From assembly GCF_000378125.1 (NCBI RefSeq), contig NZ_KB899242.1, positions 186,001-250,000 of the forward strand: DNA of 64,000 nucleotides, read 5' to 3'. Shown in pieces: positions 1 to 64,000 of the stretch. The notes under the pieces were generated by a model that was not told the origin of the DNA, did no database searches, and saw only the letters and a list, made by a program, of their open reading frames with translations. Numbering within the stretch: the first letter of the stretch is position 1; every line of letters begins with the position of its first letter. Both the position numbers and the translations under genes were made by a program. This DNA comes from Rudaea cellulosilytica DSM 22992. Its GTDB lineage: Bacteria; Pseudomonadota; Gammaproteobacteria; Xanthomonadales; Rhodanobacteraceae.

Positions 1-3000
1 GATTGCCGGCATCGATCAGATCGCCCGGCACGCGCTGGCCGCGTTCTTTCGCCTCGATCAGGAACTGCATCGCGTAGACCGAGACGAAGCGTTCGGACAC
101 CGGCGTCGATGCCCACAGGCCGAAGCCGCCTTCGCTGTTCTGGCGCGTGTGCAGCACGGCGTAGAGGCCCTGCAGCTTGTCCGCTCCCGCCTTGTCGTCG
201 AGTTTCCTGCCCTTGTCCGCCTTGAGCGCACCGTATTCGGGATGCGCGGCGAACACCAGCGCCGGCACGCCCTGGCTGACGAGTTGCTCCGTGCAGCGGT
301 GCTGGAAATCGTCCAGATACGCCGACAGGCCCTGGGCGAGCACAAGCGGTGTATACGATGCGGCAATTTCCCTTTTGGCAAAATTGTCGTAGATGTTGCG
401 CAGCGGCTTGACCTCGGCCGTGCCCTTATCCATGTCGCCGACAGCCACGTCGGTGCGGTAAGCCGCCGCCGGGCGCACGGAAACCTCGCTGCCGATCTTG
501 GCCGACTTGTCGGCGTAGCTCGCGCGGAAGTCGAGCTTGGCCGGGCCGAGCGCATCCTTCGCGCGCAGCTTGTAGACGACCACGCCTTCTTTCGTTTCGC
601 CGAGGTTGATCGTTTGCTCCGCCGCACCGACGACTTCGATGCCTGCCGATGGCGCGAAGGCGAGCTTGACCGGAACTTCCTTGCCGCCGAGGCCGGTCAG
701 ATTGTTGGCGACACCGACGCTGACCTCGAACTCGTCGCCCGGCGCGACCATGTTCGGCAGGTTCGGCGACAGGACGAAGTCGCCGCGCACGGTCGTTGTG
801 TTCTGCACGATGCCGATCTTGTCCGCGCGCACGGCCACCGCCATCACGCGCAGCTTGCCGTTGAAATCCTCGGGCACGGTCCAGGTGAATTCGCGGTTGT
901 CCTTGATGTCGACGATGCCCGACCACCAGGCGACCGGCTCCTGGCGCTTCTTCTTGAACGGATTCAGATGGCGCGCGAGCAATTCGTCCGCGTCGCCGCC
1001 CGGTGCCGCCATGCCAACGAGCTTGGAAAACTCGGGCAATATCAAATCCAGGATCTGGCTGGTCTTCACGTCGAGCATGCGCTTGCGGAAGAAGAAATCG
1101 AGCGGATCGCCGAGCTTGTAGCGCGCGACCTGGAGAATGCCTTCGTCGACGGCGAACACGGCGATGCGCGCCGACTGCGCGACGCTGGCCTTCATGCGCA
1201 ACGTGTCGCCCGGCTTGACCAGGCTCGGCACGTCGATCTTCGTTACATCGCGTCGCGCGTCGCGATTCACCGAAAACGGCACGACGCCATAGCTCAGCGG
1301 CGACATGAAGATCTCATCCGAAGACGGATCGCGCACGAACTGCACGTTGACGTAGCCGTTGCCTTCGAAATCCTTGGGCACGGTGATCTTCTGCACCGAA
1401 CCCGAGGTCGCCGCCTTGAACCACTGGTGCGCGTAGACCTTGTCGCGCTCGATCGTGATCAAGCCGTTGCCCGCATACGGAGCACGGATCGCGATCTCGA
1501 CTTCCTCGCCCGGCGCGTAGTCGTGCTTGCTCAGCGCGAGTTGCAGTTCGGCGTTGCGCTCGAGCGAACGCGTCAGGTTCGCCTCGCCGGCGACACTGTA
1601 GTCGACGCGGTTGAGTTCCTCGCCGCGCGCGTTGCGCACGACGAGAGCGAAGCTGCCCGGCTTGTCCGTCGGCAGGGCGAAATCGTTGCCGGTCGCTGCG
1701 ATCGCGAGCGGCACTTCGGACACCGTGGTGTCCTTGGCCTTGGACTCGTATTTGTAGACGCCCGAATCCTGCTTGGTCAGGATCGAGACGTAGCGGCGCT
1801 CGATGATCGCGGCTTTGAGATCGCCGACGGCGATCTTCTTCGCGCTGGGGTCGATTGCAATCAGGTTGACGCTGCGCTTGGCATCGCGCGTGACGAAATC
1901 GAGCGCGCCATCGGTCTTGGCGCCGACCAGGTAGTCGAGCGCCGACACGAGCTGGCTGGCCTGCGCGGCGACGTTGCGCCCACCCTCGGCCTCGTAGCCC
2001 TTGGCGAAGAAACGCAGCATGTAGGTCGCATTCGCGTACTTGGAAAGATCGAGCGGGAACTCGGCCTCGCCCTTGTCGTCGGTGGTACGTTCGCCGAGCG
2101 GATCGGAATAGCCGTCCTTGGCGCGCTGCGGATCGAAGAAGCGGTGGTCGGGATAGGCGCGGAAGCTCGGGATCGACGGCGTCAGCGTCAGTGTCGCCTC
2201 GACGCGGCGGTTCTGCGCCGGCGTGCCGAACAGGTTCTGCAGCGAGAACAGCGCTTTCAGGCCGTCCGGCTTCACCCAGCCGTCGGGTGAGCTCGCCGAC
2301 AAATGCGCCTCGGCCTTCATGCGGTCGGGCAGGAATTCCTTGATCTGCACGCCGACCGAGCCGATCTGCTTGTCGGCCTCGCCGTCCTTGGCGATGTAGA
2401 CGTTCACGTTCCATGTGCCGGTAGGCGCGCTTTCCTGGGTCGTGTAGTCGACGCCGAGGAAACCGGCCGTCTCGACGCGCAGTTTGCGCGTGTCGACCAC
2501 CGCGCCGCGCGCGTCCGTAATCTCGGCGATCAGCGGAATGCCGTCGAGCGGCTTGCTCCAATCGGCCGCGCGCACGATCACACCGACGTGGAACGTGTCG
2601 CCCGGGCGATAGATGCCGCGGTCGGAGAAAAGATAAGCGCTCAGCCGTCCTGCATTCTTCGCATTGCGTTCGCCGCCGATGTCGAAGCGCGAGAAATCGA
2701 GTGAGCGATCGCGCTCGCCGAGCGGCAGGAAAGAAAGATCGTCGCCCTTGCGCACGACGAACATCGCCGGCGTCTTCTCGCGCTTCATCGCGTCGAGCGG
2801 ATCGAAGTGCACATGGCCGCCGGCATCGGTCGTATGCGTGACCAGCGTCTGCCCATTCTTGCCGACCACGTCGACGTTCGCGGCGGCCACCGCGGCTCCG
2901 TTCGCGATCGACTGCACGTAGACGTCGTAGCTGCCGTCGAGCGATTTCTTCGTGATCATGCCGAGGTCGGTGACCACGATCAGACGCGAGTCCTCCGGCA

Positions 3001-4816
3001 TGTCGCCCTCGACCCGATCGGTGCCGGCAGCCTCGCCTTCCGCATAGCTCGCCTCGCCCTCGCCTTCCTGATCGGCACCCGCTTCGGGCTCGTCCGCATT
3101 CGCATCCGGCTCGGCCTTCTTCTCGTCCGGCTTCAGCACGCCGAGCTTGAGCAGGAACACGCCGTGCTTCGCGTTGGCGCCGCTGCCGAAATACTTGCCC
3201 AGATCGACGCCTTCGAAATGCGCCTTGGCCGGATCGCCTTCGCCGAACGGCAGCTTCTGCACGAAGCGCTCGGTGATCTGATCGGCATTGAGCGAATAGA
3301 GCTGCGGCTTGGCGTAGCTGCCCTGATTGAAACTCACCAGATGCTGCAGCTGATCCGGCAGAACGCGCCCCACCTCCAACTGCATTCCGGGCATATTGCG
3401 CGCGACCACGGCTACGCGCTTTTCCCCCGACAGGCTCAGCAGCGCGCCGTCGGCCATGAAGCGCAGCATGCGCGGATATTCGGGCACCGGCACGATGTTC
3501 GTCACCAGATTACCAAGCACGTAGCCGCCGAACGACTTCAGCCCTTTGTCCACTTTTACATAAATATACCGCCCCGGGTCGGCGCGATACTTGAAGCTTG
3601 CGAGCTCCGCGTAGTCGTGCTCGGTCGGAATCGGCGCCAGGTCCAGTTTCTGTGCGGCCTTGAGTACCTCTCCGCCGACTTCGTCCTGGCTCCACGCATA
3701 TGCCGCCTCGCCGCGCTCGACCTCGGGCGTTTTCGGGTTGTACTTCGGCAACAGCCAGGCGTGGACCGCCTTGGCAACGTCGCGTTCGCTCACCGCCTGC
3801 GAGGCATTGACCACGAGTACTTGCTCGGGCTCGAACTTGGCGTTGTCGACCAGGGTCGCCTCGACCCCGTCGATCTGCAGGCTATACAAGCCAGGGACCG
3901 CGACCGTACCGCTCAGCGCCTTGTCCGTCGCCGGCCCGCCACGCGCGGCACGTACGCCGGCAGCGACCGTCCACGCCAGCGAGGCGTCATCGGTTGGAAT
4001 CGTCAGCGGTTCGGAGTGGATGAAGGCGTTGACCTTGCGTTCGTCGTAGGTCACGCTGAATTTCTTCGGGGTCGATGACAGCTTCGCGCCGGACAGGGCC
4101 AACGCAACCGCCTTTTCGAAGCTCGCCGGATCGACCGGATGGCTGAAGCGCGCATGGATGACGGCCTTCTTCGCCGTTGCGTCCTGCGGATCCTGATAGA
4201 ACTCGCCCTGGACGATGCTGGCCTTGAACGCTGCGCTGGAAAAATCCAGGCGGTCCTTGTCGACCTTGACGTGCTCGGCAAATGCGGTCCTGGGATCGAA
4301 GCTGACATCGAACTTCTGCCCGACCGGCCAGTCGTCCTTCGGCAGGAAATTGAGCTCGCGGTCGTTCAGCCAGGTCCATGCGCCGGGCAGTTCCGGCTGC
4401 ATCGCGATGCCGGACGTCGGCGACTTGCCGACCAGGGCCAGCGGCGCGACCGACTTGTTGAAGACAACGTGCAACGGATGCACGATCAGCTTGCGCGCCT
4501 CGTCGTCATACCCGGTCAGTACCGGCGCCTGCACGCTGAACGTCGCCGGCACCTCGGCCACGGGCCGCGGCCGATCGCGCCAAGCGCGGTAGCCGAACAG
4601 TCCCCCCAGACCGAGCGCAACCAGCGCAACGAGAATGCCTGCCGACCGCGCTGGCCGCGTCCGCACGACGCCGCCGAGGCGGTCCCATCCCGACGCGATC
4701 GCGCGCGCCCATGGCGGTGCATCCCAGCCGATGTTGCCGAAGAAGAACGACAGCACTGCGCCAACCAGCCGCAGCAGCATCAGCGGCAAGTTCCAGATGA
4801 AATTCAACAGCCCCAT
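1..4816 (-). CDS. Alpha-2-macroglobulin family protein (3' end outside window)
   Basis: Bacterial alpha-2-macroglobulin: a periplasmic, membrane-anchored protease trap thought to protect the cell envelope from foreign proteases. About 1605 codons are visible and the gene runs off the left edge. The start is ATG 4816, preceded by an AGGA/AAGGG-rich site. The N-terminus has a hydrophobic first 30 residues and a clear membrane segment near residues 62-80 followed by arginines, so it looks anchored by a transmembrane helix rather than by a lipobox. Repeated beta-sandwich (MG) regions follow. A low-complexity acidic stretch rich in E, A, D and G lies near residues 560-600. The thioester-type motif CTEQ (CxEQ) is at about residue 1508, in HRCTEQLVSQ, with the alpha-toroid (TED) domain after it. 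The thioester type is expected to link covalently to attacking proteases. No pbpC-like partner is visible in the window. Family assignment is secure; loss of the C-terminus is only the window edge. Confidence 0.93.
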   Translation of the reverse strand, partial: MGLLNFIWNLPLMLLRLVGAVLSFFFGNIGWDAPPWARAIASGWDRLGGVVRTRPARSAGILVALVALGLGGLFGYRAWRDRPRPVAEVPATFSVQAPVLTGYDDEARKLIVHPLHVVFNKSVAPLALVGKSPTSGIAMQPELPGAWTWLNDRELNFLPKDDWPVGQKFDVSFDPRTAFAEHVKVDKDRLDFSSAAFKASIVQGEFYQDPQDATAKKAVIHARFSHPVDPASFEKAVALALSGAKLSSTPKKFSVTYDERKVNAFIHSEPLTIPTDDASLAWTVAAGVRAARGGPATDKALSGTVAVPGLYSLQIDGVEATLVDNAKFEPEQVLVVNASQAVSERDVAKAVHAWLLPKYNPKTPEVERGEAAYAWSQDEVGGEVLKAAQKLDLAPIPTEHDYAELASFKYRADPGRYIYVKVDKGLKSFGGYVLGNLVTNIVPVPEYPRMLRFMADGALLSLSGEKRVAVVARNMPGMQLEVGRVLPDQLQHLVSFNQGSYAKPQLYSLNADQITERFVQKLPFGEGDPAKAHFEGVDLGKYFGSGANAKHGVFLLKLGVLKPDEKKAEPDANADEPEAGADQEGEGEASYAEGEAAGTDRVEGDMPEDSRLIVVTDLGMITKKSLDGSYDVYVQSIANGAAVAAANVDVVGKNGQTLVTHTTDAGGHVHFDPLDAMKREKTPAMFVVRKGDDLSFLPLGERDRSLDFSRFDIGGERNAKNAGRLSAYLFSDRGIYRPGDTFHVGVIVRAADWSKPLDGIPLIAEITDARGAVVDTRKLRVETAGFLGVDYTTQESAPTGTWNVNVYIAKDGEADKQIGSVGVQIKEFLPDRMKAEAHLSASSPDGWVKPDGLKALFSLQNLFGTPAQNRRVEATLTLTPSIPSFRAYPDHRFFDPQRAKDGYSDPLGERTTDDKGEAEFPLDLSKYANATYMLRFFAKGYEAEGGRNVAAQASQLVSALDYLVGAKTDGALDFVTRDAKRSVNLIAIDPSAKKIAVGDLKAAIIERRYVSILTKQDSGVYKYESKAKDTTVSEVPLAIAATGNDFALPTDKPGSFALVVRNARGEELNRVDYSVAGEANLTRSLERNAELQLALSKHDYAPGEEVEIAIRAPYAGNGLITIERDKVYAHQWFKAATSGSVQKITVPKDFEGNGYVNVQFVRDPSSDEIFMSPLSYGVVPFSVNRDARRDVTKIDVPSLVKPGDTLRMKASVAQSARIAVFAVDEGILQVARYKLGDPLDFFFRKRMLDVKTSQILDLILPEFSKLVGMAAPGGDADELLARHLNPFKKKRQEPVAWWSGIVDIKDNREFTWTVPEDFNGKLRVMAVAVRADKIGIVQNTTTVRGDFVLSPNLPNMVAPGDEFEVSVGVANNLTGLGGKEVPVKLAFAPSAGIEVVGAAEQTINLGETKEGVVVYKLRAKDALGPAKLDFRASYADKSAKIGSEVSVRPAAAYRTDVAVGDMDKGTAEVKPLRNIYDNFAKREIAASYTPLVLAQGLSAYLDDFQHRCTEQLVSQGVPALVFAAHPEYGALKADKGRKLDDKAGADKLQGLYAVLHTRQNSEGGFGLWASTPVSERFVSVYAMQFLIEAKERGQRVPGDLIDAGN

Positions 4817-5018
4817 GATCCCTTCGTCCTTTCGTGTCTCGTGCGCAAGCGCGCGGGATGCGTAGCGTCAAAATGGACGCAATTCCATCACAAAACAGAT
4901 CAACCCAGACATGATTCTACGAGCTACTCCACCGCATCCATAGCATCGCCTGGGCGCATGGCAAATTGGTGGCGGCTTGTGGCCGCAATCGAACCTTTCC
5001 GCGACGATGCGATTGCAG

Positions 5019-6188
5019 TCACACGGTCGCCAGAGCCTGGCGCAAATCGGCGATCAGCACGGCGGGCTCTTCGAGTCCGATCGACAGGCGCACGTAGTTG
5101 AGCCCGGCGCCGCCGCCCGGTGGCGTCAGCGGCGCGTCGGCCGGATAGACCGCACAGACCGGAAATTGCAATGACTCGTAGCCGCCCCACGACACGGTCA
5201 TCAAGAAATACTGTAACGCGTTGCAGAAACGTTCGACCCCGGCGACGTCCGCCGCGCGCAGCACGACGGTCAGCAACCCGCTCGCACCGCGCATCTGCGT
5301 CGTGGTCAGGGCGAACTGCGGATTCGTCGCAGCGTGCGGGTAGTACACTTTTTCAACCTTTTCGTGCGCCTGCAGGAACGCGAGCACTTCGCGCGTCGTC
5401 CGCGCAATGCGTTCCATGCGCACCGACAGCGTGCGCAGGCCGCGGATCATCAGCCAGGCGTCGTGCGGCGACATCACCGCGCCGCAAACCATGTAAGTCT
5501 TCTTGAACACCTCGCGGATGATCGCCTCGCTCGCGCACAGCGCGCCGGCGACGACGTCGCTGTGGCCGTTCAAGTACTTCGTCGCCGAATGCGCGACCAT
5601 GTCGATGCCGAGCGCGAGTGGTGACTGGTTGAGCGGCGTCGCATAACTGTTGTCGCACAGCGTGCGGATGCCATGTGCCTTCGCGAGCTTCGCGACCGCG
5701 GCCAGGTCTTGCTGCTCGTAGGTCATCGAGTTCGGGCTTTCGAGTACGATCAGCTTCGTCTGCGGCGTGATCGCGGCGGCGAAATTCGCCGTATCGGTAC
5801 CGTCGACGAAGCTCGTCGTCACGTCGAAACGGCCGAGCAGGTCGCGCAGCACGGCGCGCGTCCAAGAATACGGCCGCGCGACGCAGATCACATGATCGCC
5901 TGCGTTCACGCTCGCGATCGCGGCTGCCGAGATCGCACCCGCGCCGCTGGAAAACATCAGGCAATCCTCGGCGCCCTCGAGTGCGGCGACTTTCTTGCGC
6001 AGCACTTCGACCGTCGGGTTGTTGCCGCGCGTGTAGGTCGTGCGCCGGAACTCGTCGCGGAAACCCTCGCGGAATGCATCCACGGTCGGAAACGCGAAGA
6101 TCGAACTCTGGTAGATCGGCGGCGACACGGCGCCGCGATGTGCCGCGCGGTCCTCACCGAGGTGGTTGAGGATATAGCTCAGGTCCAT
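5019..6188 (-). CDS. Trans-sulfuration family PLP-dependent enzyme (cystathionine gamma-synthase/lyase type)
   Basis: Cys/Met metabolism PLP enzyme of 389 aa, the usual length for cystathionine gamma-synthase, cystathionine beta/gamma-lyase and methionine gamma-lyase. Visible hallmarks: the Y52xR54 motif in YTRGNNPT that contacts cofactor phosphate of the neighbouring subunit, the SSGAGA phosphate-binding turn near residue 81, D179 that pairs with the pyridine nitrogen, and the PLP lysine K204 in SATKYLNGHSD. The start ATG 6188 gives MDLSYILNHLGEDR, the normal beginning of the family; the longer frame upstream to 6416 has no family-like sequence. The exact reaction cannot be decided from sequence alone; lyase and synthase members share all these residues. 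It stands alone, 202 bp upstream of the macroglobulin gene on the same strand. It could be annotated metB, metC or mgl; none is claimed. Confidence 0.9.
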   Translation of the reverse strand: MDLSYILNHLGEDRAAHRGAVSPPIYQSSIFAFPTVDAFREGFRDEFRRTTYTRGNNPTVEVLRKKVAALEGAEDCLMFSSGAGAISAAAIASVNAGDHVICVARPYSWTRAVLRDLLGRFDVTTSFVDGTDTANFAAAITPQTKLIVLESPNSMTYEQQDLAAVAKLAKAHGIRTLCDNSYATPLNQSPLALGIDMVAHSATKYLNGHSDVVAGALCASEAIIREVFKKTYMVCGAVMSPHDAWLMIRGLRTLSVRMERIARTTREVLAFLQAHEKVEKVYYPHAATNPQFALTTTQMRGASGLLTVVLRAADVAGVERFCNALQYFLMTVSWGGYESLQFPVCAVYPADAPLTPPGGGAGLNYVRLSIGLEEPAVLIADLRQALATV

Positions 6189-6734
6189 GGCTTCAAGCTT
6201 GCCTGCAAGGAAAGTTGCCGAAGCATAAGGCAAACTCCCGCAGCCGCGCGCCCACAGAGCGAGCGTGGCGACGATCACCGTCGCCACGCCGCCGGCCTGC
6301 ACTCGACGATTCTGCGCCGGGCGACACGATGACGTCGCTGGACGCCACCGTACCGCCCGACGCAGCCCCTGCGTCGAGAACCGCGAGTGGACCCGGCACC
6401 GCGTCCCCTGTTCCACACGCCGTGCCGTGCCCGAAGCGGACCTTCAAATCCCCCTATCGCGCAAATGCCGTCCGCCACCGCATTCGCCGCGCCCCATACA
6501 GCAGACGAAATTCAGGCCACCGTTAGGCCATATAAGCCCGCTTTCCCCGCCGGATCGCCATGAAATTCCCCTGTTCACTTATAACAAGCGCAAAACTGCG
6601 GAGTCACCTATCACGCCGGAGAAAATATTTTTATGGGCCCGCCGAAGCCCGGGCGACAGCTGCCGGGGCGGTCTTTTTGCAATGCCCGTACGCTTCCCGC
6701 ATCATCTCGGCAACAGAAATCAGGATCCGGCGCT
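6189..6734. other. 546-bp intergenic region before the sigma factor-kinase operon
   Basis: Divergent spacer between the PLP enzyme (minus) and the ECF sigma gene (plus). It holds both promoters and a long leader for the sigma gene. The second half is less GC-rich than the surroundings (tracts such as CACTTATAACAAG near 6577 and GAAAATATTTTTATGG near 6621). Open frames crossing it on either strand have arginine/serine-rich translations with no family resemblance. No RNA gene was recognised. A hairpin followed by five T at 6639-6678 is listed separately. Confidence 0.5.
6639..6678 (+). terminator. Candidate leader terminator/attenuator before the ECF sigma gene
   Basis: Left arm CCGCC (6639-6643) plus inner CCGG pair with inner CCGG plus GGCGG (6667-6671), with an internal loop, followed by TCTTTTT to 6678. 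It sits about 55 bp upstream of the sigma factor start, inside the probable leader. The shape fits an intrinsic terminator that could damp transcription into the sigma-kinase operon. Folding energy was not computed. Confidence 0.4.
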
Positions 6735-7286
6735 TTGAATTCCGACATCACCGTGCGCCTCGCCGCCTGGCGCGGGGGCGACCTTGCCGCGCTGGAACCC
6801 GTCATGCCCGAACTGTACGACCTGCTGCGGCAGATCGCCGTGCAACGCCTGCGCGGCGAAGCAAGTTCGGTCACGCTCGATCCCACCGATCTCGTCCACG
6901 AGGCGATGACGCGCCTGCTCGGCGCGGGCAAGACGTTCGCCAACCGCGCCCATTTCCTCGCGGTCAGCGCGCTGTACATGCGCTCCATACTCGTCGATCG
7001 CGCGCGCGCGATCCTCGCCGGGCGGCGGCCCGAGGCGCACGCGACGATCACGCTAGGCAGCGCGGTCGAGGTCCCCGACGATCTCGGCGCCATGGATGTG
7101 GTCGTGCTCGACGAGGCGCTGCGCAAGCTCGAAGCGCTGGAACCGCGTGCAGCCGCGGCGATGGAGTTCGCCGCGTTCGCCGGCATGGAACGCGAGGAGA
7201 TCGCGCAGACCCTCGGCGTCTCGGTGCCGACGATCGACCGCGATCTGCGCTTCGCCCGCGCCTTCGTCAACCGCGCGTTGGCATAG
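6735..7286 (+). CDS. ECF sigma factor, kinase-associated type (ECF43/EcfK-like)
   Basis: RNA polymerase extracytoplasmic-function sigma factor of 183 aa with region 2 (VMPELYDLLRQIA through LYMRSILVDRARA) and region 4 helix-turn-helix (MEREEIAQTLGVSVPTIDRD). I chose the TTG at 6735: AGGA lies about 10 bp upstream and the protein then begins just before the conserved AAWRGGD segment. An ATG at 6633 would add about 34 residues with no family character, and part of them would be encoded by the leader hairpin. The gene is followed 18 bp later by a Ser/Thr kinase gene, and no anti-sigma factor is present. Known family members (Xanthomonas EcfK/PknS, Vibrio EcfP/PknT) are activated by threonine phosphorylation in region 2 instead of anti-sigma release. 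The segment LDPTDLVHEA carries a threonine at the matching place. The activation mode here is inferred. Confidence 0.88.
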   Translation: MNSDITVRLAAWRGGDLAALEPVMPELYDLLRQIAVQRLRGEASSVTLDPTDLVHEAMTRLLGAGKTFANRAHFLAVSALYMRSILVDRARAILAGRRPEAHATITLGSAVEVPDDLGAMDVVVLDEALRKLEALEPRAAAAMEFAAFAGMEREEIAQTLGVSVPTIDRDLRFARAFVNRALA

Positions 7287-7304
7287 CCACCAGCCGACCC
7301 GGTA

Positions 7305-10067
7305 ATGAGCGAACTGCGCCGTCTGTTCGACCTCGTCTGCGATCTGCCGGCTCCGCAGCGGCGTGATGCGCTGCACGCCGCGGGCGCCAATGCCGCGACG
7401 ATCGCCGAAGTGCTCGCTTTGCTCGATGCCGACGCGGCCACGCGCACGCGCGGGCGCACCGGCGTGAGCGCGATGATCGCGCAATTCGGCACGACCGAAC
7501 TGCATGCCGGCGACGTGCTCGGCGCCTGGCGCCTCGTACGCGAGATCGGCCACGGCGGCATGGGCGCGGTCTATCTCGCCGACCGCGCCGACGGACATTT
7601 CAACCAGCAGGCCGCGGTCAAGCTGATCCGCGGCTTAGGCGACGCCGACGCGGCCGCGCGTTTCGCGCGCGAGCGGCAATTGCTCGCCAGCCTGCAGCAT
7701 CCGCAGATCGCGCGCCTGCTCGACGGTGGCGCCACGCCCGGAGGCGCGCCCTACCTGGTCATGGAGTATGTCGAGGGCCGTGCGCTTGACCAGTGGTGCG
7801 CCGAGGCGAAGCCGGGCCTCGATGCGCGCCTGCGCGTGTTCGTGTCGATCTGTCGAACGTTGCAATTCGCCCACCAGCGTCTGATCGTGCATTGCGATTT
7901 GAAGCCGTCGAACGTGCTCGTGCGCGAGGACGGCGTGCCGGTGTTGCTCGACTTCGGTATTGCTCGAGCGCTCGATCGCAGCGAGGAGAGCGCGGGCGCG
8001 CGCCAATTTCTCACCCCGCGTTATGCCAGCCCGGAACAAGTACGCGGCGAGGCGCCGACGATCGAGTCCGACGTGTACGCACTCGGTGCGTTACTGTACG
8101 AGCTGGCCAGCGGACAGGCGCCGCCGCGCCGTGAAGACGGCACGAACGCGACGACGCTGCCCGCGCCAAGTACGACAGCGGCACAGGACCTGCCGTGGCG
8201 CCGACGTCTCGGCGGCGACATCGACGCGATCGTCGCACGCGCATGCGCATTCGATTCGGCGCGGCGCTACGCCTCGGCGCTCGCGCTCGCCGAAGACGTC
8301 GAGCGCATCGCCACACATCGTCCGGTGCTGGCGCGCAAGCCGACCTTTGCCTATGTCGGCGCACGCTTCGCGCGACGGCACTGGCCGGCGTTCGCAGCAG
8401 GCGCACTCGTGCTCGCACTCGCCGCAGGCTTCACCTGGCGCACCGTCGTCGCGGAAAAGGAAGCACGCCGGCAGGCGACGATCGCGGAGCGCACGGCCGA
8501 CTTCCTCGTTTCAGTCTTTGCAGCCTCGGATACCGGCCACAACGATTCCGCACGCCACGACCTGACCGCACGCGAGGTGCTGGACACGGGTGCCGAGCGC
8601 ATCCGCGAGGAACTCGCGGACGATCCGGCCACGCGCGCACGCCTGCTTGAAGCGATCGGCAACGCCTATCGGCACATGAACCTCTACGACAAGGCCGCGC
8701 CGTTGCTGCGCGAAGCCGCCGGTATCAATCTCGACCCGACTGTGAACCAGCCGCTCGAAGCGGCGCGCAATCTCGAAGAGTTGACCAACACACTGACCAA
8801 CGGCAATTTCCCGGCCGAGGATGCGCTGCGCACGGCGCGCGAATCGCTGCAACTGCGCCAGAAAACGTTCGCGCCGGAGTCGGAGGAAATCGCCAATTCG
8901 CTCATGGTGCTGTCGCTCGCACTCGACAAGGCGGGCCGCTTCGACGAAGCGATGGAGGTTGGCAAGGCGACGCTGGCGATCAACGAAAAACTCGATGCGC
9001 CGACCGCCAAAGTGAAGGAGGCGGTCTTCAATCTCGGCATGATCGCGAAGAACCGCGGCGACTACGCGCAAGCGTGGCAGTATTTCGAACGCAGGCTGGA
9101 CATCGACAAGAAGCAGGGCCGCACGCATACCGCAGGCCATGCCAACCTGCTCAACAACTATGCCCAGGCCCTCGACCGCGGCGGCAAACCGGAGCCAGCG
9201 ATCGAAATGATTAAGCAGGCGATCGCGGTCGACAGCGAAATCTTTTCGGCCGAAAGCAGTTCCGTCGCCAACGACCAGCGCGAACTTGCGCGCATGCTGA
9301 TCGGCATGGGTCGCTACCCCGAAGCCATGGCACCGCTCGACAGTTCATTGGCGACGAACGCCAAGGTGCACGGCGCGAAGAGCACCGAATACGCCAGCAT
9401 TCTGTTCCAGGTGAGCAATCTCAACAGCAGCATCGGACGCTATGCGGCCGCGATCGATGCAATGCGCACGGTCTACGATCTGCGCCGCGAGCGCATGGGC
9501 GCGGACGACCTGCGCACGACGCGGGCCGGCGACACATTGGGCGCGCTGATCGTCGAGAACGGAAACGCGAGCGAGGAAGCCCGCTCGCTGCTCGATGCCG
9601 CGATCGCGACTTACACGAAATCCAGCCCCGACAGCGTCGATTTGCCGTACCCGCGACTGGCGCTGGCGCACTGGCATTTTCTGCGCGGCGATACCGGCAC
9701 GGCATCCGCCTTGCTCGATCAGGTCGAAGCGCCCAGCGCCAAGAGCAACTATTCGGTTCGCGCACACGCCGCGGAGCTGCGTGCGCAGATCGCGGCGAAG
9801 CAAGGCAAGATCGACGCAGCGGTACGCGAATACGAGCGCGCCTTTCACCTCATGCGCGACAAACTCGGCGCGAACAACCCCCAGTCCGCGCGCTACGGCC
9901 TGCTCTACGCGCGCAGCCTGCGTTCGCTCGGACGCAACGACGAGGCCGCTGCGCTCGAAAAGGAACTGCAACCGATCTTTGAGACCGCGTTTCCGGCCGA
10001 CTCGGTGTTCCGCCGCGAAGCCCTTTCCGCGGATTCGCTCAACCGGCCAAGCCCGACTCGCGGATGA
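7305..10067 (+). CDS. Membrane Ser/Thr protein kinase with C-terminal TPR domain (PknS/PknT-like)
   Basis: Hanks-type kinase of 920 aa. The kinase domain covers about residues 74-345: glycine loop GHGGMG (82-87), catalytic lysine K106 in AAVKLI, catalytic loop HCDLKPSN (196-203), LLDFGIA (214-220) and TPRYASPEQ (238-245). The arginine of the HRD motif is a cysteine, so this is a non-RD kinase that should not need activation-loop phosphorylation for the usual arginine switch. A single transmembrane helix spans about 361-378, then a long periplasmic part holds tetratricopeptide-like helical repeats (about 400-900). It is co-transcribed with the ECF sigma gene 18 bp upstream, its probable substrate. 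Envelope signals would be sensed by the TPR part and relayed as phosphorylation. The 3' end overlaps convergent galU by 29 bp. Confidence 0.92.
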   Translation: MSELRRLFDLVCDLPAPQRRDALHAAGANAATIAEVLALLDADAATRTRGRTGVSAMIAQFGTTELHAGDVLGAWRLVREIGHGGMGAVYLADRADGHFNQQAAVKLIRGLGDADAAARFARERQLLASLQHPQIARLLDGGATPGGAPYLVMEYVEGRALDQWCAEAKPGLDARLRVFVSICRTLQFAHQRLIVHCDLKPSNVLVREDGVPVLLDFGIARALDRSEESAGARQFLTPRYASPEQVRGEAPTIESDVYALGALLYELASGQAPPRREDGTNATTLPAPSTTAAQDLPWRRRLGGDIDAIVARACAFDSARRYASALALAEDVERIATHRPVLARKPTFAYVGARFARRHWPAFAAGALVLALAAGFTWRTVVAEKEARRQATIAERTADFLVSVFAASDTGHNDSARHDLTAREVLDTGAERIREELADDPATRARLLEAIGNAYRHMNLYDKAAPLLREAAGINLDPTVNQPLEAARNLEELTNTLTNGNFPAEDALRTARESLQLRQKTFAPESEEIANSLMVLSLALDKAGRFDEAMEVGKATLAINEKLDAPTAKVKEAVFNLGMIAKNRGDYAQAWQYFERRLDIDKKQGRTHTAGHANLLNNYAQALDRGGKPEPAIEMIKQAIAVDSEIFSAESSSVANDQRELARMLIGMGRYPEAMAPLDSSLATNAKVHGAKSTEYASILFQVSNLNSSIGRYAAAIDAMRTVYDLRRERMGADDLRTTRAGDTLGALIVENGNASEEARSLLDAAIATYTKSSPDSVDLPYPRLALAHWHFLRGDTGTASALLDQVEAPSAKSNYSVRAHAAELRAQIAAKQGKIDAAVREYERAFHLMRDKLGANNPQSARYGLLYARSLRSLGRNDEAAALEKELQPIFETAFPADSVFRREALSADSLNRPSPTRG

Positions 10068-10938
10068 ACTCCTTGGTCGCCGCGGCGAGCTTGGGATCCT
10101 GCATCGCCATGTGCAATGTCGCCTGCACAAGGCCAAGCTTGTTGCCGCAGTCGAAGCGCGTGCCTTCGAAGCGGTAGGCGAGCACGGAGCGCTCGCGGAG
10201 CAGCGCATCGATCGCATCGGTGAGCTGGATTTCGCCGCCAGCACCCGGCTCGGTTTTTTCAAGCAATTCGAAAATGCGCGGCGGCAGCACGTAGCGGCCG
10301 ACGATGGCGAGGTTCGATGGCGCGACGTCGGGCTTTGGTTTCTCGACGACGAGATTGATTTTGGCGGCGCGCTCGTTGATCGCGGTCGCATCGACGATGC
10401 CGTACTTGTCGGTCTGGTCGCGCGGCACTTCCTCCACGGCGATCACGCCGGCGCCGTTCTCGCGCATCGACAGCTCGGACATCTGGCGCAGGCAACTCTT
10501 GCCGGCCGATCCATTTGAATACGTTGAGATCAGGTCGTCGGCGAGGATCACGCCGAACGGTTCATCGCCGACTACCTGCTTGGCGCAGAGCACCGCGTGG
10601 CCGAGGCCGAGCGCTTCGGGCTGAGTCACGAAAATGCAGCGTACGTTTTTCGGCAGCGTGCCCTGGACGAGCGCGAGCAGCTCCTTCTTGCCGGATTGGC
10701 TGAGCTTGGACTCGAGCTCGTAAGCCTTGTCGAAGTAGTCGGCAATCGCATGCTTGTAGCGGTTGGTGACGAAGATCAGCGTGTCCGCGCCGGCGTCGAC
10801 CGCCTCGTCGACCGCATACTGGATCAGTGGCCGGTCGAGCACGGGCAGCATTTCCTTGGCGACCGTCTTCGTCGCGGGCAGGAAACGCGTGCCGAGGCCG
10901 GCCACGGGGAACACCACTTTGCGCATCGTTTTCGCCAT
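10039..10938 (-). CDS. galU: UTP-glucose-1-phosphate uridylyltransferase
   Basis: Makes UDP-glucose from UTP and glucose-1-phosphate for exopolysaccharide, LPS and glycan synthesis in the cytoplasm. The 299-aa protein begins MAKTMRKVVFPVAGLGTRF; the nucleotide-binding signature AGLGTRFLPATK is at residues 12-23, and the later motifs VEKPKPD and GGEIQLTDAI are typical of bacterial GalU. ATG 10938 has a GAGGAG site 5 nt upstream; a GTG two codons earlier is less well placed. It lies downstream of polysaccharide genes on the same strand, separated from the epimerase gene by about 100 bp carrying a dispersed repeat. It overlaps the convergent kinase gene by 29 bp at the 3' end. Confidence 0.95.
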   Translation of the reverse strand: MAKTMRKVVFPVAGLGTRFLPATKTVAKEMLPVLDRPLIQYAVDEAVDAGADTLIFVTNRYKHAIADYFDKAYELESKLSQSGKKELLALVQGTLPKNVRCIFVTQPEALGLGHAVLCAKQVVGDEPFGVILADDLISTYSNGSAGKSCLRQMSELSMRENGAGVIAVEEVPRDQTDKYGIVDATAINERAAKINLVVEKPKPDVAPSNLAIVGRYVLPPRIFELLEKTEPGAGGEIQLTDAIDALLRERSVLAYRFEGTRFDCGNKLGLVQATLHMAMQDPKLAAATKEFIRESGLAG

Positions 10939-10962
10939 TGTCACTCCTCAAGCAAAAGCATT

Positions 10963-11028
10963 GGCCACGGATCGCACGGATAAACACCTATCCGCGTCTC
11001 GATCAGATTTTATCCGCGTCCTCCGCGG
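10963..11028. repeat. Dispersed palindromic repeat, degenerate copy
   Basis: Intergenic element between galU and the epimerase gene. It begins GGCCACGGATCGCACGGAT and ends ATCCGCGTCCTCCGCGG, resembling the better conserved copy at 15948-16020. The direct repeat TATCCGCGTC occurs twice inside it. It is degenerate compared with the other copy. Confidence 0.55.
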
Positions 11029-11040
11029 TAAAGAAATTCT

Positions 11041-12930
11041 TCACGCTTGCCCGCGTGCGATCGGTACGACCTCAGCCTCGCCCACTTCGCGCCAGGCGAA
11101 CTCGGGCAGCAGGCTGGTCAGGCAGCGGCGCAGGGTTTCCTCGTCATAGTCGCGCACGGCCTGCGCGGCACGCGCGAGCTGCGCATTGAGCAGGTCCCAG
11201 GACATGCTGCGCGGCTGGGCGAGGAAGATCTTCGCATGGCTCGTATCGACGTAGTTTTCCTGCGAATGGAACAATTCCTCGAACAGTTTCTCGCCGGGAC
11301 GCAGGCCGGTGTAGACGATGTGCACGTCGCGACCGGGCATCTTGTTGGCGAGGCGAATCATCTGTTCGGCGAGATAGCTGATCTTGACCGGCTCGCCCAT
11401 GTCGAGTGCGAAGATCTCGCCGCCCTGCCCGAGCACCGAGGCCTGCAGGATGAGCTGGCAGGCCTCGGGAATCGTCATGAAGTAGCGCGTGATTTCCGGA
11501 TGCGTCACCGTGACCGGTCCACCGCCACGGATCTGTTCGCGGAACAACGGCACGACGCTGCCGGCCGAATCGAGCACATTGCCGAACCGTACCGTGATGA
11601 AACGCGTGCGCGAGCGCGCGGCCAGGTTCTGGCAGAAGATTTCCGCGGCGCGCTTGCACGCACCCATGACGCTGGTCGGATTGACTGCCTTGTCGGTCGA
11701 GATCAGCACGAAGCTGCCGACCCCGTACTTGTCTGCCGCCTGCGCGACGGTCTGCGTGCCGAGCACATTGTTGCGGAACGCCTCGCGCACCTGCGTCTGC
11801 AGCAGCGGCACATGCTTGAATGCGGCGGCATGGAACACGATCTGCGGCCGCACCTGTGCGAACACGCGCTCGCACACGATCGTATCGCCGCAGTCGCCGA
11901 GCACGGCATTGAAGACGAGATCGGGAAATTCCTGCTTGAGCTCCTGCTCGATGCGGTACAGGTTGAATTCGGACAGCTCGAGCACGGTCAGCGATTCGAC
12001 GCCGAGGCGCGCGACCTGGCGGCACAACTCCGAGCCGATCGAGCCGCCGCCGCCGGTGACGAGCACGCGCGCGCCGGACAGGCCGGTGCGGATCGCGGTC
12101 CAGTCGAGCTGCACTGGATCGCGGCCGAGCAGATCTTCGATCGCGACTTCCTTCAATTCGTTGAACGCCATGCGCCCGGCGACCACATCCTGCAGGCGCG
12201 GCACGGTGCGGAACGCGATGCCGGTCGCCTCGCACAACTCGACGATGCGCTGCATCTGCACGTTGCTCGCCGAGGGCATCGCAATCAGCAGCATCTGCGC
12301 GGCGACTTCGCTCGCGATATCGGGCAGCTGCTCGATCATGCCGAGCACGGGCACGCCGTGCACCTTGGCACCGCGCAATTGCGTGTTGTCATCGAGGATG
12401 CCCACCGGGCGGTAGCGCCGCTCCTGCGACAACTCGCGAATCAAGGTCTCGCCGGCGCGCCCGGCGCCAAGCACGAGCACGCGCTTGGCCGGCACGCCGC
12501 GGGTGAAGTCCAGCCGACTGTCCTTCCAGTATCGATACGCGAGCCGCGGCAAGCCGAGAAATACCGCGAGCACGACCGGATAGACGACCAGCACCGCACG
12601 CGGGACGGTATCCAGGCGGTTGTAAAGAAACAAGGCGATAGCGATTCCCAGCGCGCCGAGCGCGCTGGCGCGCAGGATGTTCCACAGGTCGGGCAGGCTG
12701 GCAAAGCGCCACAGCCCCTTGTACAGCCCGGTCCACCAGAGCACGCCGCCCTGCACGGCGAGCACGATCGCGGTTTCGGGCGCCCACCACATGGACTGCA
12801 ACGGCGCGTTCGGGGCCACGCTGTAGCGCAGGCCATGCGTCACCGTCCATGCGAGCCAGACCATCGCCAGGTCGTGCAGAACGACGGCAAGACGTGGATG
12901 GATCGCGGCGATCAGGTTGCGTGGTTTCAT
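11041..12930 (-). CDS. Nucleoside-diphosphate-sugar epimerase/dehydratase, membrane type (CapD/WbpM family)
   Basis: Polytopic membrane sugar-nucleotide 4,6-dehydratase/epimerase of 629 aa, the length of WbpM and CapD. Four hydrophobic helices fill residues 15-130. A first nucleotide-binding fold starts at VLVLGAGRAG (151-160). The catalytic SDR domain starts near residue 290 with VLVTGGGGSIGSEL, and carries LISTDKAVNP and then SVMGACKR. In the catalytic motif tyrosine is replaced by methionine (MxxxK), as in the FlaA1/WbpM inverting dehydratases. The expected substrate is a UDP-N-acetylhexosamine, feeding O-antigen or capsule synthesis at the inner membrane. It lies 18 bp after the WecA-like gene in the same operon, so the two probably act in one lipid-linked glycan pathway. 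Confidence 0.92.
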   Translation of the reverse strand: MKPRNLIAAIHPRLAVVLHDLAMVWLAWTVTHGLRYSVAPNAPLQSMWWAPETAIVLAVQGGVLWWTGLYKGLWRFASLPDLWNILRASALGALGIAIALFLYNRLDTVPRAVLVVYPVVLAVFLGLPRLAYRYWKDSRLDFTRGVPAKRVLVLGAGRAGETLIRELSQERRYRPVGILDDNTQLRGAKVHGVPVLGMIEQLPDIASEVAAQMLLIAMPSASNVQMQRIVELCEATGIAFRTVPRLQDVVAGRMAFNELKEVAIEDLLGRDPVQLDWTAIRTGLSGARVLVTGGGGSIGSELCRQVARLGVESLTVLELSEFNLYRIEQELKQEFPDLVFNAVLGDCGDTIVCERVFAQVRPQIVFHAAAFKHVPLLQTQVREAFRNNVLGTQTVAQAADKYGVGSFVLISTDKAVNPTSVMGACKRAAEIFCQNLAARSRTRFITVRFGNVLDSAGSVVPLFREQIRGGGPVTVTHPEITRYFMTIPEACQLILQASVLGQGGEIFALDMGEPVKISYLAEQMIRLANKMPGRDVHIVYTGLRPGEKLFEELFHSQENYVDTSHAKIFLAQPRSMSWDLLNAQLARAAQAVRDYDEETLRRCLTSLLPEFAWREVGEAEVVPIARGQA

Positions 12931-12948
12931 GCGACTGCGGATATCTCT

Positions 12949-14031
12949 CTAATGTCCTGATCCTGCTCCATGTCGGCGCCGAGCATGACGCAGGCACCAA
13001 CGCTTGCCGCCGACCCATGCTACTGCGGCGAGCGCATACGCGGCGCCGAGTCCAATCCAGCCGTCCGTCGCTGTCGCGCCTGAGCGGTTAGCCAGATACA
13101 AGACCGGCACGACCACGGCGAAGTTCCAGCACAGATAGAGCACGACGACCGCAGCGTGGCTGAAGCCGCTGCGCACAAGCCACTGGTAGAGGTGCTCGCG
13201 ATGCGCACTATACCAGCGCCGTCCGGCAAGCATGCGCGAGAGCAAGGTACAGGTGGCATCGGCGACGAAAACCGAGCCGGCGATCAGTCCGCTGGCCGGC
13301 GCCGTGTGCGTCGCCGTCATTTGCCAGAACATGCCGATGCCGATCATCAGGCCGAGCGTGCCGCTACCGACGTCGCCCATGAAAATGCGCGCGCGTGGAA
13401 AATTGAACGGCAGGAAGCCGAGCGCGGCAGCGGCCCAGGCAAACAGCAAGAGCGCGTGTGGCGCGCTCGCTGTCAGGCTCAGCATGCCAAGCGCAGCACA
13501 GACGAAGACGGCCTGCGTCGCGAGCAGGCCGTTGATGCCGTCCATGAAGTTGTGCAGGTTGATCGACCAAACCAGGAACGCGGACAGCAGCGCAAAAAAC
13601 GCAGCCAGCCAAAGAACAGAATGGGGCGTCGCGGAGACTTGCGCTGATTGTCCAGGGTGAAACAAGTCCGAAAACATCGGCAGAAGCAGGATCAGTACGG
13701 CGACGATATGCCCGAGCAATCGCCACAGCGCGGCGAGTCCACGGTGATCGTCGATCCAGCCGACCGCCGCAACCGACGTCAAAGCGACAACGAGTCGCAA
13801 AGGGTCTTCGCCCACTTCGAGACGGAAATACACAAACAGGCAACTGGCGAGGGCCGCGCCCACGATGCCGATGCCACCGCCGCGCGGCGTCGGTACCGAA
13901 TGCGAGCGACGCTGCCCGGGCAGGTCGAGCAGCGCACGCCGCCGCGCATAGTGAATCGAGAGCCATGAGAGCAGAGCCGAGAGAGCTGCGGTCGCCAGGA
14001 CCAAGGAAATCGCGGTCGGCCACGGAATCAT
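12949..14031 (-). CDS. Undecaprenyl-phosphate sugar-1-phosphate transferase (WecA/MraY family)
   Basis: Polyprenol-phosphate glycosyl-1-phosphate transferase of 360 aa with about ten membrane helices. It starts lipid-linked polysaccharide synthesis by loading a sugar phosphate on undecaprenyl phosphate. Family motifs: RSHSVPTPRGGGIG near residue 42, aspartates in GWIDD (about residue 93), NLHNFMDGINGL (about 160), FMGDVGSGTLG (about 217) and HREHLYQ (about 275), the last corresponding to the sugar-recognition loop. Glycine-rich PRGGG and the second Asp group contact Mg2+ and substrate in homologues. It lies 48 bp after lapB and 18 bp before the epimerase gene. Sugar specificity is not readable. 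Confidence 0.9.
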   Translation of the reverse strand: MIPWPTAISLVLATAALSALLSWLSIHYARRRALLDLPGQRRSHSVPTPRGGGIGIVGAALASCLFVYFRLEVGEDPLRLVVALTSVAAVGWIDDHRGLAALWRLLGHIVAVLILLLPMFSDLFHPGQSAQVSATPHSVLWLAAFFALLSAFLVWSINLHNFMDGINGLLATQAVFVCAALGMLSLTASAPHALLLFAWAAAALGFLPFNFPRARIFMGDVGSGTLGLMIGIGMFWQMTATHTAPASGLIAGSVFVADATCTLLSRMLAGRRWYSAHREHLYQWLVRSGFSHAAVVVLYLCWNFAVVVPVLYLANRSGATATDGWIGLGAAYALAAVAWVGGKRWCLRHARRRHGAGSGH

Positions 14032-14079
14032 CGAGGCGGGCTCTTCTTCGTCCCGCGACTGCGGGAATCGTCGGCTGCC

Positions 14080-15264
14080 CTATTCACCCGCCACGCCGTG
14101 CAGCGGCCGCACCGAACCCCAGGTCTTGCAGCTCGGGCATTGCCAATGATGCGACTTGGCGCCGAAGCCGCAGCGCGTGCAGCGATACGCGGCCTGGCCT
14201 TCGAGCAGGCGCCGGGTCAGATCCTGCAGCACGAGCAGGTTGTCGCGTGCCGGACCTTCGGAACGATGCAGGTCGGTGACGATCAGCGTCATCAGGCCGC
14301 GGACCGAGGGACGCTGGCGCAATTGGCGAGTGAGAAATTCGATCGCGATCGCCTCGCCGCGCGTGCTCGCGAACAGCTTGGCCAGCGCGATCACCGGGGC
14401 GACGCCGTGCGAACGGTCGATGTTGTCGAGCAAGAATTTTTCCGCACGCTGCATCTGACCGAGGCGCGCGTAGCAATCGAGCAGTTGCGGAAGAATTTCC
14501 GGCACGAAGTCGACATCGAGCGTGGCAACGCGTTCGAACGCGGCAACCGCGGCCTTGACGTTGCCCTCTTGCAGCTCGAGGTGGCCGAGCACGATCTGTG
14601 CACGCACGCTTTCGGGCTGGCTGCGCAGCGCTTCGTCCAGCCATTTGCGTGCTTCGTCGAATTGCTTCGCGGCGCGCGCCTGTTCGGCGAGTTCGCAGTA
14701 GAACTGCGCAATCGTCGCACCCTGCGATTCGCCGGTGATCTTTTCCATGCGCCGCGCGTGCTCGATCGCCTTCTCCCAGTCCTTCTCGTGCTGGTAGATG
14801 CCGATCAGATGCTTGAGCGCGGACGGCGCCTGCGCGTCCATGGCAACGAGATCGGTGAACAGCGTCTCGGCGCGATCCAGAAGACCCGCGCGCATATAGT
14901 CTTCGCCGAGCTCGAGCAGAGCGATCGTCTTTTCTTCCTCCGACAGGTTCGGTCGCGCGATCAGATGCTGGTGCACGCGGATTGCCCGATCGACTTCGCC
15001 ACGACGGCGGAACAGGTTACCGAGGGCGAGATGCGTCTCGACCGTATCGCGGTTGTACTCGGCGAGCTGGAGGAACACTTCGATCGCCTTGTCCGGTTGC
15101 TCGTTGAGCAGGTAATTCAGGCCGCGGAAGTAGCTCGAAGAAAGCTCGGATACACGCGCGTGGCGACGGCGTTCGCTGCTGCGCTTGCCGAAATACCAGC
15201 CGGAGACTGCAGCGACCGGCAGCAGCGCGGCGCAGACGAGGGCAAGGATTTGTACGCTCTGCAT
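14080..15264 (-). CDS. lapB: Lipopolysaccharide assembly protein B
   Basis: LapB (YciM), 394 aa, an inner-membrane adaptor that in E. coli couples LPS synthesis to transport and directs LpxC for FtsH degradation. An N-terminal membrane anchor (residues 6-25, followed by GKRSSERRR) is followed by tetratricopeptide repeats over about 45-345 and a rubredoxin-type metal site near the C-terminus with two CxxC pairs, CTRC and CPSC. The length matches the family. The start overlaps the lapA stop (TGATG), showing translational coupling. Downstream polysaccharide genes fit its envelope role. A short TCCCGC/GCGGGA hairpin (14051-14066) follows the stop. Confidence 0.95.
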   Translation of the reverse strand: MQSVQILALVCAALLPVAAVSGWYFGKRSSERRRHARVSELSSSYFRGLNYLLNEQPDKAIEVFLQLAEYNRDTVETHLALGNLFRRRGEVDRAIRVHQHLIARPNLSEEEKTIALLELGEDYMRAGLLDRAETLFTDLVAMDAQAPSALKHLIGIYQHEKDWEKAIEHARRMEKITGESQGATIAQFYCELAEQARAAKQFDEARKWLDEALRSQPESVRAQIVLGHLELQEGNVKAAVAAFERVATLDVDFVPEILPQLLDCYARLGQMQRAEKFLLDNIDRSHGVAPVIALAKLFASTRGEAIAIEFLTRQLRQRPSVRGLMTLIVTDLHRSEGPARDNLLVLQDLTRRLLEGQAAYRCTRCGFGAKSHHWQCPSCKTWGSVRPLHGVAGE

Positions 15265-15572
15265 CAGTGGCGCCCGGGATCCATTGGCAGCTGTGCGGCC
15301 GCAATATCGGTCGCGACGGCGGTTTGTTCACTCATCGTCGGCTTGCGCATCTGCGCGCGCAGGCGACGGCGCAAGCGCAACACGAGCCCAAAGTAGACGA
15401 CGGCTCCGCCGAGCAACCAACCGAGCAGGATCGCCGCGATCAGCATCGCTCCCTTGGGCGCCTTCAACGTGGCGAAATAAAAATCGTAGGCGACAGCTTC
15501 GCCGTTGAGCGCACCGAAGAGTGCGCCCACCGCGGCGAAAACGAATATCAACAGAATCCAGATCAAACGCAT
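15264..15572 (-). CDS. lapA: LapA family inner-membrane protein
   Basis: Small (102 aa) membrane protein with two transmembrane helices (about 3-21 and 43-65) followed by a basic patch, RLRRRLRAQMRK. This is the DUF1049/LapA (YciS) family, a partner of LapB in LPS assembly. The family glycine-rich signature LLGWLLGGAV is visible. It overlaps lapB by one base and follows ihfB by 48 bp, the conserved order in gammaproteobacteria. Confidence 0.9.
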   Translation of the reverse strand: MRLIWILLIFVFAAVGALFGALNGEAVAYDFYFATLKAPKGAMLIAAILLGWLLGGAVVYFGLVLRLRRRLRAQMRKPTMSEQTAVATDIAAAQLPMDPGRH

Positions 15573-15620
15573 GCGTGAGCCGAAAGTCGCTACGCGGAGA
15601 TTATCGCAGATCGAATGGAC

Positions 15621-15917
15621 TCAGGGCTTATCGGCTGGAATGCCGTTCACGCGCTCGCGCAGTTCCTTGCCGGGTTTGAAATGCGGCACGTGCTTGCCGG
15701 GCAGCGCGACCGGTGTGCCGGTCTTCGGATTGCGGCCCATGCGCGGCGGGCGGAAATGCAGGGAGAAACTGCCGAAGCCGCGGATCTCGATGCGCTCGCC
15801 GTGGGCCAATGCCTGGCTCGCTTGGTCGAGGACGTTTCTTACCGCGAGTTCGACGTCGTTGAAGGCAAGATGATTTTGCCGCGAGGCCAAAGCCTCAATC
15901 AGCTCCGACTTGGTCAT
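15621..15917 (-). CDS. ihfB: Integration host factor subunit beta
   Basis: DNA-bending nucleoid protein of 98 aa, partner of IhfA. It begins [11 protein letters not shown], has [20 protein letters not shown], the beta-arm signature, and the arm tip [10 protein letters not shown] whose proline intercalates in DNA. It is encoded between rpsA and lapA as in most gammaproteobacteria. About 157 bp separate it from rpsA, and this gap contains a large palindromic repeat and a hairpin. Confidence 0.96.
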
Positions 15918-15947
15918 GATTTCTTTTTCCCCCGAAAAAGCAATTTA

Positions 15948-16020
15948 GCCACGGATTGCACGGATACACACGGATGAAGCAGAAATTCCCTGATCCGCGT
16001 CCATCCGTGCAATCCGGGGC
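15948..16020. repeat. Large imperfect palindrome (dispersed repeat, best copy)
   Basis: Two 28-nt arms, 15948-15975 and 15993-16020, are inverted copies differing at only a few positions, around a 17-nt loop. The core is GGATTGCACGGAT on the left and ATCCGTGCAATCC on the right. It is in the gap between rpsA and ihfB. Related but degenerate sequences lie at 10963-11028 and possibly 29312-29377. It behaves like a REP/BIME-type intergenic repeat; no mobile-element gene is attached. Confidence 0.75.
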
Positions 16021-16034
16021 CAATATTTCTTGTC

Positions 16035-16062
16035 GTCTACCCGGCGGCGAGGCCGGGTAGAC
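16035..16062 (-). terminator. Strong hairpin after rpsA
   Basis: Perfect 11-bp stem GTCTACCCGGC / GCCGGGTAGAC with a 6-nt loop, 13 bp past the rpsA stop on the minus strand. The following bases are GACAAGAAATATT, so there is no proper U-tract. It may act as an mRNA 3' stabiliser or a pause/Rho-assisted end. Confidence 0.5.
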
Positions 16063-16074
16063 CATTGGGCAAAC

Positions 16075-17745
16075 TCAGCCCTTGTTGCCGAGCTGTTCCT
16101 TGAGCAGCGCACCGAGCTTGGTCGTGCCGCCGGCGGCCGACTGGTACTCCTCGAGCGCCGAGGCCAGTTCCGCCTCGTCCTTCGCCCGGATCGAAAGCTG
16201 CAGCATGCGGCCCTTGCGATCCATGCCGGTGTACTTGGCTTCGACCTTGTCGCCGACCTTGAGGTGCTGGGTCGCGTCGTCGATGCGCTCCTTGGCGATG
16301 TCGTTCGCGCGCAGGTAGCCCTCGACGCCGTCGCCGAGATCGATCGTCGCGCCCTTGGCGTCGACGGCGGTCACGGTGCCGTTGACGATGCTGCCGCGCG
16401 GATTCGCCGCCATGAACTGGCCGAACGGATCCTGCTCGAGCTGCTTGATGCCGAGCGAGATGCGCTCGCGCTCCGGATCGACCGCGAGCACGACTGCCTC
16501 GACCGTGTCGCCCTTCTTGAACTGGCGCACGAGGTCTTCGCCGGTGGCCTGCCAGGAAATGTCGGACAGGTGCACGAGACCGTCGATACCGCCATCCAGA
16601 CCGATGAAGATGCCGAAGTCGGTGATCGACTTGATCTGACCGGAGACCTTGTCGTTCTTCTTGTGGATCGCGGCGAACGCTTCCCACGGATTCGACTGGG
16701 TCTGCTTCATGCCGAGCGAGATGCGGCGACGCTCCTCGTCGACGTCGAGCACCATGACTTCGACTTCGTCGCCGACCTGGACCAGCTTGGCCGGGTTGAC
16801 GTTCTTGTTGGTCCAGTCCATTTCCGAAACGTGCACGAGACCTTCGACGCCCGGCTCCAGCTCCACGAAGCAGCCGTAGTCGGTGACGTTGGAGACCTTG
16901 CCGAACAGGCGCGTGCCAGTCGGATAACGACGGCTGATCGCGACCCACGGATCTTCGCCGAGCTGTTTGAGGCCGAGCGAGACGCGGTTGCGCTCGCGGT
17001 CGAAGCGCAGCACGCGCACTTCGAGCTCATCGCCGACGTTGACGACTTCGGACGGATGACGCACGCGCTTCCACGCCATGTCGGTGATGTGCAGCAGGCC
17101 GTCGATGCCGCCGAGGTCGACGAACGCACCGTAATCGGTGAGGTTCTTGACGACGCCCTTGACGACCGCGTTCTCCTGCAGGCGCTCGAGCATCTGCTCG
17201 CGCTCCTCGGAATGCTCGCTCTCGACGACCGCGCGACGCGACACGACCACGTTGTTGCGCTTGCGGTCGAGCTTGATGATCTTGAATTCCAGATCCTTGC
17301 CTTCGATGAAGACCGGATCGCGCACCGGACGCACGTCGACGAGCGAACCCGGCAGGAACGCGCGCACGTCCTTGATATCCACGGTGAAGCCGCCCTTGAC
17401 CTTGCCCGACACGCGGCCGGTCACGGTGGCATTCGCCTTTTGCGCTTCTTCCAACTCGTCCCACACCATGGAACGCTTGGCTTTTTCGCGCGACAGGCGG
17501 GTTTCGCCGAAGCCGTCTTCGATCGCGTCGAGGGCTACCTTCACCTCGTCGCCGACGTGTACTTCCAGTTCACCCTGTTCGTTGTAGAACTGCTCGATCG
17601 GCACGATGCCTTCGGATTTCAGTCCCGCGTTGACGACGACAACGTCGTTGCGGATTTCTACCACGATGCCGGAAACGATGGTTCCGGGTTTCAATTTGGC
17701 CAGGGTCTGGCTCTGTTCAAACAGTTCGGCAAAACTTTCGGTCAT
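16075..17745 (-). CDS. rpsA: 30S ribosomal protein S1
   Basis: RNA-binding ribosomal protein S1, 556 aa, close to the E. coli length (557). Six S1 (OB-fold) repeats are visible: residues about 20-90, 105-175, then four canonical copies with signatures such as [37 protein letters not shown] and [19 protein letters not shown]. It melts and docks mRNA on the 30S subunit. It lies between cmk and ihfB, the conserved order. The 205-bp upstream leader contains a GC hairpin and may hold the autoregulatory site known for rpsA in E. coli. Confidence 0.97.
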
Positions 17746-17877
17746 GTTGATTCTCTAGTTGAAAAACAGATCGCCTGGGGTTGGCTATTCAGCGCGATCC
17801 ACCTGTTGTGGCACGACGGCTCGAGGCATTCGTACCGTTGCAATTCCCCGCCGACACGACGAGGGCCCAAAGCAGAC

Positions 17878-17894
17878 GCGGCCCGTCGGGCCGC
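17878..17894 (-). terminator. GC hairpin in the cmk-rpsA gap
   Basis: Perfect palindrome GCGGCCC-GTC-GGGCCGC, 7-bp stem and 3-nt loop, 57 bp after the cmk stop on the minus strand. The following bases are GTCTGCTTTGGG, so the U-tract is poor. It could be a weak terminator or part of the rpsA leader structure. Confidence 0.4.
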
Positions 17895-17950
17895 ATCCAT
17901 TTGTTTTCTGGTCTTCCAAACGCTGCTGAAAGGACAGCGTCGATTCTCAA

Positions 17951-18640
17951 TCAAGGTCGCACGAGCGCCAGAACTTTTGCGACCACCGCATCGATCGACA
18001 TTCCGGTCGAATCGATCAGGATCGCATCCGTCGCCGGCTTGAGCGGCGCCACTGCGCGCTCGGCGTCGCGTACGTCGCGAGCTTCGATTTCGCGCAAAAG
18101 GGTTGTAAGTGTAACCCCCAAACCCTTTTCTTTCAACTGTTTATAGCGTCTTTTCGCCCGCTCCTCGGCGCTGGCGGTCAAAAACACCTTGTGCTGGGCG
18201 TCGGCGAAGATCACCGTGCCCATGTCGCGCCCGTCCGCGACCAGGCCCGGTGCCTTGCGGAATGAGCGCTGCTTGTCGAACAGCGCCGCACGCACCGAGG
18301 GAATCCCCGCAATCGCCGAAGCCGCCGCACCACAGGTTTCCGTGCGGATTTCGGCCGTGGCGTCGAGGCCGTTGACGATGACGCGCGTCTCGCCGCCGTC
18401 CTTGGGATCGCGGAAGGTAATCTTCGTCGTCTCCGCACAACGCGTGACCGCCTCGGCGTCGGACAGGTCGAGCCCGGCCAAGCTCGCGGCAAAGCCGACC
18501 GCGCGGTACAGCGCACCCGAATCGAGCAGACGCCAGCCGAGCGCATTGGCCACGCGCGCGCTGATCGTACCCTTGCCCGAGCCCGAGGGACCGTCGATCG
18601 TCAATACCGGCACGAGCTTTTCGGTTTGCGCTGCGGACAT
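17951..18640 (-). CDS. cmk: Cytidylate kinase
   Basis: Phosphorylates CMP and dCMP with ATP. The 229-aa protein has the P-loop GPSGSGKGT at residues 17-25, the CMP-binding DSGALYRA near 41, the TAEIRTE segment, [13 protein letters not shown] with the CMP-binding Arg/Asp pair, and the lid RAKRRYKQL. Its start ATG 18640 gives the normal short leader before [13 protein letters not shown]. It is the first gene of the cmk-rpsA-ihfB-lapAB series. Confidence 0.96.
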
Positions 18641-18833
18641 GGAATTCGACGGGAGCGAGGACGCGGCATTCTAGCCGAGCCGGATCGCGATGCCGAAGTG
18701 GATTGGCAAAAATTGCGCGTATGTTCCCGCACGTGCCGTTGCCGCAGGAGTTGTAAGGAAAATCACGCTGATCGGTCGAATACTGTGCACGCGCGGATCT
18801 CCGTTCCGCGCTTCCAGCGAAGGAAAAGCCGCC

Positions 18834-19823
18834 ATGCATCCACGTCAACGCAATGATGTCCGCCCCAGCGAGATCACGCCGGAACGGGTCTATCGGCAGC
18901 GGCGCGAGTTGCTCAAGATGCTCGGCATCGGCAGCGTTGGGCTCGTCGCCGGTTGCGGATCGGAAAACGCGCCCAGCGCGGCAATCGCCGAGGATTCCAG
19001 CGCAACCGAAAAGCCGCTGACCATCGCGAAGAAAGGCGAATACACCCTGCCCGACCCGCAGACCAGCTTCAAGGACGCGACGCACTACAACAACTACTAC
19101 GAATTCGGCACCGACAAGAGCGACCCGGCGCGCACCTCGGGCCGGTTCAAACCTACGCCATGGAGCGTGGAAATCGCCGGCCACGCCGAACTCACGGGCA
19201 AGTTCACCCTCGAGGACATCCTCAAGCCGCATGCGCTCGAGGAGCGCGTCTATCGCCATCGCTGCGTCGAAGGCTGGTCGATGGTGATTCCCTGGGACGG
19301 CATTTCGCTCGCCGATCTGCTCAAGCGCTTCAAGCCGACTGCACAGGCAAAATACGTCGCCTTCACCACGGTCAACCGGCCGTCCGAAATGTCGGGCATG
19401 CGATCGGCCGTGCTCGACTGGCCATACCGCGAGGGCCTGCGCATCGACGAAGCCATGCACCCGCTCGCCTTCCTCTCCACCGGACTGTACGGGCGCGAGC
19501 TGCCGAACCAGAACGGTGCGCCGCTGCGCCTGATCGTGCCGTGGAAGTACGGCTTCAAGGGCATCAAGTCGATCGTGAAGATCGAATTCACCGATTCGAG
19601 GCCGCGGACGACCTGGAATCTTGCCGGGCCCGGCGAATACGGCTTCTATTCCAACGTCAATCCGGACGTCGATCATCCGCGCTGGAGCCAGCGCACCGAG
19701 CGGCGCATCGCCGGCGATGGCTTCAACCTGTTCGGCAACCGCATCGAGACCAAGCCGTTCAACGGCTATGCCGACCAGGTCGCGAGCCTCTACGCGGGCA
19801 TGGACCTGCGCAAAAATTTCTGA
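18834..19823 (+). CDS. msrP: Protein-methionine-sulfoxide reductase catalytic subunit MsrP
   Basis: Periplasmic molybdoenzyme (YedY) that repairs oxidised methionines, receiving electrons from MsrQ. The 329-aa protein starts at ATG 18834 (AAGGAAAAG upstream). Its twin-arginine region reads RQRRELLKMLGIG (residues 21-33). The molybdenum-ligating cysteine is C144 in YRHRCVEGWSM. TPWSVEIAGHAEL and PLRLIVPWKYGFKGIKSIV are typical. Oddly, the hydrophobic core ends LVAGC (37-41), which resembles a lipobox, so the protein might be a Tat-exported lipoprotein instead of being freely soluble. It is 2 bp upstream of msrQ. Confidence 0.95.
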   Translation: MHPRQRNDVRPSEITPERVYRQRRELLKMLGIGSVGLVAGCGSENAPSAAIAEDSSATEKPLTIAKKGEYTLPDPQTSFKDATHYNNYYEFGTDKSDPARTSGRFKPTPWSVEIAGHAELTGKFTLEDILKPHALEERVYRHRCVEGWSMVIPWDGISLADLLKRFKPTAQAKYVAFTTVNRPSEMSGMRSAVLDWPYREGLRIDEAMHPLAFLSTGLYGRELPNQNGAPLRLIVPWKYGFKGIKSIVKIEFTDSRPRTTWNLAGPGEYGFYSNVNPDVDHPRWSQRTERRIAGDGFNLFGNRIETKPFNGYADQVASLYAGMDLRKNF

Positions 19824-19825
19824 CC

Positions 19826-20476
19826 ATGCCGATGTTTAGAGACCGCATCGCCGCAAGCAAACCGCTGGTTTTCCTGCTCTGCCTAGTGCCACTCGCCGCG
19901 TTGGTGTGGGACACGATCCAGAACGAACTCGGCACTGACCCGGTCGCCCAGCTCGAACACCGCACCGGCCTGTGGGCATTGCGTCTGCTGCTCGCCACGC
20001 TCGCGATCACGCCGCTGCGTCGCGTCACTGACTGGAACAAGGCAGTGCGCTACCGGCGCATGCTCGGCCTGTTTGCGTTCTTCTACGTGAACGTGCATTT
20101 CGCCGTCTATCTGTTCATCGATCTCGGCGGCTATTCCGCTGACATCGTCGAGCAGATTGCGAAGAAACCGTACATCACCGTCGGCTTCACCGCGTGGCTG
20201 CTGCTGCTTCCACTCGCGTTCTCTTCGACGCAAAAGGCAATGCGTCGCCTCGGCCGACGCTGGGGGCAATTGCACAAGCTCGTCTACGCGATTGCCTTGC
20301 TCGCGCTTCTGCATTTCCTTTGGCTCGTGAAAGCCGACAAGCGCGAGCCGCTCGCCTACATCGCGGTGTTCGCGTTGCTCATGCTGTGGCGGCTGCCCTG
20401 GAAGAAGCTCAGTTCGCCGGACAGGCGCCCTTCCCCGCCGCCGCGTACCCACGCGCCGCAGACGCAATCCGACTAG
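19826..20476 (+). CDS. msrQ: Protein-methionine-sulfoxide reductase heme-binding subunit MsrQ
   Basis: Inner-membrane b-type cytochrome (YedZ, ferric-reductase-like domain) that passes quinone or flavin electrons to MsrP. The 216-aa protein has about six membrane helices; conserved histidines for heme are seen in LEHRTGLWALR, YVNVHFAVYLF, QLHKLVYAIALLALLHFLW. It begins with MPMFRDRIA, two bases after msrP stops. The proline-rich tail overlaps the convergent pqiC gene by 68 bp. Confidence 0.95.
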   Translation: MPMFRDRIAASKPLVFLLCLVPLAALVWDTIQNELGTDPVAQLEHRTGLWALRLLLATLAITPLRRVTDWNKAVRYRRMLGLFAFFYVNVHFAVYLFIDLGGYSADIVEQIAKKPYITVGFTAWLLLLPLAFSSTQKAMRRLGRRWGQLHKLVYAIALLALLHFLWLVKADKREPLAYIAVFALLMLWRLPWKKLSSPDRRPSPPPRTHAPQTQSD

Positions 20477-21029
20477 CGATCGCGCTCAGCGCGCGGCGGT
20501 GGCCTTGCACGAGTTCGTCGTAGCCCGGGCCCACGCTTTCGCGCGCCTCGCTCGCGCACACCAGCACCTTGGCGTTCGGGTCGTTCGTGCTCAGGCTCCA
20601 CACAGCATCGATCGCGGCGTAGGCCCCGGCTACCGAGTCGAAGCGGCGCAGGTCGACTTTGATCGTCACCACCTTCGCACCTCTGGGACGCGGCTGACCG
20701 GCGGCATCGGTCGTCGCCAACTCGCGCGAGAGCTCGGTCGACAGCGCCGTGCGCGCCTCGTCGGCAAGTGGCGCGATCCAGCGTTCCTGTTCGAGCGGAG
20801 TCATGCCGCCGCCGTCGCGCACGACGAGTTGCGGCCGGTCGACTTGCGCGGGAATGCCGACCGGTTGTACGTCGATCAGAAACGATGCCGGTGCCGACGA
20901 GGTCGCCCCTTCCGCGGCTGTGCCGAGCAGCGTGTGGTAGTGCGTCGGCAGCGTGCTCGCGCAGCCACCGAGCATCAGGAATCCGAGCGCGACCGAGGCG
21001 CGCAAAGCAATCGCAAAGCGGGGCTTCAT
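20409..21029 (-). CDS. pqiC: PqiC-like ABC-transport auxiliary lipoprotein
   Basis: Outer-membrane-directed lipoprotein of 206 aa, DUF330/PqiC family. The signal peptide ends LMLGGCAS, a lipobox with C23. The body has the family features PTHYHTLL at the mature N-terminus and QVDRPQLVVR. It works with the MCE protein PqiB, which bridges the periplasm for lipid movement. Its start overlaps the pqiB stop (ATGA, 21026-21029), so the two are translationally coupled. Confidence 0.85.
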   Translation of the reverse strand: MKPRFAIALRASVALGFLMLGGCASTLPTHYHTLLGTAAEGATSSAPASFLIDVQPVGIPAQVDRPQLVVRDGGGMTPLEQERWIAPLADEARTALSTELSRELATTDAAGQPRPRGAKVVTIKVDLRRFDSVAGAYAAIDAVWSLSTNDPNAKVLVCASEARESVGPGYDELVQGHRRALSAIASRIASAARGYAAAGKGACPAN

Positions 21030-22705
21030 GGCTTGTTTCCTTTCGCGTCCTGCTCGGTCGGATTGCGCAGCGCCGGATCGGCCGGCTTGCCGCGCAATAG
21101 CGTCTCCGGATGCACGCCGAGATAATCGGTCAACACGCGCACCGAACGCGCCGCGCGCTGCATTTCCGCCAGCGTCTGCGCCAGGTTCTGCTGCAACGGC
21201 GAATCGGCGTCGACCGCGCGCTGTGCGCTGCCGAGAGTGCCCTGCGCGCCCGTGAGCGTGGCGCTGAATTGCGGCAACGTCGATTCGTTGACCTGGCGTA
21301 GGGTTTTATCGAGCCGGGCGATCGTGCTGTCGAGATTCTTGCCGATCGATTCGAACGGAATCCTGTCGAGCTTCTCGACGATGCCGGTCATCTCTTCCTG
21401 CAGGCGGTCGAAGCTGCCCGGCACGGTCGGCAATTCCACCGAACGCGCGCTCGCATCGAACTCGACCTTGGGTGCTTTCGGCACGAAGTCGAGCGCGATA
21501 TACAGCTGTCCGGTCAGCAAGTTGCCGACGCGCGCCTGCGCGCGCAGGCCGCGGGCGATCTGCGGCTTGATGAAATTCGCCAGACGGGTGTTCGTGTCGT
21601 TGTTGTCTTGTGCCAGTTGCGCGAATTTCTCCGCAGCGCGGCCAAAACGGTTGGGATAGATCACCACGCCGACGATCTGCAAGAAACTCTGCTTGTCGAT
21701 GTCGTAGTCGAGATTGATCGAGACCACCCGGCCGACGATGATGCCGCGGAAATCGACCTGCGAGCCGACGCCCAACCCGCGCAGTGACTGCGGAAAGCGC
21801 ATCTGCAGGTAATCCGGCTCTCCGTCGGGCGGTGCGAACGCCGTCTGCATGTCGTCGTACAGGGTGAACTGGGCACCTTCGGCGGCCAACGTCGCATCGC
21901 GCGGACCCGGCGGCGTCTGGAATGCGATGCCACCGGCAATCACGGTCGCCAGCGATTGCGTGTTGAGCTTGAGTCCGCTCGCGTCGAGGTTGAGGTCGAC
22001 CCCGCTCGCGTTCCAGAAGCGCGAGGAAACGGTGACGAAGCCGTCGTAAGGTGCATCGACGAAGATGTCCACGCGCATCTGCCGGCCGTCCTTGTCGAGC
22101 TCGTAGGACGCGAGGCGACCGACCTGGATGCGCCGGTAGTACACGGGCGAACCGATGTCGAGCGAGCCGATGTCGTTCGCCGCCAGGGTGAAGCGCTTGC
22201 CCGGCGAACCGTGAATCACCGCGGGCGGACGTTCTAGGCCGACAAAACTCTTCTTCGCCTCGTGCGATTCGCCGTTGTCCGCACCGATGTAGGCGCCCGA
22301 CAACAAAGTGCCGATGCCCGACACGCCACTCGTGCCGAAACGCGGGCGTACGACCCAATAGCGTGCATCGGCGGTGGCGAAACCGGCGGCGTCCTTGCTT
22401 AGGTTCACGCGCGCGACGACGTGCGTGTTGTCACGGGCGAGGCGGATCGAATCGACCAGGCCGATGACGACATCCTTGTATTTGACCTGGGTCTTGCCTG
22501 CTTCCAACCCCTCGGCGGTGATGAACGAAATCTCGATCACGGGCCCTTCGGATGCCCAGTTGTGAATCACCATGCCGATGCCGATCAGTGCAGCGATCGC
22601 CGGCACGATCCAGATCAGGCCGGCGCTCCAGCGTCGGCGCCGGGTCACGCTCACGCGCGGCAACGACGGTGGCGACGGCGCAGCGGAAACGTCCTCTTCA
22701 CTCAT
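21026..22705 (-). CDS. pqiB: PqiB-like MCE (MlaD) domain protein
   Basis: Periplasmic MCE protein of 559 aa with one N-terminal membrane helix (about 28-46). Three MCE/MlaD repeats follow (about 50-140, 165-225 and 285-395), with typical hydrophobic GL/SGxxY motifs such as GTLLSGAYIG and LLTGQLYIALDFVP. A C-terminal coiled-coil-like region (about 420-530) with heptad-rich LDRIPFESIGKNL and TIARLDKTLRQ forms the tunnel-lining helix in E. coli PqiB. It moves lipid between membranes. It is encoded 6 bp after the second pqiA half and overlaps pqiC. Confidence 0.92.
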   Translation of the reverse strand: MSEEDVSAAPSPPSLPRVSVTRRRRWSAGLIWIVPAIAALIGIGMVIHNWASEGPVIEISFITAEGLEAGKTQVKYKDVVIGLVDSIRLARDNTHVVARVNLSKDAAGFATADARYWVVRPRFGTSGVSGIGTLLSGAYIGADNGESHEAKKSFVGLERPPAVIHGSPGKRFTLAANDIGSLDIGSPVYYRRIQVGRLASYELDKDGRQMRVDIFVDAPYDGFVTVSSRFWNASGVDLNLDASGLKLNTQSLATVIAGGIAFQTPPGPRDATLAAEGAQFTLYDDMQTAFAPPDGEPDYLQMRFPQSLRGLGVGSQVDFRGIIVGRVVSINLDYDIDKQSFLQIVGVVIYPNRFGRAAEKFAQLAQDNNDTNTRLANFIKPQIARGLRAQARVGNLLTGQLYIALDFVPKAPKVEFDASARSVELPTVPGSFDRLQEEMTGIVEKLDRIPFESIGKNLDSTIARLDKTLRQVNESTLPQFSATLTGAQGTLGSAQRAVDADSPLQQNLAQTLAEMQRAARSVRVLTDYLGVHPETLLRGKPADPALRNPTEQDAKGNKP

Positions 22706-22711
22706 CCTGAT

Positions 22712-23320
22712 CTACTCTTCATCGCCATCCCAGATTAGGCGCGGATCGAAACTCATTGCAGCAAACATGGTCAGCACGACGACAAGGCCGAAGAACACGA
22801 TGCCGGCGCGCGGCTCGGCCGTACCGAGCAGGTGGAACTGGACCAACGCGCAAACCAGCGCAACCACGACCACATCGAGCATCGACCAGTAGCCTATCAG
22901 CTCGATGAATCGGTACAAGCGTGCGCGCTGCAGCCGCGCCCACGAGCTTTGCCGGCGCGCACTCACCAGCAGCGTGGCCAATACAAGGAATTTTGTCGAC
23001 GGCACGGCCACGCTGGCGATGAAGATCAGCAATGCGATGTCCCACGCCCCTGACTTCCAGAATTCGACCACACCGTGCACGATCGTACTCGTCTCGCCGC
23101 GGCCGAGCATGCTCGTGTACATGACCGGCAAAACGTTTGACGGGATGTAGAGGATCAGCGCAGCGACGAGGAAGGCCCAGCTGCGTGCGAGCGAATCGGG
23201 CTTGCGCGGGTGCAGCCGCGCGCCGCAGCGCGGGCACTGCGCCTGCCCGACCGCGCTGACCAGGCCGCAGGTATGGCAGCCGACCAAGCCCAATTGGGCT
23301 GCGCGCGGTGCGCTGGTCAT
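22712..23320 (-). CDS. pqiA: PqiA-like membrane protein, second half
   Basis: 202-aa paraquat-inducible protein A domain protein: an N-terminal zinc-ribbon-like segment with CHTC (about 15-18) and CPRC (about 33-36), then four membrane helices. It corresponds to the C-terminal half of E. coli PqiA. The ATG at 23320 overlaps the stop of the first half by four bases (ATGA). Together the two halves would form the inner-membrane partner of PqiB. Confidence 0.88.
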   Translation of the reverse strand: MTSAPRAAQLGLVGCHTCGLVSAVGQAQCPRCGARLHPRKPDSLARSWAFLVAALILYIPSNVLPVMYTSMLGRGETSTIVHGVVEFWKSGAWDIALLIFIASVAVPSTKFLVLATLLVSARRQSSWARLQRARLYRFIELIGYWSMLDVVVVALVCALVQFHLLGTAEPRAGIVFFGLVVVLTMFAAMSFDPRLIWDGDEE

Positions 23321-23940
23321 TCGCCAAACTCCACGGTTTCGTCGGCCGGTAGCCGGTCCCACAGCGTGCGCACATCGCGCTTGGCGATCAGCGTGATCAG
23401 CCCGGTCAGGATCAGTGTCGCGTAGGTGCCTGGGCCGGCGATCACGCTGAGCATGCCGGACAGTTTCACGATCGCGACGAGCACGCCGAGCAGAAACACT
23501 TCGGTCATGCTCCACGGCCGGATCCGATGCAGCCAGCGCATGGCGAAGGCGAAGCCCGGCGCACGCCGGCGCGCGCGCGCGAACACCAGCACCCAGCCGA
23601 GCAGGACGATTTGCAGCAGCGGCACGACGAACAGCGTCGCCGCGGCGACCAAGCCGACAACCAAGCCCGAACCGTGCGACAACGCGGCGATCGACTGCAG
23701 CAGGTTCGCTTCGTTGTGCATGCCGGACACCGCTATGCGGATCACCGGCGCCACGTTGGCGATGACGAACACGATCGCCGCGGCAAGGGTCAGCGCCAGC
23801 AGATGATCGAGATCGAGCCGGCTGGCGCGATAGAGCACGGCGCGACAGCGTCCGCAGCGGGCGATCTCGTCATCACCCAATGCACTGCGGCGATATACCG
23901 AGTCGCAGTATTCACAGATGACGAGGCCTGGATGCGTCAT
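23317..23940 (-). CDS. pqiA: PqiA-like membrane protein, first half
   Basis: 207-aa PqiA domain protein with CEYC (about 9-12) and CGRC (about 29-32) and four hydrophobic helices, including the MTEVFLLGVLVAIVKL segment common to the family. It matches the N-terminal half of E. coli PqiA. The start at 23940 is chosen because MTHPGLVICEYCDSVYRR matches the family; the open frame continues upstream to 24012 without family character. First gene of the pqiA-pqiA-pqiB-pqiC operon, 31 bp after the FHA gene. Confidence 0.88.
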   Translation of the reverse strand: MTHPGLVICEYCDSVYRRSALGDDEIARCGRCRAVLYRASRLDLDHLLALTLAAAIVFVIANVAPVIRIAVSGMHNEANLLQSIAALSHGSGLVVGLVAAATLFVVPLLQIVLLGWVLVFARARRRAPGFAFAMRWLHRIRPWSMTEVFLLGVLVAIVKLSGMLSVIAGPGTYATLILTGLITLIAKRDVRTLWDRLPADETVEFGE

Positions 23941-23971
23941 CGTTCGGCGGGCACCATGCGCGTGAACCGGA

Positions 23972-24835
23972 TCAAATGACCCCGAGGAATAGCAGGGCAA
24001 GGCCTCCGGCAATCACCGCTGCCGCGGAAATCAGCCACCAGATGTCGTTCTTGCCGCCATTGTCGCGTTCGGTCGCCGCGGAATCGGTGTTCGCCGCCGG
24101 CGCCTCGTCAGGCAACGAAATCGCCCGCATCGTCTGGGTGATTGTCGGGTCGGTGCTGGCAAGCCACGCCGGGCCGGCGCCGTACGCGGCGCGCTGCGGC
24201 AGGCCCGGCGCCTCGACGAGAAAACGAGCGCGGCCGAAGCAGATCTGGTCGCCCGCACACAGGATCGCGTCGCGCACGTCGACGCCGTTGACGCAGCTGG
24301 TGCCGCCCGCGCCGAGATCGCGCAGCACGATGGTTTCTTGCGCAAATTCGACCGCGGCGTGCCGAGCGGCGAAGCCGGGTTCGTCGAGATCAAGATCGGC
24401 CTGTGCGCCCTTGCCGGCGACGAGGCGGCCACGCACCGGAACAATCTTGCCGAAATACATCCCCGAGAGGCCGCGCAGCAACACGCGCGACGGGAGGCCG
24501 TCGACCGCAGCGGATGTCGCTGGCGGCGGAATGTCGTTGCGAATGTCGGCGTCGCGGTCGGGCTTGAGCACGATCGACACGCTGCCGAGACTGATGACAT
24601 CGCCGAGCCGCAAAATCGCCTTCTCGCGCACCGGCCGCGTGTTCACGTGAGTGCGCGCCTGTGCGTCGAGCACGGCCAATTCGATGCCGCGCTCACTGAG
24701 CTTCAAGCGCAGGTGATGGGGGGCGACGCCACTGCCGCCGATAACGATGTTATTGTCGGCTGCCGCGCCGATTCGGGTCTCGCCGGTGCCGACCAAGGTG
24801 TCGTCCTGCTCCTTGCCCGGGAAGGAAATACGCAT
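23972..24835 (-). CDS. FHA-domain membrane protein
   Basis: 287-aa protein with two forkhead-associated-like domains (about residues 8-95 and 118-210) and one C-terminal membrane helix (about 265-283). The first domain shows ETRIGAAADNNIVI and PHHLRLKL; the second shows LVAGKGAQADLDLD, ARHAAVEF, and GTSCVNGVDV, the GxxxNG pattern of FHA folds. FHA domains bind phosphothreonine, so it may read out a Ser/Thr kinase such as the one at 7305-10067; that link is an inference. Start ATG 24835 lies beside a divergent inverted repeat. It precedes the pqi operon by 31 bp and may be co-transcribed. Confidence 0.85.
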   Translation of the reverse strand: MRISFPGKEQDDTLVGTGETRIGAAADNNIVIGGSGVAPHHLRLKLSERGIELAVLDAQARTHVNTRPVREKAILRLGDVISLGSVSIVLKPDRDADIRNDIPPPATSAAVDGLPSRVLLRGLSGMYFGKIVPVRGRLVAGKGAQADLDLDEPGFAARHAAVEFAQETIVLRDLGAGGTSCVNGVDVRDAILCAGDQICFGRARFLVEAPGLPQRAAYGAGPAWLASTDPTITQTMRAISLPDEAPAANTDSAATERDNGGKNDIWWLISAAAVIAGGLALLFLGVI

Positions 24836-24840
24836 GCTCA

Positions 24841-24867
24841 ATTGTGTCCGGCTCGTTTGTACACAAT
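24841..24867. promoter_or_regulatory. Inverted repeat in the FHA/PHA divergent promoter
   Basis: Perfect 7-bp arms ATTGTGT (24841-24847) and ACACAAT (24861-24867) with a 13-bp spacer, in the 82-bp gap between divergent genes. Arm spacing fits a dimeric regulator covering two helical turns. No regulator can be assigned. Confidence 0.45.
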
Positions 24868-24917
24868 GTAGCATATGGCTCCGCGTATCGGCCCTGAATG
24901 AACGAGGATGAAACACC

Positions 24918-25196
24918 ATGGCGAGCATCGACATCCGCCGCAGGCACCACCATTCGCTGAAGGAGGCGAAGGCGGCAGTGAAGAAGACCGCGGCGGCGAT
25001 CGGCAAGAAATTCGGCATCGAGAGCGAATGGGACGGCGATACGCTGCTTTTCGAACGACCCGGCGCCCACGGCAGGATCCATGTGACCGAAAAGGAAGTG
25101 CGCGTCACCGCCGAACTCGGTTTCCTTCTCGGCGCATTGAAGCCGATGATCGAGAAAGAGATCGAGGGCCAACTCGACAAAGGGCTGGCGCGATGA
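24918..25196 (+). CDS. Polyhydroxyalkanoic acid system family protein
   Basis: 92-aa protein of the PHA granule-region family (Pfam PHA_gran_rgn). It begins MASIDIRRRHHHSLKEAKAA, with a basic amphipathic helix, a central GIESEWDGDTLLFERPG and the conserved LGFLLGALKPMIEKEIE. Biochemical role is unknown; the family is encoded next to phasins and PHA synthase genes. The start has a GAGGA site 10 bp upstream. A phasin gene follows 107 bp later. Confidence 0.85.
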   Translation: MASIDIRRRHHHSLKEAKAAVKKTAAAIGKKFGIESEWDGDTLLFERPGAHGRIHVTEKEVRVTAELGFLLGALKPMIEKEIEGQLDKGLAR

Positions 25197-25233
25197 AACG
25201 CGGGCTTCCGCGCGGCAGCGATAGTGTGAATAT

Positions 25234-25252
25234 TCTAGGCTGCGTACCTAGA
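25234..25252 (+). promoter_or_regulatory. Inverted repeat before the phasin gene
   Basis: TCTAGG-N7-CCTAGA, perfect 6-bp arms, about 50 bp upstream of the phasin start. Position fits an operator in the phasin promoter. TAG-bearing palindromes are rare in this GC-rich DNA, which makes chance less likely. Confidence 0.4.
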
Positions 25253-25303
25253 TTGGCCCCATGACGACGCATCCGCGTCCTCGAATCGAACGGGAGGAAA
25301 ACG

Positions 25304-25957
25304 ATGGCTGGCAAACCGAAACTCAAATCCAAGACCAAGGCGGCGGCGAGCGATAGCGCGGCGAACAAGTCGATCATGGAATCTGCGCAGCAGATCTGGC
25401 TCGCTGGCCTCGGCGCGCTGACCAAGGCGCGCGAGGATGGCACCAAGCTGTTCGAAAACCTGGTCAAGGAAGGACTGAGCCTCGAAGCCGCCACGCGCAA
25501 GATCGCGACCGGCAAGGTCGACGACGTGCGCGGCGCGGTCGAATCAGGCGTCAGCCAAGTGCGCGAGCGCACCCAGGAAACCTGGGACCGCCTCGAGCAG
25601 GTCTTCGAATCGCGTGTGTCGCGCGCGCTGGGCAAGCTCGGCGTGCCCGGGCGCAAGGATCTCGACGAGTTGCTCAAGCGCATCGACGAGTTGAACAGCC
25701 AGGTCATCAAGCTCAATCCGGCGGCGAAAAAGGCTGGTCTCGCCGAGGCGTTGACGAACAAGGTCAAGCGTGCGCGCGACGACTTCGGCGACCTGGTCAA
25801 GGACATCGAGGACGCGCAACTCGCGGCGAAGCAGACCGTGCAGCGCCAAGTCGCGCGTCTGGCCGATGCGGTGACCCTGGCGGCCAAGCCGGCGCCGAAG
25901 GCCGCGGTGAAGAAAGCCGTGAAAAAAGTGGCGAAGAAGGTCACCAAGAAGAAATAA
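25304..25957 (+). CDS. Phasin family protein (PHA granule-associated)
   Basis: 217-aa granule-associated protein. The phasin domain (about 22-130) contains IWLAGLGALTKAREDGTKLF, the usual signature for binding the polyester granule surface. A helical linker follows, and the tail ends with alanine/lysine repeats (AAVKKAVKKVAKKV), resembling the histone-H1-like DNA-binding tail of PhaF-type phasins. Such proteins can tether granules to the nucleoid for even inheritance. A GGGAGG site lies 7 bp before the ATG, and a strong terminator follows. No PHA synthase lies in the window. Confidence 0.9.
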   Translation: MAGKPKLKSKTKAAASDSAANKSIMESAQQIWLAGLGALTKAREDGTKLFENLVKEGLSLEAATRKIATGKVDDVRGAVESGVSQVRERTQETWDRLEQVFESRVSRALGKLGVPGRKDLDELLKRIDELNSQVIKLNPAAKKAGLAEALTNKVKRARDDFGDLVKDIEDAQLAAKQTVQRQVARLADAVTLAAKPAPKAAVKKAVKKVAKKVTKKK

Positions 25958-25984
25958 GCCCCTCGCCTCATCCGCGCTGATGAA

Positions 25985-26016
25985 GAACCCCCGGTCATGC
26001 CGGGGGTTCTTTTTTT
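25985..26016 (+). terminator. Intrinsic terminator after the phasin gene
   Basis: Ten-base-pair stem GAACCCCCGG / CCGGGGGTTC with a 5-nt loop, followed by seven T. Starts 28 bp past the phasin stop. It is the clearest intrinsic terminator in the window. Confidence 0.9.
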
Positions 26017-26080
26017 GCGCGGCGGAAAACGCGTCCCGCCGCAACACGTCTGTCATATTAAATATACTTAATAGTATGTA

Positions 26081-26114
26081 ATTGCCTTGACAATCATTGT
26101 CTAGGCAATATTAT
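26081..26114 (+). promoter_or_regulatory. MarR operator overlapping a sigma-70 promoter
   Basis: Near-perfect 29-bp inverted repeat (26081-26109): ATTGCCTTGACAAT, one central C, then ATTGTCTAGGCAAT, with a single mismatch between arms. Embedded in it is TTGACA (26087-26092); 16 bp further is TATTAT (26109-26114). The marR start codon is only 7 bp after the -10 box. A weaker TATTAA/TTAATA repeat lies at 26056-26073. The regulator encoded next is the likely binder. Confidence 0.8.
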
Positions 26115-26120
26115 TGACGC

Positions 26121-26582
26121 ATGCAAAAGACACCTCCCCTCTGCGGCATACGCGACGACTCCAGCTTCCCGATGCTGATCCGCCAGATTCGCGACGGCCT
26201 GCTGTATCAAATCGAACGCCAGCTCGTCGACAGCGGCTTGGCGATCAACTACAGCCAACACCTGGTCGTGAAGATCATCGCCAAGAACGGCCCGCAGATG
26301 CCGGGCGACCTCGCTCGCTACCTCGACCACAACGCCGGCGCGATGACGCGCCTGCTCGATCAGCTCGAAGACAAGGGCTATGTCCGGCGCAAGCCGCATG
26401 CGCAGGATCGCCGCGCGCTGACGATCGAGCTCACCCCGGCCGGCAACGAGCTGTGGCGCAAGATGAGCCAGTTCATCGAGCACGCCCAGGAGCTTGCCTT
26501 GCACGACCTTAAATCCACCGACCGCGCCAAGCTGTTCGACCTGCTCAAGCGCGTGCGCGACACCCTCGACAAAACCCCATGA
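26121..26582 (+). CDS. MarR family transcriptional regulator of the efflux operon
   Basis: 153-aa winged-helix repressor. The recognition region reads MPGDLARYLDHNAGAMTRLLDQLEDKGYVRRKPHAQDRR with the wing DRRALTIELT, typical MarR/SlyA/EmrR sequence. It probably binds the inverted repeat overlapping its own promoter and releases it when a drug or phenolic ligand binds. It is the first gene of the operon; the outer-membrane gene follows within 30 bp. No ribosome binding site precedes ATG 26121 and the -10 box is 7 bp away, so the mRNA may be leaderless. Confidence 0.92.
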   Translation: MQKTPPLCGIRDDSSFPMLIRQIRDGLLYQIERQLVDSGLAINYSQHLVVKIIAKNGPQMPGDLARYLDHNAGAMTRLLDQLEDKGYVRRKPHAQDRRALTIELTPAGNELWRKMSQFIEHAQELALHDLKSTDRAKLFDLLKRVRDTLDKTP

Positions 26583-26608
26583 AGTCCACCAGCGAAAAGG
26601 ATCGCGCT

Positions 26609-28063
26609 ATGCGTACCCTCGCCCTTTCTCCTCTTCTGCTCGCCGCGGCGATCACGTTGGCCGGCTGCGCCAGCACGGGCGGGCTGCACACCGATGGCAC
26701 GCCGACCGACACCGCCGCGCTGCACGGCGAGCGCAGCTTCGCCAAGATCCAGACCACGCCGGCTGCGTGGCCCGCATCCGACTGGTGGACCAAACTCGGC
26801 GACGTGCAATTGGACGCGCTGATCACCGAAGCGCTCAAGAACAACCCCGACCTCGCCAGCGCCGACGCGCGCGCGAAAGAAGCGCAGAGTCAGGTCGCCG
26901 CGCAGAACGCCAAACGCTTGCCGACGGTCAACGCCGCGGGCAGTGTCGCGGGCGTGTATCTGCCGACGACGGCGGTGCCGGCGCCGATCGGCGGCTCGTT
27001 CGGCACGTATCCGGCGGTCTACGCAAGTTTCAGCTGGAGCCTCGACCTCTGGGGCGGCAAGCGCGCCGCGTGGGAAGCCGCGCTCGGCCAGGCGCGCGCC
27101 GCCGAGGTCGATGCGCACGCTGCACGCCTGACGCTGTCGGTCAATGTCGCGCGCGCTTACGTGCAGCTCGGCTATGCGTTCGCCGAGAAGGACGTCACCG
27201 ACGCGCAGCTGAAACGCGCGAATGCTTCGCATGCGCTGGTCAAGCAGCGCGTCGCCGCCGGCATCGACAACCGCTTGCAGATCAAGCAGGCCGAAACCGA
27301 GGTCGCGAGTGCTGAACAGCAAGCCGCTGTTGCCGACGAAGCGATCGATGCCGCGCGCATCGCGCTCGCCGTGCTGCTCGGCAAGGGCCCGGACCGCGGC
27401 CTCGACATCGCGCGCCCGCAAGCGTTACAAGCAGCTGCCCTTGCACTGCCGCCGAATTTGACGGCCGATCTGATCGGCCGCCGCGCGGACCTGGTCGCCG
27501 CACGCTGGCGGGTCGAAGCGGCGACGAAGAGCATCGCTGCGGTGAAGACCGAATTCTTGCCGAACATCGGCTTGTCCGCGTTCGCCGGCCTGACCTCGTC
27601 TTCGTTCGACAACCTGCTTTCGCTGCCGGCGCGCTTCGCCCTGGTGCAGCCCGCGATCAGCCTGCCGATTTTCGACGGCGGCCGCCGCCGCTCCGACCTG
27701 AACAACGCCGACGCGGGCTACGACCTCGCCGTCGCCCACTACAACTCGACCCTCGTGGGCGCGATCAACGATGTCGCCGACAAGCTCGCCAACCTCGGCT
27801 CGCTGCAAACGCAGATCGCTGCGCAACAGCGCGCCGTCGATGCCGCACGCGGCGCCTACGAACTTTCACAGCAGCGCTACAAAGCCGGCATCGGCAGCTA
27901 TCTCGACACGCTGAGCGTGCAACAGCAACTGCTCACTGCCGAACAGCGCGCGGCCGCACTTGCTGCGCAGCAGGTCGATACCTCGGTGCGCCTCGTACAG
28001 GCGCTCGGCGGCGGCTTCGATGCGGGCGGTGACGTGCCGCCGGTTGCCGCAGCCACGCCGTAA
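26609..28063 (+). CDS. Outer-membrane efflux lipoprotein (NodT/OprM-type)
   Basis: TolC-like channel, 484 aa from ATG 26609. That start has an AAAGGA site 8 bp upstream and gives the signal peptide MRTLALSPLLLAAAITLAGCAS with lipobox LAGC; an in-frame ATG at 26579, overlapping the marR stop, would add ten polar residues. Two OEP repeats occupy the rest, with typical PASDWWTKLGD, NNPDLASADAR and the second-repeat RRADLVAARWRVEAA. It is the outer-membrane exit duct for the EmrAB-like pump encoded next. Confidence 0.93.
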   Translation: MRTLALSPLLLAAAITLAGCASTGGLHTDGTPTDTAALHGERSFAKIQTTPAAWPASDWWTKLGDVQLDALITEALKNNPDLASADARAKEAQSQVAAQNAKRLPTVNAAGSVAGVYLPTTAVPAPIGGSFGTYPAVYASFSWSLDLWGGKRAAWEAALGQARAAEVDAHAARLTLSVNVARAYVQLGYAFAEKDVTDAQLKRANASHALVKQRVAAGIDNRLQIKQAETEVASAEQQAAVADEAIDAARIALAVLLGKGPDRGLDIARPQALQAAALALPPNLTADLIGRRADLVAARWRVEAATKSIAAVKTEFLPNIGLSAFAGLTSSSFDNLLSLPARFALVQPAISLPIFDGGRRRSDLNNADAGYDLAVAHYNSTLVGAINDVADKLANLGSLQTQIAAQQRAVDAARGAYELSQQRYKAGIGSYLDTLSVQQQLLTAEQRAAALAAQQVDTSVRLVQALGGGFDAGGDVPPVAAATP

Positions 28064-28100
28064 TCCAACGAACAAACATCCCTATTCCCGAGACTCACCC

Positions 28101-29294
28101 ATGAGCACCCCGAACCCCACCACCGAAACCGCAGCGCCGGCCAACGGCAAACGCAAACTCCTGCTGCGCCTCGTCCTCCTGATCGTGGTCGTCGCTGCGA
28201 TCGGCTTCGGCATCTGGTACTACACGATCGGCCGCTGGTACGAAGGCACCGACGACGCCTACGTCAACGGCAATGTCGTGCAGATCACGCCGCAGGTCGC
28301 CGGCACCGTAATCAGGATCAATGCCGACGACGGCAACCTCGTGCACAAGGGCGACGTGCTCGTCGAGATCGACGGTTCCGATGCGCGCATCGCCCTGCAG
28401 CAAACCGAAGCCCAACTCGCGCGCAGCGTGCGCCAGGTGCGTGGTTTGTACAGTAATGTCGAAAGCGGCCAGGCCGTGGTCGCCGCGCAGAAGGTCTCGC
28501 TCGACCGCGCGCGCCAGGACTACGCACGGCGCCAGGGTCTCGTCGCCACAGGCGCGATCTCGGCCGAAGAGCTCGCTCATGCGCGCGACACGCTCGCCGC
28601 CGCCGAAAGCCAGCTCGCCTCGACCCAGCAGCAGTTGAGTACGACCAGAGCGCTCGTCGACGAGACCGTGATCGCCAAACATCCCGACGTGCTCGCCGCC
28701 GCCGCTGCGCTGCGCGTCGCCTATCTCAACGACGCGCGCTCGAAGATCTACGCGCCGGTCGACGGCTACGTGGCCAAGCGCACCGTGCAGGTCGGCCAGC
28801 GCCTGCAGCCCGGAGCGCCGCTGATGGCCGTAATCCCGCTCAATCAGGTCTGGGTAGATGCGAATTTCAAGGAAACCCAGCTTGCGCACATGCGCATCGG
28901 CCAGCAAGTGACGCTCAAATCCGATTTGTACGGTTCGAAGGTCGAGTTCAAGGGCAAGGTGCAGAGCCTCGGCGTCGGCACCGGCAGCGCGTTCTCATTG
29001 CTGCCTGCGCAGAACGCCACCGGCAACTGGATCAAGATCGTCCAGCGTGTGCCCGTGCGCATCGAACTCGATGCCAAGGAGCTAGACAAGAATCCGCTGC
29101 GCATCGGCCTGTCGATGGCCGTGGACGTGAATCTTCACGATCAGAGCGGTCCGGCGCTTGCCCAGCAGTCACCCAAGGAACCGGCATTCACAACCGACGT
29201 CTACCAAGGCCAGATGCAGGGTGCGCAGGCGGACATCGATCGCATCATCCACGAAAACGCCGCGCGCACCGGCAGCGACGTCGCGGCGAAATAA
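28101..29294 (+). CDS. emrA: EmrA/HlyD-type membrane fusion protein
   Basis: 397-aa periplasmic adaptor with one membrane helix (about 22-42), a biotinyl-lipoyl fold (TDDAYVNGNVVQITPQVAGTV, residues 51-71, conserved in EmrA), a long coiled-coil hairpin (about 95-205) and a beta-barrel domain. It joins the inner-membrane transporter to the outer-membrane duct. Gene lies 37 bp after the duct gene and about 100 bp before the MFS pump gene. Confidence 0.93.
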   Translation: MSTPNPTTETAAPANGKRKLLLRLVLLIVVVAAIGFGIWYYTIGRWYEGTDDAYVNGNVVQITPQVAGTVIRINADDGNLVHKGDVLVEIDGSDARIALQQTEAQLARSVRQVRGLYSNVESGQAVVAAQKVSLDRARQDYARRQGLVATGAISAEELAHARDTLAAAESQLASTQQQLSTTRALVDETVIAKHPDVLAAAAALRVAYLNDARSKIYAPVDGYVAKRTVQVGQRLQPGAPLMAVIPLNQVWVDANFKETQLAHMRIGQQVTLKSDLYGSKVEFKGKVQSLGVGTGSAFSLLPAQNATGNWIKIVQRVPVRIELDAKELDKNPLRIGLSMAVDVNLHDQSGPALAQQSPKEPAFTTDVYQGQMQGAQADIDRIIHENAARTGSDVAAK

Positions 29295-29397
29295 GAACAC
29301 GGGACTTCTGCCACGGATGGCATGGGCCGCCTGAGCGAAAGCATCGGCGGGTCCGTACCCAGCCGCGCAGTCCGCGTCTAACTCAACTCATTTCAAG

Positions 29398-30933
29398 ATG
29401 GCCACCCCGAATCCCATCCCTTTCCGCCCCGCGAATCCCGGCCTGACCACGCTCGGCCTGTCGCTCGCCGTGTTCATGCAGGTGCTCGACACGACGATCG
29501 CCAACGTCTCGCTGCCGACGATCGCCGGCAACCTCGGCGCGAGCGCGGACCAGGCGACCTGGGTCATCACCTCGTTCGCAGTCAGCAACGCGATCGCGCT
29601 GCCGCTGACCGGCTGGCTCACGCGCCGCTACGGTGAAGTGAAGCTGTTCATGGCCGCGACGCTGCTGTTCTGCCTCGCCTCCTTCCTCTGCGGCATCGCG
29701 CCGAGCATGACGATGCTGATCGTGTTCCGCGCGTTGCAAGGCGCAGTCGCCGGGCCGATGTATCCGGTCACCCAAAGCCTGCTGCTGTCGATCTATCCGC
29801 CCGAGAAACGCCCGCAGGCATTGGCGCTGCTGGTCATGGTCACGATCGTCGCGCCGATCGCCGGCCCCATCCTCGGCGGCTGGATCACCGACAGCTACTC
29901 CTGGCCGTGGATCTTCTTCGTCAACGTGCCGGTCGGCATCTTCGCTGCGCTGGTCGTCTACGCGCAGATGCGCGGACGCAGCGAGCAGACCTTCCGGCCG
30001 AAGATGGACTATGTCGGCCTCGCCGCGCTCATCGTCGGTGTCGGCGCGCTGCAGATCGTGCTCGACAAGGGCAACGACGAGGACTGGTTCCAGTCGAATT
30101 TCATCATCGTCACGGCGATCGTTTCGGCCATCTCGCTCGCGATCTTCCTGATCTGGGAGCTGACCGACCGCGAACCCATCGTCAACCTGCGCCTGTTTCG
30201 CCACCGCAACTTCGCCGCCGGCACGCTTGCGGTCACGCTCGGCTACGCCGCGTTCTTTTCGATCAACGTGCTCGTGCCGCAATGGCTGCAGCGCTATCTC
30301 GGCTACACCGCGACCTGGGCGGGCTTCGCCGCCGCACCGATCGGCCTCCTGCCGATCCTGCTGACCCCGTTCATCGGTCGCTACGTCAATCGCTTCGACC
30401 TGCGCTTCGTCGCCTCGCTCGCCTTCCTCATCATGGGCATGACGAGCTTCATCCGCTCCGGCTTCTATCTCGAAGTCGATTTCCACAACGTCGCGATGGC
30501 ACAGTTCATCCAGGGCCTCGGCGTCGCGTTCTTCTTCATGCCGCTGACCCAGATCATGCTCTCCGACCTGAAGCCTAACGAGATCGCCGCCGGCACGGGC
30601 CTGGCCACGTTCGTGCGCACGCTAGGCGCAAGCTTCTCCGCCTCGATCACCAATTTCATGTGGCAGCACCGCGCGATCGTGCACCATGCCCAGCTCGCCG
30701 AGCACCTGACGCCGTTCGACAGCGACACGCAGCAGGCCGTCGCCACGCTCGGTCGCGGCAACGATCCGGTCGCGTACCGCATCCTCGAACGCATGCTCGA
30801 CTCGCAGTCGTACCAGATCTCGTTCAACGAGCTGTTCCATCTGCTCGGCTTCCTGTTCCTCTCGCTGATCGTCGTGATCTGGCTGGCGCGGCCACCGTTT
30901 TCGGCCAAGAGCGGCGGCGCAGGTGCGCACTGA
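29398..30933 (+). CDS. emrB: EmrB-type MFS drug exporter (DHA2 family)
   Basis: 511-aa proton-driven multidrug exporter with 14 predicted helices. DHA2 signatures: MQVLDTTIANVSLPTIAGNL near residue 22 (motif D1) and GWLTRRYGEVKLF (motif A). PMYPVTQSLLLSIYPPEKR and APIAGPILGGWITDSYSWPWIF follow (motif C region). It partners EmrA. The 103-bp gap upstream contains a degenerate palindromic repeat (GCCACGGATGGC at 29310). End of the marR-emr operon. Confidence 0.94.
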   Translation: MATPNPIPFRPANPGLTTLGLSLAVFMQVLDTTIANVSLPTIAGNLGASADQATWVITSFAVSNAIALPLTGWLTRRYGEVKLFMAATLLFCLASFLCGIAPSMTMLIVFRALQGAVAGPMYPVTQSLLLSIYPPEKRPQALALLVMVTIVAPIAGPILGGWITDSYSWPWIFFVNVPVGIFAALVVYAQMRGRSEQTFRPKMDYVGLAALIVGVGALQIVLDKGNDEDWFQSNFIIVTAIVSAISLAIFLIWELTDREPIVNLRLFRHRNFAAGTLAVTLGYAAFFSINVLVPQWLQRYLGYTATWAGFAAAPIGLLPILLTPFIGRYVNRFDLRFVASLAFLIMGMTSFIRSGFYLEVDFHNVAMAQFIQGLGVAFFFMPLTQIMLSDLKPNEIAAGTGLATFVRTLGASFSASITNFMWQHRAIVHHAQLAEHLTPFDSDTQQAVATLGRGNDPVAYRILERMLDSQSYQISFNELFHLLGFLFLSLIVVIWLARPPFSAKSGGAGAH

Positions 30934-30982
30934 GGAATTCCGCTCGGTGGGAACGCTCCGACGCCCGCGCTAGACTTGCCTG

Positions 30983-31513
30983 ATGAGAGCGCATGGCACG
31001 CTGGCCAAATGGAATGAAGAGAGGGGTTTTGGCTTCATTGCCTCGGGCGGAGCCGAGATATTCGTGCACATCTCCGCTTTTCCACGGGACGGAGTTCGCC
31101 CGCGCATCAGCGAGCTGATTTCCTTCGAGATCGAAACCCGCGCCGACGGGAAAAAACGTGCCGTACGGATCATGCGCCCGGCGGTTCGGGCCCTGCGGCC
31201 GACATCGCATGCCTCTTCGCGTTCGAAGACACCTCTCGTGGCGGCCATGGGACTCGTCGTGTTCGGAGCGCTGAGCATTTATGCATTCGTTTCGCTCAAG
31301 CATCAGCAGCGACCGAATGAACCCGTCGATCCGCCCGCGGCCGCCCGTGCTCTCATCCAGACGCCGGTTGAATCATTTTCCTGCGACGGGCGTACGCGTT
31401 GCTCACAAATGAGATCGTGCGAGGAAGCTCAATTCTTCCTTAAGAACTGTCCGAACACCCAGATGGATGGCGATCACGACGGCGTGCCGTGCGAGCAGCA
31501 GTGGTGCAGTTGA
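30983..31513 (+). CDS. Cold-shock-domain/excalibur membrane protein
   Basis: 176-aa fusion protein. Residues 1-66 are a cold-shock domain with both RNP-like motifs (ERGFGFIAS and IFVHISAF). One transmembrane helix spans about 86-106, and the C-terminus holds an excalibur calcium-binding domain: CDGRTRCSQMRSCEEAQFFL, then MDGDHDGVPCEQQW, with the DxDxDG-like calcium loop and disulfide cysteines. The nucleic-acid-binding domain should lie in the cytoplasm and the calcium domain outside. The architecture is found in many gammaproteobacteria; its role is unclear. A TAGACT box 7 bp before the ATG suggests a short leader or leaderless mRNA. Confidence 0.88.
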   Translation: MRAHGTLAKWNEERGFGFIASGGAEIFVHISAFPRDGVRPRISELISFEIETRADGKKRAVRIMRPAVRALRPTSHASSRSKTPLVAAMGLVVFGALSIYAFVSLKHQQRPNEPVDPPAAARALIQTPVESFSCDGRTRCSQMRSCEEAQFFLKNCPNTQMDGDHDGVPCEQQWCS

Positions 31514-31538
31514 ACGATAGCTTTCCCCGCGAACGCGA

Positions 31539-32054
31539 TCAGTCTCCGGCAGCGTAAAGCAGTGTCTCCTGATCTTCCTTCGGCGGCAGGCGCAGCGACT
31601 TCTCGAAACGAAAGCTGAGCTTCTCGAGCAGCGCGATCGAACTTGCGTTGCCCGGTGAGACGATCGCCAAAACGCGCTGCATGTTGAGCGTCTCGCGCGC
31701 GTAGGTCATCACCGCCGATGCGGCCTCGAAGGCGTAACCGCCACCGCGTGCCTGCGGCAGGAAGGCATAGCCGAGATCGACATCAGGCAGCATGTCGCGC
31801 TTGATCAAACCGCACATGCCGATAGGTTCGCCGCTCGCCTTGGCTTCGACGCAATACAGGCCGTGGCCGTGCTGCGCGTACATGGCCATCGGCCCGTTGT
31901 GCAGGTAGGCGCGAGCATCGTCGAGCGTACGCACGCCCTTGTCGCCGATGAATTGCAACCACGCGGGGTCGTTGACCAGGGTGAAAACGAATTCGGCATC
32001 GCGCTCTTCGAGGCGACGCAGAACGAGGCGCGGGGTTTCAACGACGATCACCAT
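31539..32054 (-). CDS. GNAT family N-acetyltransferase (RimJ/RimL-like)
   Basis: 171-aa acetyltransferase. It begins MVIVVETPRLVLRRLEERDAE, the typical RimJ/RimL-like opening; the acetyl-CoA-binding motif A is PQARGGGYAFEA. The downstream helix NASSIALLEKLSFRFE is also characteristic. The substrate (ribosomal protein, antibiotic or metabolite) is unknown. Monocistronic, converging on the cold-shock/excalibur gene 25 bp away. Confidence 0.88.
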   Translation of the reverse strand: MVIVVETPRLVLRRLEERDAEFVFTLVNDPAWLQFIGDKGVRTLDDARAYLHNGPMAMYAQHGHGLYCVEAKASGEPIGMCGLIKRDMLPDVDLGYAFLPQARGGGYAFEAASAVMTYARETLNMQRVLAIVSPGNASSIALLEKLSFRFEKSLRLPPKEDQETLLYAAGD

Positions 32055-32142
32055 GCAGGCTCCGCTATGGGGCGAAGCCACACTTTATCGGCTTCGCCCC
32101 TTGAGCGACAGCCCACATGCGATTGTCCACAGCGGGAATGCG

Positions 32143-33135
<993 letters not shown>

Positions 33136-33176
33136 CATCTTCTCCAGATAGTGATGCGGATGCGGATCGCCGCGCC

Positions 33177-33926
33177 TCAACGTTCCTGGTCGGTCGGTCG
33201 CATCAACACTTCGTTGATCGATACGTGCGGCGGACGCGTCACGCAGAACAGAATCGTTTCGGCGACGTCCTCGGCCTGCAATTGGCGCATGCCCTCGGCC
33301 CAGGCATTGATCGCCTTCTGCACTTGCGCATGGCCGATGTGTTCGCGCAATTCGGTGGCGACGGCACCAGGTTCGATCACGCTCACGCGCACGCCATCGG
33401 CATAGATCTCGCGGCGCAGCGCCTCGGAAAAAGCGACGACGCCGAACTTGGTCGCAGAATAGGCCGCGGCATTCGGATTGGCCACGCGGCCCGCAGTCGA
33501 CGCGATGTTGACGATGTGCCCGTCCTTGCGCGCGCGCATGCCGGCGAGCGCCGCCTGAGTGGAGGCGATCAGGCTGAGCACGTTGAGTTCGAGCATGCGC
33601 CGCCAGCGGCCGAGATCGGCTTCGGCGACCGGCTCGAGATACATGACGCCGGCGTTGTTGACGAGGATGTCGAGCCGGCCGAAATGCTTTTCGGTGTCGG
33701 CAACGATGCGCTGCGCCGCATGCTCGTCGAGCAGGTCGGCTTCGAGCACCAATGGCTCGGCGCCGAGCGCGGCCAGCGATTTGGCCAGCTCGTCAAGGCG
33801 ATCGCGCCGGCGTGCGGCGATCGCCACCTTCGCCCCGGCCTCGGCGAAGGCGAGTGCCGTCGCCGCACCGATGCCCGACGAGGCACCGGTAACCAAGGCG
33901 ATACGGTCCTGCAAACGCTTTCCCAT
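33177..33926 (-). CDS. Short-chain dehydrogenase/reductase
   Basis: 249-aa classical [11 protein letters not shown] cofactor loop (residues 14-21), NNAG (about 90), catalytic serine in NIASTAG, YSATKFG (YxxxK) and PGAV. It resembles NADP-dependent 3-hydroxy acid/serine dehydrogenases (YdfG/SDR family). Located between the aldo/keto reductase and alcohol dehydrogenase genes, with 27 bp to the latter. Substrate unknown. Confidence 0.92.
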
Positions 33927-33953
33927 CTTCGCTTCCTCGCGGATTCTGTTCGT

Positions 33954-35012
33954 TTACGCCACCTTCTTGAGCGAGGCCATGTCGATCACGAAGCGGTACT
34001 TCACGTCGTTCTTGAGCAGCCGTTCGTAGGCCTCGTTGACCGACTGGATATCGATGACCTCGATGTCGCTGACGATGCCGTGCTCGGCGCAGAAGTCGAG
34101 CATCTCTTGCGTTTCGGCCATGCCGCCGATCGCGGAGCCGGCGATGCTCTTGCGCCCGCCGACCAGGCTGCCGCCGAACAGCGGTGGGGTCAGCTCCATC
34201 AGCGCGCCGACGAGGACCAGATGGCCGTCACGCTTGAGCAGCGCGGCATACGGGTTGAGATCGTGGCCGTTCGGAATCGTGTCGAGCAGGAAATCGAAAC
34301 TCCTCGCGTGCTGTTTCATCTGTGCCTTGTCGGTCGACAGCAGCACCTCGTCGGCGCCGAGACGCATCGCGTCCCTCGCCTTGTTCGGCGATGTCGTGAT
34401 CATGACCACGTGTGCACCGAGCGCCTTGGCGAACTTTATGCCCATGTGGCCGAGGCCGCCCAATCCGATCACGCCAACCTTCTGGCCTTTTGCGACATTC
34501 CAATGCCGCAGCGGCGACCAAGTCGTGATGCCGGCGCAGAGCAGCGGCGCGACCGCCTTCAAATCGAGCTTCGGCGATACCTTGACGACGAAATGCTCGT
34601 CGACGACGATCAGGTCGGAGTAGCCGCCGAACGCAAGTTCCTCGCTGTTGCGCAACTTGGAGTTGTAGGTCCAGGTCGCCACGTTCTCGCAGTACTGCTC
34701 CAATCCGTCCGCACAGGAGGAACACGTGCGGCACGAATCGACCATGCAGCCGACGCCGGCAAGGTCGCCGACCTTGAACTTGGTGACATCCGCGCCGACC
34801 GCGGTGACGCGGCCGACGATTTCGTGCCCGGGCACCATCGGATACAGCGAGTTGTGCCAGTCGTTGCGCGCCTGATGCAGGTCGGAGTGGCAGATGCCGC
34901 TGTAGAGGATCTCGATCTGCACGTCGCGCGGACCGGGCGAGCGGCGCTCGAACGTGAACGGCACGAGTGCGGAGTGGGCATCATGGGCGGCGTAACCTTG
35001 AGCTTTAGGCAT
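33954..35012 (-). CDS. Zinc-dependent NAD(P) alcohol dehydrogenase (cinnamyl-alcohol/YahK type)
   Basis: 352-aa medium-chain dehydrogenase. Catalytic zinc site: GICHSD and GHEIVG; structural zinc: the four cysteines in CMVDSCRTCSSCADGLEQYC region; cofactor fold: GVIGLGGLGHMGIK. The whole pattern matches YahK/CAD enzymes that reduce aldehydes. The start ATG 35012 gives MPKAQGYAAHDAHSAL, normal for this group. It is divergent from a LysR regulator gene 105 bp away, which probably controls it. Confidence 0.93.
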   Translation of the reverse strand: MPKAQGYAAHDAHSALVPFTFERRSPGPRDVQIEILYSGICHSDLHQARNDWHNSLYPMVPGHEIVGRVTAVGADVTKFKVGDLAGVGCMVDSCRTCSSCADGLEQYCENVATWTYNSKLRNSEELAFGGYSDLIVVDEHFVVKVSPKLDLKAVAPLLCAGITTWSPLRHWNVAKGQKVGVIGLGGLGHMGIKFAKALGAHVVMITTSPNKARDAMRLGADEVLLSTDKAQMKQHARSFDFLLDTIPNGHDLNPYAALLKRDGHLVLVGALMELTPPLFGGSLVGGRKSIAGSAIGGMAETQEMLDFCAEHGIVSDIEVIDIQSVNEAYERLLKNDVKYRFVIDMASLKKVA

Positions 35013-35117
35013 GGGATTTCCTTGCGGACGGAGAATGGGATGCGGTGCAGTATGCGCGTTTGCCATTGCGCAGAAAAAGGCCGATTCTACGCATGCCCTT
35101 TTTAGCCACTCTAATCA

Positions 35118-36068
35118 ATGCGCAACGACCATACTGTCGCATTGCGCGCATTCCGCGCGATCGCCACGCACGGCAGCTTCACCCAGGCCGCGCGCGAACT
35201 CGACGTGAGCGCTTCGGCCCTGAGCCAGACCCTGCGCGCGCTCGAAACCCGCCTCGGCGTGCGCCTGTTGCAGCGGACTACGCGCCGCGTCGGCCTGACC
35301 GAGGCCGGCAGCGAATTCCTCGCCCGCATCGCCCCAGCACTCGGCGCGATCGACGGCGCAATCGAGGAAATGCAGCAGCGCAGCGGTCGCCCGGCCGGAT
35401 TGCTGCGCATCACCGTGCCGCCGGTCGCGGTGCCCGTGCTGATCGCGCCGAATCTGGCCGATTTCCTGCGCACCTACCCGGACATCCGCGTCGACGTGCG
35501 CACCGATTCCTCGCTCGCCGACCTCGTCGCCGAAGGGCTCGACGCCGGCATCCGCCTGTCCGAGAAACTGCAGCCGGGCATGGTCGCACTGCCGTTGGGC
35601 GGGCCACAGCGATCGCTCGTCGTCGGCTCGCCCGCTTACCTGAAGAAGCACGGCACGCCCAAACATCCGAACGAGCTCGACGGACACAACTGCATCCAGT
35701 TCCGCTTCGACTCGAACGGTCCGATCTATCGCTGGGAATTCGCCCATCCGAGCGGCCCGCAGCGCGGACGCTGGTTCGAGACCGACGTCTGCGGCAACCT
35801 GATCTGCAACGACGCCGGACTGATGATGCAGGCCCTGCTCGACGGTGTCGGGCTTTCGCACGTGATGCAATACACGGTGCGCGAACAGCTCGAGCGCGGC
35901 CGCCTCGTCAGCGTGCTGGACAAGTGGCTGCCGCCGTACGACGGTTTTTTCCTCTACTACCCGAGTCGCTACCAGGTACCGCCCAAGCTGCGCGTGTTCG
36001 CCGAATTCCTGCGCGCGCGACTGGCCAAGGCAGACTTATCAAGAAAGGAACTCGTCCTCAAAACGTAG
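35118..36068 (+). CDS. LysR family transcriptional regulator
   Basis: 316-aa LysR regulator. Helix-turn-helix: AFRAIATHGSFTQAARELDV and SALSQTLRALETRLGVRLL (residues 10-50). A substrate-binding domain of the CrgA/DmlR-like subgroup follows, with LRITVPP and GLDAGIRL. Divergent from the alcohol dehydrogenase gene, with a 105-bp promoter region holding AAAAAGGC and GCCCTTTTT half-sites (35080-35111), so it probably controls the dehydrogenase operon and itself. Inducer unknown. Confidence 0.92.
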   Translation: MRNDHTVALRAFRAIATHGSFTQAARELDVSASALSQTLRALETRLGVRLLQRTTRRVGLTEAGSEFLARIAPALGAIDGAIEEMQQRSGRPAGLLRITVPPVAVPVLIAPNLADFLRTYPDIRVDVRTDSSLADLVAEGLDAGIRLSEKLQPGMVALPLGGPQRSLVVGSPAYLKKHGTPKHPNELDGHNCIQFRFDSNGPIYRWEFAHPSGPQRGRWFETDVCGNLICNDAGLMMQALLDGVGLSHVMQYTVREQLERGRLVSVLDKWLPPYDGFFLYYPSRYQVPPKLRVFAEFLRARLAKADLSRKELVLKT

Positions 36069-36116
36069 CGGGTTCCCGTCTTCGTCCAGTCAAAAATCGC
36101 CTGTAACGTCGGCGTC

Positions 36117-37313
36117 ATGAACATCCTGATGCTGTCCGACGTTTACTTTCCGCGCGTCAACGGCGTGTCGACCTCGATCCGCACGTTCGCCCGCGAACTT
36201 CGCCGGCTCGGCCACGGTGTGGCCATCGTCGCCCCGCACTATGACGATGCCGAAGAAATGGACGACGACATCGAAGTCCTGCGCCTGCCCGCGCGCAGGA
36301 TCTTCTTCGATCCGGAGGATCGCCTGATCCGGCGCACGACATTACGCGCAGCCGCTGTGCAACTCGCACGCCGACATTGGGACGTGATCCACGTACACAC
36401 GCCGTTCCGCGCACACCAGCTCGGCGTGATGCTGCGCAAGCTTGCGAGGCGCCCACTCGTCGAGACCTACCACACTTATTTCGAGCCCTACGCGAAGCAC
36501 TATTTCCCGTGGCTGCCCGCGGCGCCGCTGCGCTATGTCGCGCGCCGCATTTCGCGCAAGCTCTGCGCCGAGGTCGATCATCTGATCGTGCCGACGCAGC
36601 AGATGGACGACGTGCTCAAGCAGTACGGCATCGCCACGCCGGCCACGATCATCCCGACCGGCATCGATCTCGACGAATTCCGCGGCGGCGACGGCGCGCT
36701 CTTCCGTCGCGCGCACGGCATCGGCGCGGAGCAACCGGTTCTGGTCACGGTCAGCCGCCTCGCGGCGGAGAAGAACATCGGCTTTCTGCTCGAAGTCACA
36801 ACAATTTTGCTAGCCGAATTCCCCGATCTTGTCTTCATCGTCGCCGGCGAAGGTCCCGACGCGGAACCTCTGCGTGCGAAAGCACGCGCACTGGGCATCG
36901 ACAAGCACCTGCGCTTTCCGGGCAATCTCGACCGGCGCGGTGCCCTGCTCGACTGCTATCGGGCCGGCGACATCTTCGTGTTCGCCTCACCGACGGAAAC
37001 GCAGGGACTCGTGCTGATCGAGGCGATGGCGCTCGGAGTACCAGTCGTTTCGACCGCGGTGATGGGCACGGCGGCCGTGCTCGCCGGCGCGCGTGGCGCG
37101 CGCATCAGCAGCGAGGACGCAGACGTCTTCGCCGCGCAGGTCGCCGCGCTGCTGCGTTCGCCCGAACTGCGCACCCAGCTCGCCGCCGCCGGCCGTGACG
37201 ACGCGCGTGCCTGGAGTGCCCCTGTTCTGATGGGCAAAACCGTGGCGTTGTACGAACATCTGGCGGGCGAATGCCAATCGCTTTCCCACTCTATGCAAGC
37301 GGGAAAAACATGA
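36117..37313 (+). CDS. Glycosyltransferase family 4
   Basis: 398-aa retaining GT-B glycosyltransferase. N-domain: MNILMLSDVYFPRVNGVSTS, with HVHTPFRAHQLG. C-domain: PTGIDLDEFRGG, VSRLAAEKNIGFLLE and FASPTETQGLVLIEAMALG, containing the ExFG-type EX7E motif (E in TETQGLVLIE). It is similar to mannosyl/galactosyl transferases acting on lipids (MgtA/PimB-like). Acceptor and sugar cannot be read. It stands 49 bp after the LysR gene and 68 bp before the amidohydrolase gene. Confidence 0.9.
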   Translation: MNILMLSDVYFPRVNGVSTSIRTFARELRRLGHGVAIVAPHYDDAEEMDDDIEVLRLPARRIFFDPEDRLIRRTTLRAAAVQLARRHWDVIHVHTPFRAHQLGVMLRKLARRPLVETYHTYFEPYAKHYFPWLPAAPLRYVARRISRKLCAEVDHLIVPTQQMDDVLKQYGIATPATIIPTGIDLDEFRGGDGALFRRAHGIGAEQPVLVTVSRLAAEKNIGFLLEVTTILLAEFPDLVFIVAGEGPDAEPLRAKARALGIDKHLRFPGNLDRRGALLDCYRAGDIFVFASPTETQGLVLIEAMALGVPVVSTAVMGTAAVLAGARGARISSEDADVFAAQVAALLRSPELRTQLAAAGRDDARAWSAPVLMGKTVALYEHLAGECQSLSHSMQAGKT

Positions 37314-37380
37314 CCTTCGCCACGTACGGCTTGCGTCGGCGCACCGCATAATCCGCGTTCGCTTCCATCCGGGAAATTCG

Positions 37381-39414
37381 ATGAAACGCTTGCTCGCAAT
37401 CATACCGATCGCGCTGTCGCTGCTCGCCGTCGATGAGCTCGCCGCCGAAACCACGAAATACACTGCCCTCGTCAACGGCGGCACGACCAAGGCCGGACAC
37501 CAGACCGTCACGCGAGACGGCGACGGCACCACCAAGGTCGAGTTCCTGTTCAAGGACAACGGCCGGGGGCCGGAGCTCAAGGAGGAATACAAGCTCGACA
37601 AGGACGGCAACTACGCGAGCTATCACGTCGCCGGCACCTCGACCTTCGGCGCGATCATCGACGAGACTTTCGCCCGCCAAGGCGACAAGGCACAGTGGAA
37701 ATCGACCTCCGACAAAGGCGAGCAGGAAGTTTTCGGCGGCGCACTGTATACGCCGCTCGGTGGCACACCGGACGCCTTCTCGGTCGCGATCGCCGCGCTG
37801 GCCAAGCGCAGCGACGGCAAGCTGCCGCTGATCCCGAGCGGCACGCTGACGATGCAGAAGCTCATCGATTCCGAAGTGACCCGCGGCTCCGAGAAGAAGA
37901 AGGTGCAACTGCTCGCGCTGACCGGGATAGGTTTTACTCCGAACTTCGTCTGGGCGACCACCGACGCGACCCCGCACATGTTCGCCTTCATCTTCCCGGG
38001 CTTCATCCAGCTCGTCGAAGACGGCTGGGAAAGCAACGGCGCCGAACTCGAAAAGCAGCAGAAAGCCGCCGAGAAGGACCTGCTGGTCAAGATGCAGCAG
38101 CGCCTCGCCCATCCGCTCGCCGGATCGACGCTGATCCGCAACGCGCGCGTGTTCGACAGCGAGCGCGCCACGCTCGGGCTGGCCAGCGACGTGCTCATCG
38201 AGAACGGTCGCGTCATCGATATCGCCGACACGGGCAAAGAAAAGCGCAAAGCCGATCGCACTATCGATGCAAACGGCCGCGTGCTCCTGCCCGGTCTATT
38301 CGACATGCACGCGCATACGAGCGCGTTCGAAGGCGGCCTGCACCTCGCCGCCGGCGTGACCAGCGTGCGCGACATGGGCAACGACAATGCCACGCTGCAG
38401 GACCTGATCGCGCGCGAACGCGACGGGACTCTGCTCGCGCCCCACATCGTTCCCGCCGGTTTCATCGAAGGCGAAAGCCCGATGTCGGCGCGCAACGGCT
38501 TCGTGATCAAGAACCTCGACGAAGCGAAGAAGGCGATCGACTGGTACGCCGAGCACGGCTATCCGCAGATCAAGGTGTACAACTCGTTCCCGAAGGCGAT
38601 CTTGCCCGAGACGACGGCCTATGCGCACAGCAAGGGCCTGCGCGTCAGCGGCCACGTGCCGGTGTGGCTGCGCGCCCAAGAGGTGGTCGAGCAGGGCTAC
38701 GACGAGATCCAGCACATCAATCAGGTGCTGCTCAACTTCCTCGTCACCGACAAGACCGACACGCGCACGCTCGACCGCTTCCAGCTGCCAGCGGACAAGG
38801 TCGCCGGACTCGATTTTGATTCGAAGCCGGTGCAGGACTTCATCGCCTTCCTCGTCAAGCACCACACCGCGATCGATCCGACCCTGACCACGTTCGACTT
38901 CATCCGCCAGAAGGACGGCGACATGTCGCAGGCGTACGCGATGGTTGCCGACCACATGCCGCCCGACGTCAAGCGCGGTTTCCTGCAGGGGCAGATGAAG
39001 ATTCCCGACGAAAAAACCGCGCAGCTGCACGAGAAGTCTTACGCGAAGATGATCGAATTCGTCGGCCGCATGTACAAGGCCGGCGTGCCGATCGTCGCCG
39101 GCACCGACGCACTCGCCGGCTTCACCCTGCAGCGCGAACTGGAACTCTACGTGCAGGCCGGTATGACGCCCGCGCAGGCGCTGCAGGTCGCAACCTTGAA
39201 CGGCGCGAAGTACTCGCGCGTGGAAGAAGACCGCGGCGTGATCAAACCCGGCTGGCGCGCCGACCTCATCCTCGTCGACGGCGACCCGACGAAGAACATC
39301 TCCGACATCCGCCAGGTCGCGCTCGTGGTCAAGGGCGACAAGGCCTATTACCCGAGCGAGGTCTACGAGGCCTTGGGCATCAAACCGTTCGCGAAAGCGG
39401 TGACTGTGCAGTAG
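37381..39414 (+). CDS. Secreted amidohydrolase family protein
   Basis: 677-aa metal-dependent hydrolase with a signal peptide (residues 1-22, ending ELAAE). An N-terminal domain of about 230 residues that I do not recognise precedes the amidohydrolase domain (about 255-665). The metal-binding HxH is in LFDMHAHTSAF; later metal and catalytic positions lie in LRVSGHVPV, EIQHINQVL and PIVAGTDALAG. The C-terminus carries KPGWRADLILVDGDP, the small beta-domain typical of imidazolonepropionase/prolidase-like amidohydrolases. Probably a periplasmic amidase or dipeptidase. Monocistronic. Confidence 0.88.
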   Translation: MKRLLAIIPIALSLLAVDELAAETTKYTALVNGGTTKAGHQTVTRDGDGTTKVEFLFKDNGRGPELKEEYKLDKDGNYASYHVAGTSTFGAIIDETFARQGDKAQWKSTSDKGEQEVFGGALYTPLGGTPDAFSVAIAALAKRSDGKLPLIPSGTLTMQKLIDSEVTRGSEKKKVQLLALTGIGFTPNFVWATTDATPHMFAFIFPGFIQLVEDGWESNGAELEKQQKAAEKDLLVKMQQRLAHPLAGSTLIRNARVFDSERATLGLASDVLIENGRVIDIADTGKEKRKADRTIDANGRVLLPGLFDMHAHTSAFEGGLHLAAGVTSVRDMGNDNATLQDLIARERDGTLLAPHIVPAGFIEGESPMSARNGFVIKNLDEAKKAIDWYAEHGYPQIKVYNSFPKAILPETTAYAHSKGLRVSGHVPVWLRAQEVVEQGYDEIQHINQVLLNFLVTDKTDTRTLDRFQLPADKVAGLDFDSKPVQDFIAFLVKHHTAIDPTLTTFDFIRQKDGDMSQAYAMVADHMPPDVKRGFLQGQMKIPDEKTAQLHEKSYAKMIEFVGRMYKAGVPIVAGTDALAGFTLQRELELYVQAGMTPAQALQVATLNGAKYSRVEEDRGVIKPGWRADLILVDGDPTKNISDIRQVALVVKGDKAYYPSEVYEALGIKPFAKAVTVQ

Positions 39415-39422
39415 GCCCCCGA

Positions 39423-39455
39423 GCGACGATCACCGCGCAGAGCGGCGATCGTCGC
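39423..39455. terminator. Hairpin between convergent genes
   Basis: Perfect 9-bp stem GCGACGATC / GATCGTCGC with a 15-nt loop between the amidohydrolase and GST stops (48 bp apart). There is no T-tract on either side. It may serve both strands. Confidence 0.5.
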
Positions 39456-39462
39456 CTGCGGA

Positions 39463-40077
39463 TCAGGCGCGGGTCGGGAACGGCTCGCGCCAGGCAGGTA
39501 GCTCATTCAGACGCGCGTACCAGCGCGCGATGTTTTCGTGGCCGTCGAGCGGAAGGCGCGCGGCTTCGTAACCGAGAAACATCGCCGCGTGGAAATCGGC
39601 AACGCTCAACCGATTCCCGGCGAGAAAGTCCCGCCGCGCGAGATGTGTATCGAGCACCGATGCGAACTGCACGAAAAATTTCGTCGCGCTGTCGATCGCC
39701 TGCTCATCGGGCTCGCCGAGACCGAGCGGGCGCTTGAGCGTGCGCTCGAACCAGATCGTCCCGGCATGGCGGTTGAAATGCGCCGTGCTCCAGTTGAACC
39801 AGCGCAGGATGTCGAGGCGCATGCGCTCGTCGGCCGGCCACAGGTCCGAGCCCGTCTTCGCGGCGATATGGCATATCACGGCCGGCACCTCCCACAACGT
39901 GACATCGCCATCGACCAATGCCGGTACCTTGCCGTTCGGGTCGATTGCGAGATAGTCGGCTTTACGGTGCTCACCGCGCGAAAGATCGACTCGAACATGT
40001 TCCACGTCGGCCCTGGTGTACTTCGCCACCGCGCAAGCCACGCGCGGATGCGGTGATTCGAAATAGTAGAGTTTCAT
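39463..40077 (-). CDS. Glutathione S-transferase family protein
   Basis: 204-aa GST. The thioredoxin-like N-domain begins MKLYYFESPHPRVACAVAKY; NGKVPALVDGD and the start of the next helix (EVPAVICHIA) give the glutathione site; the all-helical C-domain has NRLSVADFHAAM. The cysteine/serine catalytic position is SPHPRVA, so serine-type or structural use. ATG 40077 is chosen over ATGs at 40083 and 40104 for spacing and fold start. It lies 23 bp after the SRPBCC gene and may be in the ArsR operon. Confidence 0.9.
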   Translation of the reverse strand: MKLYYFESPHPRVACAVAKYTRADVEHVRVDLSRGEHRKADYLAIDPNGKVPALVDGDVTLWEVPAVICHIAAKTGSDLWPADERMRLDILRWFNWSTAHFNRHAGTIWFERTLKRPLGLGEPDEQAIDSATKFFVQFASVLDTHLARRDFLAGNRLSVADFHAAMFLGYEAARLPLDGHENIARWYARLNELPAWREPFPTRA

Positions 40078-40100
40078 GTGCATCGTCCGTCGTTGTCGCA

Positions 40101-40577
40101 TCAAAGCGTGGTGAAGTAGGCAGCGAGATCGTCGAAGGATTCGCTCCAGCCCTGCTGATGACCATTGCGACTCGCAACCGATTCAAAGCCGGTCTGGCGG
40201 AAGATCATGCGCGTCTTGCCCGGGCCCGCGTCCTCGAACTCGACGCGCACCAACGTTTCCGGACCGCGGTTGCCGTCGTCGTCTTCCCAGGCGTGGGTAA
40301 ACACGAGCCGCTCGTTCGGCACGATTTCGCGATAGGCGCCGCTCACCCAGTGTTCCGCGCCAGTCACGTGGCGCATGCCGACACGAATCTTGCCGCCGGG
40401 ACGCGGTTCCGCCTCGGCACGGATGATTTTCATGCCATGCGGCGCCCATTTGGTGGCGTGCACGGGATCGGTCCAGGCGGCATAGACAAGACGACGCGGC
40501 GCGTTGAACACACGCACGATCTCAAGTGCGAGTTCTTCGCTTGCTGCGCTCGGTGTATTTTGCAGTCTTGCGGACAT
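40101..40577 (-). CDS. SRPBCC (AHSA1-like) domain protein
   Basis: 158-aa START-like domain protein of the activator-of-Hsp90 ATPase homologue group. Typical sequence: VRVFNAPRRLVYAAWTDPVHATKWAPHG at the N-terminus and QGWSESFDDLAAYF at the C-terminus. The hydrophobic cavity binds small molecules in relatives; the ligand here is unknown. The start, preceded by AGGAG, is 56 bp inside the 3' end of the ArsR gene, showing translational coupling. ArsR plus AHSA1 pairs are common in proteobacteria. Confidence 0.9.
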   Translation of the reverse strand: MSARLQNTPSAASEELALEIVRVFNAPRRLVYAAWTDPVHATKWAPHGMKIIRAEAEPRPGGKIRVGMRHVTGAEHWVSGAYREIVPNERLVFTHAWEDDDGNRGPETLVRVEFEDAGPGKTRMIFRQTGFESVASRNGHQQGWSESFDDLAAYFTTL

Positions 40578-40908
40578 TTGCTTTCTCCTGTTGCAGTTCA
40601 TCGAGATAGCGCTCGAGTCGGTCGAAGCGCTGCTCCCAGTAGAGGCGGTATTGCTCGACCCATTCCGCGACGTCGCGCAGCGGCTGCGCGGCGAGCCGGC
40701 ACGGTCGCCACTGCGCCTCGCGTCCGCGCGTGATCAGGCCCGCCCGCTCCAGCACCTTCAAATGCTTGGTCACCGCCGGCAACGTCATCTCGAACGGCGC
40801 GGCGAGATCATTCACCGTCGTCTCGCCTGAAGCGAGGCGCGCGAGAATGGCGCGCCTCGTCGGATCGGCGAGGGCGGAAAACGTGGTGCTGAGACGGTCG
40901 GCGGACAT
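40522..40908 (-). CDS. ArsR/SmtB family transcriptional regulator
   Basis: 128-aa winged-helix repressor. It begins LSTTFSALADPTRRAILARLASGETTVNDLAAPF and has the recognition helix in PAVTKHLKVLERAGLI. No metal-binding cysteine cluster (CxC) is present in the recognition helix, so it is probably not a metal sensor. It is the AHSA1-linked subgroup. The promoter region contains a near-palindrome at 40921-40936 that would overlap the transcription start. Likely autoregulates the ArsR-SRPBCC-GST set. Confidence 0.92.
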   Translation of the reverse strand: MSADRLSTTFSALADPTRRAILARLASGETTVNDLAAPFEMTLPAVTKHLKVLERAGLITRGREAQWRPCRLAAQPLRDVAEWVEQYRLYWEQRFDRLERYLDELQQEKANVRKTAKYTERSKRRTRT

Positions 40909-40920
40909 GTATTATACCGA

Positions 40921-40965
40921 ATGGTTAATTTACCATATAGTAAAATACAGACCCAATCGAGTCAA
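40921..40965 (-). promoter_or_regulatory. ArsR promoter with operator-like palindrome
   Basis: On the minus strand TTGACT (40965-40960), 17 bp, then TACTAT (40942-40937). Directly downstream, ATGGTTAATTTACCAT (40936-40921 region) is a 16-bp palindrome with two mismatched positions. The predicted start of transcription falls in the palindrome, so bound ArsR would block initiation. Confidence 0.6.
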
Positions 40966-40992
40966 CCCTTGCCGAATCGTCGCTTCTTGTCG

Positions 40993-41574
40993 TTATTCCG
41001 CCTGCGTTGCTTCGACCTGGATGCGCAGGTTCACTTCCATCTTGAAATTGTACTTCTTGCCGGCTTCCATGCCGAAATCAGCGCGGTTGAAACTCGCAAG
41101 CGCATCGGCACCACAGCGTTCGCGCGCTTTGTGCATCGCATCGGGAATGCACTTGAACGACGCGATCTTCAAAGTCAGCGGGCGGGTCACGCCGTGCAGG
41201 GTGAACTCGCCGATGACTTCGGTCGGTGCGCCATTGCGAAAACCGGCGAGCTTGCCCTTGTAGGTCGCCGTCGGGTACTTGGCGACGTCGAACAATTCCT
41301 CGCCTTTCGCCTTCTCGTTCATCTTGTCCAGGCCGTAGTCGACGCTAGCCGTATCGACCGTGACTTCGACCGTGCCGCTCTTCGCCGCTTTGTCGAGCAC
41401 GATCTTGCCCGAGGTCTTGTCGAACTTTCCGCGCCAGACGGACAGTCCGCCCATATGGTCAGCTTCGAAGCTCGGATAGGTGTGCGCCGGATCGATTTCG
41501 TAGGTCACCGGTGCCGCGTTTGCGGCAGAGGCGAGACCGAGCAGCATGAATGGCAAGATAACGCGCTTGTACAT
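40993..41574 (-). CDS. YceI family periplasmic protein
   Basis: 193-aa secreted lipocalin-like protein (YceI family), which in relatives binds polyisoprenoids. Signal peptide MYKRVILPFMLLGLASAANA, then VTYEIDPAHTYPSFEADHMGG, the conserved opening. GVTRPLTLKI and NRADFGMEAG are typical. Start ATG 41574 has AGGAATT just upstream. The function in this organism is unknown. Divergent from the MFS gene; the 234-bp gap carries both promoters. Confidence 0.92.
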   Translation of the reverse strand: MYKRVILPFMLLGLASAANAAPVTYEIDPAHTYPSFEADHMGGLSVWRGKFDKTSGKIVLDKAAKSGTVEVTVDTASVDYGLDKMNEKAKGEELFDVAKYPTATYKGKLAGFRNGAPTEVIGEFTLHGVTRPLTLKIASFKCIPDAMHKARERCGADALASFNRADFGMEAGKKYNFKMEVNLRIQVEATQAE

Positions 41575-41708
41575 GGAATTCCTCGTGGATGAGTTGCCGG
41601 ATTGCACGACTACGACGATCCGATTGCAGTGAAATCGACAAAGCCGCAATCACTATCGCACGAGGCCATTCCGCACCGGTTAAATTTTCGCATGCGCAGT
41701 ATTCCTAT

Positions 41709-41736
41709 ATTGTCCCGTCCTCGACACGGCGACAAT
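41709..41736 (+). promoter_or_regulatory. Operator-like inverted repeat before the MFS gene
   Basis: ATTGTC (41709-41714) and GACAAT (41731-41736) flank nested CCGT and ACGG, with one extra base on one side. It lies about 72 bp upstream of the MFS start in the YceI-MFS divergent region. The half-site TTGTC/GACAA resembles TetR or MarR-type operators, but no regulator gene is adjacent. Confidence 0.4.
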
Positions 41737-41808
41737 CTCGCGTGGCGTATGTCGATTTCCTTCCGATCCATTCGTCGCACGGGTAACAAACCACATAGAG
41801 TGCTCACG

Positions 41809-43260
41809 ATGACCGAAACGAATCCCGCTCCGACACACCACGCCGACAACCACAAATGGCTCGCACTGACCGTGCTCTGCCTCGGCGTGCTGATGGACGT
41901 GCTCGACACGACCATCGTCACCGTCGCCCTGCCCTCGATCAAGAACGACCTGCACTTCGACGACACGTCGCTGGCCTGGGTGATCAACGCCTATATGCTG
42001 ACCTTCGGCGGCTTCCTGCTGCTCGGCGGCCGCCTCGGCGATCTCTACGGGCATCGCAAATGGTTTCTGATCGGCATCGCCGGCTTTGCCCTGACCTCGC
42101 TCGCCTGCGGGCTCGCGCAGTCGCAGGAAATGCTGATCGTCGCGCGCGCGGCGCAGGGCATCGCCGGCGCGGTGATTGCCGCGGTCGCGCTGTCGTTGAT
42201 CATGGATCTGTTTCCCGAGCCGGTCGAACGAGCCAAGGCGATGGGTGTGTACAGCTTCGTCGCCTCGGCTGGCGGCAGCATCGGCACCATGCTCGGCGGT
42301 GTGCTGACGCACGCGCTGAACTGGCACTGGATCTTTCTCGTCAACCTGCCGGTCGGCGCCGCGGTGATCGCGTTCTCGCTCAAGCTGCTGCCCGACACGC
42401 ACAACGAGAAGGCCGATCCGCGCCTGGATGTGTCCGGTGCAATCACCGTCACCGCGGGCATGCTGCTCGCTGTCTACGCGGTCATCAACGGCAACAGCGC
42501 GGGCTGGGCTTCGGCGCAGACGCTGGGCCTGCTCGGCGCCGCAGTCGTGCTGCTCGCGATCTTCCTCGCGATCGAAGCGCGCGTCGCCCATCCGCTGATG
42601 CCGCTCGGCATGTTCCGCCTGCGCAACGTCTCGACCGCGAACGCGATCGGCGTGCTCTGGGCCGCAGCGATGTTCGCCTGGTTCTTCCTCTCCGCGCTGT
42701 ACATGCAGCAAGTGCTCGGCTACGACCCGCTGCAGGTCGGCCTCGCTTTCCTGCCGGCGAACCTGATCATGGCCGCATTCTCGCTCGGCCTGTCGGCGAA
42801 GGTCGTGCTGCGCTTCGGCATCCGCTGGCCGATCGTGGCCGGACTCGCGCTCGCCGCGCTCGGCCTGGCGCTGTTCGCGCGCGCGCCGGTCAACGGCGGA
42901 TTCGCGCTCGACATCCTGCCGGGCATGCTCCTGCTCGGCCTCGGCGCGGGCTTGGCGTTCAACCCGGTGCTACTCGCGGCGATGAGCGATGTGAACCCGA
43001 GCGAATCGGGCGTCGCCTCGGGTCTGGTCAACACGAGCTTCATGATGGGCGGCGCGCTCGGCCTGGCCGTGCTCGCGAGTCTCGCCGCCGCGCAAACCGG
43101 CAACGCGCTTGCAGCGAACGTGGACAAAATCGTCGCGATCAACAGCGGCTACCACGCGGCGTTCTTCGTCGGCGCGGTCTTTGCGTTGCTCGCCGCGGCA
43201 CTCGCCGCGGTGTTCATCCGCGCCGGCGCACCCGCGGGCGATGCGATGTCCGCGCATTGA
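41809..43260 (+). CDS. MFS transporter, DHA2 family
   Basis: 483-aa 14-helix exporter. Motif D1 is MDVLDTTIVTVALPSIKNDL (residues 24-43) and motif A is GGRLGDLYGHRKWF. PVGAAVIAFSLKLLPDT follows helix 6. It belongs to the same family as EmrB but has no adaptor or outer-membrane gene beside it, so a single-component exporter is likely. The start at 41809 (MTETNPAP) is preferred; upstream frame to 41602 is non-conserved. An operator-like repeat lies in the upstream gap. Confidence 0.92.
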   Translation: MTETNPAPTHHADNHKWLALTVLCLGVLMDVLDTTIVTVALPSIKNDLHFDDTSLAWVINAYMLTFGGFLLLGGRLGDLYGHRKWFLIGIAGFALTSLACGLAQSQEMLIVARAAQGIAGAVIAAVALSLIMDLFPEPVERAKAMGVYSFVASAGGSIGTMLGGVLTHALNWHWIFLVNLPVGAAVIAFSLKLLPDTHNEKADPRLDVSGAITVTAGMLLAVYAVINGNSAGWASAQTLGLLGAAVVLLAIFLAIEARVAHPLMPLGMFRLRNVSTANAIGVLWAAAMFAWFFLSALYMQQVLGYDPLQVGLAFLPANLIMAAFSLGLSAKVVLRFGIRWPIVAGLALAALGLALFARAPVNGGFALDILPGMLLLGLGAGLAFNPVLLAAMSDVNPSESGVASGLVNTSFMMGGALGLAVLASLAAAQTGNALAANVDKIVAINSGYHAAFFVGAVFALLAAALAAVFIRAGAPAGDAMSAH

Positions 43261-43336
43261 TACGTGCATCGGCATTGCGCCTGCAGCGCGCCACGCGTGT
43301 AAACTGACCGCGCCCATCCCGCAACCGGCCATCACG

Positions 43337-43651
43337 ATGAGCGAAGAAGACAACTACGAAGAACAATGGTGGATCGCCTCGCTCGGCGATGCGCTGGTCT
43401 GGGCACGCATGCGCGTGCTCGAATCCGGGGTCGCCGAAGTGTTCAATGCCGAAGGCGAGACGCTGCGCTACGACGACGAGGATGCCGCGAACATGGCGTT
43501 GCTCGACGCCGAGTTCCGTGCCTTCGACGGCCTCGACGACGACGACGCGATGACGATGGGCTTCGAGCTCGATTCGATCGAACCGCCCAATGGCGAAAAC
43601 GACGAGGAACTGCTGCCGCTGATGACCGAGAAGCTGTCAATGCGGCATTGA
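43337..43651 (+). CDS. Small acidic hypothetical protein
   Basis: 104-aa very acidic protein (rich in Asp and Glu, for example FDGLDDDDAMTM and NGENDEELLPL), with WW in EEQWWIASLGDALVWARMRVLE at the N-terminus. No signal peptide, no membrane helix, no recognised domain. The reading frame has normal high-GC third-position use and a plausible promoter (TTGCGC, 17 bp, TGTAAA near 43279-43306). Similar-sized proteins seem to recur in Xanthomonadales, from memory only. Gene of unknown function, 72 bp before the SDR gene. Confidence 0.6.
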   Translation: MSEEDNYEEQWWIASLGDALVWARMRVLESGVAEVFNAEGETLRYDDEDAANMALLDAEFRAFDGLDDDDAMTMGFELDSIEPPNGENDEELLPLMTEKLSMRH

Positions 43652-43723
43652 CGGTCGCATCGACGCGATTTCGCGTCGGTGCGCGAACGCGGAGATGAAA
43701 CCTCCGCAGCAAACGGACTAGCC

Positions 43724-44515
43724 ATGGATCTCGATCTTTCCGGCAAACACGCGCTCGTCTGCGGCGGCTCGCAGGGCATCGGCCGCGCCGCGGCGATCGA
43801 GCTCGCGCGCCTCGGCGCCGACGTCACCTTGCTCGCGCGTTCGCGCGAAGGGCTCGAAGCCGCGCTCGCGGCAATGCCCGTCGTGCACGCAAATCAGCGC
43901 CACGCGAGCATCGCCGTCGACATGGGCGACCACGCGGCGCTGCGCAGCAAGGTCGAGGCGATGGTCGCCGCGCCGAATCCCGTACAGATTCTAGTCAACA
44001 ACAGCGGCGGCCCGCCGGGCGGCCAGGCGCAGGGAGCGGGTGTCGAGGAATATCTCGCCGCGTTCCAGCAACACCTGATCGCGAACCAGGTCTTGCTGCA
44101 GGCGGTGCTGCCCGGCATGAAGGCCTCGGGCTGGGGACGCATCGTCAACGTGATCTCGACCTCGGTGAAGGAACCGATCCGCAACCTCGGCGTCTCCAAC
44201 ACGATCCGCGGCGCGGTGGCGAGCTGGGCGAAGACGCTCGCGGCCGAGCTCGGCCAATACGGCATCACGGTCAACAATGTGCTGCCCGGCTACACGAAGA
44301 CGCAGCGGCTGGACCAGATCCTCGGCGAGCGCACCCGGACGACCGGCAAGAGCGAAGAGGAAATCGCCAAGACCATGCTCGCGAGCGTGCCGCTGGGCCG
44401 TTTCGCGGAGGCGTCGGAAATCGCCAACGTGATCGCGTTCCTCGCCTCGCCCGCCGCGGGCTACGTCAACGGCGTCAACGTCCCGGTCGACGGCGGGCGC
44501 ACGCTGTCGCTGTGA
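43724..44515 (+). CDS. Atypical SDR lacking the catalytic tyrosine
   Basis: 263-aa SDR-fold protein. The cofactor loop GGSQGIG (residues 12-18), NNSGGPPGG (in place of NNAG) and INVIST-type serine segment (NVISTSVKEPI) are present. Where YxxxK should be, the sequence reads GVSNTIRGAVASW; neither Tyr nor Lys is found. The family terminus PVDGGRTLSL is intact. It may be a non-classical 3-oxoacyl-ACP-reductase-like protein with altered or no oxidoreductase activity. The stop overlaps the next start (TGATG), so it is translationally coupled to the exported protein gene that follows. Confidence 0.85.
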   Translation: MDLDLSGKHALVCGGSQGIGRAAAIELARLGADVTLLARSREGLEAALAAMPVVHANQRHASIAVDMGDHAALRSKVEAMVAAPNPVQILVNNSGGPPGGQAQGAGVEEYLAAFQQHLIANQVLLQAVLPGMKASGWGRIVNVISTSVKEPIRNLGVSNTIRGAVASWAKTLAAELGQYGITVNNVLPGYTKTQRLDQILGERTRTTGKSEEEIAKTMLASVPLGRFAEASEIANVIAFLASPAAGYVNGVNVPVDGGRTLSL

Positions 44516-45828
44516 TGCGCACCGTCATCGCAGCGACGGGATTCGTCCTCGCTGCGGCGTCCTTGGCTGCCTGCACGCAGGTGGCGAAACCGCAGGTCTC
44601 CGCAGAAACGGGCAACGTGCCAGCCGAGCATGTCGGTCCCGGCACGTTCGCGCGGCTCAATGCGCTGCAGCGCGAAGCGAATTCGCTCAGCTCGCCGCTC
44701 GCCGTGCACGAGTTCTACCGCAGGCGCTACGACGAAAGCGAAGGCGGCCTGCGCAACCTGATCGCTCAGGTGCGCGCCGCGAACGACTCCGAACTCGGCG
44801 ACTACGAAACTGCGGTGCGCCGCTTCCCGTTCGGCACTCCCGGCCTGCGCGGCACGCCCGCCGCGCTGCCCGAGCGCGAACGCTATCGCGCCGTCGACGC
44901 CGCCGACGGCATCGCCGAACGGGCGCTCGGACGCCGCATCGTCGTCGTCAACGAGGCGCACCACGTCGCGCAGACCCGCCTGCTGACGCTGCAATTGCTG
45001 CCGAAGCTGCGCGCGTCCGGCTACACCCATCTCGCTGTCGAAGGACTCGACGAGCGCGAACGCGAACTCGACGCGCGCGGCTATCCGATCCAGGCCAGCG
45101 GCACGTACGTGCGCGAACCACTGTACGGCGAGATCGTGCGCCAGGCACTCGCCCTGGGCTACGTCGTCGTACCCTACGAGTCCTCCCGCCCCGAGGCGGA
45201 CGCGGAAACGCGTGAGGAAGACCAGGCACAGCACATTGTCGAGCGCGTGTTCCGCGCCGCGCCCGAGGCGAGGCTGCTCGTGCATGCCGGTTATGCGCAT
45301 GCACATGAACGCGCCGGTTATCTCGACGCCGAGCCGATGGCGCTGCGCCTGAAGCGCAAGACCGGTTTCGATCCGCTCACGGTAGACCAGACCCTGCTAC
45401 GCCCGGTCGACGCTGCGCGTGAGTATCCGGACTACCGCGAGCTGCTGCGCCGTTTCGCGATCAACGTACCGAGCATTCTCGTCGCCAGCCGCGACGGCGC
45501 AGCATGGAGTCTGGAGCCTGGCTACTACGACGTTAGCGTCGTCCTGCCGCCACCGGCAACGCTCATCATCGGCCGCCCCGACTGGCTCGCGCTCGGCGGC
45601 ACGCGCACGCCCATCGCAATCGACATCGATCTGGGTACCGCACACCTGCCCTGCGTGATCGAAGCGCACTACAAAGCCGAGAGCGACAAGGCCGTACCCG
45701 CCGATCGCACCCTCGTCGAGCGCAGCGGCATGCAAGCGCTGCTGTTCCTGCGCCCGGGCCACTACCGTTTGTCCGCGGTCGACGCCTCGGGCAATACGTT
45801 CGAGCGGCGCACGCTGCGCGTCGATTGA
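44515..45828 (+). CDS. Lipoprotein resembling Tiki/TraB/ChaN/EreA superfamily, paralogue A
   Basis: 437-aa exported protein I cannot assign to a named family. Signal peptide ends LAAC with lipidated C20. The core (about 138-265) has NEAHH (146-150), a Glu in LAVEGLDE (E176), GYP and YGEIVRQALALGY, then HAGYAH (G259, H262). Two (G/N)xxH motifs around conserved glutamates are the hallmark reported for the Tiki/TraB/ChaN/EreA-like superfamily of putative metallo-hydrolases. A C-terminal domain (about 325-437) follows, with YYDVSVVLP, GRPDWLALGGTRTP and PCVIEAHYKAESD. The same order of motifs is in the gene at 46563. Located between the atypical SDR and the carbonic anhydrase genes in one operon. 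Enzyme activity is a hypothesis. Confidence 0.6.
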   Translation: MRTVIAATGFVLAAASLAACTQVAKPQVSAETGNVPAEHVGPGTFARLNALQREANSLSSPLAVHEFYRRRYDESEGGLRNLIAQVRAANDSELGDYETAVRRFPFGTPGLRGTPAALPERERYRAVDAADGIAERALGRRIVVVNEAHHVAQTRLLTLQLLPKLRASGYTHLAVEGLDERERELDARGYPIQASGTYVREPLYGEIVRQALALGYVVVPYESSRPEADAETREEDQAQHIVERVFRAAPEARLLVHAGYAHAHERAGYLDAEPMALRLKRKTGFDPLTVDQTLLRPVDAAREYPDYRELLRRFAINVPSILVASRDGAAWSLEPGYYDVSVVLPPPATLIIGRPDWLALGGTRTPIAIDIDLGTAHLPCVIEAHYKAESDKAVPADRTLVERSGMQALLFLRPGHYRLSAVDASGNTFERRTLRVD

Positions 45829-45863
45829 GGCAAGCTGCTGCGGAGTCCTGCTAAGCTTCGCGC

Positions 45864-46550
45864 ATGACGACATCGCAGCCGACGAAATCCCGCCTCGCCC
45901 ATCTGCTTGAACGCAACCGTACCTGGTCGCTCGACCTGCGCCAGCGAGATCCGGACTTCTTCCGCCGTCTCGCCGACCAGCAGGCGCCGAAGTATCTGTG
46001 GATCGGCTGCTCGGATTCGCGCGTACCGGCAAACCAGATCATCGACATGGCCCCGGGCGAGGTGTTCGTGCATCGCAACGTCGCCAATGTGGTCGTGCAT
46101 ACCGACTTGAATTGTCTTTCGACCGTGCAATTCGCGGTCGACGTGCTCAAGGTCGAACATATCCTCGTCGTCGGTCACTATGGTTGCGGCGGCGTCCGCG
46201 CCGCGCTCGAGGGCGCGCGCCTCGGCCTGGTCGACAATTGGCTGCGCCACGTCGGCGACGTCGCGCAGAAGCACGCGGCGGCGCTGGACAGGATCGATCT
46301 CCTTGCGCCGCGGCATGCGCGCCTGTGCGAACTCAATGTGATCGAGCAGGTCGTCAACGTTGCGCAGACGACCGTGGTGATGGACGCCTGGGAGCGCGGC
46401 CAGAACCTGACCGTGCATGGCTGGTGTTACAGCCTCGAAAACGGCCTGGTCAACGACCTCGGCCTTGAAATCGCGCAACATTCGCAACTGCTCGATCGGT
46501 ATCATCGCGCGCTGGCGCGGCTGCACGAAAATCTGCTGCGCACCGCCTGA
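45864..46550 (+). CDS. can: Beta-class carbonic anhydrase
   Basis: 228-aa zinc enzyme interconverting CO2 and bicarbonate. Zinc ligands C49, H105 and C108 and the catalytic Asp/Arg pair D51-R53 are seen in CSDSRVPANQI and VGHYGCGGVRAAL. The sequence matches E. coli Can closely in its motifs and length (220 aa). Predicted cytoplasmic; no signal peptide. It lies between two paralogous exported proteins, 35 bp after one and 12 bp before the other, an unusual setting. Confidence 0.95.
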   Translation: MTTSQPTKSRLAHLLERNRTWSLDLRQRDPDFFRRLADQQAPKYLWIGCSDSRVPANQIIDMAPGEVFVHRNVANVVVHTDLNCLSTVQFAVDVLKVEHILVVGHYGCGGVRAALEGARLGLVDNWLRHVGDVAQKHAAALDRIDLLAPRHARLCELNVIEQVVNVAQTTVVMDAWERGQNLTVHGWCYSLENGLVNDLGLEIAQHSQLLDRYHRALARLHENLLRTA

Positions 46551-46562
46551 GGGGTCGTCTAG

Positions 46563-47978
46563 ATGAGGCTGCAAATCCTGCTGCTATGTCTGTCGCTTGC
46601 TGCGCCAGTAATCGCGTCCGCGCAAGGCGATCCGGTCACCGAAGCCGGCCGCCGTGGCCTGTTGCGCCGCGGCCAGGAGTCGCCGACGGAACATGAGATG
46701 ACCCCGGCGGAATGGCGGCGTCTGCAACTCGCCGCCGCGGACAAATCCGAGGAAATCATGCGCCGCGCGCAGAAACAGCCCGGTCTGCTCGCGCAATATG
46801 TGACCATGCAACTCGCGTACGACGAGAACAACGAGCGCGCGTTCCGCTTGATTTTCGGCCAGTACCTGTCGTGGTTCCAGACCTGGATCGGCGACTACGA
46901 CGGCGCCGCGCGTTCATTCTCGATCGCCCAACCGGCACAGGCCAACGATGCGCCCTCGCCGCTCACGGGCCCCTGGCACACGCGACCCGCGGACGAGGTG
47001 ATCCTCGAACTGGCGAAGGATCGCAAAGCGGTGTTTTTCAACGAAGCGCATAGCGCGCCGCTCACGCGCACGCTCACGGTGCAGCTGCTCGCGCGCTTGC
47101 GCGCACAGGGCTACACGCATTTTGCCGCGGAAACGCTGTACCTCAAGGAAGCGGAGGGACTGCGCAAGCGCGGCTATCCCACATCCAAGGTCGGCTTCTA
47201 CACCGAAGAGCCAATCTACGGCGAGATGGTGCGCACCGCGCTGCGGCTCGGTTTTACCGTCATCGCCTACGACGCCGAGGATGCCGGCACCGGCGACGCA
47301 CGCGAGCGCGCCGGAGCACAATCGCTGTACGACCAGGTGTTCAAGCGCGATCCGAATGCGCGCCTCGTCGTCAACGCCGGCTTCGGTCACATCCAGAAAT
47401 CCGGCGACTACCTGCGCGGTTCGAGCATGGCGAAGTTCTTCAAGAAGATTTCGAACATCGACCCGCTCTGCGTGGAACAGACCATGATGATCCCGCATGC
47501 GCGCACCGATCAGGACCATCCCTGGTACGCCGCGGTGATGCAGGCCGCGCACCCGGCGCAGCCGTTCGTCTACGTCGACGCCGGCAACAAACCGTGGACG
47601 CTGAAGCCCGAGCTGTACGACGTCAGCGTGTTCTTCCCGCACACGGCGCAAAACGAAAACCGTCCGAGCTGGGTCAGCCTCGGCGGTACGCGCCTGCCCT
47701 ACCCGGTCGGCAGCGACCTCTGCCGCGACCAGTTCCCGTGCATGCTCGAGGCGCGCTACACGAATGAGGGCGACGATGCCGTCGCCGCTGATCGCGCCGT
47801 GCTCAACGTGATCGACCCGAACGCACCGATGTCGCAGCGCGTGCTTTCCAACCACGGCTCGGCGCAAAGCCGGCTGTACCTGTATCCCGGCAACTACCGG
47901 GTGAACGCGCTCGACGGTCGCGGACGGATCGTATCGTCACAACCGGTCACGATCGCGCCTGGCACAACGAAACCTTGA
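46563..47978 (+). CDS. Secreted protein resembling Tiki/TraB/ChaN/EreA superfamily, paralogue B
   Basis: 471-aa exported protein with signal peptide MRLQILLLCLSLAAPVIASAQ (no lipobox). It repeats the core of paralogue A: NEAHS (160-164), FAAETLYL (E190), RGYP, YGEMVRTALRLGF and NAGFGH (G273, H276), with A having NEAHH, AVEGL, RGYP, YGEIVRQALALGY and HAGYAH. The C-terminal domain has YDVSVFFP, RPSWVSLGGTRLP, PCMLEARYTNEGDDAV and NYRVNALDGRG. The N-terminal 130 residues are helical and differ from A. Last gene of the SDR-A-can-B operon. A hairpin follows at 47995-48021. Function unknown; a periplasmic hydrolase acting on a peptide or ester is a guess. Confidence 0.6.
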   Translation: MRLQILLLCLSLAAPVIASAQGDPVTEAGRRGLLRRGQESPTEHEMTPAEWRRLQLAAADKSEEIMRRAQKQPGLLAQYVTMQLAYDENNERAFRLIFGQYLSWFQTWIGDYDGAARSFSIAQPAQANDAPSPLTGPWHTRPADEVILELAKDRKAVFFNEAHSAPLTRTLTVQLLARLRAQGYTHFAAETLYLKEAEGLRKRGYPTSKVGFYTEEPIYGEMVRTALRLGFTVIAYDAEDAGTGDARERAGAQSLYDQVFKRDPNARLVVNAGFGHIQKSGDYLRGSSMAKFFKKISNIDPLCVEQTMMIPHARTDQDHPWYAAVMQAAHPAQPFVYVDAGNKPWTLKPELYDVSVFFPHTAQNENRPSWVSLGGTRLPYPVGSDLCRDQFPCMLEARYTNEGDDAVAADRAVLNVIDPNAPMSQRVLSNHGSAQSRLYLYPGNYRVNALDGRGRIVSSQPVTIAPGTTKP

Positions 47979-47994
47979 ACTGAGAACGATACAG

Positions 47995-48021
47995 CCGCGA
48001 TCGACTGTTGATCGATCGTGG
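47995..48021. terminator. Hairpin after the Tiki-like operon
   Basis: Ten-pair stem CCGCGATCGA / TCGATCGTGG (one G-T pair) with loop CTGTTGA, 16 bp past the stop at 47978. Bases after it (CATGTTCTTC) are only partly T-rich. On the other strand it is 54 bp past the propeller gene stop, so it may serve both. Confidence 0.5.
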
Positions 48022-48074
48022 CATGTTCTTCAACCGGCAGATGGCCGCGCAGTGCGGACGTCTTGAAGTGGCGC

Positions 48075-49109
48075 CTATTTCGCGTTGCCGGGCGTCACTG
48101 CGTAGCGCAGCAGGCCGGCTTTCGTATCTTTCGCACCGCCGACCGCCAGATACAGCTGGCCCACTTCCGGGACCAGATACGAGGTCTTCGCGCCTTTCTC
48201 CGAAGGCACGCGTGCGATCTCCTTGTAGTGATCCGCGTCTTCTTGCGCGAACACGCCGATATAGTCGTCGCCACTGGCGTAGATGCGGCGGTTGACCGCA
48301 TCGAAGACCAGGCCGTTGGTGCGGCCGGGTGCATCGAAACTGGCGACCGATTGTCCGTCGTCGGTGTTAACGACAACGAACTTGAACGGTTTGCGCGTGA
48401 TGATGAACAGGCGCTTGTTCTTCTCGTCGAGATCGATCGCCGAGTTGTTCTGTCCTTCCTTCACCGGCCAAGTAGCCAAGACCTTACCCGTCTTCTTGTC
48501 GAGCACCGCGATCTCGCTGCGACCGGCGACGTTGACGAACACGCGCGAGCCGTGCTGCTCGGCGACGATGCCCTCGGTGAAATCGGTATCGAACTGGGTT
48601 TCGCTGAGCGTCTTGCCGGTGTCGGCATCGACCTGGGCGACGGTGACCTTTGGCAGCTTCTTCGGCGCATTCTTGCCGCCGACGACGAACCAGAGGCGGT
48701 TGGCAGACGCGTCGTAACTCATGACGTCGGCGCCCGGAATCAGCTTGACCGTGCTGACGACGGCGTAGGTCTTGCCGTCGAGGATCTTGCTCAGGCTTTC
48801 GTCGGCGCTGCTGACGAAGATGCGGTCCTTCTTCGCGTCGTAATAGATCGCGTGCGGCTCGCCTATATTCTTGACGGTTTTCAGATGCGCACCGTTGTGC
48901 AGGTCGAAGACCTCGAGTGAACCGCCTTCCTCGCCGGCGAGGAACAAACGATTGCCCTTGACGTCGGCACCGAAATGGTCGAAGTCGCCCTCGTAGCCAG
49001 GCAGGTCGGTGCGGCCAAGCGGCTTGAGCGGCGCTGCGCCATCGGCGAGCGCGATCGTCGGCAGCGTGAATGCGAGTGCGGCGACGAGCGCACGGATTTG
49101 GATTTTCAT
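48075..49109 (-). CDS. Secreted beta-propeller (YncE-like) protein
   Basis: 344-aa periplasmic protein with signal peptide MKIQIRALVAALAFTLPTIALA. The body consists of repeated four-strand blades typical of YncE/YVTN propellers: RLFLAGEEGGSLEVFDLHNG, RIFVSSADESLSKILDGKTY, RVFVNVAGRSEIAVLDKKTG, RLFIITRKPFKFVVVNTDDG and RIYASGDDYIGVFAQ. Such propellers bind DNA, metals or partners in the periplasm; no specific ligand is evident. ATG 49109 has AGGAAGAAGAAGGG just upstream; a longer frame adds no signal peptide. It is 128 bp downstream of the exported domain protein gene on the same strand. Confidence 0.85.
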   Translation of the reverse strand: MKIQIRALVAALAFTLPTIALADGAAPLKPLGRTDLPGYEGDFDHFGADVKGNRLFLAGEEGGSLEVFDLHNGAHLKTVKNIGEPHAIYYDAKKDRIFVSSADESLSKILDGKTYAVVSTVKLIPGADVMSYDASANRLWFVVGGKNAPKKLPKVTVAQVDADTGKTLSETQFDTDFTEGIVAEQHGSRVFVNVAGRSEIAVLDKKTGKVLATWPVKEGQNNSAIDLDEKNKRLFIITRKPFKFVVVNTDDGQSVASFDAPGRTNGLVFDAVNRRIYASGDDYIGVFAQEDADHYKEIARVPSEKGAKTSYLVPEVGQLYLAVGGAKDTKAGLLRYAVTPGNAK

Positions 49110-49237
49110 GCCCTTCTTCTTCCTGATCATGTTCGTGACACCCGGTGGCGAGTCCGGCCTGCGCCACGGCAGCCGCCCGCGGCGCCATGCATCGCCGCGA
49201 ACGGCCCCCTGGAAACGGGGATCGCCGTCGTCGTTTC

Positions 49238-49771
49238 TTACTTGGCTTCGTCGAACAGCGCGTTGTAGCTCGGGATCTTCTTCGCCAGCGCGTCGCGCAG
49301 ATCGTTCGCCTTCTTCAGGTAGGCCAGTTCGTCGGCGCTGTTGTTCGCATTCGCGGGCGGGTTCTTCCATGCGTACACGACGAGGCCGATGTTGTCGCCC
49401 TTGACGTCGCGCATCGGCATGAGGATCACGAATTTCTTCGGATTGTCCTTGGTTCGGTTCCAGCGTGGATCGACGATGGTGATGCCCTTCTTGGAAACAT
49501 CGATGTCATCGGGATCGTCCGGATTGCCTATGCGGTCCGGATAGGAACCGGCGAACATCGTGTAGGCATCCGTCTTGCCGGGCGGCACGCCGTGCAAGGT
49601 GATGCTGAGCAGTTCCGGATGCGCGGCCATTGTTTCGTCGGACAGCTTCTGGCCCAAGATCTTGTGCGCCGGCGGCGTCCAGTTCTTCTCGGCGGCCAGA
49701 GCGGAGGCACTGCCGAATACCGCCACACTCACCAAGGCTGCGGCAAGAGCCGATTTGAATCGCTTGTTCAC
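49238..49771 (-). CDS. Exported protein with unrecognised repeat domain (single copy)
   Basis: 177-aa secreted protein from GTG 49771, chosen for the strong GAGGGAGG site 5 bp upstream and for the signal peptide (about 1-26, ending ALA). Domain signature, residues about 35-165: HPELLSITLHGVPP (51-64), GSYPDRIGNPDDPDDIDV (75-92), LMPMRDVKGDNIGLVVYAW (118-136), and a last helix ANDLRDALAKKIP. The same signature occurs twice in the divergently encoded neighbour at 50057-50962. I do not recognise the family; the order (helix, strand, D-x-x-G-x-x-IG, helix) recalls small ligand-binding PAS/Cache folds. It may be a periplasmic sensor or binding protein. Confidence 0.55.
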   Translation of the reverse strand: MNKRFKSALAAALVSVAVFGSASALAAEKNWTPPAHKILGQKLSDETMAAHPELLSITLHGVPPGKTDAYTMFAGSYPDRIGNPDDPDDIDVSKKGITIVDPRWNRTKDNPKKFVILMPMRDVKGDNIGLVVYAWKNPPANANNSADELAYLKKANDLRDALAKKIPSYNALFDEAK

Positions 49772-50056
49772 GAAAACCTCCCTCTCTTTGATGGATTTGT
49801 CGCATCCGGACACTGGAAGCGTGGACGCAATGTAAGCGGTGACTCTGTACGCTTCCTGTCGCGATCCTAAAAAATTTTTCAGCCGGCGCGATGCATCCGT
49901 TCCGGCCCTGGCACGCGGGCCTGAAAGCGCATTAAGGGAGCTTTCACCTTGTCGACAGGTTGGCCGGCTAGCGTTTCGCGGCCGGCTTGGGCTTGTCGCG
50001 CAAGCGAGCTACGACGGACATCCACTGGCCTGCGACATCGCGCACGGAGAAGGAAC

Positions 50057-50962
50057 ATGACGAACTGCAGCAAACCGCGAGCGTTGCCGCGGCCGGTTTT
50101 CTTCGCGGCATTGCTTGTCGCATTCGCCGCAGAACCAGCGCAGGCGCAGGCGCCTATTCCAGTCAAGGTCTATGCGCAGGAGCTCGTCGAACGCGCACTC
50201 GCTGAGCATCCCGATCTGCGCGCGCTGACGATCTATGCGACGCCGCCGAAAGCATCCGCGAGTATCGTCGTCGCCTCGACGCTCGGCCGTATCGGCAAGG
50301 CCGCCGAGGCCGCCGATATCGAGGTCGTCTCCACGGGCAAGCCGCGCTTCATCGAACGTGCCGCGAACCAGCGTGCCGAAATCGAACTGCCATTGCACGA
50401 TGTCGGCGGGCAGACGATAGGCGCGCTCGACTTGGTCTTCGCGACGCCGGCCGGAACCCATCGCGCCGCGCTTGAGAAGAATGCCGGAGCGCTCCGCGAT
50501 GCGCTCGCACGACGCCTGCTCAACCTCGCCAATCTGACCGAGCCGTTCCCCTATGTCGCTTCGGCGACGACGCGCTCGCGCGCACAGACGCTGATCGAGG
50601 AAGCGTTGCGGCGCCATCCCGAGGTGACCGTGCTCGCGCTGCGCGCGAAAGGTCCGCCGCAGAATGAATTGATCCTGCTCGGCTCGACCTTCGGCCGCCA
50701 CGGCAAAGCCGCCGACGACGACGACATGAAGGTGCTCGATGCACGCGCGCCGATCACCGGCCTGTATTCCAACGGCAAGCGTTTCGGCGCGGATCTGGCG
50801 CTGCGCGACCGCAGCGGCAGCGCAATCGGCACGATGAATGTCGGCTATGCCTACAGCGACGGCGATGACAAGAAAGTGTTGGAAACAAAGGCCGTCGCTT
50901 TGCGCGACGAGATCCAGGCGCGCATCAGCGATGCCTCCACGCTTGGGGAAATCGACCCGTGA
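50057..50962 (+). CDS. Exported protein with two copies of the unrecognised repeat domain
   Basis: 301-aa secreted protein; signal peptide about 1-30 (ending AQA), GGAGAAGGAAC before ATG 50057. Two domains, about 33-155 and 170-292, each show HP(D/E)(L/V), GR(I/H)GKAA, an acidic turn, and (R/H)DxxGxxIG: HPDLRALTIYATPP, LGRIGKAAEAADI, LHDVGGQTIGALDLVF; then HPEVTVLALRAKGPP, FGRHGKAADDDDM, LRDRSGSAIGTMNVGY. It is divergent from the one-copy paralogue, and its stop overlaps the PstS-like gene (GTGA), so it is part of that operon. Fold and ligand unknown. Confidence 0.55.
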   Translation: MTNCSKPRALPRPVFFAALLVAFAAEPAQAQAPIPVKVYAQELVERALAEHPDLRALTIYATPPKASASIVVASTLGRIGKAAEAADIEVVSTGKPRFIERAANQRAEIELPLHDVGGQTIGALDLVFATPAGTHRAALEKNAGALRDALARRLLNLANLTEPFPYVASATTRSRAQTLIEEALRRHPEVTVLALRAKGPPQNELILLGSTFGRHGKAADDDDMKVLDARAPITGLYSNGKRFGADLALRDRSGSAIGTMNVGYAYSDGDDKKVLETKAVALRDEIQARISDASTLGEIDP

Positions 50963-52428
50963 GCATTCGCCATGAATCGCGTTTTCGTGTTTTTTTGGCG
51001 ACGTTGGCGGTCTGGACCGGCGCTGTTCATGCTCCATCTGCAACGGCGGCATCCGATACAGTCGCGATAAACAGCATCGGCGCCGCCACGATGGGCCCGC
51101 TGATGGATGCCTGGATGCAGGCGCTGCACGCGCAGCATCCGGAAATAGCGCGCGGCGCGCGTTGGCAGCACGTCGGCGATGCCGCCGCGATCGGGGCGTT
51201 GATGTTCGAGCAGGCGGACCTCGCGCCGATCACGCGTTCGTTCGAGAAGGAAGAGATAGCGCCCTACGTGCACCAGTTCGCCGGCGACATGATGAAGGCG
51301 CCGCTGACCGTGCGCGTCGCCTCGCGCGACGGCAAGCCGGTGTTCCTCGCTTTCAACAAGCGCCCGGACACGCCTCCCGTGCCGGCCGTGACCGCATTCG
51401 TGCGCTTCGCGCTCAGTGCCGAAGGACAAAAAATCGTCGCCCGGACCCCCGGATTCGAATCGCTGGCAGCGGATGACATCAAGCAGGAACTGGCAAAGAT
51501 CGCCGGCTATGTCGCCAAGCTCGATCCCGCACTGCCGGTCTACAAAGCGGGCACGCCGCTGCACCGCGATATCCGCAGCGTCGGCAGCGACGGCATGAAG
51601 TCGTTGATGGAGCGCTGGATGCACGATTTCCACGCGCTGCAGCCCGGCGTGCGCAAGGGCGATCCTTGGGAGCATCTGGGCACGCTCAACGGCTTCAACG
51701 CGCTCATGGTCGGCATGACCGATCTCGCGCCGATGGGCCGCGAGCTCTGGCCTGACGAAGCCGCCGCGTTCGCCGACTTGCATAAAGGAGAAAAGTTGCT
51801 CGAGATCCGTGTCGCGCGTGGTGGCTTCAACACGCTGCAGCGCACGACAGCGCAGGCGATCTTCGTCAACGCGAAGAATCCGCTCAAGCAGATCACGCTG
51901 GCGCAACTCAAGGCCGCGTTCGGCAAGAATCCGACGATCACACGCTGGGGCCAGCTCGGCCTCGCCGGTGAATGGGCCGACAGACCAATCACGCTCGACG
52001 CGCCGCCGCTGGTCGCGCCGAATGCGATGTCGATGCAGTTCATGGTGCTGCACGGCGGTGAGTGGAGCGAAGGCGTGCATCAGGCTTCGATTGCCGACAC
52101 GGCGCAGGCGATTGCGACCGAACCCGGCGCGCTAGGCTTCGGCGGCCTCGAGGAAGGCGGCCCCGGCCTGCGCGCCGTGCCGGTCGCGCGCGATGCGAAC
52201 GGCGCAGCGATCGAGATCAATGCCGAGACCACATCGAGCGGCCGCTATCCGTTGACGCGCTACATGTACATCCGCTTGCGCCATACACCGGACCAGCCTC
52301 TGCCCGCGCCGATCAGGGAATTCCTGCGCTACGTGCTGAGCCGGCAAGGCCAGTCGCCGATTCCGTATTCCGGCTACTTCCCGCTGAACGCGGGCGAAGT
52401 GCGGGAAGAACTCGCAAAGCTCGAATAA
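50959..52428 (+). CDS. Tandem PstS-like periplasmic substrate-binding protein
   Basis: 489-aa secreted protein from GTG 50959, overlapping the previous gene. The second part (about 200-489) is PstS-like: SVGSDGMKSLMERWMHDFHA, GFNALMVGMTDLAPMGRE, a hinge-like stretch, and C-terminal YPLTRYMYIRLRHTPDQP with YVLSRQGQ. The first part (about 33-195) begins with a similar SIGAATMGPLMDAWMQALHA, ADLAPITRSFEKEE and RFALSAEGQKIV, but lacks the middle of a full binding domain, so it looks like a shortened duplicate. Phosphate or another oxyanion is the family's usual ligand. No pstCAB is visible in the window. Convergent with the small outer-membrane-like gene 6 bp away. Confidence 0.75.
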   Translation: MSIRHESRFRVFLATLAVWTGAVHAPSATAASDTVAINSIGAATMGPLMDAWMQALHAQHPEIARGARWQHVGDAAAIGALMFEQADLAPITRSFEKEEIAPYVHQFAGDMMKAPLTVRVASRDGKPVFLAFNKRPDTPPVPAVTAFVRFALSAEGQKIVARTPGFESLAADDIKQELAKIAGYVAKLDPALPVYKAGTPLHRDIRSVGSDGMKSLMERWMHDFHALQPGVRKGDPWEHLGTLNGFNALMVGMTDLAPMGRELWPDEAAAFADLHKGEKLLEIRVARGGFNTLQRTTAQAIFVNAKNPLKQITLAQLKAAFGKNPTITRWGQLGLAGEWADRPITLDAPPLVAPNAMSMQFMVLHGGEWSEGVHQASIADTAQAIATEPGALGFGGLEEGGPGLRAVPVARDANGAAIEINAETTSSGRYPLTRYMYIRLRHTPDQPLPAPIREFLRYVLSRQGQSPIPYSGYFPLNAGEVREELAKLE

Positions 52429-52434
52429 GCCGGC

Positions 52435-53235
52435 TCAGATCGGCACTTCGAAAATTGCCTTCACTGTCCAATTGTCTGCGGCTGGGCTGAGGCCGCGGCC
52501 GATGCCGATGTTGAACGGCAGCGGACCCTTGTCGACATCGGCGGTGACGTACAACGTGTGGTTCTGTTCGTTCCATGGACTGAAGTGCTTCACGCCGCCG
52601 AAGTCAGCGTAGTACTCACCGCCGAGCATCACGCCGTCGGCGACCTTGCGCCCGACTTTGATGCCGACGTCGAAGTTCGGATTGCCGCGATCGAAGCCGG
52701 GCGAGAGATCGAAGCCGAAGGTCGGGTTGACCGAGACGAGCCAGTCCTCGTTGCGCCAGCCGAAGATCGTGCGTACCTCGGCCGCCTGGCGCGACTGCGA
52801 ATAGCGCTGCTGCAGGTTACCCCATTCGAAGTTCACACCGGCGAACGCGCCGCCGCCTTCCGGCGCCTTCAACGGCATCCACTTCAGACGAAGCTTGTAA
52901 CCGGCCAGATCGCCATGACCGTTCGACTCGAAGTTCGTCGGCAGGTACAGCCCGGCCTCAAACGTGTCACTGAGGCCGTAGGAAAACTCCGCAGTCAGGC
53001 GCGTGCCATGCTCGGGCGTGACCTCGCCGGGATAATCGGCTTGCGAACGCCCGTCGGGCGTGGTGTTGACGTGCAGCTCCAGGCCGAACTGGCCGGGTTT
53101 GTTGATATCGTCGGTATACACCTGGATCTCGTCCTCGAGCTCGGCACGCGCACTCGCGGCGACGAGCGCGAGCGCGGCGCACAGACCGGCGCGCAGGCAC
53201 GATACTTTTTTTGAACGGTACGGTGACTTCTTCAT
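52435..53235 (-). CDS. Outer-membrane-like beta-structured protein of unknown function
   Basis: 266-aa secreted protein with signal peptide (about 1-31, ending ASARA). The mature part has alternating hydrophobic/polar beta strands with many aromatic residues (for example FGWRNEDWLVSVNPTFGFDL and MLGGEYYADFGGVKHF) and ends in EVPI without the usual terminal Phe. No lipobox. The pattern fits an outer-membrane barrel or a periplasmic beta protein. Third gene of the operon, 5 bp after the membrane reductase gene. Function unknown; it may be the outer-membrane partner of that reductase. Confidence 0.6.
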   Translation of the reverse strand: MKKSPYRSKKVSCLRAGLCAALALVAASARAELEDEIQVYTDDINKPGQFGLELHVNTTPDGRSQADYPGEVTPEHGTRLTAEFSYGLSDTFEAGLYLPTNFESNGHGDLAGYKLRLKWMPLKAPEGGGAFAGVNFEWGNLQQRYSQSRQAAEVRTIFGWRNEDWLVSVNPTFGFDLSPGFDRGNPNFDVGIKVGRKVADGVMLGGEYYADFGGVKHFSPWNEQNHTLYVTADVDKGPLPFNIGIGRGLSPAADNWTVKAIFEVPI

Positions 53236-53240
53236 GTAGT

Positions 53241-55298
53241 TCACAGGTCCAGAACGAGAGTGGCGCTGCGCGCGCGCGAACAGCACGGCGTGAAGCGGTC
53301 GTTGCGCGCGCGCTCTTCCGCGGTGAGGATGCGATCGCGGTGGTCCGGTTCGCCGGCAAGCACCCCGGTGAGGCAAGTGCCGCAGACGCCCTGCTCGCAG
53401 GAGCGCGGCAGCACGATGCCATTCGCGGCGAGCACCTCGAGCACGCTCGCGTTCTTGCCGACCGAATAGCTCTTGCCCGAGCTTGCGAGCTTGACGACGA
53501 AGTCGGTGTCGTTCGCCGAGCGCAGCAGGTCGGCGGAAAAATATTCGCGATGAAGGTTCTGCTCTTTCCATCCGGCGCGGTTCGCGGCGAGCAGCGCTGC
53601 GTCCATGAAGCGTGTCGGCCCGCAGACGTACAAGTGCGTTCCTGCATCGGGCCGCGCAAGCACGTCATCCAGGTTGGTCCGCCGCTCCGGCACTCCTTGG
53701 CTGAAATGGAACTGCGCGCGATCGGCAAACGCCGATCGTTCGATTCGCCCAAGGAAAGCCGCGTGCTCGCGCGAACGTGCCCAGTAGTGCAAGCGGAAAT
53801 CGGCCCCGGTATTGGCCAGGCGTTCGGCCATGCACAGGATCGGCGTGATGCCGATGCCCGCGGCGAGCAGCAGCGAGCGTTCCGCCCCGTGCGCGAGCGG
53901 AAAATGGTTGCGTGGCTCGCCGATGCGGATCAGATCGCCTTCATCGACTTCCTCGTGCATCGCGCGCGAGCCGCCACGCGAGTCGTTCGTGCGCAATACG
54001 CCGATCAGGTAGCGATGCGTTTCGCGTGGGTCGTTGCACAGCGAATACTGGCGCACGAGTCCGTCGCGCACCTGCACGTCGATGTGCGCGCCGGCGGAGA
54101 ACGAAGGCAAGGCGGCGCCATCCGGATCGGCCAGCTCGAACGTGCAGATGTTCGCCGCCTCGACCGACTTGCGCACGATGCGCACCTGGCGCGGCAGCCG
54201 CGACGGATCGCGCTGCGCACGGCGCAACCAGCTGCGTATGCCGGTGTAACCGAGCACGGGCACGCAAAGCACGCCGAACAACAGCAGCGCCTGTCCGACC
54301 CAGCCGCCGACGTAACCGGTGTGGATCGACAGCGTCCAGAAATACAGACGATGGCCGAGGCTGCTCGCGGCGTAGGGCGTAAAGCTCAGGGTGTCGCCCG
54401 TGTAGGCGTCGAGCGCGATCAACGTGCGCGCGTTCGGGTGTGGCGCATCGAGGTCGATCGCGTAGATTTCGACCGGATCTTCGGCGCGCAGCGGAAAATG
54501 CAGCAGCACCTCGCGCGTCTGCGCATCGAGCGCCTGCACCTTTTGCCAGATCGCTTGCATCGGCAGCCGCTGCGTGCCTGGCGCGACTTCGTGCGAGGCC
54601 TGCGGATGTTCCGGCAGCGGCGAGCCGGTCAGCCGGTAGACCGCGTTGCGATACCAGTCGAAGGACTGCGGCAATCCGGTCAGCACGAGCAGAAGCACGA
54701 TTGCGGCCGCGTACGGTCCGACCGTTTTATGCAATGCAATATGGCTCGCCGCTCCGCGCGCGCGTGGTGTGCGCAGCGCGAGAGCGCGTCGCGCACCGCG
54801 CCAAGTACCGGGCCACCAGAGCACGAGGCCGCCGATGACGAGCACGAGTCCGAACACGATCGCGCTGCTGCCGACGACGAGATTGCCGTTCGGCACGAAG
54901 CGGAAACGATGCAGCTGCTCGAGCATGCCGAACGGACCGCTATAGCGTCCGCGCTGGCCGAGCACTTCGCCGGTGCACGGGTTCAGATAGACGAACATCT
55001 GATCGGTGAAGCGGATCATCGCCGCCGGCATGCGCGCCTCACCGGGCTCGCCGGCAATCAGGCGGATGTAGTCGAGCTTGCCTTTCGGATACGTCTTGAC
55101 CGCGTTCGCGGTCAGCGCATCGAGTGAAACGCGCGCGGCGCAGGTCGGCACGCTGAGCAGATCGCGGTCGAGCGGCGTTTCCAATTGCTTGCGCCACACG
55201 AGCATGCTGCCGGTGAGCGCCATCCACATGATCACGAAGCCGACGCTCAGGCCGACCCAGCGATGGACCGGACGCAATACACGGCGCAGTGCGATCAT
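53241..55298 (-). CDS. PepSY membrane protein fused to an FAD/2Fe-2S reductase
   Basis: 685-aa fusion. Residues 1-360 are a PepSY-TM unit with four membrane helices (VHRWVGLSVGFVIMWMALTG first) and conserved histidines; residues about 380-600 are a ferredoxin-NAD(P)H reductase-like domain (RQYSLCNDP for FAD, LLLAAGIGITPILCMAERL for NADH, HLYVCGPTRFM); residues about 605-685 are a plant-type 2Fe-2S ferredoxin domain (CEQGVCGTC, later FTPCCSRA). The order FAD-NAD-2Fe2S matches phthalate dioxygenase-type reductases. Electrons would pass from NADH through the cluster to the membrane helices and a periplasmic acceptor, as in PepSY siderophore or metal reductases. Second gene of the operon, 13 bp after the binding protein. 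Confidence 0.9.
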   Translation of the reverse strand: MIALRRVLRPVHRWVGLSVGFVIMWMALTGSMLVWRKQLETPLDRDLLSVPTCAARVSLDALTANAVKTYPKGKLDYIRLIAGEPGEARMPAAMIRFTDQMFVYLNPCTGEVLGQRGRYSGPFGMLEQLHRFRFVPNGNLVVGSSAIVFGLVLVIGGLVLWWPGTWRGARRALALRTPRARGAASHIALHKTVGPYAAAIVLLLVLTGLPQSFDWYRNAVYRLTGSPLPEHPQASHEVAPGTQRLPMQAIWQKVQALDAQTREVLLHFPLRAEDPVEIYAIDLDAPHPNARTLIALDAYTGDTLSFTPYAASSLGHRLYFWTLSIHTGYVGGWVGQALLLFGVLCVPVLGYTGIRSWLRRAQRDPSRLPRQVRIVRKSVEAANICTFELADPDGAALPSFSAGAHIDVQVRDGLVRQYSLCNDPRETHRYLIGVLRTNDSRGGSRAMHEEVDEGDLIRIGEPRNHFPLAHGAERSLLLAAGIGITPILCMAERLANTGADFRLHYWARSREHAAFLGRIERSAFADRAQFHFSQGVPERRTNLDDVLARPDAGTHLYVCGPTRFMDAALLAANRAGWKEQNLHREYFSADLLRSANDTDFVVKLASSGKSYSVGKNASVLEVLAANGIVLPRSCEQGVCGTCLTGVLAGEPDHRDRILTAEERARNDRFTPCCSRARSATLVLDL

Positions 55299-55311
55299 CG
55301 TATCGCCACCT

Positions 55312-56319
55312 TCAATGCTGCGCCTTGAGCGCCTTGTCGACGAAGACGTTGGTGTAGGTCTGCTTCACGTCGACCGCCTTGTACTTGGGATTAGCCTCGG
55401 CGAGCACGCGCCACTCGCCGACCGCGCCGTCTTCGGGCATGCGGCCGTCGTTGGCGAACATCGGGATCTGTTCCTTGAGCACCTTGAGGTAATCGTCGCC
55501 GTATTGCTTGCGCACGTCGGGCGGAATCTTCTCCATGATTTCCTCGGGTGTGTGCGTGTTGATGAACTTGAGCGTGCGCACGAAGGCGTTGGCAAGATGC
55601 TGTGCGATCTCGGGCTTCTCCTTCACCTTTGCGCTGGTCATGAAGATCGTGTTCGACGGGAACGGCGCGCCGAGCGCCTTGCGCGTGCCGTCGAGCGTGG
55701 TCAGGTCGGCGAACTGGGTGGCGGCGCCCTGCCCTTCGTAGAAGAATCCGTCCGGTGTCGGCGCGACGACGAGGTCGGCCTTGCCCTCGCGCAGCAACTG
55801 TGCGTTCGCGTCCTTGCCTTCGGTGCCGGTGCGCGTGTACTCGTCGAGCTTGTGGCCGCCGGCGAGCACGAGGTAATTCGCGATCGTCGTCTTCGCAGAA
55901 CCGGCGCCGCCGGAAATGACGCGGCTGCCTTTAAGGTCGGCAGGCTTTTTGTACTTGTCGCGCGCCGAATTGGCGACGAGCACACGCATGCCCGGCGTCA
56001 CGCCGAGCGTTACCACGGCCTCGATCTCCTTGCCTGCGGCGCGCTGCACGATGTTGTGGTGGTAGTAAGCCATGATCGCGTCGACACGGCCGTCCATGAG
56101 CATGTCCATGTACGGCTCTTCGTTGCGCACGTTCATCACGGTCACATCGACGCCCTCGTCGCGAAAATAGCCGAGGTGTTCCGCTATCAGCACCGGAAAC
56201 GAGCGGATCTGCCGGACCTCGTCGACGAGCAGGACGATGCGCTCGCGCGGCGCCGACAAAGCGGGAGCAGCGGCTGCGACGTTGAATAGACAGAACAGGA
56301 GGGCGATCAGACCTTTCAT
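55312..56319 (-). CDS. NMT1/THI5-like ABC substrate-binding protein
   Basis: 335-aa periplasmic binding protein with signal peptide (about 1-23). Typical sequence: FPVLIAEHLGYFRDEGVDVTVMNV near residue 40, RVDAIMAYYHH, and KKPADLKGSRVISGGAGSAKTTIANYL. This family binds thiamine precursors, alkanesulfonates, aliphatic nitriles or formyl-aminopyrimidine. No ABC permease or ATPase gene lies beside it; instead it precedes a membrane reductase. It may deliver or sense the reductase substrate. First gene of a tight three-gene operon (spacing 13 and 5 bp). The promoter gap upstream is 100 bp. Confidence 0.88.
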   Translation of the reverse strand: MKGLIALLFCLFNVAAAAPALSAPRERIVLLVDEVRQIRSFPVLIAEHLGYFRDEGVDVTVMNVRNEEPYMDMLMDGRVDAIMAYYHHNIVQRAAGKEIEAVVTLGVTPGMRVLVANSARDKYKKPADLKGSRVISGGAGSAKTTIANYLVLAGGHKLDEYTRTGTEGKDANAQLLREGKADLVVAPTPDGFFYEGQGAATQFADLTTLDGTRKALGAPFPSNTIFMTSAKVKEKPEIAQHLANAFVRTLKFINTHTPEEIMEKIPPDVRKQYGDDYLKVLKEQIPMFANDGRMPEDGAVGEWRVLAEANPKYKAVDVKQTYTNVFVDKALKAQH

Positions 56320-56419
56320 GTCATCTCTCTGGATTGCGCCGCGAGTCTGGGGCACGAACCTGAAAGGGAGATTAAAAAAAGCGCACTGACAAGTACCTGA
56401 CGCAAGACGCCGGGCGACT

Positions 56420-57754
56420 TCAGTCGAGCTGCAAAATTGCACGTCGCAGCGCCGCGACGAGCTGGTCGATGTGCTCCGGCTCGATGATCAGCGGCGGCGA
56501 CAGCACGATGCCCTCGCCAGCCATGCGAATCGCGACGCCCTGCTCGAGACAGGCGCGATGGCAGGCGTAGGAACGTGCGCCCGGTTTGCCGGGAACCGGT
56601 TCGAAGTCGATCGCGGCCATCAGCCCGATGCAGCGAATATCGACGACGTGCGGCAGACCTTGCAGCGAATGCACCGCTTCAGCGAACGCCGGCGCGATGG
56701 CCGCCGCACGCTCGAACAGGCCTTCCTGAGCGTAAACGTCAAGCGTGGCCAACCCTGCAGCGCAGGCCAGCGGATGTCCGGAATAGGTGTAACCGTGCGG
56801 CAACTCGATCGCGGACACCGGCCCCTGCATCAGCGCCTCGTACACGCTGCCGCGCACGAGCACGGCACCCATCGGCACGCAACCGTTGGTCAGGCCTTTC
56901 GCGCAAGTGATCATGTCGGGCACGACGCCGAACTTGTCCGCGGCGAACGCGTGGCCAAGCCGGCCGAACGCGGTGATCACCTCGTCGAAGATCAGCAGGA
57001 TGCCGTACCGGTCGCAGATCTCGCGCAACCGGCGTAGATAATCGAGCGGCGGAAGCAAGACGCCGGTCGAACCCGCCACGGGTTCGACGATCACCGCGGC
57101 GATCGTCGACGCGTCGTGGAGCTGCACGAGGCGAACGAGATCGTCGGCCAGATGCGCGCCCCACGAGGGCTGCCCTCGCGTGAACGCGGTCTCTGCCCGG
57201 TTGTACGTATGCGGCAGGTGATCCACGCTCGCGAGCAGGTTGCCGAACGGCTTGCGATGGCCGGCATGGCCGCCGACCGAGATGCCGCCGAAGCCGACGC
57301 CATGGTAACCGCGCTCGCGTCCGATCAAGCGCGTTCGCCCGGCGTGGCCTTTGGCATGGTGAAAGGCCAGCGCGATCTTCAGCGCGGTGTCGACCGCCTC
57401 CGAACCCGAATTGGTGAAAAACACCTGTTCGAACCCCTGCGGCGCAAGCGCGACGAGGCGCTCAGCGAGTTCGAATGCGCGCGGGTGGCCATACTGGAAC
57501 GAGGGCGCGTAGTCGAGCTCGGCCGCCTGCTTCGCAATCGCCTGCGTGATGTGGGGATGCGCGTGGCCGGCATTGACGCACCAGAGACCCGCCATCGCAT
57601 CGAGCATTTTCTCGCCCGACGGCGTGTAGTAGTACATGCCCTGCGCACGCTCGAACAGGATCGGATCGCTCTTGAAGCGGCGGTTGGACGTGAACGGCAT
57701 CCAATAAGCCCGCGTGCCTGCGGGATCGACAGCTTTGTTCGCGGGGGAATTCAT
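56420..57754 (-). CDS. Class III aminotransferase (omega-amino acid:pyruvate type)
   Basis: 444-aa PLP enzyme. PLP lysine K286 (TCAKGLTNG), aspartate D257 (LIFDEVI), GSEAVDTALK phosphate loop (117-126) and PSFQYGHPR substrate region are present. Closest by motif to beta-alanine/omega-amino acid:pyruvate aminotransferases (for example GLWCVNAGHAHP and NGCVPMGAVLV). The promoter gap (40-66 bp before the start) carries an inverted repeat also found before the SBP operon. It is on the same strand as and 169 bp downstream of the gntR gene, whose product probably controls it. Confidence 0.9.
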   Translation of the reverse strand: MNSPANKAVDPAGTRAYWMPFTSNRRFKSDPILFERAQGMYYYTPSGEKMLDAMAGLWCVNAGHAHPHITQAIAKQAAELDYAPSFQYGHPRAFELAERLVALAPQGFEQVFFTNSGSEAVDTALKIALAFHHAKGHAGRTRLIGRERGYHGVGFGGISVGGHAGHRKPFGNLLASVDHLPHTYNRAETAFTRGQPSWGAHLADDLVRLVQLHDASTIAAVIVEPVAGSTGVLLPPLDYLRRLREICDRYGILLIFDEVITAFGRLGHAFAADKFGVVPDMITCAKGLTNGCVPMGAVLVRGSVYEALMQGPVSAIELPHGYTYSGHPLACAAGLATLDVYAQEGLFERAAAIAPAFAEAVHSLQGLPHVVDIRCIGLMAAIDFEPVPGKPGARSYACHRACLEQGVAIRMAGEGIVLSPPLIIEPEHIDQLVAALRRAILQLD

Positions 57755-57793
57755 TGTGGAGTTCGCGAGCCGGGAAGGGTTGTGAGCCGCATG

Positions 57794-57820
57794 ATTGCAT
57801 TTTTTGACGGAAAATACAAT
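57794..57820 (-). promoter_or_regulatory. Putative GntR operator before the aminotransferase gene
   Basis: ATTGCATT (57794-57801), 11 bp, AATACAAT (57813-57820): an inverted repeat with one mismatch. It lies 40 bp upstream of the aminotransferase start. The same two half-sites, 12 bp apart, occur at 58988-59015 in the divergent gntR promoter. AT-rich against a GC-rich background. Confidence 0.65.
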
Positions 57821-57923
57821 TTATGGAGACAGACTCAAGCCCATACCGGCGACGCCAAAAGCGCGACCACGCGCCTGCCAGCCGGCAGGTAGGCACGCTG
57901 CAACCGCAGCACAGCAGGGGGAA

Positions 57924-58868
57924 TCAGGAGGCCGGGAGTTCGGCGTCGCGCGCAATCGCGGCCGGCGCCTGGCGCCGGCCGATCGAAAGTGCGCAAGCAA
58001 TCTTGAGATGATGCAGCATCAACGCTTCGGCGAAGATATTGTCACCGGCCTCGATCGCAGCGATGATCTGCAGCAGGCGCTTGCACGACTCGATCACGTT
58101 ACGGTTCGGGCCGGAGTAGCTGGAAAACTCCTCGAAGCGGCGCAGCTGGTTCTGCTGCTGCATTGCCTGCAGGATGAAGCGGTTGCCGGAGAAGCGCATC
58201 AGCATCTCGTGGAACGCGGAATTCATCGCGAAGAACGCCGAAGAAGTTTGCGCGCGCGGGCTGCGCGCGAGGAAATCCTCGTAGCGGCGGCGCGCCGCGG
58301 CAAGTTCCTCAGGCACGACCTTGAACGTCGGCTCGCGCAGCGCGGCGCATTCGATGACCATGCGGAAACGATAAGCTTCGTACAGCGCTTCCTCGGAATC
58401 GAGCGCGGGCAGGAACTGCCAACCATGGCCGCGTCGGCGCCGGATCAGGCCTTCGCGCGTGAGCCGCAGCAGCGCGTGCATCAGCACGCTTTTCGGCGCG
58501 CCGTAGCGCGCCATCAGTTCGGTCTCGGACAGCGCCTTGGGCAGCTTGCCGCCGGCGCGCTCGGTGATGATAGCGTGGTACAGATCGTCGGCGGTCGGAT
58601 TCGGGTTCTCCAGCGCGGTCATGCGCATGCGCGGCGCGCGCTTGGATACAAATACGCCGGCGTTCGCGCGGGCTTCGAGATAGCCGCGATCCTGCAGCAT
58701 CTTCAACGCAGCGCGCACGGGCGAACGCGATACGCCGTAGCGCCTGGCCAACGCCGCTTCGGTAAGGTGATCGCCGGGACCGACGCTGCCGTTGCGGATC
58801 GTCTCCATTATCTGGTTGGCGATCTCGATCTGCAGCGAACTGGGTTGGGGAGCTGGCTCTTCCCGCAT
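57924..58868 (-). CDS. GntR-family regulator with two winged-helix domains and an FCD domain
   Basis: 314-aa regulator. The first winged helix (about 10-78) is GntR/FadR type: IMETIRNGSVGPGDHLTEAA, LARRYGVSRSPVRAALKML. A second winged-helix-like segment (about 92-155) follows: LPKALSETELMARYGAPKSV and LLRLTREGLIRRRRGHGWQF. The FCD ligand domain (about 160-290) contains YRFRMVIECAALREP, FHEMLMRF and the last conserved histidine HHLKIACAL, usually binding a carboxylate and metal. The double wing is unusual among FadR-type members. Divergent from the binding protein operon with a 210-bp gap bearing a matching operator. Probably represses both neighbouring transcription units and itself. Confidence 0.9.
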   Translation of the reverse strand: MREEPAPQPSSLQIEIANQIMETIRNGSVGPGDHLTEAALARRYGVSRSPVRAALKMLQDRGYLEARANAGVFVSKRAPRMRMTALENPNPTADDLYHAIITERAGGKLPKALSETELMARYGAPKSVLMHALLRLTREGLIRRRRGHGWQFLPALDSEEALYEAYRFRMVIECAALREPTFKVVPEELAAARRRYEDFLARSPRAQTSSAFFAMNSAFHEMLMRFSGNRFILQAMQQQNQLRRFEEFSSYSGPNRNVIESCKRLLQIIAAIEAGDNIFAEALMLHHLKIACALSIGRRQAPAAIARDAELPAS

Positions 58869-58982
58869 CCGGCGGCATCCTTCGGCTGGTCATGGACTGG
58901 CTGCGTGCGAGTATAACTTGCGCGCCGCACGGCACGTGCGCGGCGGCGCGCCGGCGCACGCGTCAGGCTGCCGCTGTGGAGC

Positions 58983-59015
58983 ATTGTATTGCATTTTATT
59001 AGCATCTAATACAAT
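58983..59015. promoter_or_regulatory. Putative GntR operator in the divergent promoter
   Basis: ATTGCATT (58988-58995), 12 bp, AATACAAT (59008-59015), overlapped by a further half-site ATTGTATT (58983-58990) that pairs perfectly with AATACAAT across 17 bp. It lies between gntR and the binding protein gene, 64 bp before the latter. Same half-sites as 57794-57820. Confidence 0.7.
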
Positions 59016-59078
59016 ATCGACCCATTCTGGAGTCGAGTGACTTTTTCACAGGCCCTAGGTCCGTCCAGCGAATCCGCC

Positions 59079-60752
59079 ATGCACCCCTTGCCAACCCTGC
59101 TGTTCGCCTTGTGCTTGCTCGCCTCGATGCGCGCATCGGCACAGGATGTGAAGCCCGAAGGCACGATCGTCGTGGCGATGAACGCCGACATCCGCACGAC
59201 CAACCCCGGCGTCAACCGCGACGCGAACACCGATTCGGTGATGATGCATATCGTCGAAGGGCTCGTCGGCTACCGCGAGGACGGGACGCCCGCCCCGCTG
59301 CTTGCGCAGAGCATCGACGTCTCCGCCGACGGCAGAACCTATACGTTCCGCCTGCGCGACGGCATCCGCTTTCACAATGGCGCCGTGCTCGCTGCCGACG
59401 ATGTGGTCTGGAGCTGGCGCCGCTACCTCGACCCGAAGACGCTGTGGACTTGCCTGGCCGACTTCGACGGCAGCCGCGGACTGAAAATCGAATCGGTGCA
59501 AGCGGCAGACGCGCACAGCGTGGTGTTCAAGCTCAATCGCGCCGCGCCGCTGCTGCTGACGCAGATGGCTGCGCTGCCCTGCGGCGCAAGCGGCATCGTC
59601 CACCGCGACTCGGTCAACGCCGACGGATCGTGGAAAACGCCGATCGGCACCGGCCCCTACCAACTGGAAACTTGGCGGCGCGGCGAATACATCGAACTCG
59701 CCGCGTTCACCGGCTACGCCTCGCGCGGCGGCCCACCCGATGGCTACACGGGCGGCAAGACCGCCTACGCGCGGAAGGTGCGCTGGCTGTTCATCCGCGA
59801 CGACGCCGCGCGCCGCGTCGCCCTGATCAAAGGCCAGATCGATGTGCTGCCGATCGTGCAGGTGTCCGAATTCGCGCAGATCCGCAAGCTGCCGCATGTC
59901 ACGCTGAAGAGCGCGCCGCTGCTCACGGTCAATGCGCTGCTGATGCAGACGCGCGACCCCGCGCTCGCAGACCCTAAATTCCGCCGCGCGCTCGCGACTG
60001 CGCTCGACACCGGCGCGATCGCCGAGATCGCCTCCGGCGGCACGGGCGTCGCCAGCGCATCGATGGTACCGGTGACGAGCCCGTATTTCTCCGCCGCGCA
60101 GAAACGGGGCTACGACTACAACTTGGCACGCGCCAAACAACTGCTTGCCGAATCGAGCTATCACGGCGAGAAGATCAAGCTCGTCACCAACCGCCGCTAT
60201 CCGGACATGTACGACCAGTCGATCATGATCCAATCGATGGCACGTGAGGCCGGCATCCGCCTCGAGCTCGAAGTCACCGAGTGGGCGACCCAGCTCGAAC
60301 GCTACATGAGCGGCAACTATCAACTGATGTCGTACGGCTATTCCGCGCGCACCGACCCCTACCTCGGCTACGACGCGATGCTCGGTGACAAGAGCAAAAG
60401 CAAACGCAAGGTCTGGGACGATAGGCAGGCCATCGCCCTGCTCGCCGATGCCGGCGCGAGCGCCGATCGCGCCGAGCGCCAGGCGCTGTTCGACAAGATG
60501 CATGCGCTGATGCTCGAGGACACGCCGCTGGTCGTGCTGTTCTGCCCCGCCGACGTCGTCGCGATCAAGCGCGAACTCGACGGCTTCCGACCCTGGGGCA
60601 TCGGCCGCGAACGCCTGTGGAACGTGCGCCGCATCGGCCGAACGTCGGCAGCTGCCGCGGCCGCGGCATTTTCAGGTTTCAGACAGGATTCGGTGTCAGG
60701 CTCGGCACCGGATTCCGCCACACGATCCGATTCGGGGAGGAAAACACGATGA
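59079..60752 (+). CDS. Family 5 ABC substrate-binding protein (peptide/amine)
   Basis: 557-aa periplasmic binding protein of the DppA/OppA/GsiB family with signal peptide MHPLPTLLFALCLLASMRASAQ. Typical SBP_bac_5 sequence: TIVVAMNADIRTTNPGVN, the conserved YTFRLRDGIRFHNGAVLAADDVVWSW, and RPWGIGRERLWNVR near the end. It would capture a peptide, polyamine or related compound. The start ATG 59079 opens the signal peptide; a weak site precedes it. No DppBCDF permease lies in the window, so it is an orphan, unless it follows past 64 kb. The stop overlaps the alpha/beta hydrolase gene (ATGA). Confidence 0.92.
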   Translation: MHPLPTLLFALCLLASMRASAQDVKPEGTIVVAMNADIRTTNPGVNRDANTDSVMMHIVEGLVGYREDGTPAPLLAQSIDVSADGRTYTFRLRDGIRFHNGAVLAADDVVWSWRRYLDPKTLWTCLADFDGSRGLKIESVQAADAHSVVFKLNRAAPLLLTQMAALPCGASGIVHRDSVNADGSWKTPIGTGPYQLETWRRGEYIELAAFTGYASRGGPPDGYTGGKTAYARKVRWLFIRDDAARRVALIKGQIDVLPIVQVSEFAQIRKLPHVTLKSAPLLTVNALLMQTRDPALADPKFRRALATALDTGAIAEIASGGTGVASASMVPVTSPYFSAAQKRGYDYNLARAKQLLAESSYHGEKIKLVTNRRYPDMYDQSIMIQSMAREAGIRLELEVTEWATQLERYMSGNYQLMSYGYSARTDPYLGYDAMLGDKSKSKRKVWDDRQAIALLADAGASADRAERQALFDKMHALMLEDTPLVVLFCPADVVAIKRELDGFRPWGIGRERLWNVRRIGRTSAAAAAAAFSGFRQDSVSGSAPDSATRSDSGRKTR

Positions 60753-61810
60753 AAACATTCCGATTTGCTGCCGCATGCTGCGCACTCGTCCTAGGTACCG
60801 CGTTGGCCTGCGGCCATGCCTGCGCCGCGGATGCCAAGGCAGCCGACAAGAAAACCGTCGAGAAGAAGGCGGCCAAAGAGGGCGACCTCGACAAGTTCAT
60901 CAACCTCGATTCCGACGACATCGACACGAAAGTCGAAGTGATCACACAGACGCTGTACGAACAGGAACAACGCATCGTCACCCTGACCTTCATGCAGGAA
61001 TTCGGCGATCGGGTGAAACTGAAACGCGTCGCCTACGCGAGTGCCGACGGCACGCTGATCCCTGGCTACGTGTTCACGCCGCTCAAGCCCGAAGCCGGGA
61101 AGAAATATCCCGCCATTGTCATGGTCCACGGCGGTTTCCACGAGCGCTTCGACTGGCGCTGGTTCCAACTCATCGACCTGGCCGTGACCAAGGGTTATGT
61201 CGTGATCTTCCCCGAATATCGCGGCAGCCGCGGCTACGGCGCCAACCACTACGTCAACGAATACGGCATTACCGATACGGCTGACGTGCTCGCCGCAGCG
61301 CATTATTTCTCCGGCCTCGACTACGTCGATCCGGCGCGCCTCGCCATCTTCGGCCAGAGTCGCGGCGGCATGGTCACGCTGCTCGCGATCGAGAAGGAGC
61401 CGGCGCTGTTCAAGGCTGCGATCGACATCGTCGGCCTCGCCGACTTCGTCGCCTACATGGCCTACAAGCCAGACTACCGCCGCAACGAAGTGGCCAAGGA
61501 AAGCGCCTACTTCAAGGGCAAGCTGCCGAACGAGAACCTGGGCGCCTACATGGACGTCTCGCCGATCAACCACGTCGACAAGATTCAGGCGCCGCTGCTC
61601 GTGCTCGCGACCAAGGGCGACAAGATCGCGCCGTACGACCTGCACACCGGCCGGCTGCTCGACGTGCTCAAATCCAAGGGCAAGGTGTTCGAGTCCAAGA
61701 CTTACGACAACGCACCCGGCGGCCACATCTTCATGGACGGCGACACGCCCGAGCAGCGCGACGCGCTGCAGCGCAGTTTCGATTTCCTCGGCAAATACCT
61801 GAAGCCCTAA
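60749..61810 (+). CDS. Exported S9-like alpha/beta hydrolase
   Basis: 353-aa secreted hydrolase. Signal peptide about 1-26 (ending ACAA). The alpha/beta fold has nucleophile S204 in FGQSRGG, oxyanion region VHGGF (126-130), acid D near ATKGDKIAP and histidine in PGGHIFMDG. It resembles prolyl-oligopeptidase-type domains (dipeptidyl peptidase S9 family) without the N-terminal propeller. A Lys-rich linker (30-48) follows the signal. Overlaps the binding protein gene by 4 bp, implying coordinate use: it may cleave the ligand in the periplasm. Confidence 0.9.
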   Translation: MKTFRFAAACCALVLGTALACGHACAADAKAADKKTVEKKAAKEGDLDKFINLDSDDIDTKVEVITQTLYEQEQRIVTLTFMQEFGDRVKLKRVAYASADGTLIPGYVFTPLKPEAGKKYPAIVMVHGGFHERFDWRWFQLIDLAVTKGYVVIFPEYRGSRGYGANHYVNEYGITDTADVLAAAHYFSGLDYVDPARLAIFGQSRGGMVTLLAIEKEPALFKAAIDIVGLADFVAYMAYKPDYRRNEVAKESAYFKGKLPNENLGAYMDVSPINHVDKIQAPLLVLATKGDKIAPYDLHTGRLLDVLKSKGKVFESKTYDNAPGGHIFMDGDTPEQRDALQRSFDFLGKYLKP

Positions 61811-61898
61811 AGAAAGAGCATCTTCGGTGGCAAGCAAAGCTTGTCACCGGGGATTCGATTTGTCTTTGCCCTCACCTTTCTCATCTCGGAAAGAACCC

Positions 61899-62690
61899 AT
61901 GAACTCCGCGTTCGCAAAAATATACTTTTTCACCACAGCCGTCCTGCTCCTGCTCCTCGCGCACAACCCCGCCCGCGCAGCCGATTCCGATCCGCGCACG
62001 AGCGGTCCGCGCAGCCTGCTGATCGCCTACCACACCACGCCGGCGAACCGTGAAAAGCTGCGCAACTACATGCTGAGCATCGGCCTCAAGGACTTCGCCC
62101 AGTGGAAGCGCGAGGGTGCGATCGCCGACTACCACGTCTATTTCAACCGCTACATCGACTCGGACAATTGGGACATGTTCGCCAATGTCACGCTTGCCGC
62201 CGAAAACGGCACCGCGCGCTGGGCGCGGATCGAGGCGAACCACCCGGCCGGCCTCGGCGAGGCGGCGGTCGCGCTGACCACGGCGGTGCACACCACGGTC
62301 GCCGACCTCATGCGCAGCAAGTCTACGCCGGCGAAGGGCGGCAAGCCGCCGGTCTACCTGATGATTCCCTACGATTATCTCGTTTCGGTGAGCGACTACA
62401 TAAAATACGTTGACGCCTACGTGCTGCCGCAGGCCGACGGCTGGGCCGACGAGAAGGTGCTGTCGGGCTACGGCTTTTATCTCTCGCGCTATCCGGCCGG
62501 CCGGCCGTGGAGCGCGATGTTCGTGTTCGAGTATGCCGACGAGGACGGCCTCGGCTCGCGCGACGTGACCGTAGCCAAGGTGCGCGAGCGCCTGAAGCAG
62601 AATCCCGAATGGAAAGCGATTGCCGACAACAAGCACAACGTGCGCAACGAAAAGCAACCGGTCGTCGCCGACGAACTGATCGCGCGCTGA
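61899..62690 (+). CDS. Exported protein of unknown function with a two-fold internal repeat
   Basis: 263-aa secreted protein, signal peptide about 1-28. Two halves look alike: about 38-125 (REKLRNYMLSIGLKDFAQWK, IADYHVYFNRYID, DNWDMFANVTL) and about 150-235 (SVSDYIKYVDAYVLPQADGW, LSGYGFYLSRYPAG, RPWSAMFVFEY). The pattern (helix, strand, strand, helix) resembles dimeric ferredoxin-like barrels, but I cannot name a family. It lies 88 bp after the hydrolase gene and 28 bp before the gabT gene, so it belongs to the operon. Confidence 0.65.
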   Translation: MNSAFAKIYFFTTAVLLLLLAHNPARAADSDPRTSGPRSLLIAYHTTPANREKLRNYMLSIGLKDFAQWKREGAIADYHVYFNRYIDSDNWDMFANVTLAAENGTARWARIEANHPAGLGEAAVALTTAVHTTVADLMRSKSTPAKGGKPPVYLMIPYDYLVSVSDYIKYVDAYVLPQADGWADEKVLSGYGFYLSRYPAGRPWSAMFVFEYADEDGLGSRDVTVAKVRERLKQNPEWKAIADNKHNVRNEKQPVVADELIAR

Positions 62691-62718
62691 TCGAAACGAA
62701 ATCGCCGGGAAAAAAATC

Positions 62719-64000
62719 ATGACGCAATCCAATGCCAGCAATCGCGACTGGATGCAGCGCCGCCGCGCCGCCGTCGCCAATGGGGTCAAGCAGACCCACG
62801 AGATCTTCGCCGCGCGGGCAGAGAACGCCGAACTGTGGGACATCGAAGGCCGCCGCTACATCGACTTCGCTGGCGGCATCGCCGTGCTCAACACGGGTCA
62901 CTGCCATCCGCAGATAGTCGCCGCGGTGCAGGAGCAGCTCGCACGCTTCACCCATACCTGCTTCCAGATCGTCGCCCACGACAACTACGTCGAGGTCGCC
63001 GAAAAGCTCAACGCGCTCGCGCCAGGCGACTTCGCCAAGAAGTCGGTGCTGCTGACCACCGGTGCGGAAGCGGTGGAGAACGCGGTCAAGATCGCGCGCG
63101 CCGCGACCGGGCGTTCTGCGGTGATCACGTTCACCGGCGGCTACCACGGCCGCACACTGATGACACTGGCGATGACCGGCAAGGTCAACCCGTTCAAGCT
63201 CGGCTTCGGCCCGTTCCCGGGCGAAGTGTTCCACGCGCGCTTCCCGAATGCGCTGCACGGCGTGTCGATCGAGGATGCGAAAGCCTCGCTCGAAACGATT
63301 TTCCTCAACGACGTCGAACCTTCGCGCGTCGCCGCGATCGCGATCGAGCCGATCCAAGGTGAAGGCGGCTTCTACGTCGCGCCGTTCGAATTCCTGCGCT
63401 GGCTGCGCGCGCTATGCGACAAGCACGGCATCCTGCTGATCGCCGACGAGATCCAGACCGGCGCCGGACGCACGGGCAAATGGTTCGCGATCGAACACTC
63501 GGGTATCGCGCCTGACCTGATCACGACGGCGAAGTCACTCGCCGGCGGCATCCCCCTGTCCGCCGTGGTCGGACGCGCCGAGGTGATGGATGCGCCGCTG
63601 CCGGGCGGACTCGGCGGCACCTACGCGGGCAGTCCGCTCGCCTGTGCGGCGGCGCTCGCCGTGATCCGCGCGTTCGAGGAAGAGAGCCTGCTCGAACAGG
63701 CACGCACGCTCGGCGAACATCTGACGACGCGACTGCATGCGCTGCAGAAGCAATACTCCGCGATCGTCGACGTGCGCGGTCTCGGCGCGATGGTCGCGTT
63801 CGAGTTGTTCAGCGCCGACGGCAAACCAGACGCCGATCTGGCCGCGAAGTTGGTCAGGTATTCGCTGCAACATGGACTGATCCTGCTCGCCTGCGGCATG
63901 TTCGGCAACGTGATCCGCATCCTCGTGCCGCTGACCGCATCGACCGGGCTGGTCGATGAAGGCCTCGACATCATCGCCGGTGGCCTGCGCGAACTGACGC
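62719..64000 (+). CDS. gabT: 4-aminobutyrate aminotransferase (3' end outside window)
   Basis: Class III aminotransferase moving the amino group of 4-aminobutyrate (or 5-aminovalerate/omega-amino acids) to 2-oxoglutarate. PLP lysine K272 in TTAKSLAGG, IADEIQTGAGRTGK with D243, GGYHGRTLMTLAMTG, and TTGAEAVENAVKIARA. The sequence begins MTQSNASNRDWMQRR and aligns with E. coli GabT; about 427 codons are visible, nearly the full length, and the stop is past the edge. Located at the end of the GntR-controlled operon, it suggests that the captured compound yields a 4-carbon omega-amino acid. Confidence 0.93.
   Translation, partial: MTQSNASNRDWMQRRRAAVANGVKQTHEIFAARAENAELWDIEGRRYIDFAGGIAVLNTGHCHPQIVAAVQEQLARFTHTCFQIVAHDNYVEVAEKLNALAPGDFAKKSVLLTTGAEAVENAVKIARAATGRSAVITFTGGYHGRTLMTLAMTGKVNPFKLGFGPFPGEVFHARFPNALHGVSIEDAKASLETIFLNDVEPSRVAAIAIEPIQGEGGFYVAPFEFLRWLRALCDKHGILLIADEIQTGAGRTGKWFAIEHSGIAPDLITTAKSLAGGIPLSAVVGRAEVMDAPLPGGLGGTYAGSPLACAAALAVIRAFEEESLLEQARTLGEHLTTRLHALQKQYSAIVDVRGLGAMVAFELFSADGKPDADLAAKLVRYSLQHGLILLACGMFGNVIRILVPLTASTGLVDEGLDIIAGGLRELT

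What the first reader, a model, noticed from the sequence alone, without database searches (positions are those of the whole stretch)
44515..47978. Paired exported Tiki/TraB-like proteins flanking a carbonic anhydrase
Two paralogues (44515-45828 and 46563-47978) share an ordered motif set: NEAH, a Glu-bearing strand, RGYP, YGE[IM]VR, then (H/N)AG[YF]xH. They also share a C-terminal domain with GGTR and PC[VM][IL]EA. A beta-carbonic anhydrase lies between them with gaps of 35 and 12 bp, all in one operon after an atypical SDR. The (G/N)xxH pair with Glu residues matches the described hallmark of the Tiki/TraB/ChaN/EreA superfamily. One copy is a lipoprotein, the other soluble. I know of no described system of this composition.
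Basis: partly seen in the sequence, partly recalled or inferred. Interest (0 to 1): 0.8.

Follow-up and report, generated by a model that had tools for sequence, protein, structure and literature searches.

The report
Exported TIKI-fold proteins in kynurenine operon
Two exported proteins with the fold and the four active-site residues of the TIKI enzyme superfamily flank a carbonic anhydrase gene; across related bacteria this protein family sits inside an operon for breaking down 3-hydroxyanthranilate (from tryptophan), so the gene trio here looks like what remains of that operon and not a new stand-alone system.

Summary
Two paralogues, A (44515-45828, lipoprotein) and B (46563-47978, signal peptide), are 34% identical and flank a beta-carbonic anhydrase (CA) in one tight operon after an SDR gene. 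The superfamily guess is supported: predicted structures match TIKI-superfamily proteins best (HopBA1, RRSP, ChaN), profile comparison finds ChaN, and the 2His/2Glu set (B: E161, H163, E190, H276) is conserved in at least 91 of 93 relatives. No Pfam or NCBIfam model covers the family at its cut-off: it is an unnamed family nearest ChaN.

A-CA-B itself is local: three species of one genus (Rudaea by its named member). In over 40 related genomes the family gene lies inside SDR - aldehyde dehydrogenase - CA - [family] - Rid, often followed by 3-hydroxyanthranilate dioxygenase. The dehydrogenase and Rid proteins match 2-aminomuconate-semialdehyde dehydrogenase and 2-aminomuconate deaminase best: the lower kynurenine/3-hydroxyanthranilate pathway. 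The window's genome lacks the dehydrogenase orthologue, and Rid is gone from the locus, while A, CA and B remain under purifying selection. Best guess: periplasmic 2His/2Glu hydrolases; substrate unknown.

The parts
43724..44515 (+). SDR-family oxidoreductase, first gene of the unit; its orthologue leads the 2-aminomuconate operon in relatives
   Evidence: Pfam adh_short_C2 E 2.5e-38; SDR upstream of ALDH-CA-FAM in several relatives
44515..45828 (+). Gene A: exported TIKI-superfamily protein, predicted lipoprotein; 2His/2Glu = E147, H149, E176, H262
   Evidence: core model pTM 0.81, Foldseek HopBA1/RRSP/ChaN
44950..44961 (+). NEAH motif of A (E147, H149)
   Evidence: Invariant in alignments; E and H in 93 of 93 rows
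45298..45300 (+). H262 of A, the GxxH histidine
   Evidence: Conserved in 91 of 93 rows
45864..46550 (+). Beta-carbonic anhydrase, no signal peptide by inspection
   Evidence: orthologue lies in the 2-aminomuconate operon of relatives
46563..47978 (+). Gene B: exported TIKI-superfamily protein with signal peptide; 2His/2Glu = E161, H163, E190, H276
   Evidence: model pTM 0.78, Foldseek first hit HopBA1
47040..47051 (+). NEAH motif of B (E161, H163)
47130..47132 (+). E190 of B, strand-2 glutamate
   Evidence: 93 of 93 rows
47388..47390 (+). H276 of B, the GxxH histidine
   Evidence: 91 of 93 rows
47994..48022 (+). Possible hairpin terminator after B (11-pair stem)
   Evidence: Consensus scan only; 4 sites found against 3.1 expected in shuffles, so weak

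Best explanation
A and B are old paralogues of an unnamed family of exported TIKI-superfamily proteins whose closest known branch is ChaN. The family gene belongs, in much of its range, to an operon for the lower kynurenine/3-hydroxyanthranilate pathway: SDR, 2-aminomuconate-semialdehyde dehydrogenase, beta-CA, TIKI protein, 2-aminomuconate deaminase (Rid) and often 3-hydroxyanthranilate dioxygenase. In the window's lineage the dehydrogenase and Rid genes have gone from the locus, leaving SDR-A-CA-B. Proposed mechanism (inferred): in the periplasm the E-x-H pair after strand 1, the Glu at the end of strand 2 and the GxxH His activate water to cut an ester, amide or peptide bond, as described for other TIKI/Ere enzymes; the helical N-terminal part and the beta-rich C-terminal part would bind substrate or partner. 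The CA acts separately in the cytosol, probably on CO2 or bicarbonate linked to the pathway. Shown here: the genes, homology, fold match, residue conservation, gene order, purifying selection. Inferred: catalysis, location, and a substrate linked to tryptophan or aromatic compounds.
For: Foldseek of A's core: ranks 1-8 are HopBA1, RRSP (5w6l, 6a7h, 6a8j) and ChaN 2g5g, all prob 1.00; full-length B: HopBA1 first, E 4.5e-4. HH comparison with ChaN: prob 90.5, score 45.8, against at most 21.1 in 40 column shuffles and 13.2 reversed. E161, H163, E190 in 93/93 and H276 in 91/93 rows, same E-x-H spacing as the four residues essential in RRSP (PMC6254334). 69 of 70 members have an N-terminal hydrophobic segment. 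Family gene between ALDH or CA and Rid in about 45 loci; dehydrogenase and Rid identities; HAO next to it in many. A-ALDH-CA-B-Rid in a genome of the same genus (L236), and the dehydrogenase orthologue absent from G000. dN/dS of A, B, CA, SDR 0.13-0.31.
Against: TM-scores are moderate (0.4-0.5) and models rest on 12 sequences. No activity is known; four conserved residues do not prove catalysis. About half of family loci are not linked to the pathway genes. The proteins look exported while the pathway enzymes are cytosolic. Loss in the window's lineage is inferred from gene order, not reconstructed on a species tree.
Confidence: 0.65

Rival explanations
1. A and B are envelope hydrolases of general use whose place in the catabolic operon is inherited neighbourhood without functional link.
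For: About half of the loci stand alone, and in others the family lies beyond a divergent gene block, 1.5-4.4 kb from the CA-Rid genes. B is retained after loss of the dehydrogenase. Many genomes carry several copies, up to seven matches.
Against: Members of two deep clades lie within the operon: B-type in the window's family and A-side members in other families of the order (L098, L099; tree). The gene is placed between pathway genes with short gaps in over 40 genomes.
Confidence: 0.35
2. A and B are ChaN-like haem or iron binding proteins and not enzymes; in this operon they would serve the iron need of 3-hydroxyanthranilate dioxygenase or of haem enzymes upstream.
For: ChaN is the nearest family by profile, its structure 2g5g is a cofacial haem complex, and A is a predicted lipoprotein.
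Against: The full 2His/2Glu set of active TIKI enzymes is almost invariant, which a pure binding role does not require. Haem ligands were not tested, and full-length PF04187 membership is below its cut-off.
Confidence: 0.15
3. A, CA and B form a new dedicated three-part system in which the exported proteins and the carbonic anhydrase work together.
For: Tight spacing; same order in three species; all three genes under purifying selection.
Against: Only three species of one genus; elsewhere the same genes sit with dehydrogenase and Rid genes. The CA has no export signal, so the parts are in different compartments. G123 keeps CA-B without A, and G047 has A and CA-B on different contigs.
Confidence: 0.05

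Closest known systems
ChaN (PF04187, haem-binding uptake, TIKI superfamily)
   Same: Profile similarity in register at GExH/NEAH, strand-2 Glu and AGxGH; fold match to 2g5g; A is also a predicted lipoprotein
   Different: Below Pfam cut-off; Asn replaces Gly before Glu-x-His in 91 of 93 rows; extra helical N-terminal and beta-rich C-terminal parts; haem binding untested
RRSP and HopBA1 (TIKI-fold enzymes or effectors)
   Same: Best Foldseek matches; same E-x-H, Glu, His set as RRSP
   Different: No detectable sequence similarity; exported bacterial envelope proteins in a catabolic operon, with no sign of a toxin context
Erythromycin esterase (PF05139) and TraB/GumN (PF01963)
   Same: Same superfamily by the literature (PMC6254334)
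   Different: Not found by the profile comparison (prob 12 and 5); the window's genome has its own TraB-family genes elsewhere
Lower kynurenine / 3-hydroxyanthranilate (2-aminomuconate) degradation gene clusters
   Same: Dehydrogenase, Rid-type deaminase and dioxygenase together
   Different: Adds a beta-CA, an SDR and an exported TIKI protein; the window copy lacks the dehydrogenase and deaminase. No paper in the held library names a CA together with aminomuconate genes

Membership tests
TIKI superfamily | Alpha/beta core with parallel beta sheet like known members | tested here: met
   Foldseek ranks 1-8 for A's core are superfamily members, prob 1.00, TM 0.43-0.49; B first hit HopBA1. Moderate TM, 12-sequence models.
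TIKI superfamily | 2His/2Glu residues in order E-x-H, E, H | tested here: met
   E161, H163, E190 in 93/93 and H276 in 91/93 rows
TIKI superfamily | The four residues cluster in one pocket | not testable with these tools
   No coordinates are returned by the structure tool; their places at strand ends are as expected
TIKI superfamily | Hydrolase activity | not testable with these tools
   Needs purified protein
ChaN family PF04187 | Score above Pfam gathering cut-off (27.7 bits) | tested here: not met
   A 10.9 bits, B no match; best of 70 members E 8e-4
ChaN family PF04187 | Profile-level homology | tested here: met
   HH prob 90.5 with shuffled and reversed controls far below; inconclusive with the narrower profile
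ChaN family PF04187 | Haem binding | not tested
   Ligand residues were not mapped
TraB/GumN PF01963 | Sequence or profile match | tested here: not met
   HH prob 5.4; the family search of the own genome hits other genes
Erythromycin esterase PF05139 | Sequence or profile match | tested here: not met
   HH prob 12 over 58 columns around the last His; no match in the own genome
2-aminomuconate (lower kynurenine) operon | Dehydrogenase, deaminase and HAO beside the family gene in relatives | tested here: met
2-aminomuconate (lower kynurenine) operon | Dehydrogenase and deaminase present at the window locus | tested here: not met
   SDR-A-CA-B only; dehydrogenase orthologue absent from G000
Beta-carbonic anhydrase | Pro_CA match and Cys-Asp-His-Cys ligands | tested here: met

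The most novel reading that the evidence does not exclude
A new family of periplasmic 2His/2Glu hydrolases forms the outer-compartment step of bacterial kynurenine/3-hydroxyanthranilate catabolism, releasing an aromatic amine or amino acid from an ester, amide or peptide before uptake, in an operon that also couples CO2 handling to a carbonic anhydrase.
Probability: 0.2. Interest if true: 0.7.

Novelty: new variant of a known kind. Interest (0 to 1): 0.45.

Why it matters
It adds an exported family near ChaN, with extra parts on both sides of the core, to a superfamily with few tested bacterial members. Its conserved place between 2-aminomuconate pathway genes gives a concrete idea about substrate and induction that growth or expression experiments can test. 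It also shows that a striking gene trio can be the remainder of a larger operon.

Tried and rejected
Sequence search of the PDB with the family profile: no hit up to E 10. NCBIfam on the family: nothing credible. First HH comparison with the narrow 70-row profile was inconclusive (ChaN prob 14); it rose to 93 after distant relatives were added. Two of those rows (L108, L109) were weak hits that carry GExH, so they were removed; prob stayed 90.5. A mobile or plasmid-borne system was considered: only three divergent plasmid relatives, with unrelated neighbours. My first neighbourhood clustering by ORFs was polluted by antisense ORFs and was replaced by targeted profile searches. An NlpC/P60 gene beside the family in some genera was not pursued. 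Literature searches for a CA with aminomuconate genes returned none in the held library; most subscription papers are not held.

Full report
Observation. Reading frames, gaps, motifs and the carbonic anhydrase are as described. A (437 aa) and B (471 aa) are 34% identical over almost their whole length, E 8e-71, so the shared motifs reflect homology and not chance. The SDR stop overlaps the start of A by one base; the gaps before and after the CA are 35 and 12 bp. A has a lipobox and B an ordinary signal peptide (sequence inspection); 69 of 70 family members have an N-terminal hydrophobic segment and 8 match a loose lipobox pattern. A possible hairpin terminator follows B (47994-48022), but such sites are about as frequent in shuffled sequence.

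Family extent. Relatives of B occur in 129 of 148 genomes of the window's family and in 22 of 26 genera. With a single-sequence query only the own genome matched in a class-wide draw of 274 genomes. With a profile of 70 members, 27 of 150 genomes of the order match, 17 of them in the own family, and 2 genomes of other classes among 399 of the phylum. The genus contains Rudaea sp. 3F27F6 (L005, contig NZ_SCNG01000006.1), whose contig length and position agree with G008. A tree of 85 members places A and B in separate deep clades: B in a clade of 41 rows with support 100/100, A with members from other families of the order (several long branches, so deep joins are unsure). A and B are thus old paralogues, not a recent tandem duplication.

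Fold and residues. No Pfam or NCBIfam model reaches its cut-off; the commonest weak Pfam hit is ChaN, in 17 of 70 members, best E 8e-4. AlphaFold2 gave pTM 0.78 for B and 0.81 for the core of A, both from only 12 sequences. Foldseek of A's core against the PDB ranks HopBA1, RRSP (5w6l, and 6a7h and 6a8j, identified as RRSP) and ChaN 2g5g first to eighth, all prob 1.00; PMT is further down at prob 0.99. Full-length B has HopBA1 first (E 4.5e-4) and RRSP at ranks 5 and 7, among unrelated matches to other parts. TM-scores are moderate (0.4-0.5).

Profile test. With two doubtful rows left out, HH comparison with 23 ChaN proteins gives prob 90.5, score 45.8. Forty column shuffles reached at most 21.1, the reversed profile 13.2, and the CA and SDR controls 9.8 and 19.7. 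Erythromycin esterases (prob 12) and TraB (prob 5) are not found by this test. In the global alignment NEAH pairs with GExH, E190 with the strand-2 Glu of ChaN, and AGYxHI with AGxGHV. In 93 rows E161, H163 and E190 are invariant and H276 is kept in 91. RRSP, a characterised TIKI endopeptidase, needs E3900, H3902, E3930 and H4030 (PMC6254334); the E-x-H spacing is identical and the next Glu is 27 rather than 28 residues on. Whether the four residues cluster in space was not measured, because the tool returns no coordinates.

Gene context. A survey of family loci shows the family gene embedded in a recurring order: SDR, aldehyde dehydrogenase, CA, family gene, Rid protein, and in many genomes 3-hydroxyanthranilate dioxygenase (HAO). 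Counts by closely linked order: ALDH-CA-FAM-RID 16, the same with HAO 11, ALDH-FAM-RID 9, with HAO 3, FAM-RID-HAO 3, CA-FAM 5, CA-FAM-RID 2, others singly, and 63 unlinked. Some short orders are cut by contig ends, and in 19 of the unlinked loci the CA-Rid genes lie 1.5-4.4 kb upstream on the same strand. The best solved-structure matches of the dehydrogenase are all 2-aminomuconate 6-semialdehyde dehydrogenase, and that of the Rid protein is 2-aminomuconate deaminase 6izh. HAO is above its family cut-off in 26 of 28 tested genomes. This identifies the lower kynurenine/3-hydroxyanthranilate pathway. In a genome of another family (G843, L098) the order is SDR-ALDH-FAM-CA-RID-HAO with an A-side member, so the association is older than the window's family.

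What happened in the window. In G000, G101 and G008 the order is SDR-A-CA-B. In G047 SDR-A and CA-B are on different contigs. G123 has SDR-CA-B-HAO. G133, of the same genus, has A-ALDH-CA-B-RID (its A reading frame is not continuous), and G076 has SDR-ALDH-B-RID-HAO. The dehydrogenase orthologue is absent from G000, G101, G008, G047 and G123 and present in G076, G133, G062, G112 and G089 (G101 is 85% complete). HAO is retained in G000, about 40 kb downstream of the window. The simplest reading is loss of the dehydrogenase and Rid genes from an A-ALDH-CA-B-Rid arrangement. Whether a Rid orthologue survives elsewhere in G000 was not tested. A, CA, B and SDR show dN/dS of 0.13-0.31 between species, so the remaining genes are under purifying selection.

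Function. The best-supported proposal is a periplasmic hydrolase using the 2His/2Glu site (inference from fold and residues). The haem/iron carrier reading stays open because ChaN is the nearest relative, and the functional link to the pathway is an inference from gene order. The CA and the exported proteins lie in different compartments by sequence, which argues against a physical A-CA-B complex.

Verdict. The system claim is replaced by a better-supported one: an unnamed ChaN-like exported family attached to 2-aminomuconate metabolism, here left with the carbonic anhydrase after loss of the catabolic enzymes. Interest is moderate.

Noticed in passing
L176, L177 (Sphingomonas plasmids), L178 (Chryseobacterium plasmid): Distant family members annotated 'hypothetical protein' on plasmids, with unrelated neighbours; the Chryseobacterium one suggests reach into another phylum.
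   Followed up: partly
window 49238-49813 (-) and 49949-50962 (+): Divergently transcribed exported proteins that seem to share a repeated domain (AEHPDLxxLTI... / AHPELLSITL...); no Pfam match.
   Followed up: no
window 50959-52428 (+): Protein with a PBP-like domain in its C-terminal half (PF12849) and an N-terminal half that looks like a second, degenerate copy.
   Followed up: no
L060-L073, L111-L113: An NlpC/P60 cell-wall hydrolase gene lies just downstream of the family gene in many genomes.
   Followed up: no
G000:C4:112283-112963 and G000:C1:1419961-1420812: The window's genome has two TraB-family genes elsewhere, unrelated to A and B at the sequence level.
   Followed up: no
L041-L079, L098: A beta-carbonic anhydrase is a regular part of the 2-aminomuconate operon in this order, independent of the TIKI-type gene; no held paper mentions it.
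   Followed up: partly

Follow-up and report, generated by a model that had tools for sequence, protein, structure and literature searches.

A tandem winged-helix GntR/FCD regulator and its predicted split operators in a probable catabolic gene cluster of Rudaea cellulosilytica

GntR proteins are among the commonest bacterial regulators, and operator prediction for their FadR subfamily relies on a compact GT-N2-3-AC palindrome. The FCD regulators characterised so far mostly act as repressors that an effector releases. Members of the FadR/FCD subfamily (FadR, VanR/Atu1419, PmiR, TM0439) have in common an N-terminal GntR winged helix (wHTH) with an SRxPVR helix, a C-terminal all-helical FCD domain, a palindromic AT-rich operator with GT/AC boxes, and a gene beside a catabolic operon. 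In FadR-subfamily operators, 2-3 nt lie between GT and AC (PMC4494728), and Atu1419 binds a 10-bp palindrome (PMC7797058). BusR has one wHTH per chain and an RCK_C domain, and its tetramer uses a coiled-coil ruler on motifs 22 bp apart (PMC8517857). NanR is reported to bind as three dimers to a (GGTATA)3 repeat operator (PMC8012715).

In the 64,000-nucleotide stretch of Rudaea cellulosilytica DNA that was analysed (the window), gntR (57924..58868, minus strand) encodes a regulator of 314 residues that shares the features of the FadR/FCD subfamily, with operators that are predicted. Pfam matched GntR in two stretches (PF00392, E = 3.4e-26) and FCD once (PF07729, E = 1.3e-16), and gave no match to RCK_C. 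The AlphaFold2 model (mean pLDDT 83, pTM 0.61) presented two H-H-H-E-E modules at residues 11-74 and 93-152 and a helical domain at 159-309. The first module, wHTH1 (residues 11-74; 58647..58838, minus strand), has a canonical recognition helix, VSRSPVR, according to Pfam, alignment and model. In wHTH2 (residues 93-152; 58413..58592, minus strand), defined by alignment and model, the recognition helix is degenerate, having lost the proline and the second arginine, and the wing GHGWQFLP is conserved. The FCD effector/oligomerisation domain occupies residues 159-300 (57969..58394, minus strand; Pfam and model). Profile and predicted model together show two tandem GntR winged helices, the second inserted between wHTH1 and FCD in contrast with the FadR/FCD subfamily. 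The original prediction missed the second DNA-binding domain.

The tandem wHTH and FCD are common to all aligned relatives, which are 32-50% identical and belong to alpha-, beta- and gammaproteobacteria. They were found in Massilia, Pseudomonas, Burkholderia, Ottowia, Tabrizicola and several MAGs, and on plasmids of Agrobacterium, Shinella, Rhizobium, Tistrella, Chelatococcus, Phyllobacterium, Pantoea and others. Most members keep a basic residue at the key position of wHTH2, and this domain may still make contact with DNA. The PDB structures that matched best were ordinary single-wHTH FCD proteins. A class-wide profile search (369 genomes, E <= 1e-30) returned the regulator's own genome only, which suggests either a rare subfamily or an overly strict filter, and a literature search limited to open-licence papers found no published tandem-wHTH GntR protein. 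To our knowledge, no tandem wHTH is known for NanR, which is likewise an FCD regulator with a non-standard operator, a repeat in NanR and a split inverted repeat in Rudaea. As a separate observation, the Rudaea regulators are without the histidine of the SCxEH motif found in most relatives (ESCKRLLQ instead) and have an N four residues before the conserved H220, by which the FCD metal site may be lost.

The gntR gene is encoded between two split inverted repeats. Predicted operator 1, ATTGCATT-N11-AATACAAT (57794..57820, plus strand), lies upstream of the operon of an AptA-like aminotransferase, its near end being 39 bp from the start codon of this class-III aminotransferase gene (57754). Predicted operator 2, ATTGCATT-N12-AATACAAT (58988..59015, plus strand), lies in the divergent promoter region of gntR and SBP5, between the start of gntR (58868, minus strand) and that of the binding-protein gene (59037 or 59079, plus strand). 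It is overlapped, at an offset of 5 bp, by an extra half-site, ATTGTATT (58983..58990, plus strand). The original prediction had placed both repeats and the extra half-site at these positions, with about 40 bp before the aminotransferase gene and the regulator between the sites, and all of this was borne out. It had also pointed to a shared 10-mer, ATTGCATTTT, which both sites do have but which is partly a coincidence, since its two extra T's are absent at the remaining sites (ATTGCATTGT, ATTGCATTAT). The conserved core is ATTGYATT-N11/12-AATRCAAT, in which the outer 16 positions hold 26.4 bits and the inner 12 positions 3.5 bits. From centre to centre, the half-sites are separated by 20-21 bp, roughly two turns of the helix, and lie on one DNA face. 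The GT-to-AC distance in the predicted operators is 18 nt (17-19), whereas that of the FadR/FCD subfamily is 2-3 nt.

The exact split repeat is expected 0 times in shuffles of the window. Over spacers of 8-16 in the 4.34-Mb genome, only three exact matches were found, with spacers of 11, 12 and 12 and all within 8 kb, the third just beyond the window end; chance would give about 0.01 exact pairs per spacer genome-wide. When up to two mismatches were allowed at N11 or N12, the genome contained nine sites, of which six fall within 19 kb (C2:243.8-262.6 kb), a region that extends past the window end and makes up 0.4% of the genome, a clustering with a binomial probability of 5e-13 for a cluster that was defined after the fact. 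The motif is thus not equally common elsewhere in the genome.

The sites of this cluster stand at five promoters, about 10-120 bp from start codons, and operon extents were deduced from strand and spacing. The first promoter precedes the aminotransferase gene (56420..57754, minus strand; NF052567, 690 bits against a cut-off of 500), followed by an NMT1-type substrate-binding protein gene (55312..56319, minus strand; Pfam), which probably belongs to the same operon and directly adjoins the aminotransferase gene in the congener G002. A large, redox-like PepSY/ferredoxin-reductase-like protein is the probable third product (53241..55298, minus strand; an ORF read by sequence, with synteny in G002 and a further congener, G014). 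The second promoter serves gntR on one side and, on the other, genes for an SBP_bac_5 peptide-type solute-binding protein (59079..60752, plus strand; Pfam; the ORF start may be 59037), an S9/alpha-beta hydrolase (60749..61810, plus strand; Pfam), a probably secreted protein with no Pfam or NCBIfam match (61899..62690, plus strand; relatives in loci L038, L040 and L045), and the 4-aminobutyrate transaminase GabT (62719..64000, plus strand, running past the window end; TIGR00700, 582.6 bits against a cut-off of 506.65). Relatives of the probably secreted protein stand beside the same S9 hydrolase gene in G002, G014 and L045 (51% identity). The third promoter belongs to a hydrolase-like protein without a Pfam match, and the fourth lies upstream of genes for a class-I/II PLP enzyme and an amidohydrolase. 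The fifth, which carries two sites 85 bp apart, precedes a C45 acylase-DppB-DppC-DppDF-aldehyde dehydrogenase-CoA-transferase operon and a TonB receptor gene.

These promoters bear on the claim that an aminotransferase, a binding protein, a hydrolase, an unknown protein and gabT form one regulon. A single regulon is supported by clustering, conservation and co-occurrence with the regulator, but the gene list was too short: the same support extends the predicted regulon to the hydrolase-like protein, the class-I/II PLP enzyme and the amidohydrolase, and also to the C45 acylase-Dpp-aldehyde dehydrogenase-CoA-transferase operon and the TonB receptor. A weaker distal site, TTTGTATT-N12-TATACAAT (L036:4432-4459; C1:742431-742458 in G000, the genome of the window), lies upstream of a DUF481 outer-membrane-type gene; among the congeners, only G002 and G014 have counterparts of this site, and the half-sites of these are exact. 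The DUF481 gene is perhaps a distal regulon member. An ORF resembling a WYL-type regulator adjoins the distal site.

Within the genus, the sample comprised three genomes with the regulator, namely G000, G002 (92% identical) and G014 (89%), and 13 congeners without it; the named records of its near relatives are from a Rudaea sp. and a metagenome-assembled genome. All five cluster promoters keep a site in the three genomes, including operator 2 and the unusual N11 at the aminotransferase (G002, C1:83885; G014, C8:1136808), so the scan of related genomes suggested with the original prediction found the sites kept promoter by promoter. As for the extra half-site, GTATTGCATT is kept in 3/3 Rudaea genomes, and the complete half-site was found in G000 only. 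At up to one mismatch, the motif is present in all three regulator-bearing genomes and absent from the 13 congeners without the regulator, a co-occurrence with a probability of 1/560 if motif and regulator were unrelated, although the three genomes may simply be close kin. Considering this comparative genomics, the predicted operator and regulon are well supported. G014 has an extra one-mismatch site outside the cluster (C8:1219942-1219969, L064), near two minus-strand ORFs, and its species may thus have a further target.

Beyond the genus, a gap of 12-13 bp recurs beside relatives of the regulator in Massilia, Pseudomonas, Agrobacterium, Pantoea and Chelatococcus. A first search of non-Rudaea loci with TTGYAT..ATRCAA found a split site in Massilia only; the Pseudomonas sites, which use TGTTTT half-sites, emerged only on aligning promoters. 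Whole loci were then scanned with TGYWTT-Nk-AAWRCA at k = 0-40. The Rudaea loci, from which k = 12 was chosen, gave 10 sites at this spacer and next 3, at k = 11; the Pseudomonas loci gave 13 at k = 12 and next 2, the Massilia/MAG loci gave 2 at k = 12, and no k other than 12 exceeded 3 sites. The half-sites had been generalised after viewing the Pseudomonas and Massilia promoters, so that this first spacer histogram was not blind there, and some loci are near-duplicates, which means that single counts do not stand for independent events. A second test applied the Rudaea-only half-site ATTGYATT/AATRCAAT to 29 non-Rudaea leaders picked by gene coordinates, of which five (L055, L056, L058, L060, L061) precede an operon thought to contain gntR and not gntR directly. 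With k = 13 pooled with 12 after the Agrobacterium and Pantoea leaders had been seen, sites with up to two mismatches were found in 7 of the 29 leaders, where other pairs of adjacent spacers averaged 0.4, and with up to four mismatches in 23, where those pairs gave 7.8. Smaller peaks appeared at k = 8 and 18, each 5 bp from 13. On plasmid At of A. fabrum C58 (L067:8685-8713), the half-sites are identical, ATTGCATT-N13-AATACAAT, and are flanked by the gene of an amino-acid ABC binding protein and by the GntR gene ATU_RS26185 (41% identical). The split site was weak or was not seen in those relatives that are most distant (L045, L053, L060/L061, L080). An inverted-repeat test blind to sequence, run on single leaders, lacked power and left the by-eye spacings unconfirmed as a group; those of L045, L053, L060/L061, L062 and the acid MAGs were matched by eye while sought, and are not counted as evidence.

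Our preferred reading, which we hold to be probable, is that the regulator is an autoregulatory tandem-wHTH repressor of the local catabolic cluster with the split repeats as its operators, controlling its own gene and about 18 genes. In the dimer, the canonical wHTH1 pair would read the ATTGYATT/AATRCAAT half-sites, and the wHTH2 pair, its recognition helices degenerated, would cover the 12-bp middle without reading its sequence and keep the wHTH1 domains on one DNA face at a distance of about two helical turns. The two DNA-binding domains may be the reason why the operator is split, and we infer that the added distance is most readily attributed to the extra winged helix. A wHTH2 acting as a built-in spacer or ruler is plausible, with the case for and against it about evenly balanced. 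The linker between wHTH1 and wHTH2 measures 57-64 residues with a mode of 60 in the N12 and N13 groups alike. Linker length was therefore rejected as the cause of N12 versus N13, and, as the gap does not follow it, the ruler idea is without a simple structural correlate. The closest parallel in this respect is BusR, which has a GntR-type wHTH and a bipartite operator at a fixed distance, a feature known for BusR and proposed for the Rudaea regulator from the strong spacer preference in the sequences of its relatives; the two differ in that the Rudaea regulator has an FCD effector domain and that its proposed spacer is the second wHTH. If the ruler is true, binding is predicted at gaps of 11-13 only, possibly weakly at 22-23, and not to the compact ATTGTATACAAT.

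The same regulator and regulon could also be explained by two dimers, or a dimer of dimers, lying side by side, with each half-site being the stronger side of a compact but degenerate FCD operator and wHTH2 irrelevant to spacing. Weaker extra half-sites do occur 7-12 nt from the site centre in FadR-subfamily operators (PMC4494728), the Atu1419 tetramer can loop between two palindromes (PMC7797058), and one Rudaea site has an extra overlapping half-site. However, the low information of the inner 12 bp leaves no trace of inner half-sites, and in several genera the strict 12-13 bp gap accompanies the tandem-wHTH architecture, so we regard this arrangement as unlikely. More doubtful still is a regulator that activates the cluster, alone or in addition to repressing it. 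The distances of the sites from start codons would suit it, and nothing computed separates activation from repression; repression itself is assumed from family behaviour, as most characterised FCD regulators are effector-released repressors, and operator 2 sits in a divergent promoter region, as expected for a repressor. We consider it very improbable that the split repeat is another regulator's site or a promoter element (overlapping -35/-10 boxes) placed near gntR by accident, since, although AT-rich half-sites and a weak promoter-like match across operator 2 would be in keeping with it, the close motif occurs only in congeners with the regulator, stands beside its relatives in five other genera despite different other neighbours, and holds the GT/AC core of GntR operators in its half-site.

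For the preferred repressor, release by a pathway intermediate is most likely. The cluster would take up and degrade a peptide-like compound of N-acyl or amide-linked type, from which an omega-amino acid results. The TonB receptor, SBP5 and the Dpp transporter would serve uptake, and the C45 acylase, hydrolases, amidohydrolase, two class-III transaminases, one class-I/II PLP enzyme, aldehyde dehydrogenase and CoA-transferase would serve breakdown. Such an uptake-and-deacylation pathway ending in an omega-amino acid fits the predicted AptA and GabT. In Shinella, Rhizobium, Tistrella, Phyllobacterium and Neorhizobium, the regulator likewise has a C45 acylase and a Dpp transporter, mostly with SBP5, as neighbours; those in Tistrella, Chelatococcus and Pseudomonas include a class-III aminotransferase, and those in Agrobacterium and Pantoea are peptidases and an amino-acid ABC transporter. 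The C45/Dpp/GntR combination was not found in the open-licence literature. In Pseudomonas sp. P7548 (L046:5619-17458), the neighbours are a beta-lactamase-fold hydrolase, a class-III aminotransferase, an aldehyde dehydrogenase, an OprD porin and a Dpp transporter, a set that we take to be reminiscent of 6-aminohexanoate oligomer breakdown. Nylon-oligomer- or beta-lactam-like substrates were weighed from these neighbours, and the evidence points to no particular substrate.

GntR/FCD regulators as such are already known, and what appears to be newly described here is one with a tandem wHTH and a split predicted operator. That the relatives form a proteobacterial GntR/FCD subfamily with a duplicated winged helix, in which the second copy is a ruler, the 12-13 bp middle is general and the half-site letters drift by lineage, is in our view about as likely as not. 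The site on plasmid At of A. fabrum C58, a well-studied strain, is a ready-made test case. A tandem-wHTH subgroup with a split operator would escape operator predictions that rely on the compact palindrome. The spacing rule would let operators be proposed and tested for regulators still uncharacterised in Agrobacterium fabrum C58, Pantoea, Pseudomonas and many rhizobia, and would tie those regulators to a recurring module of C45 acylase, Dpp transporter and aminotransferase.
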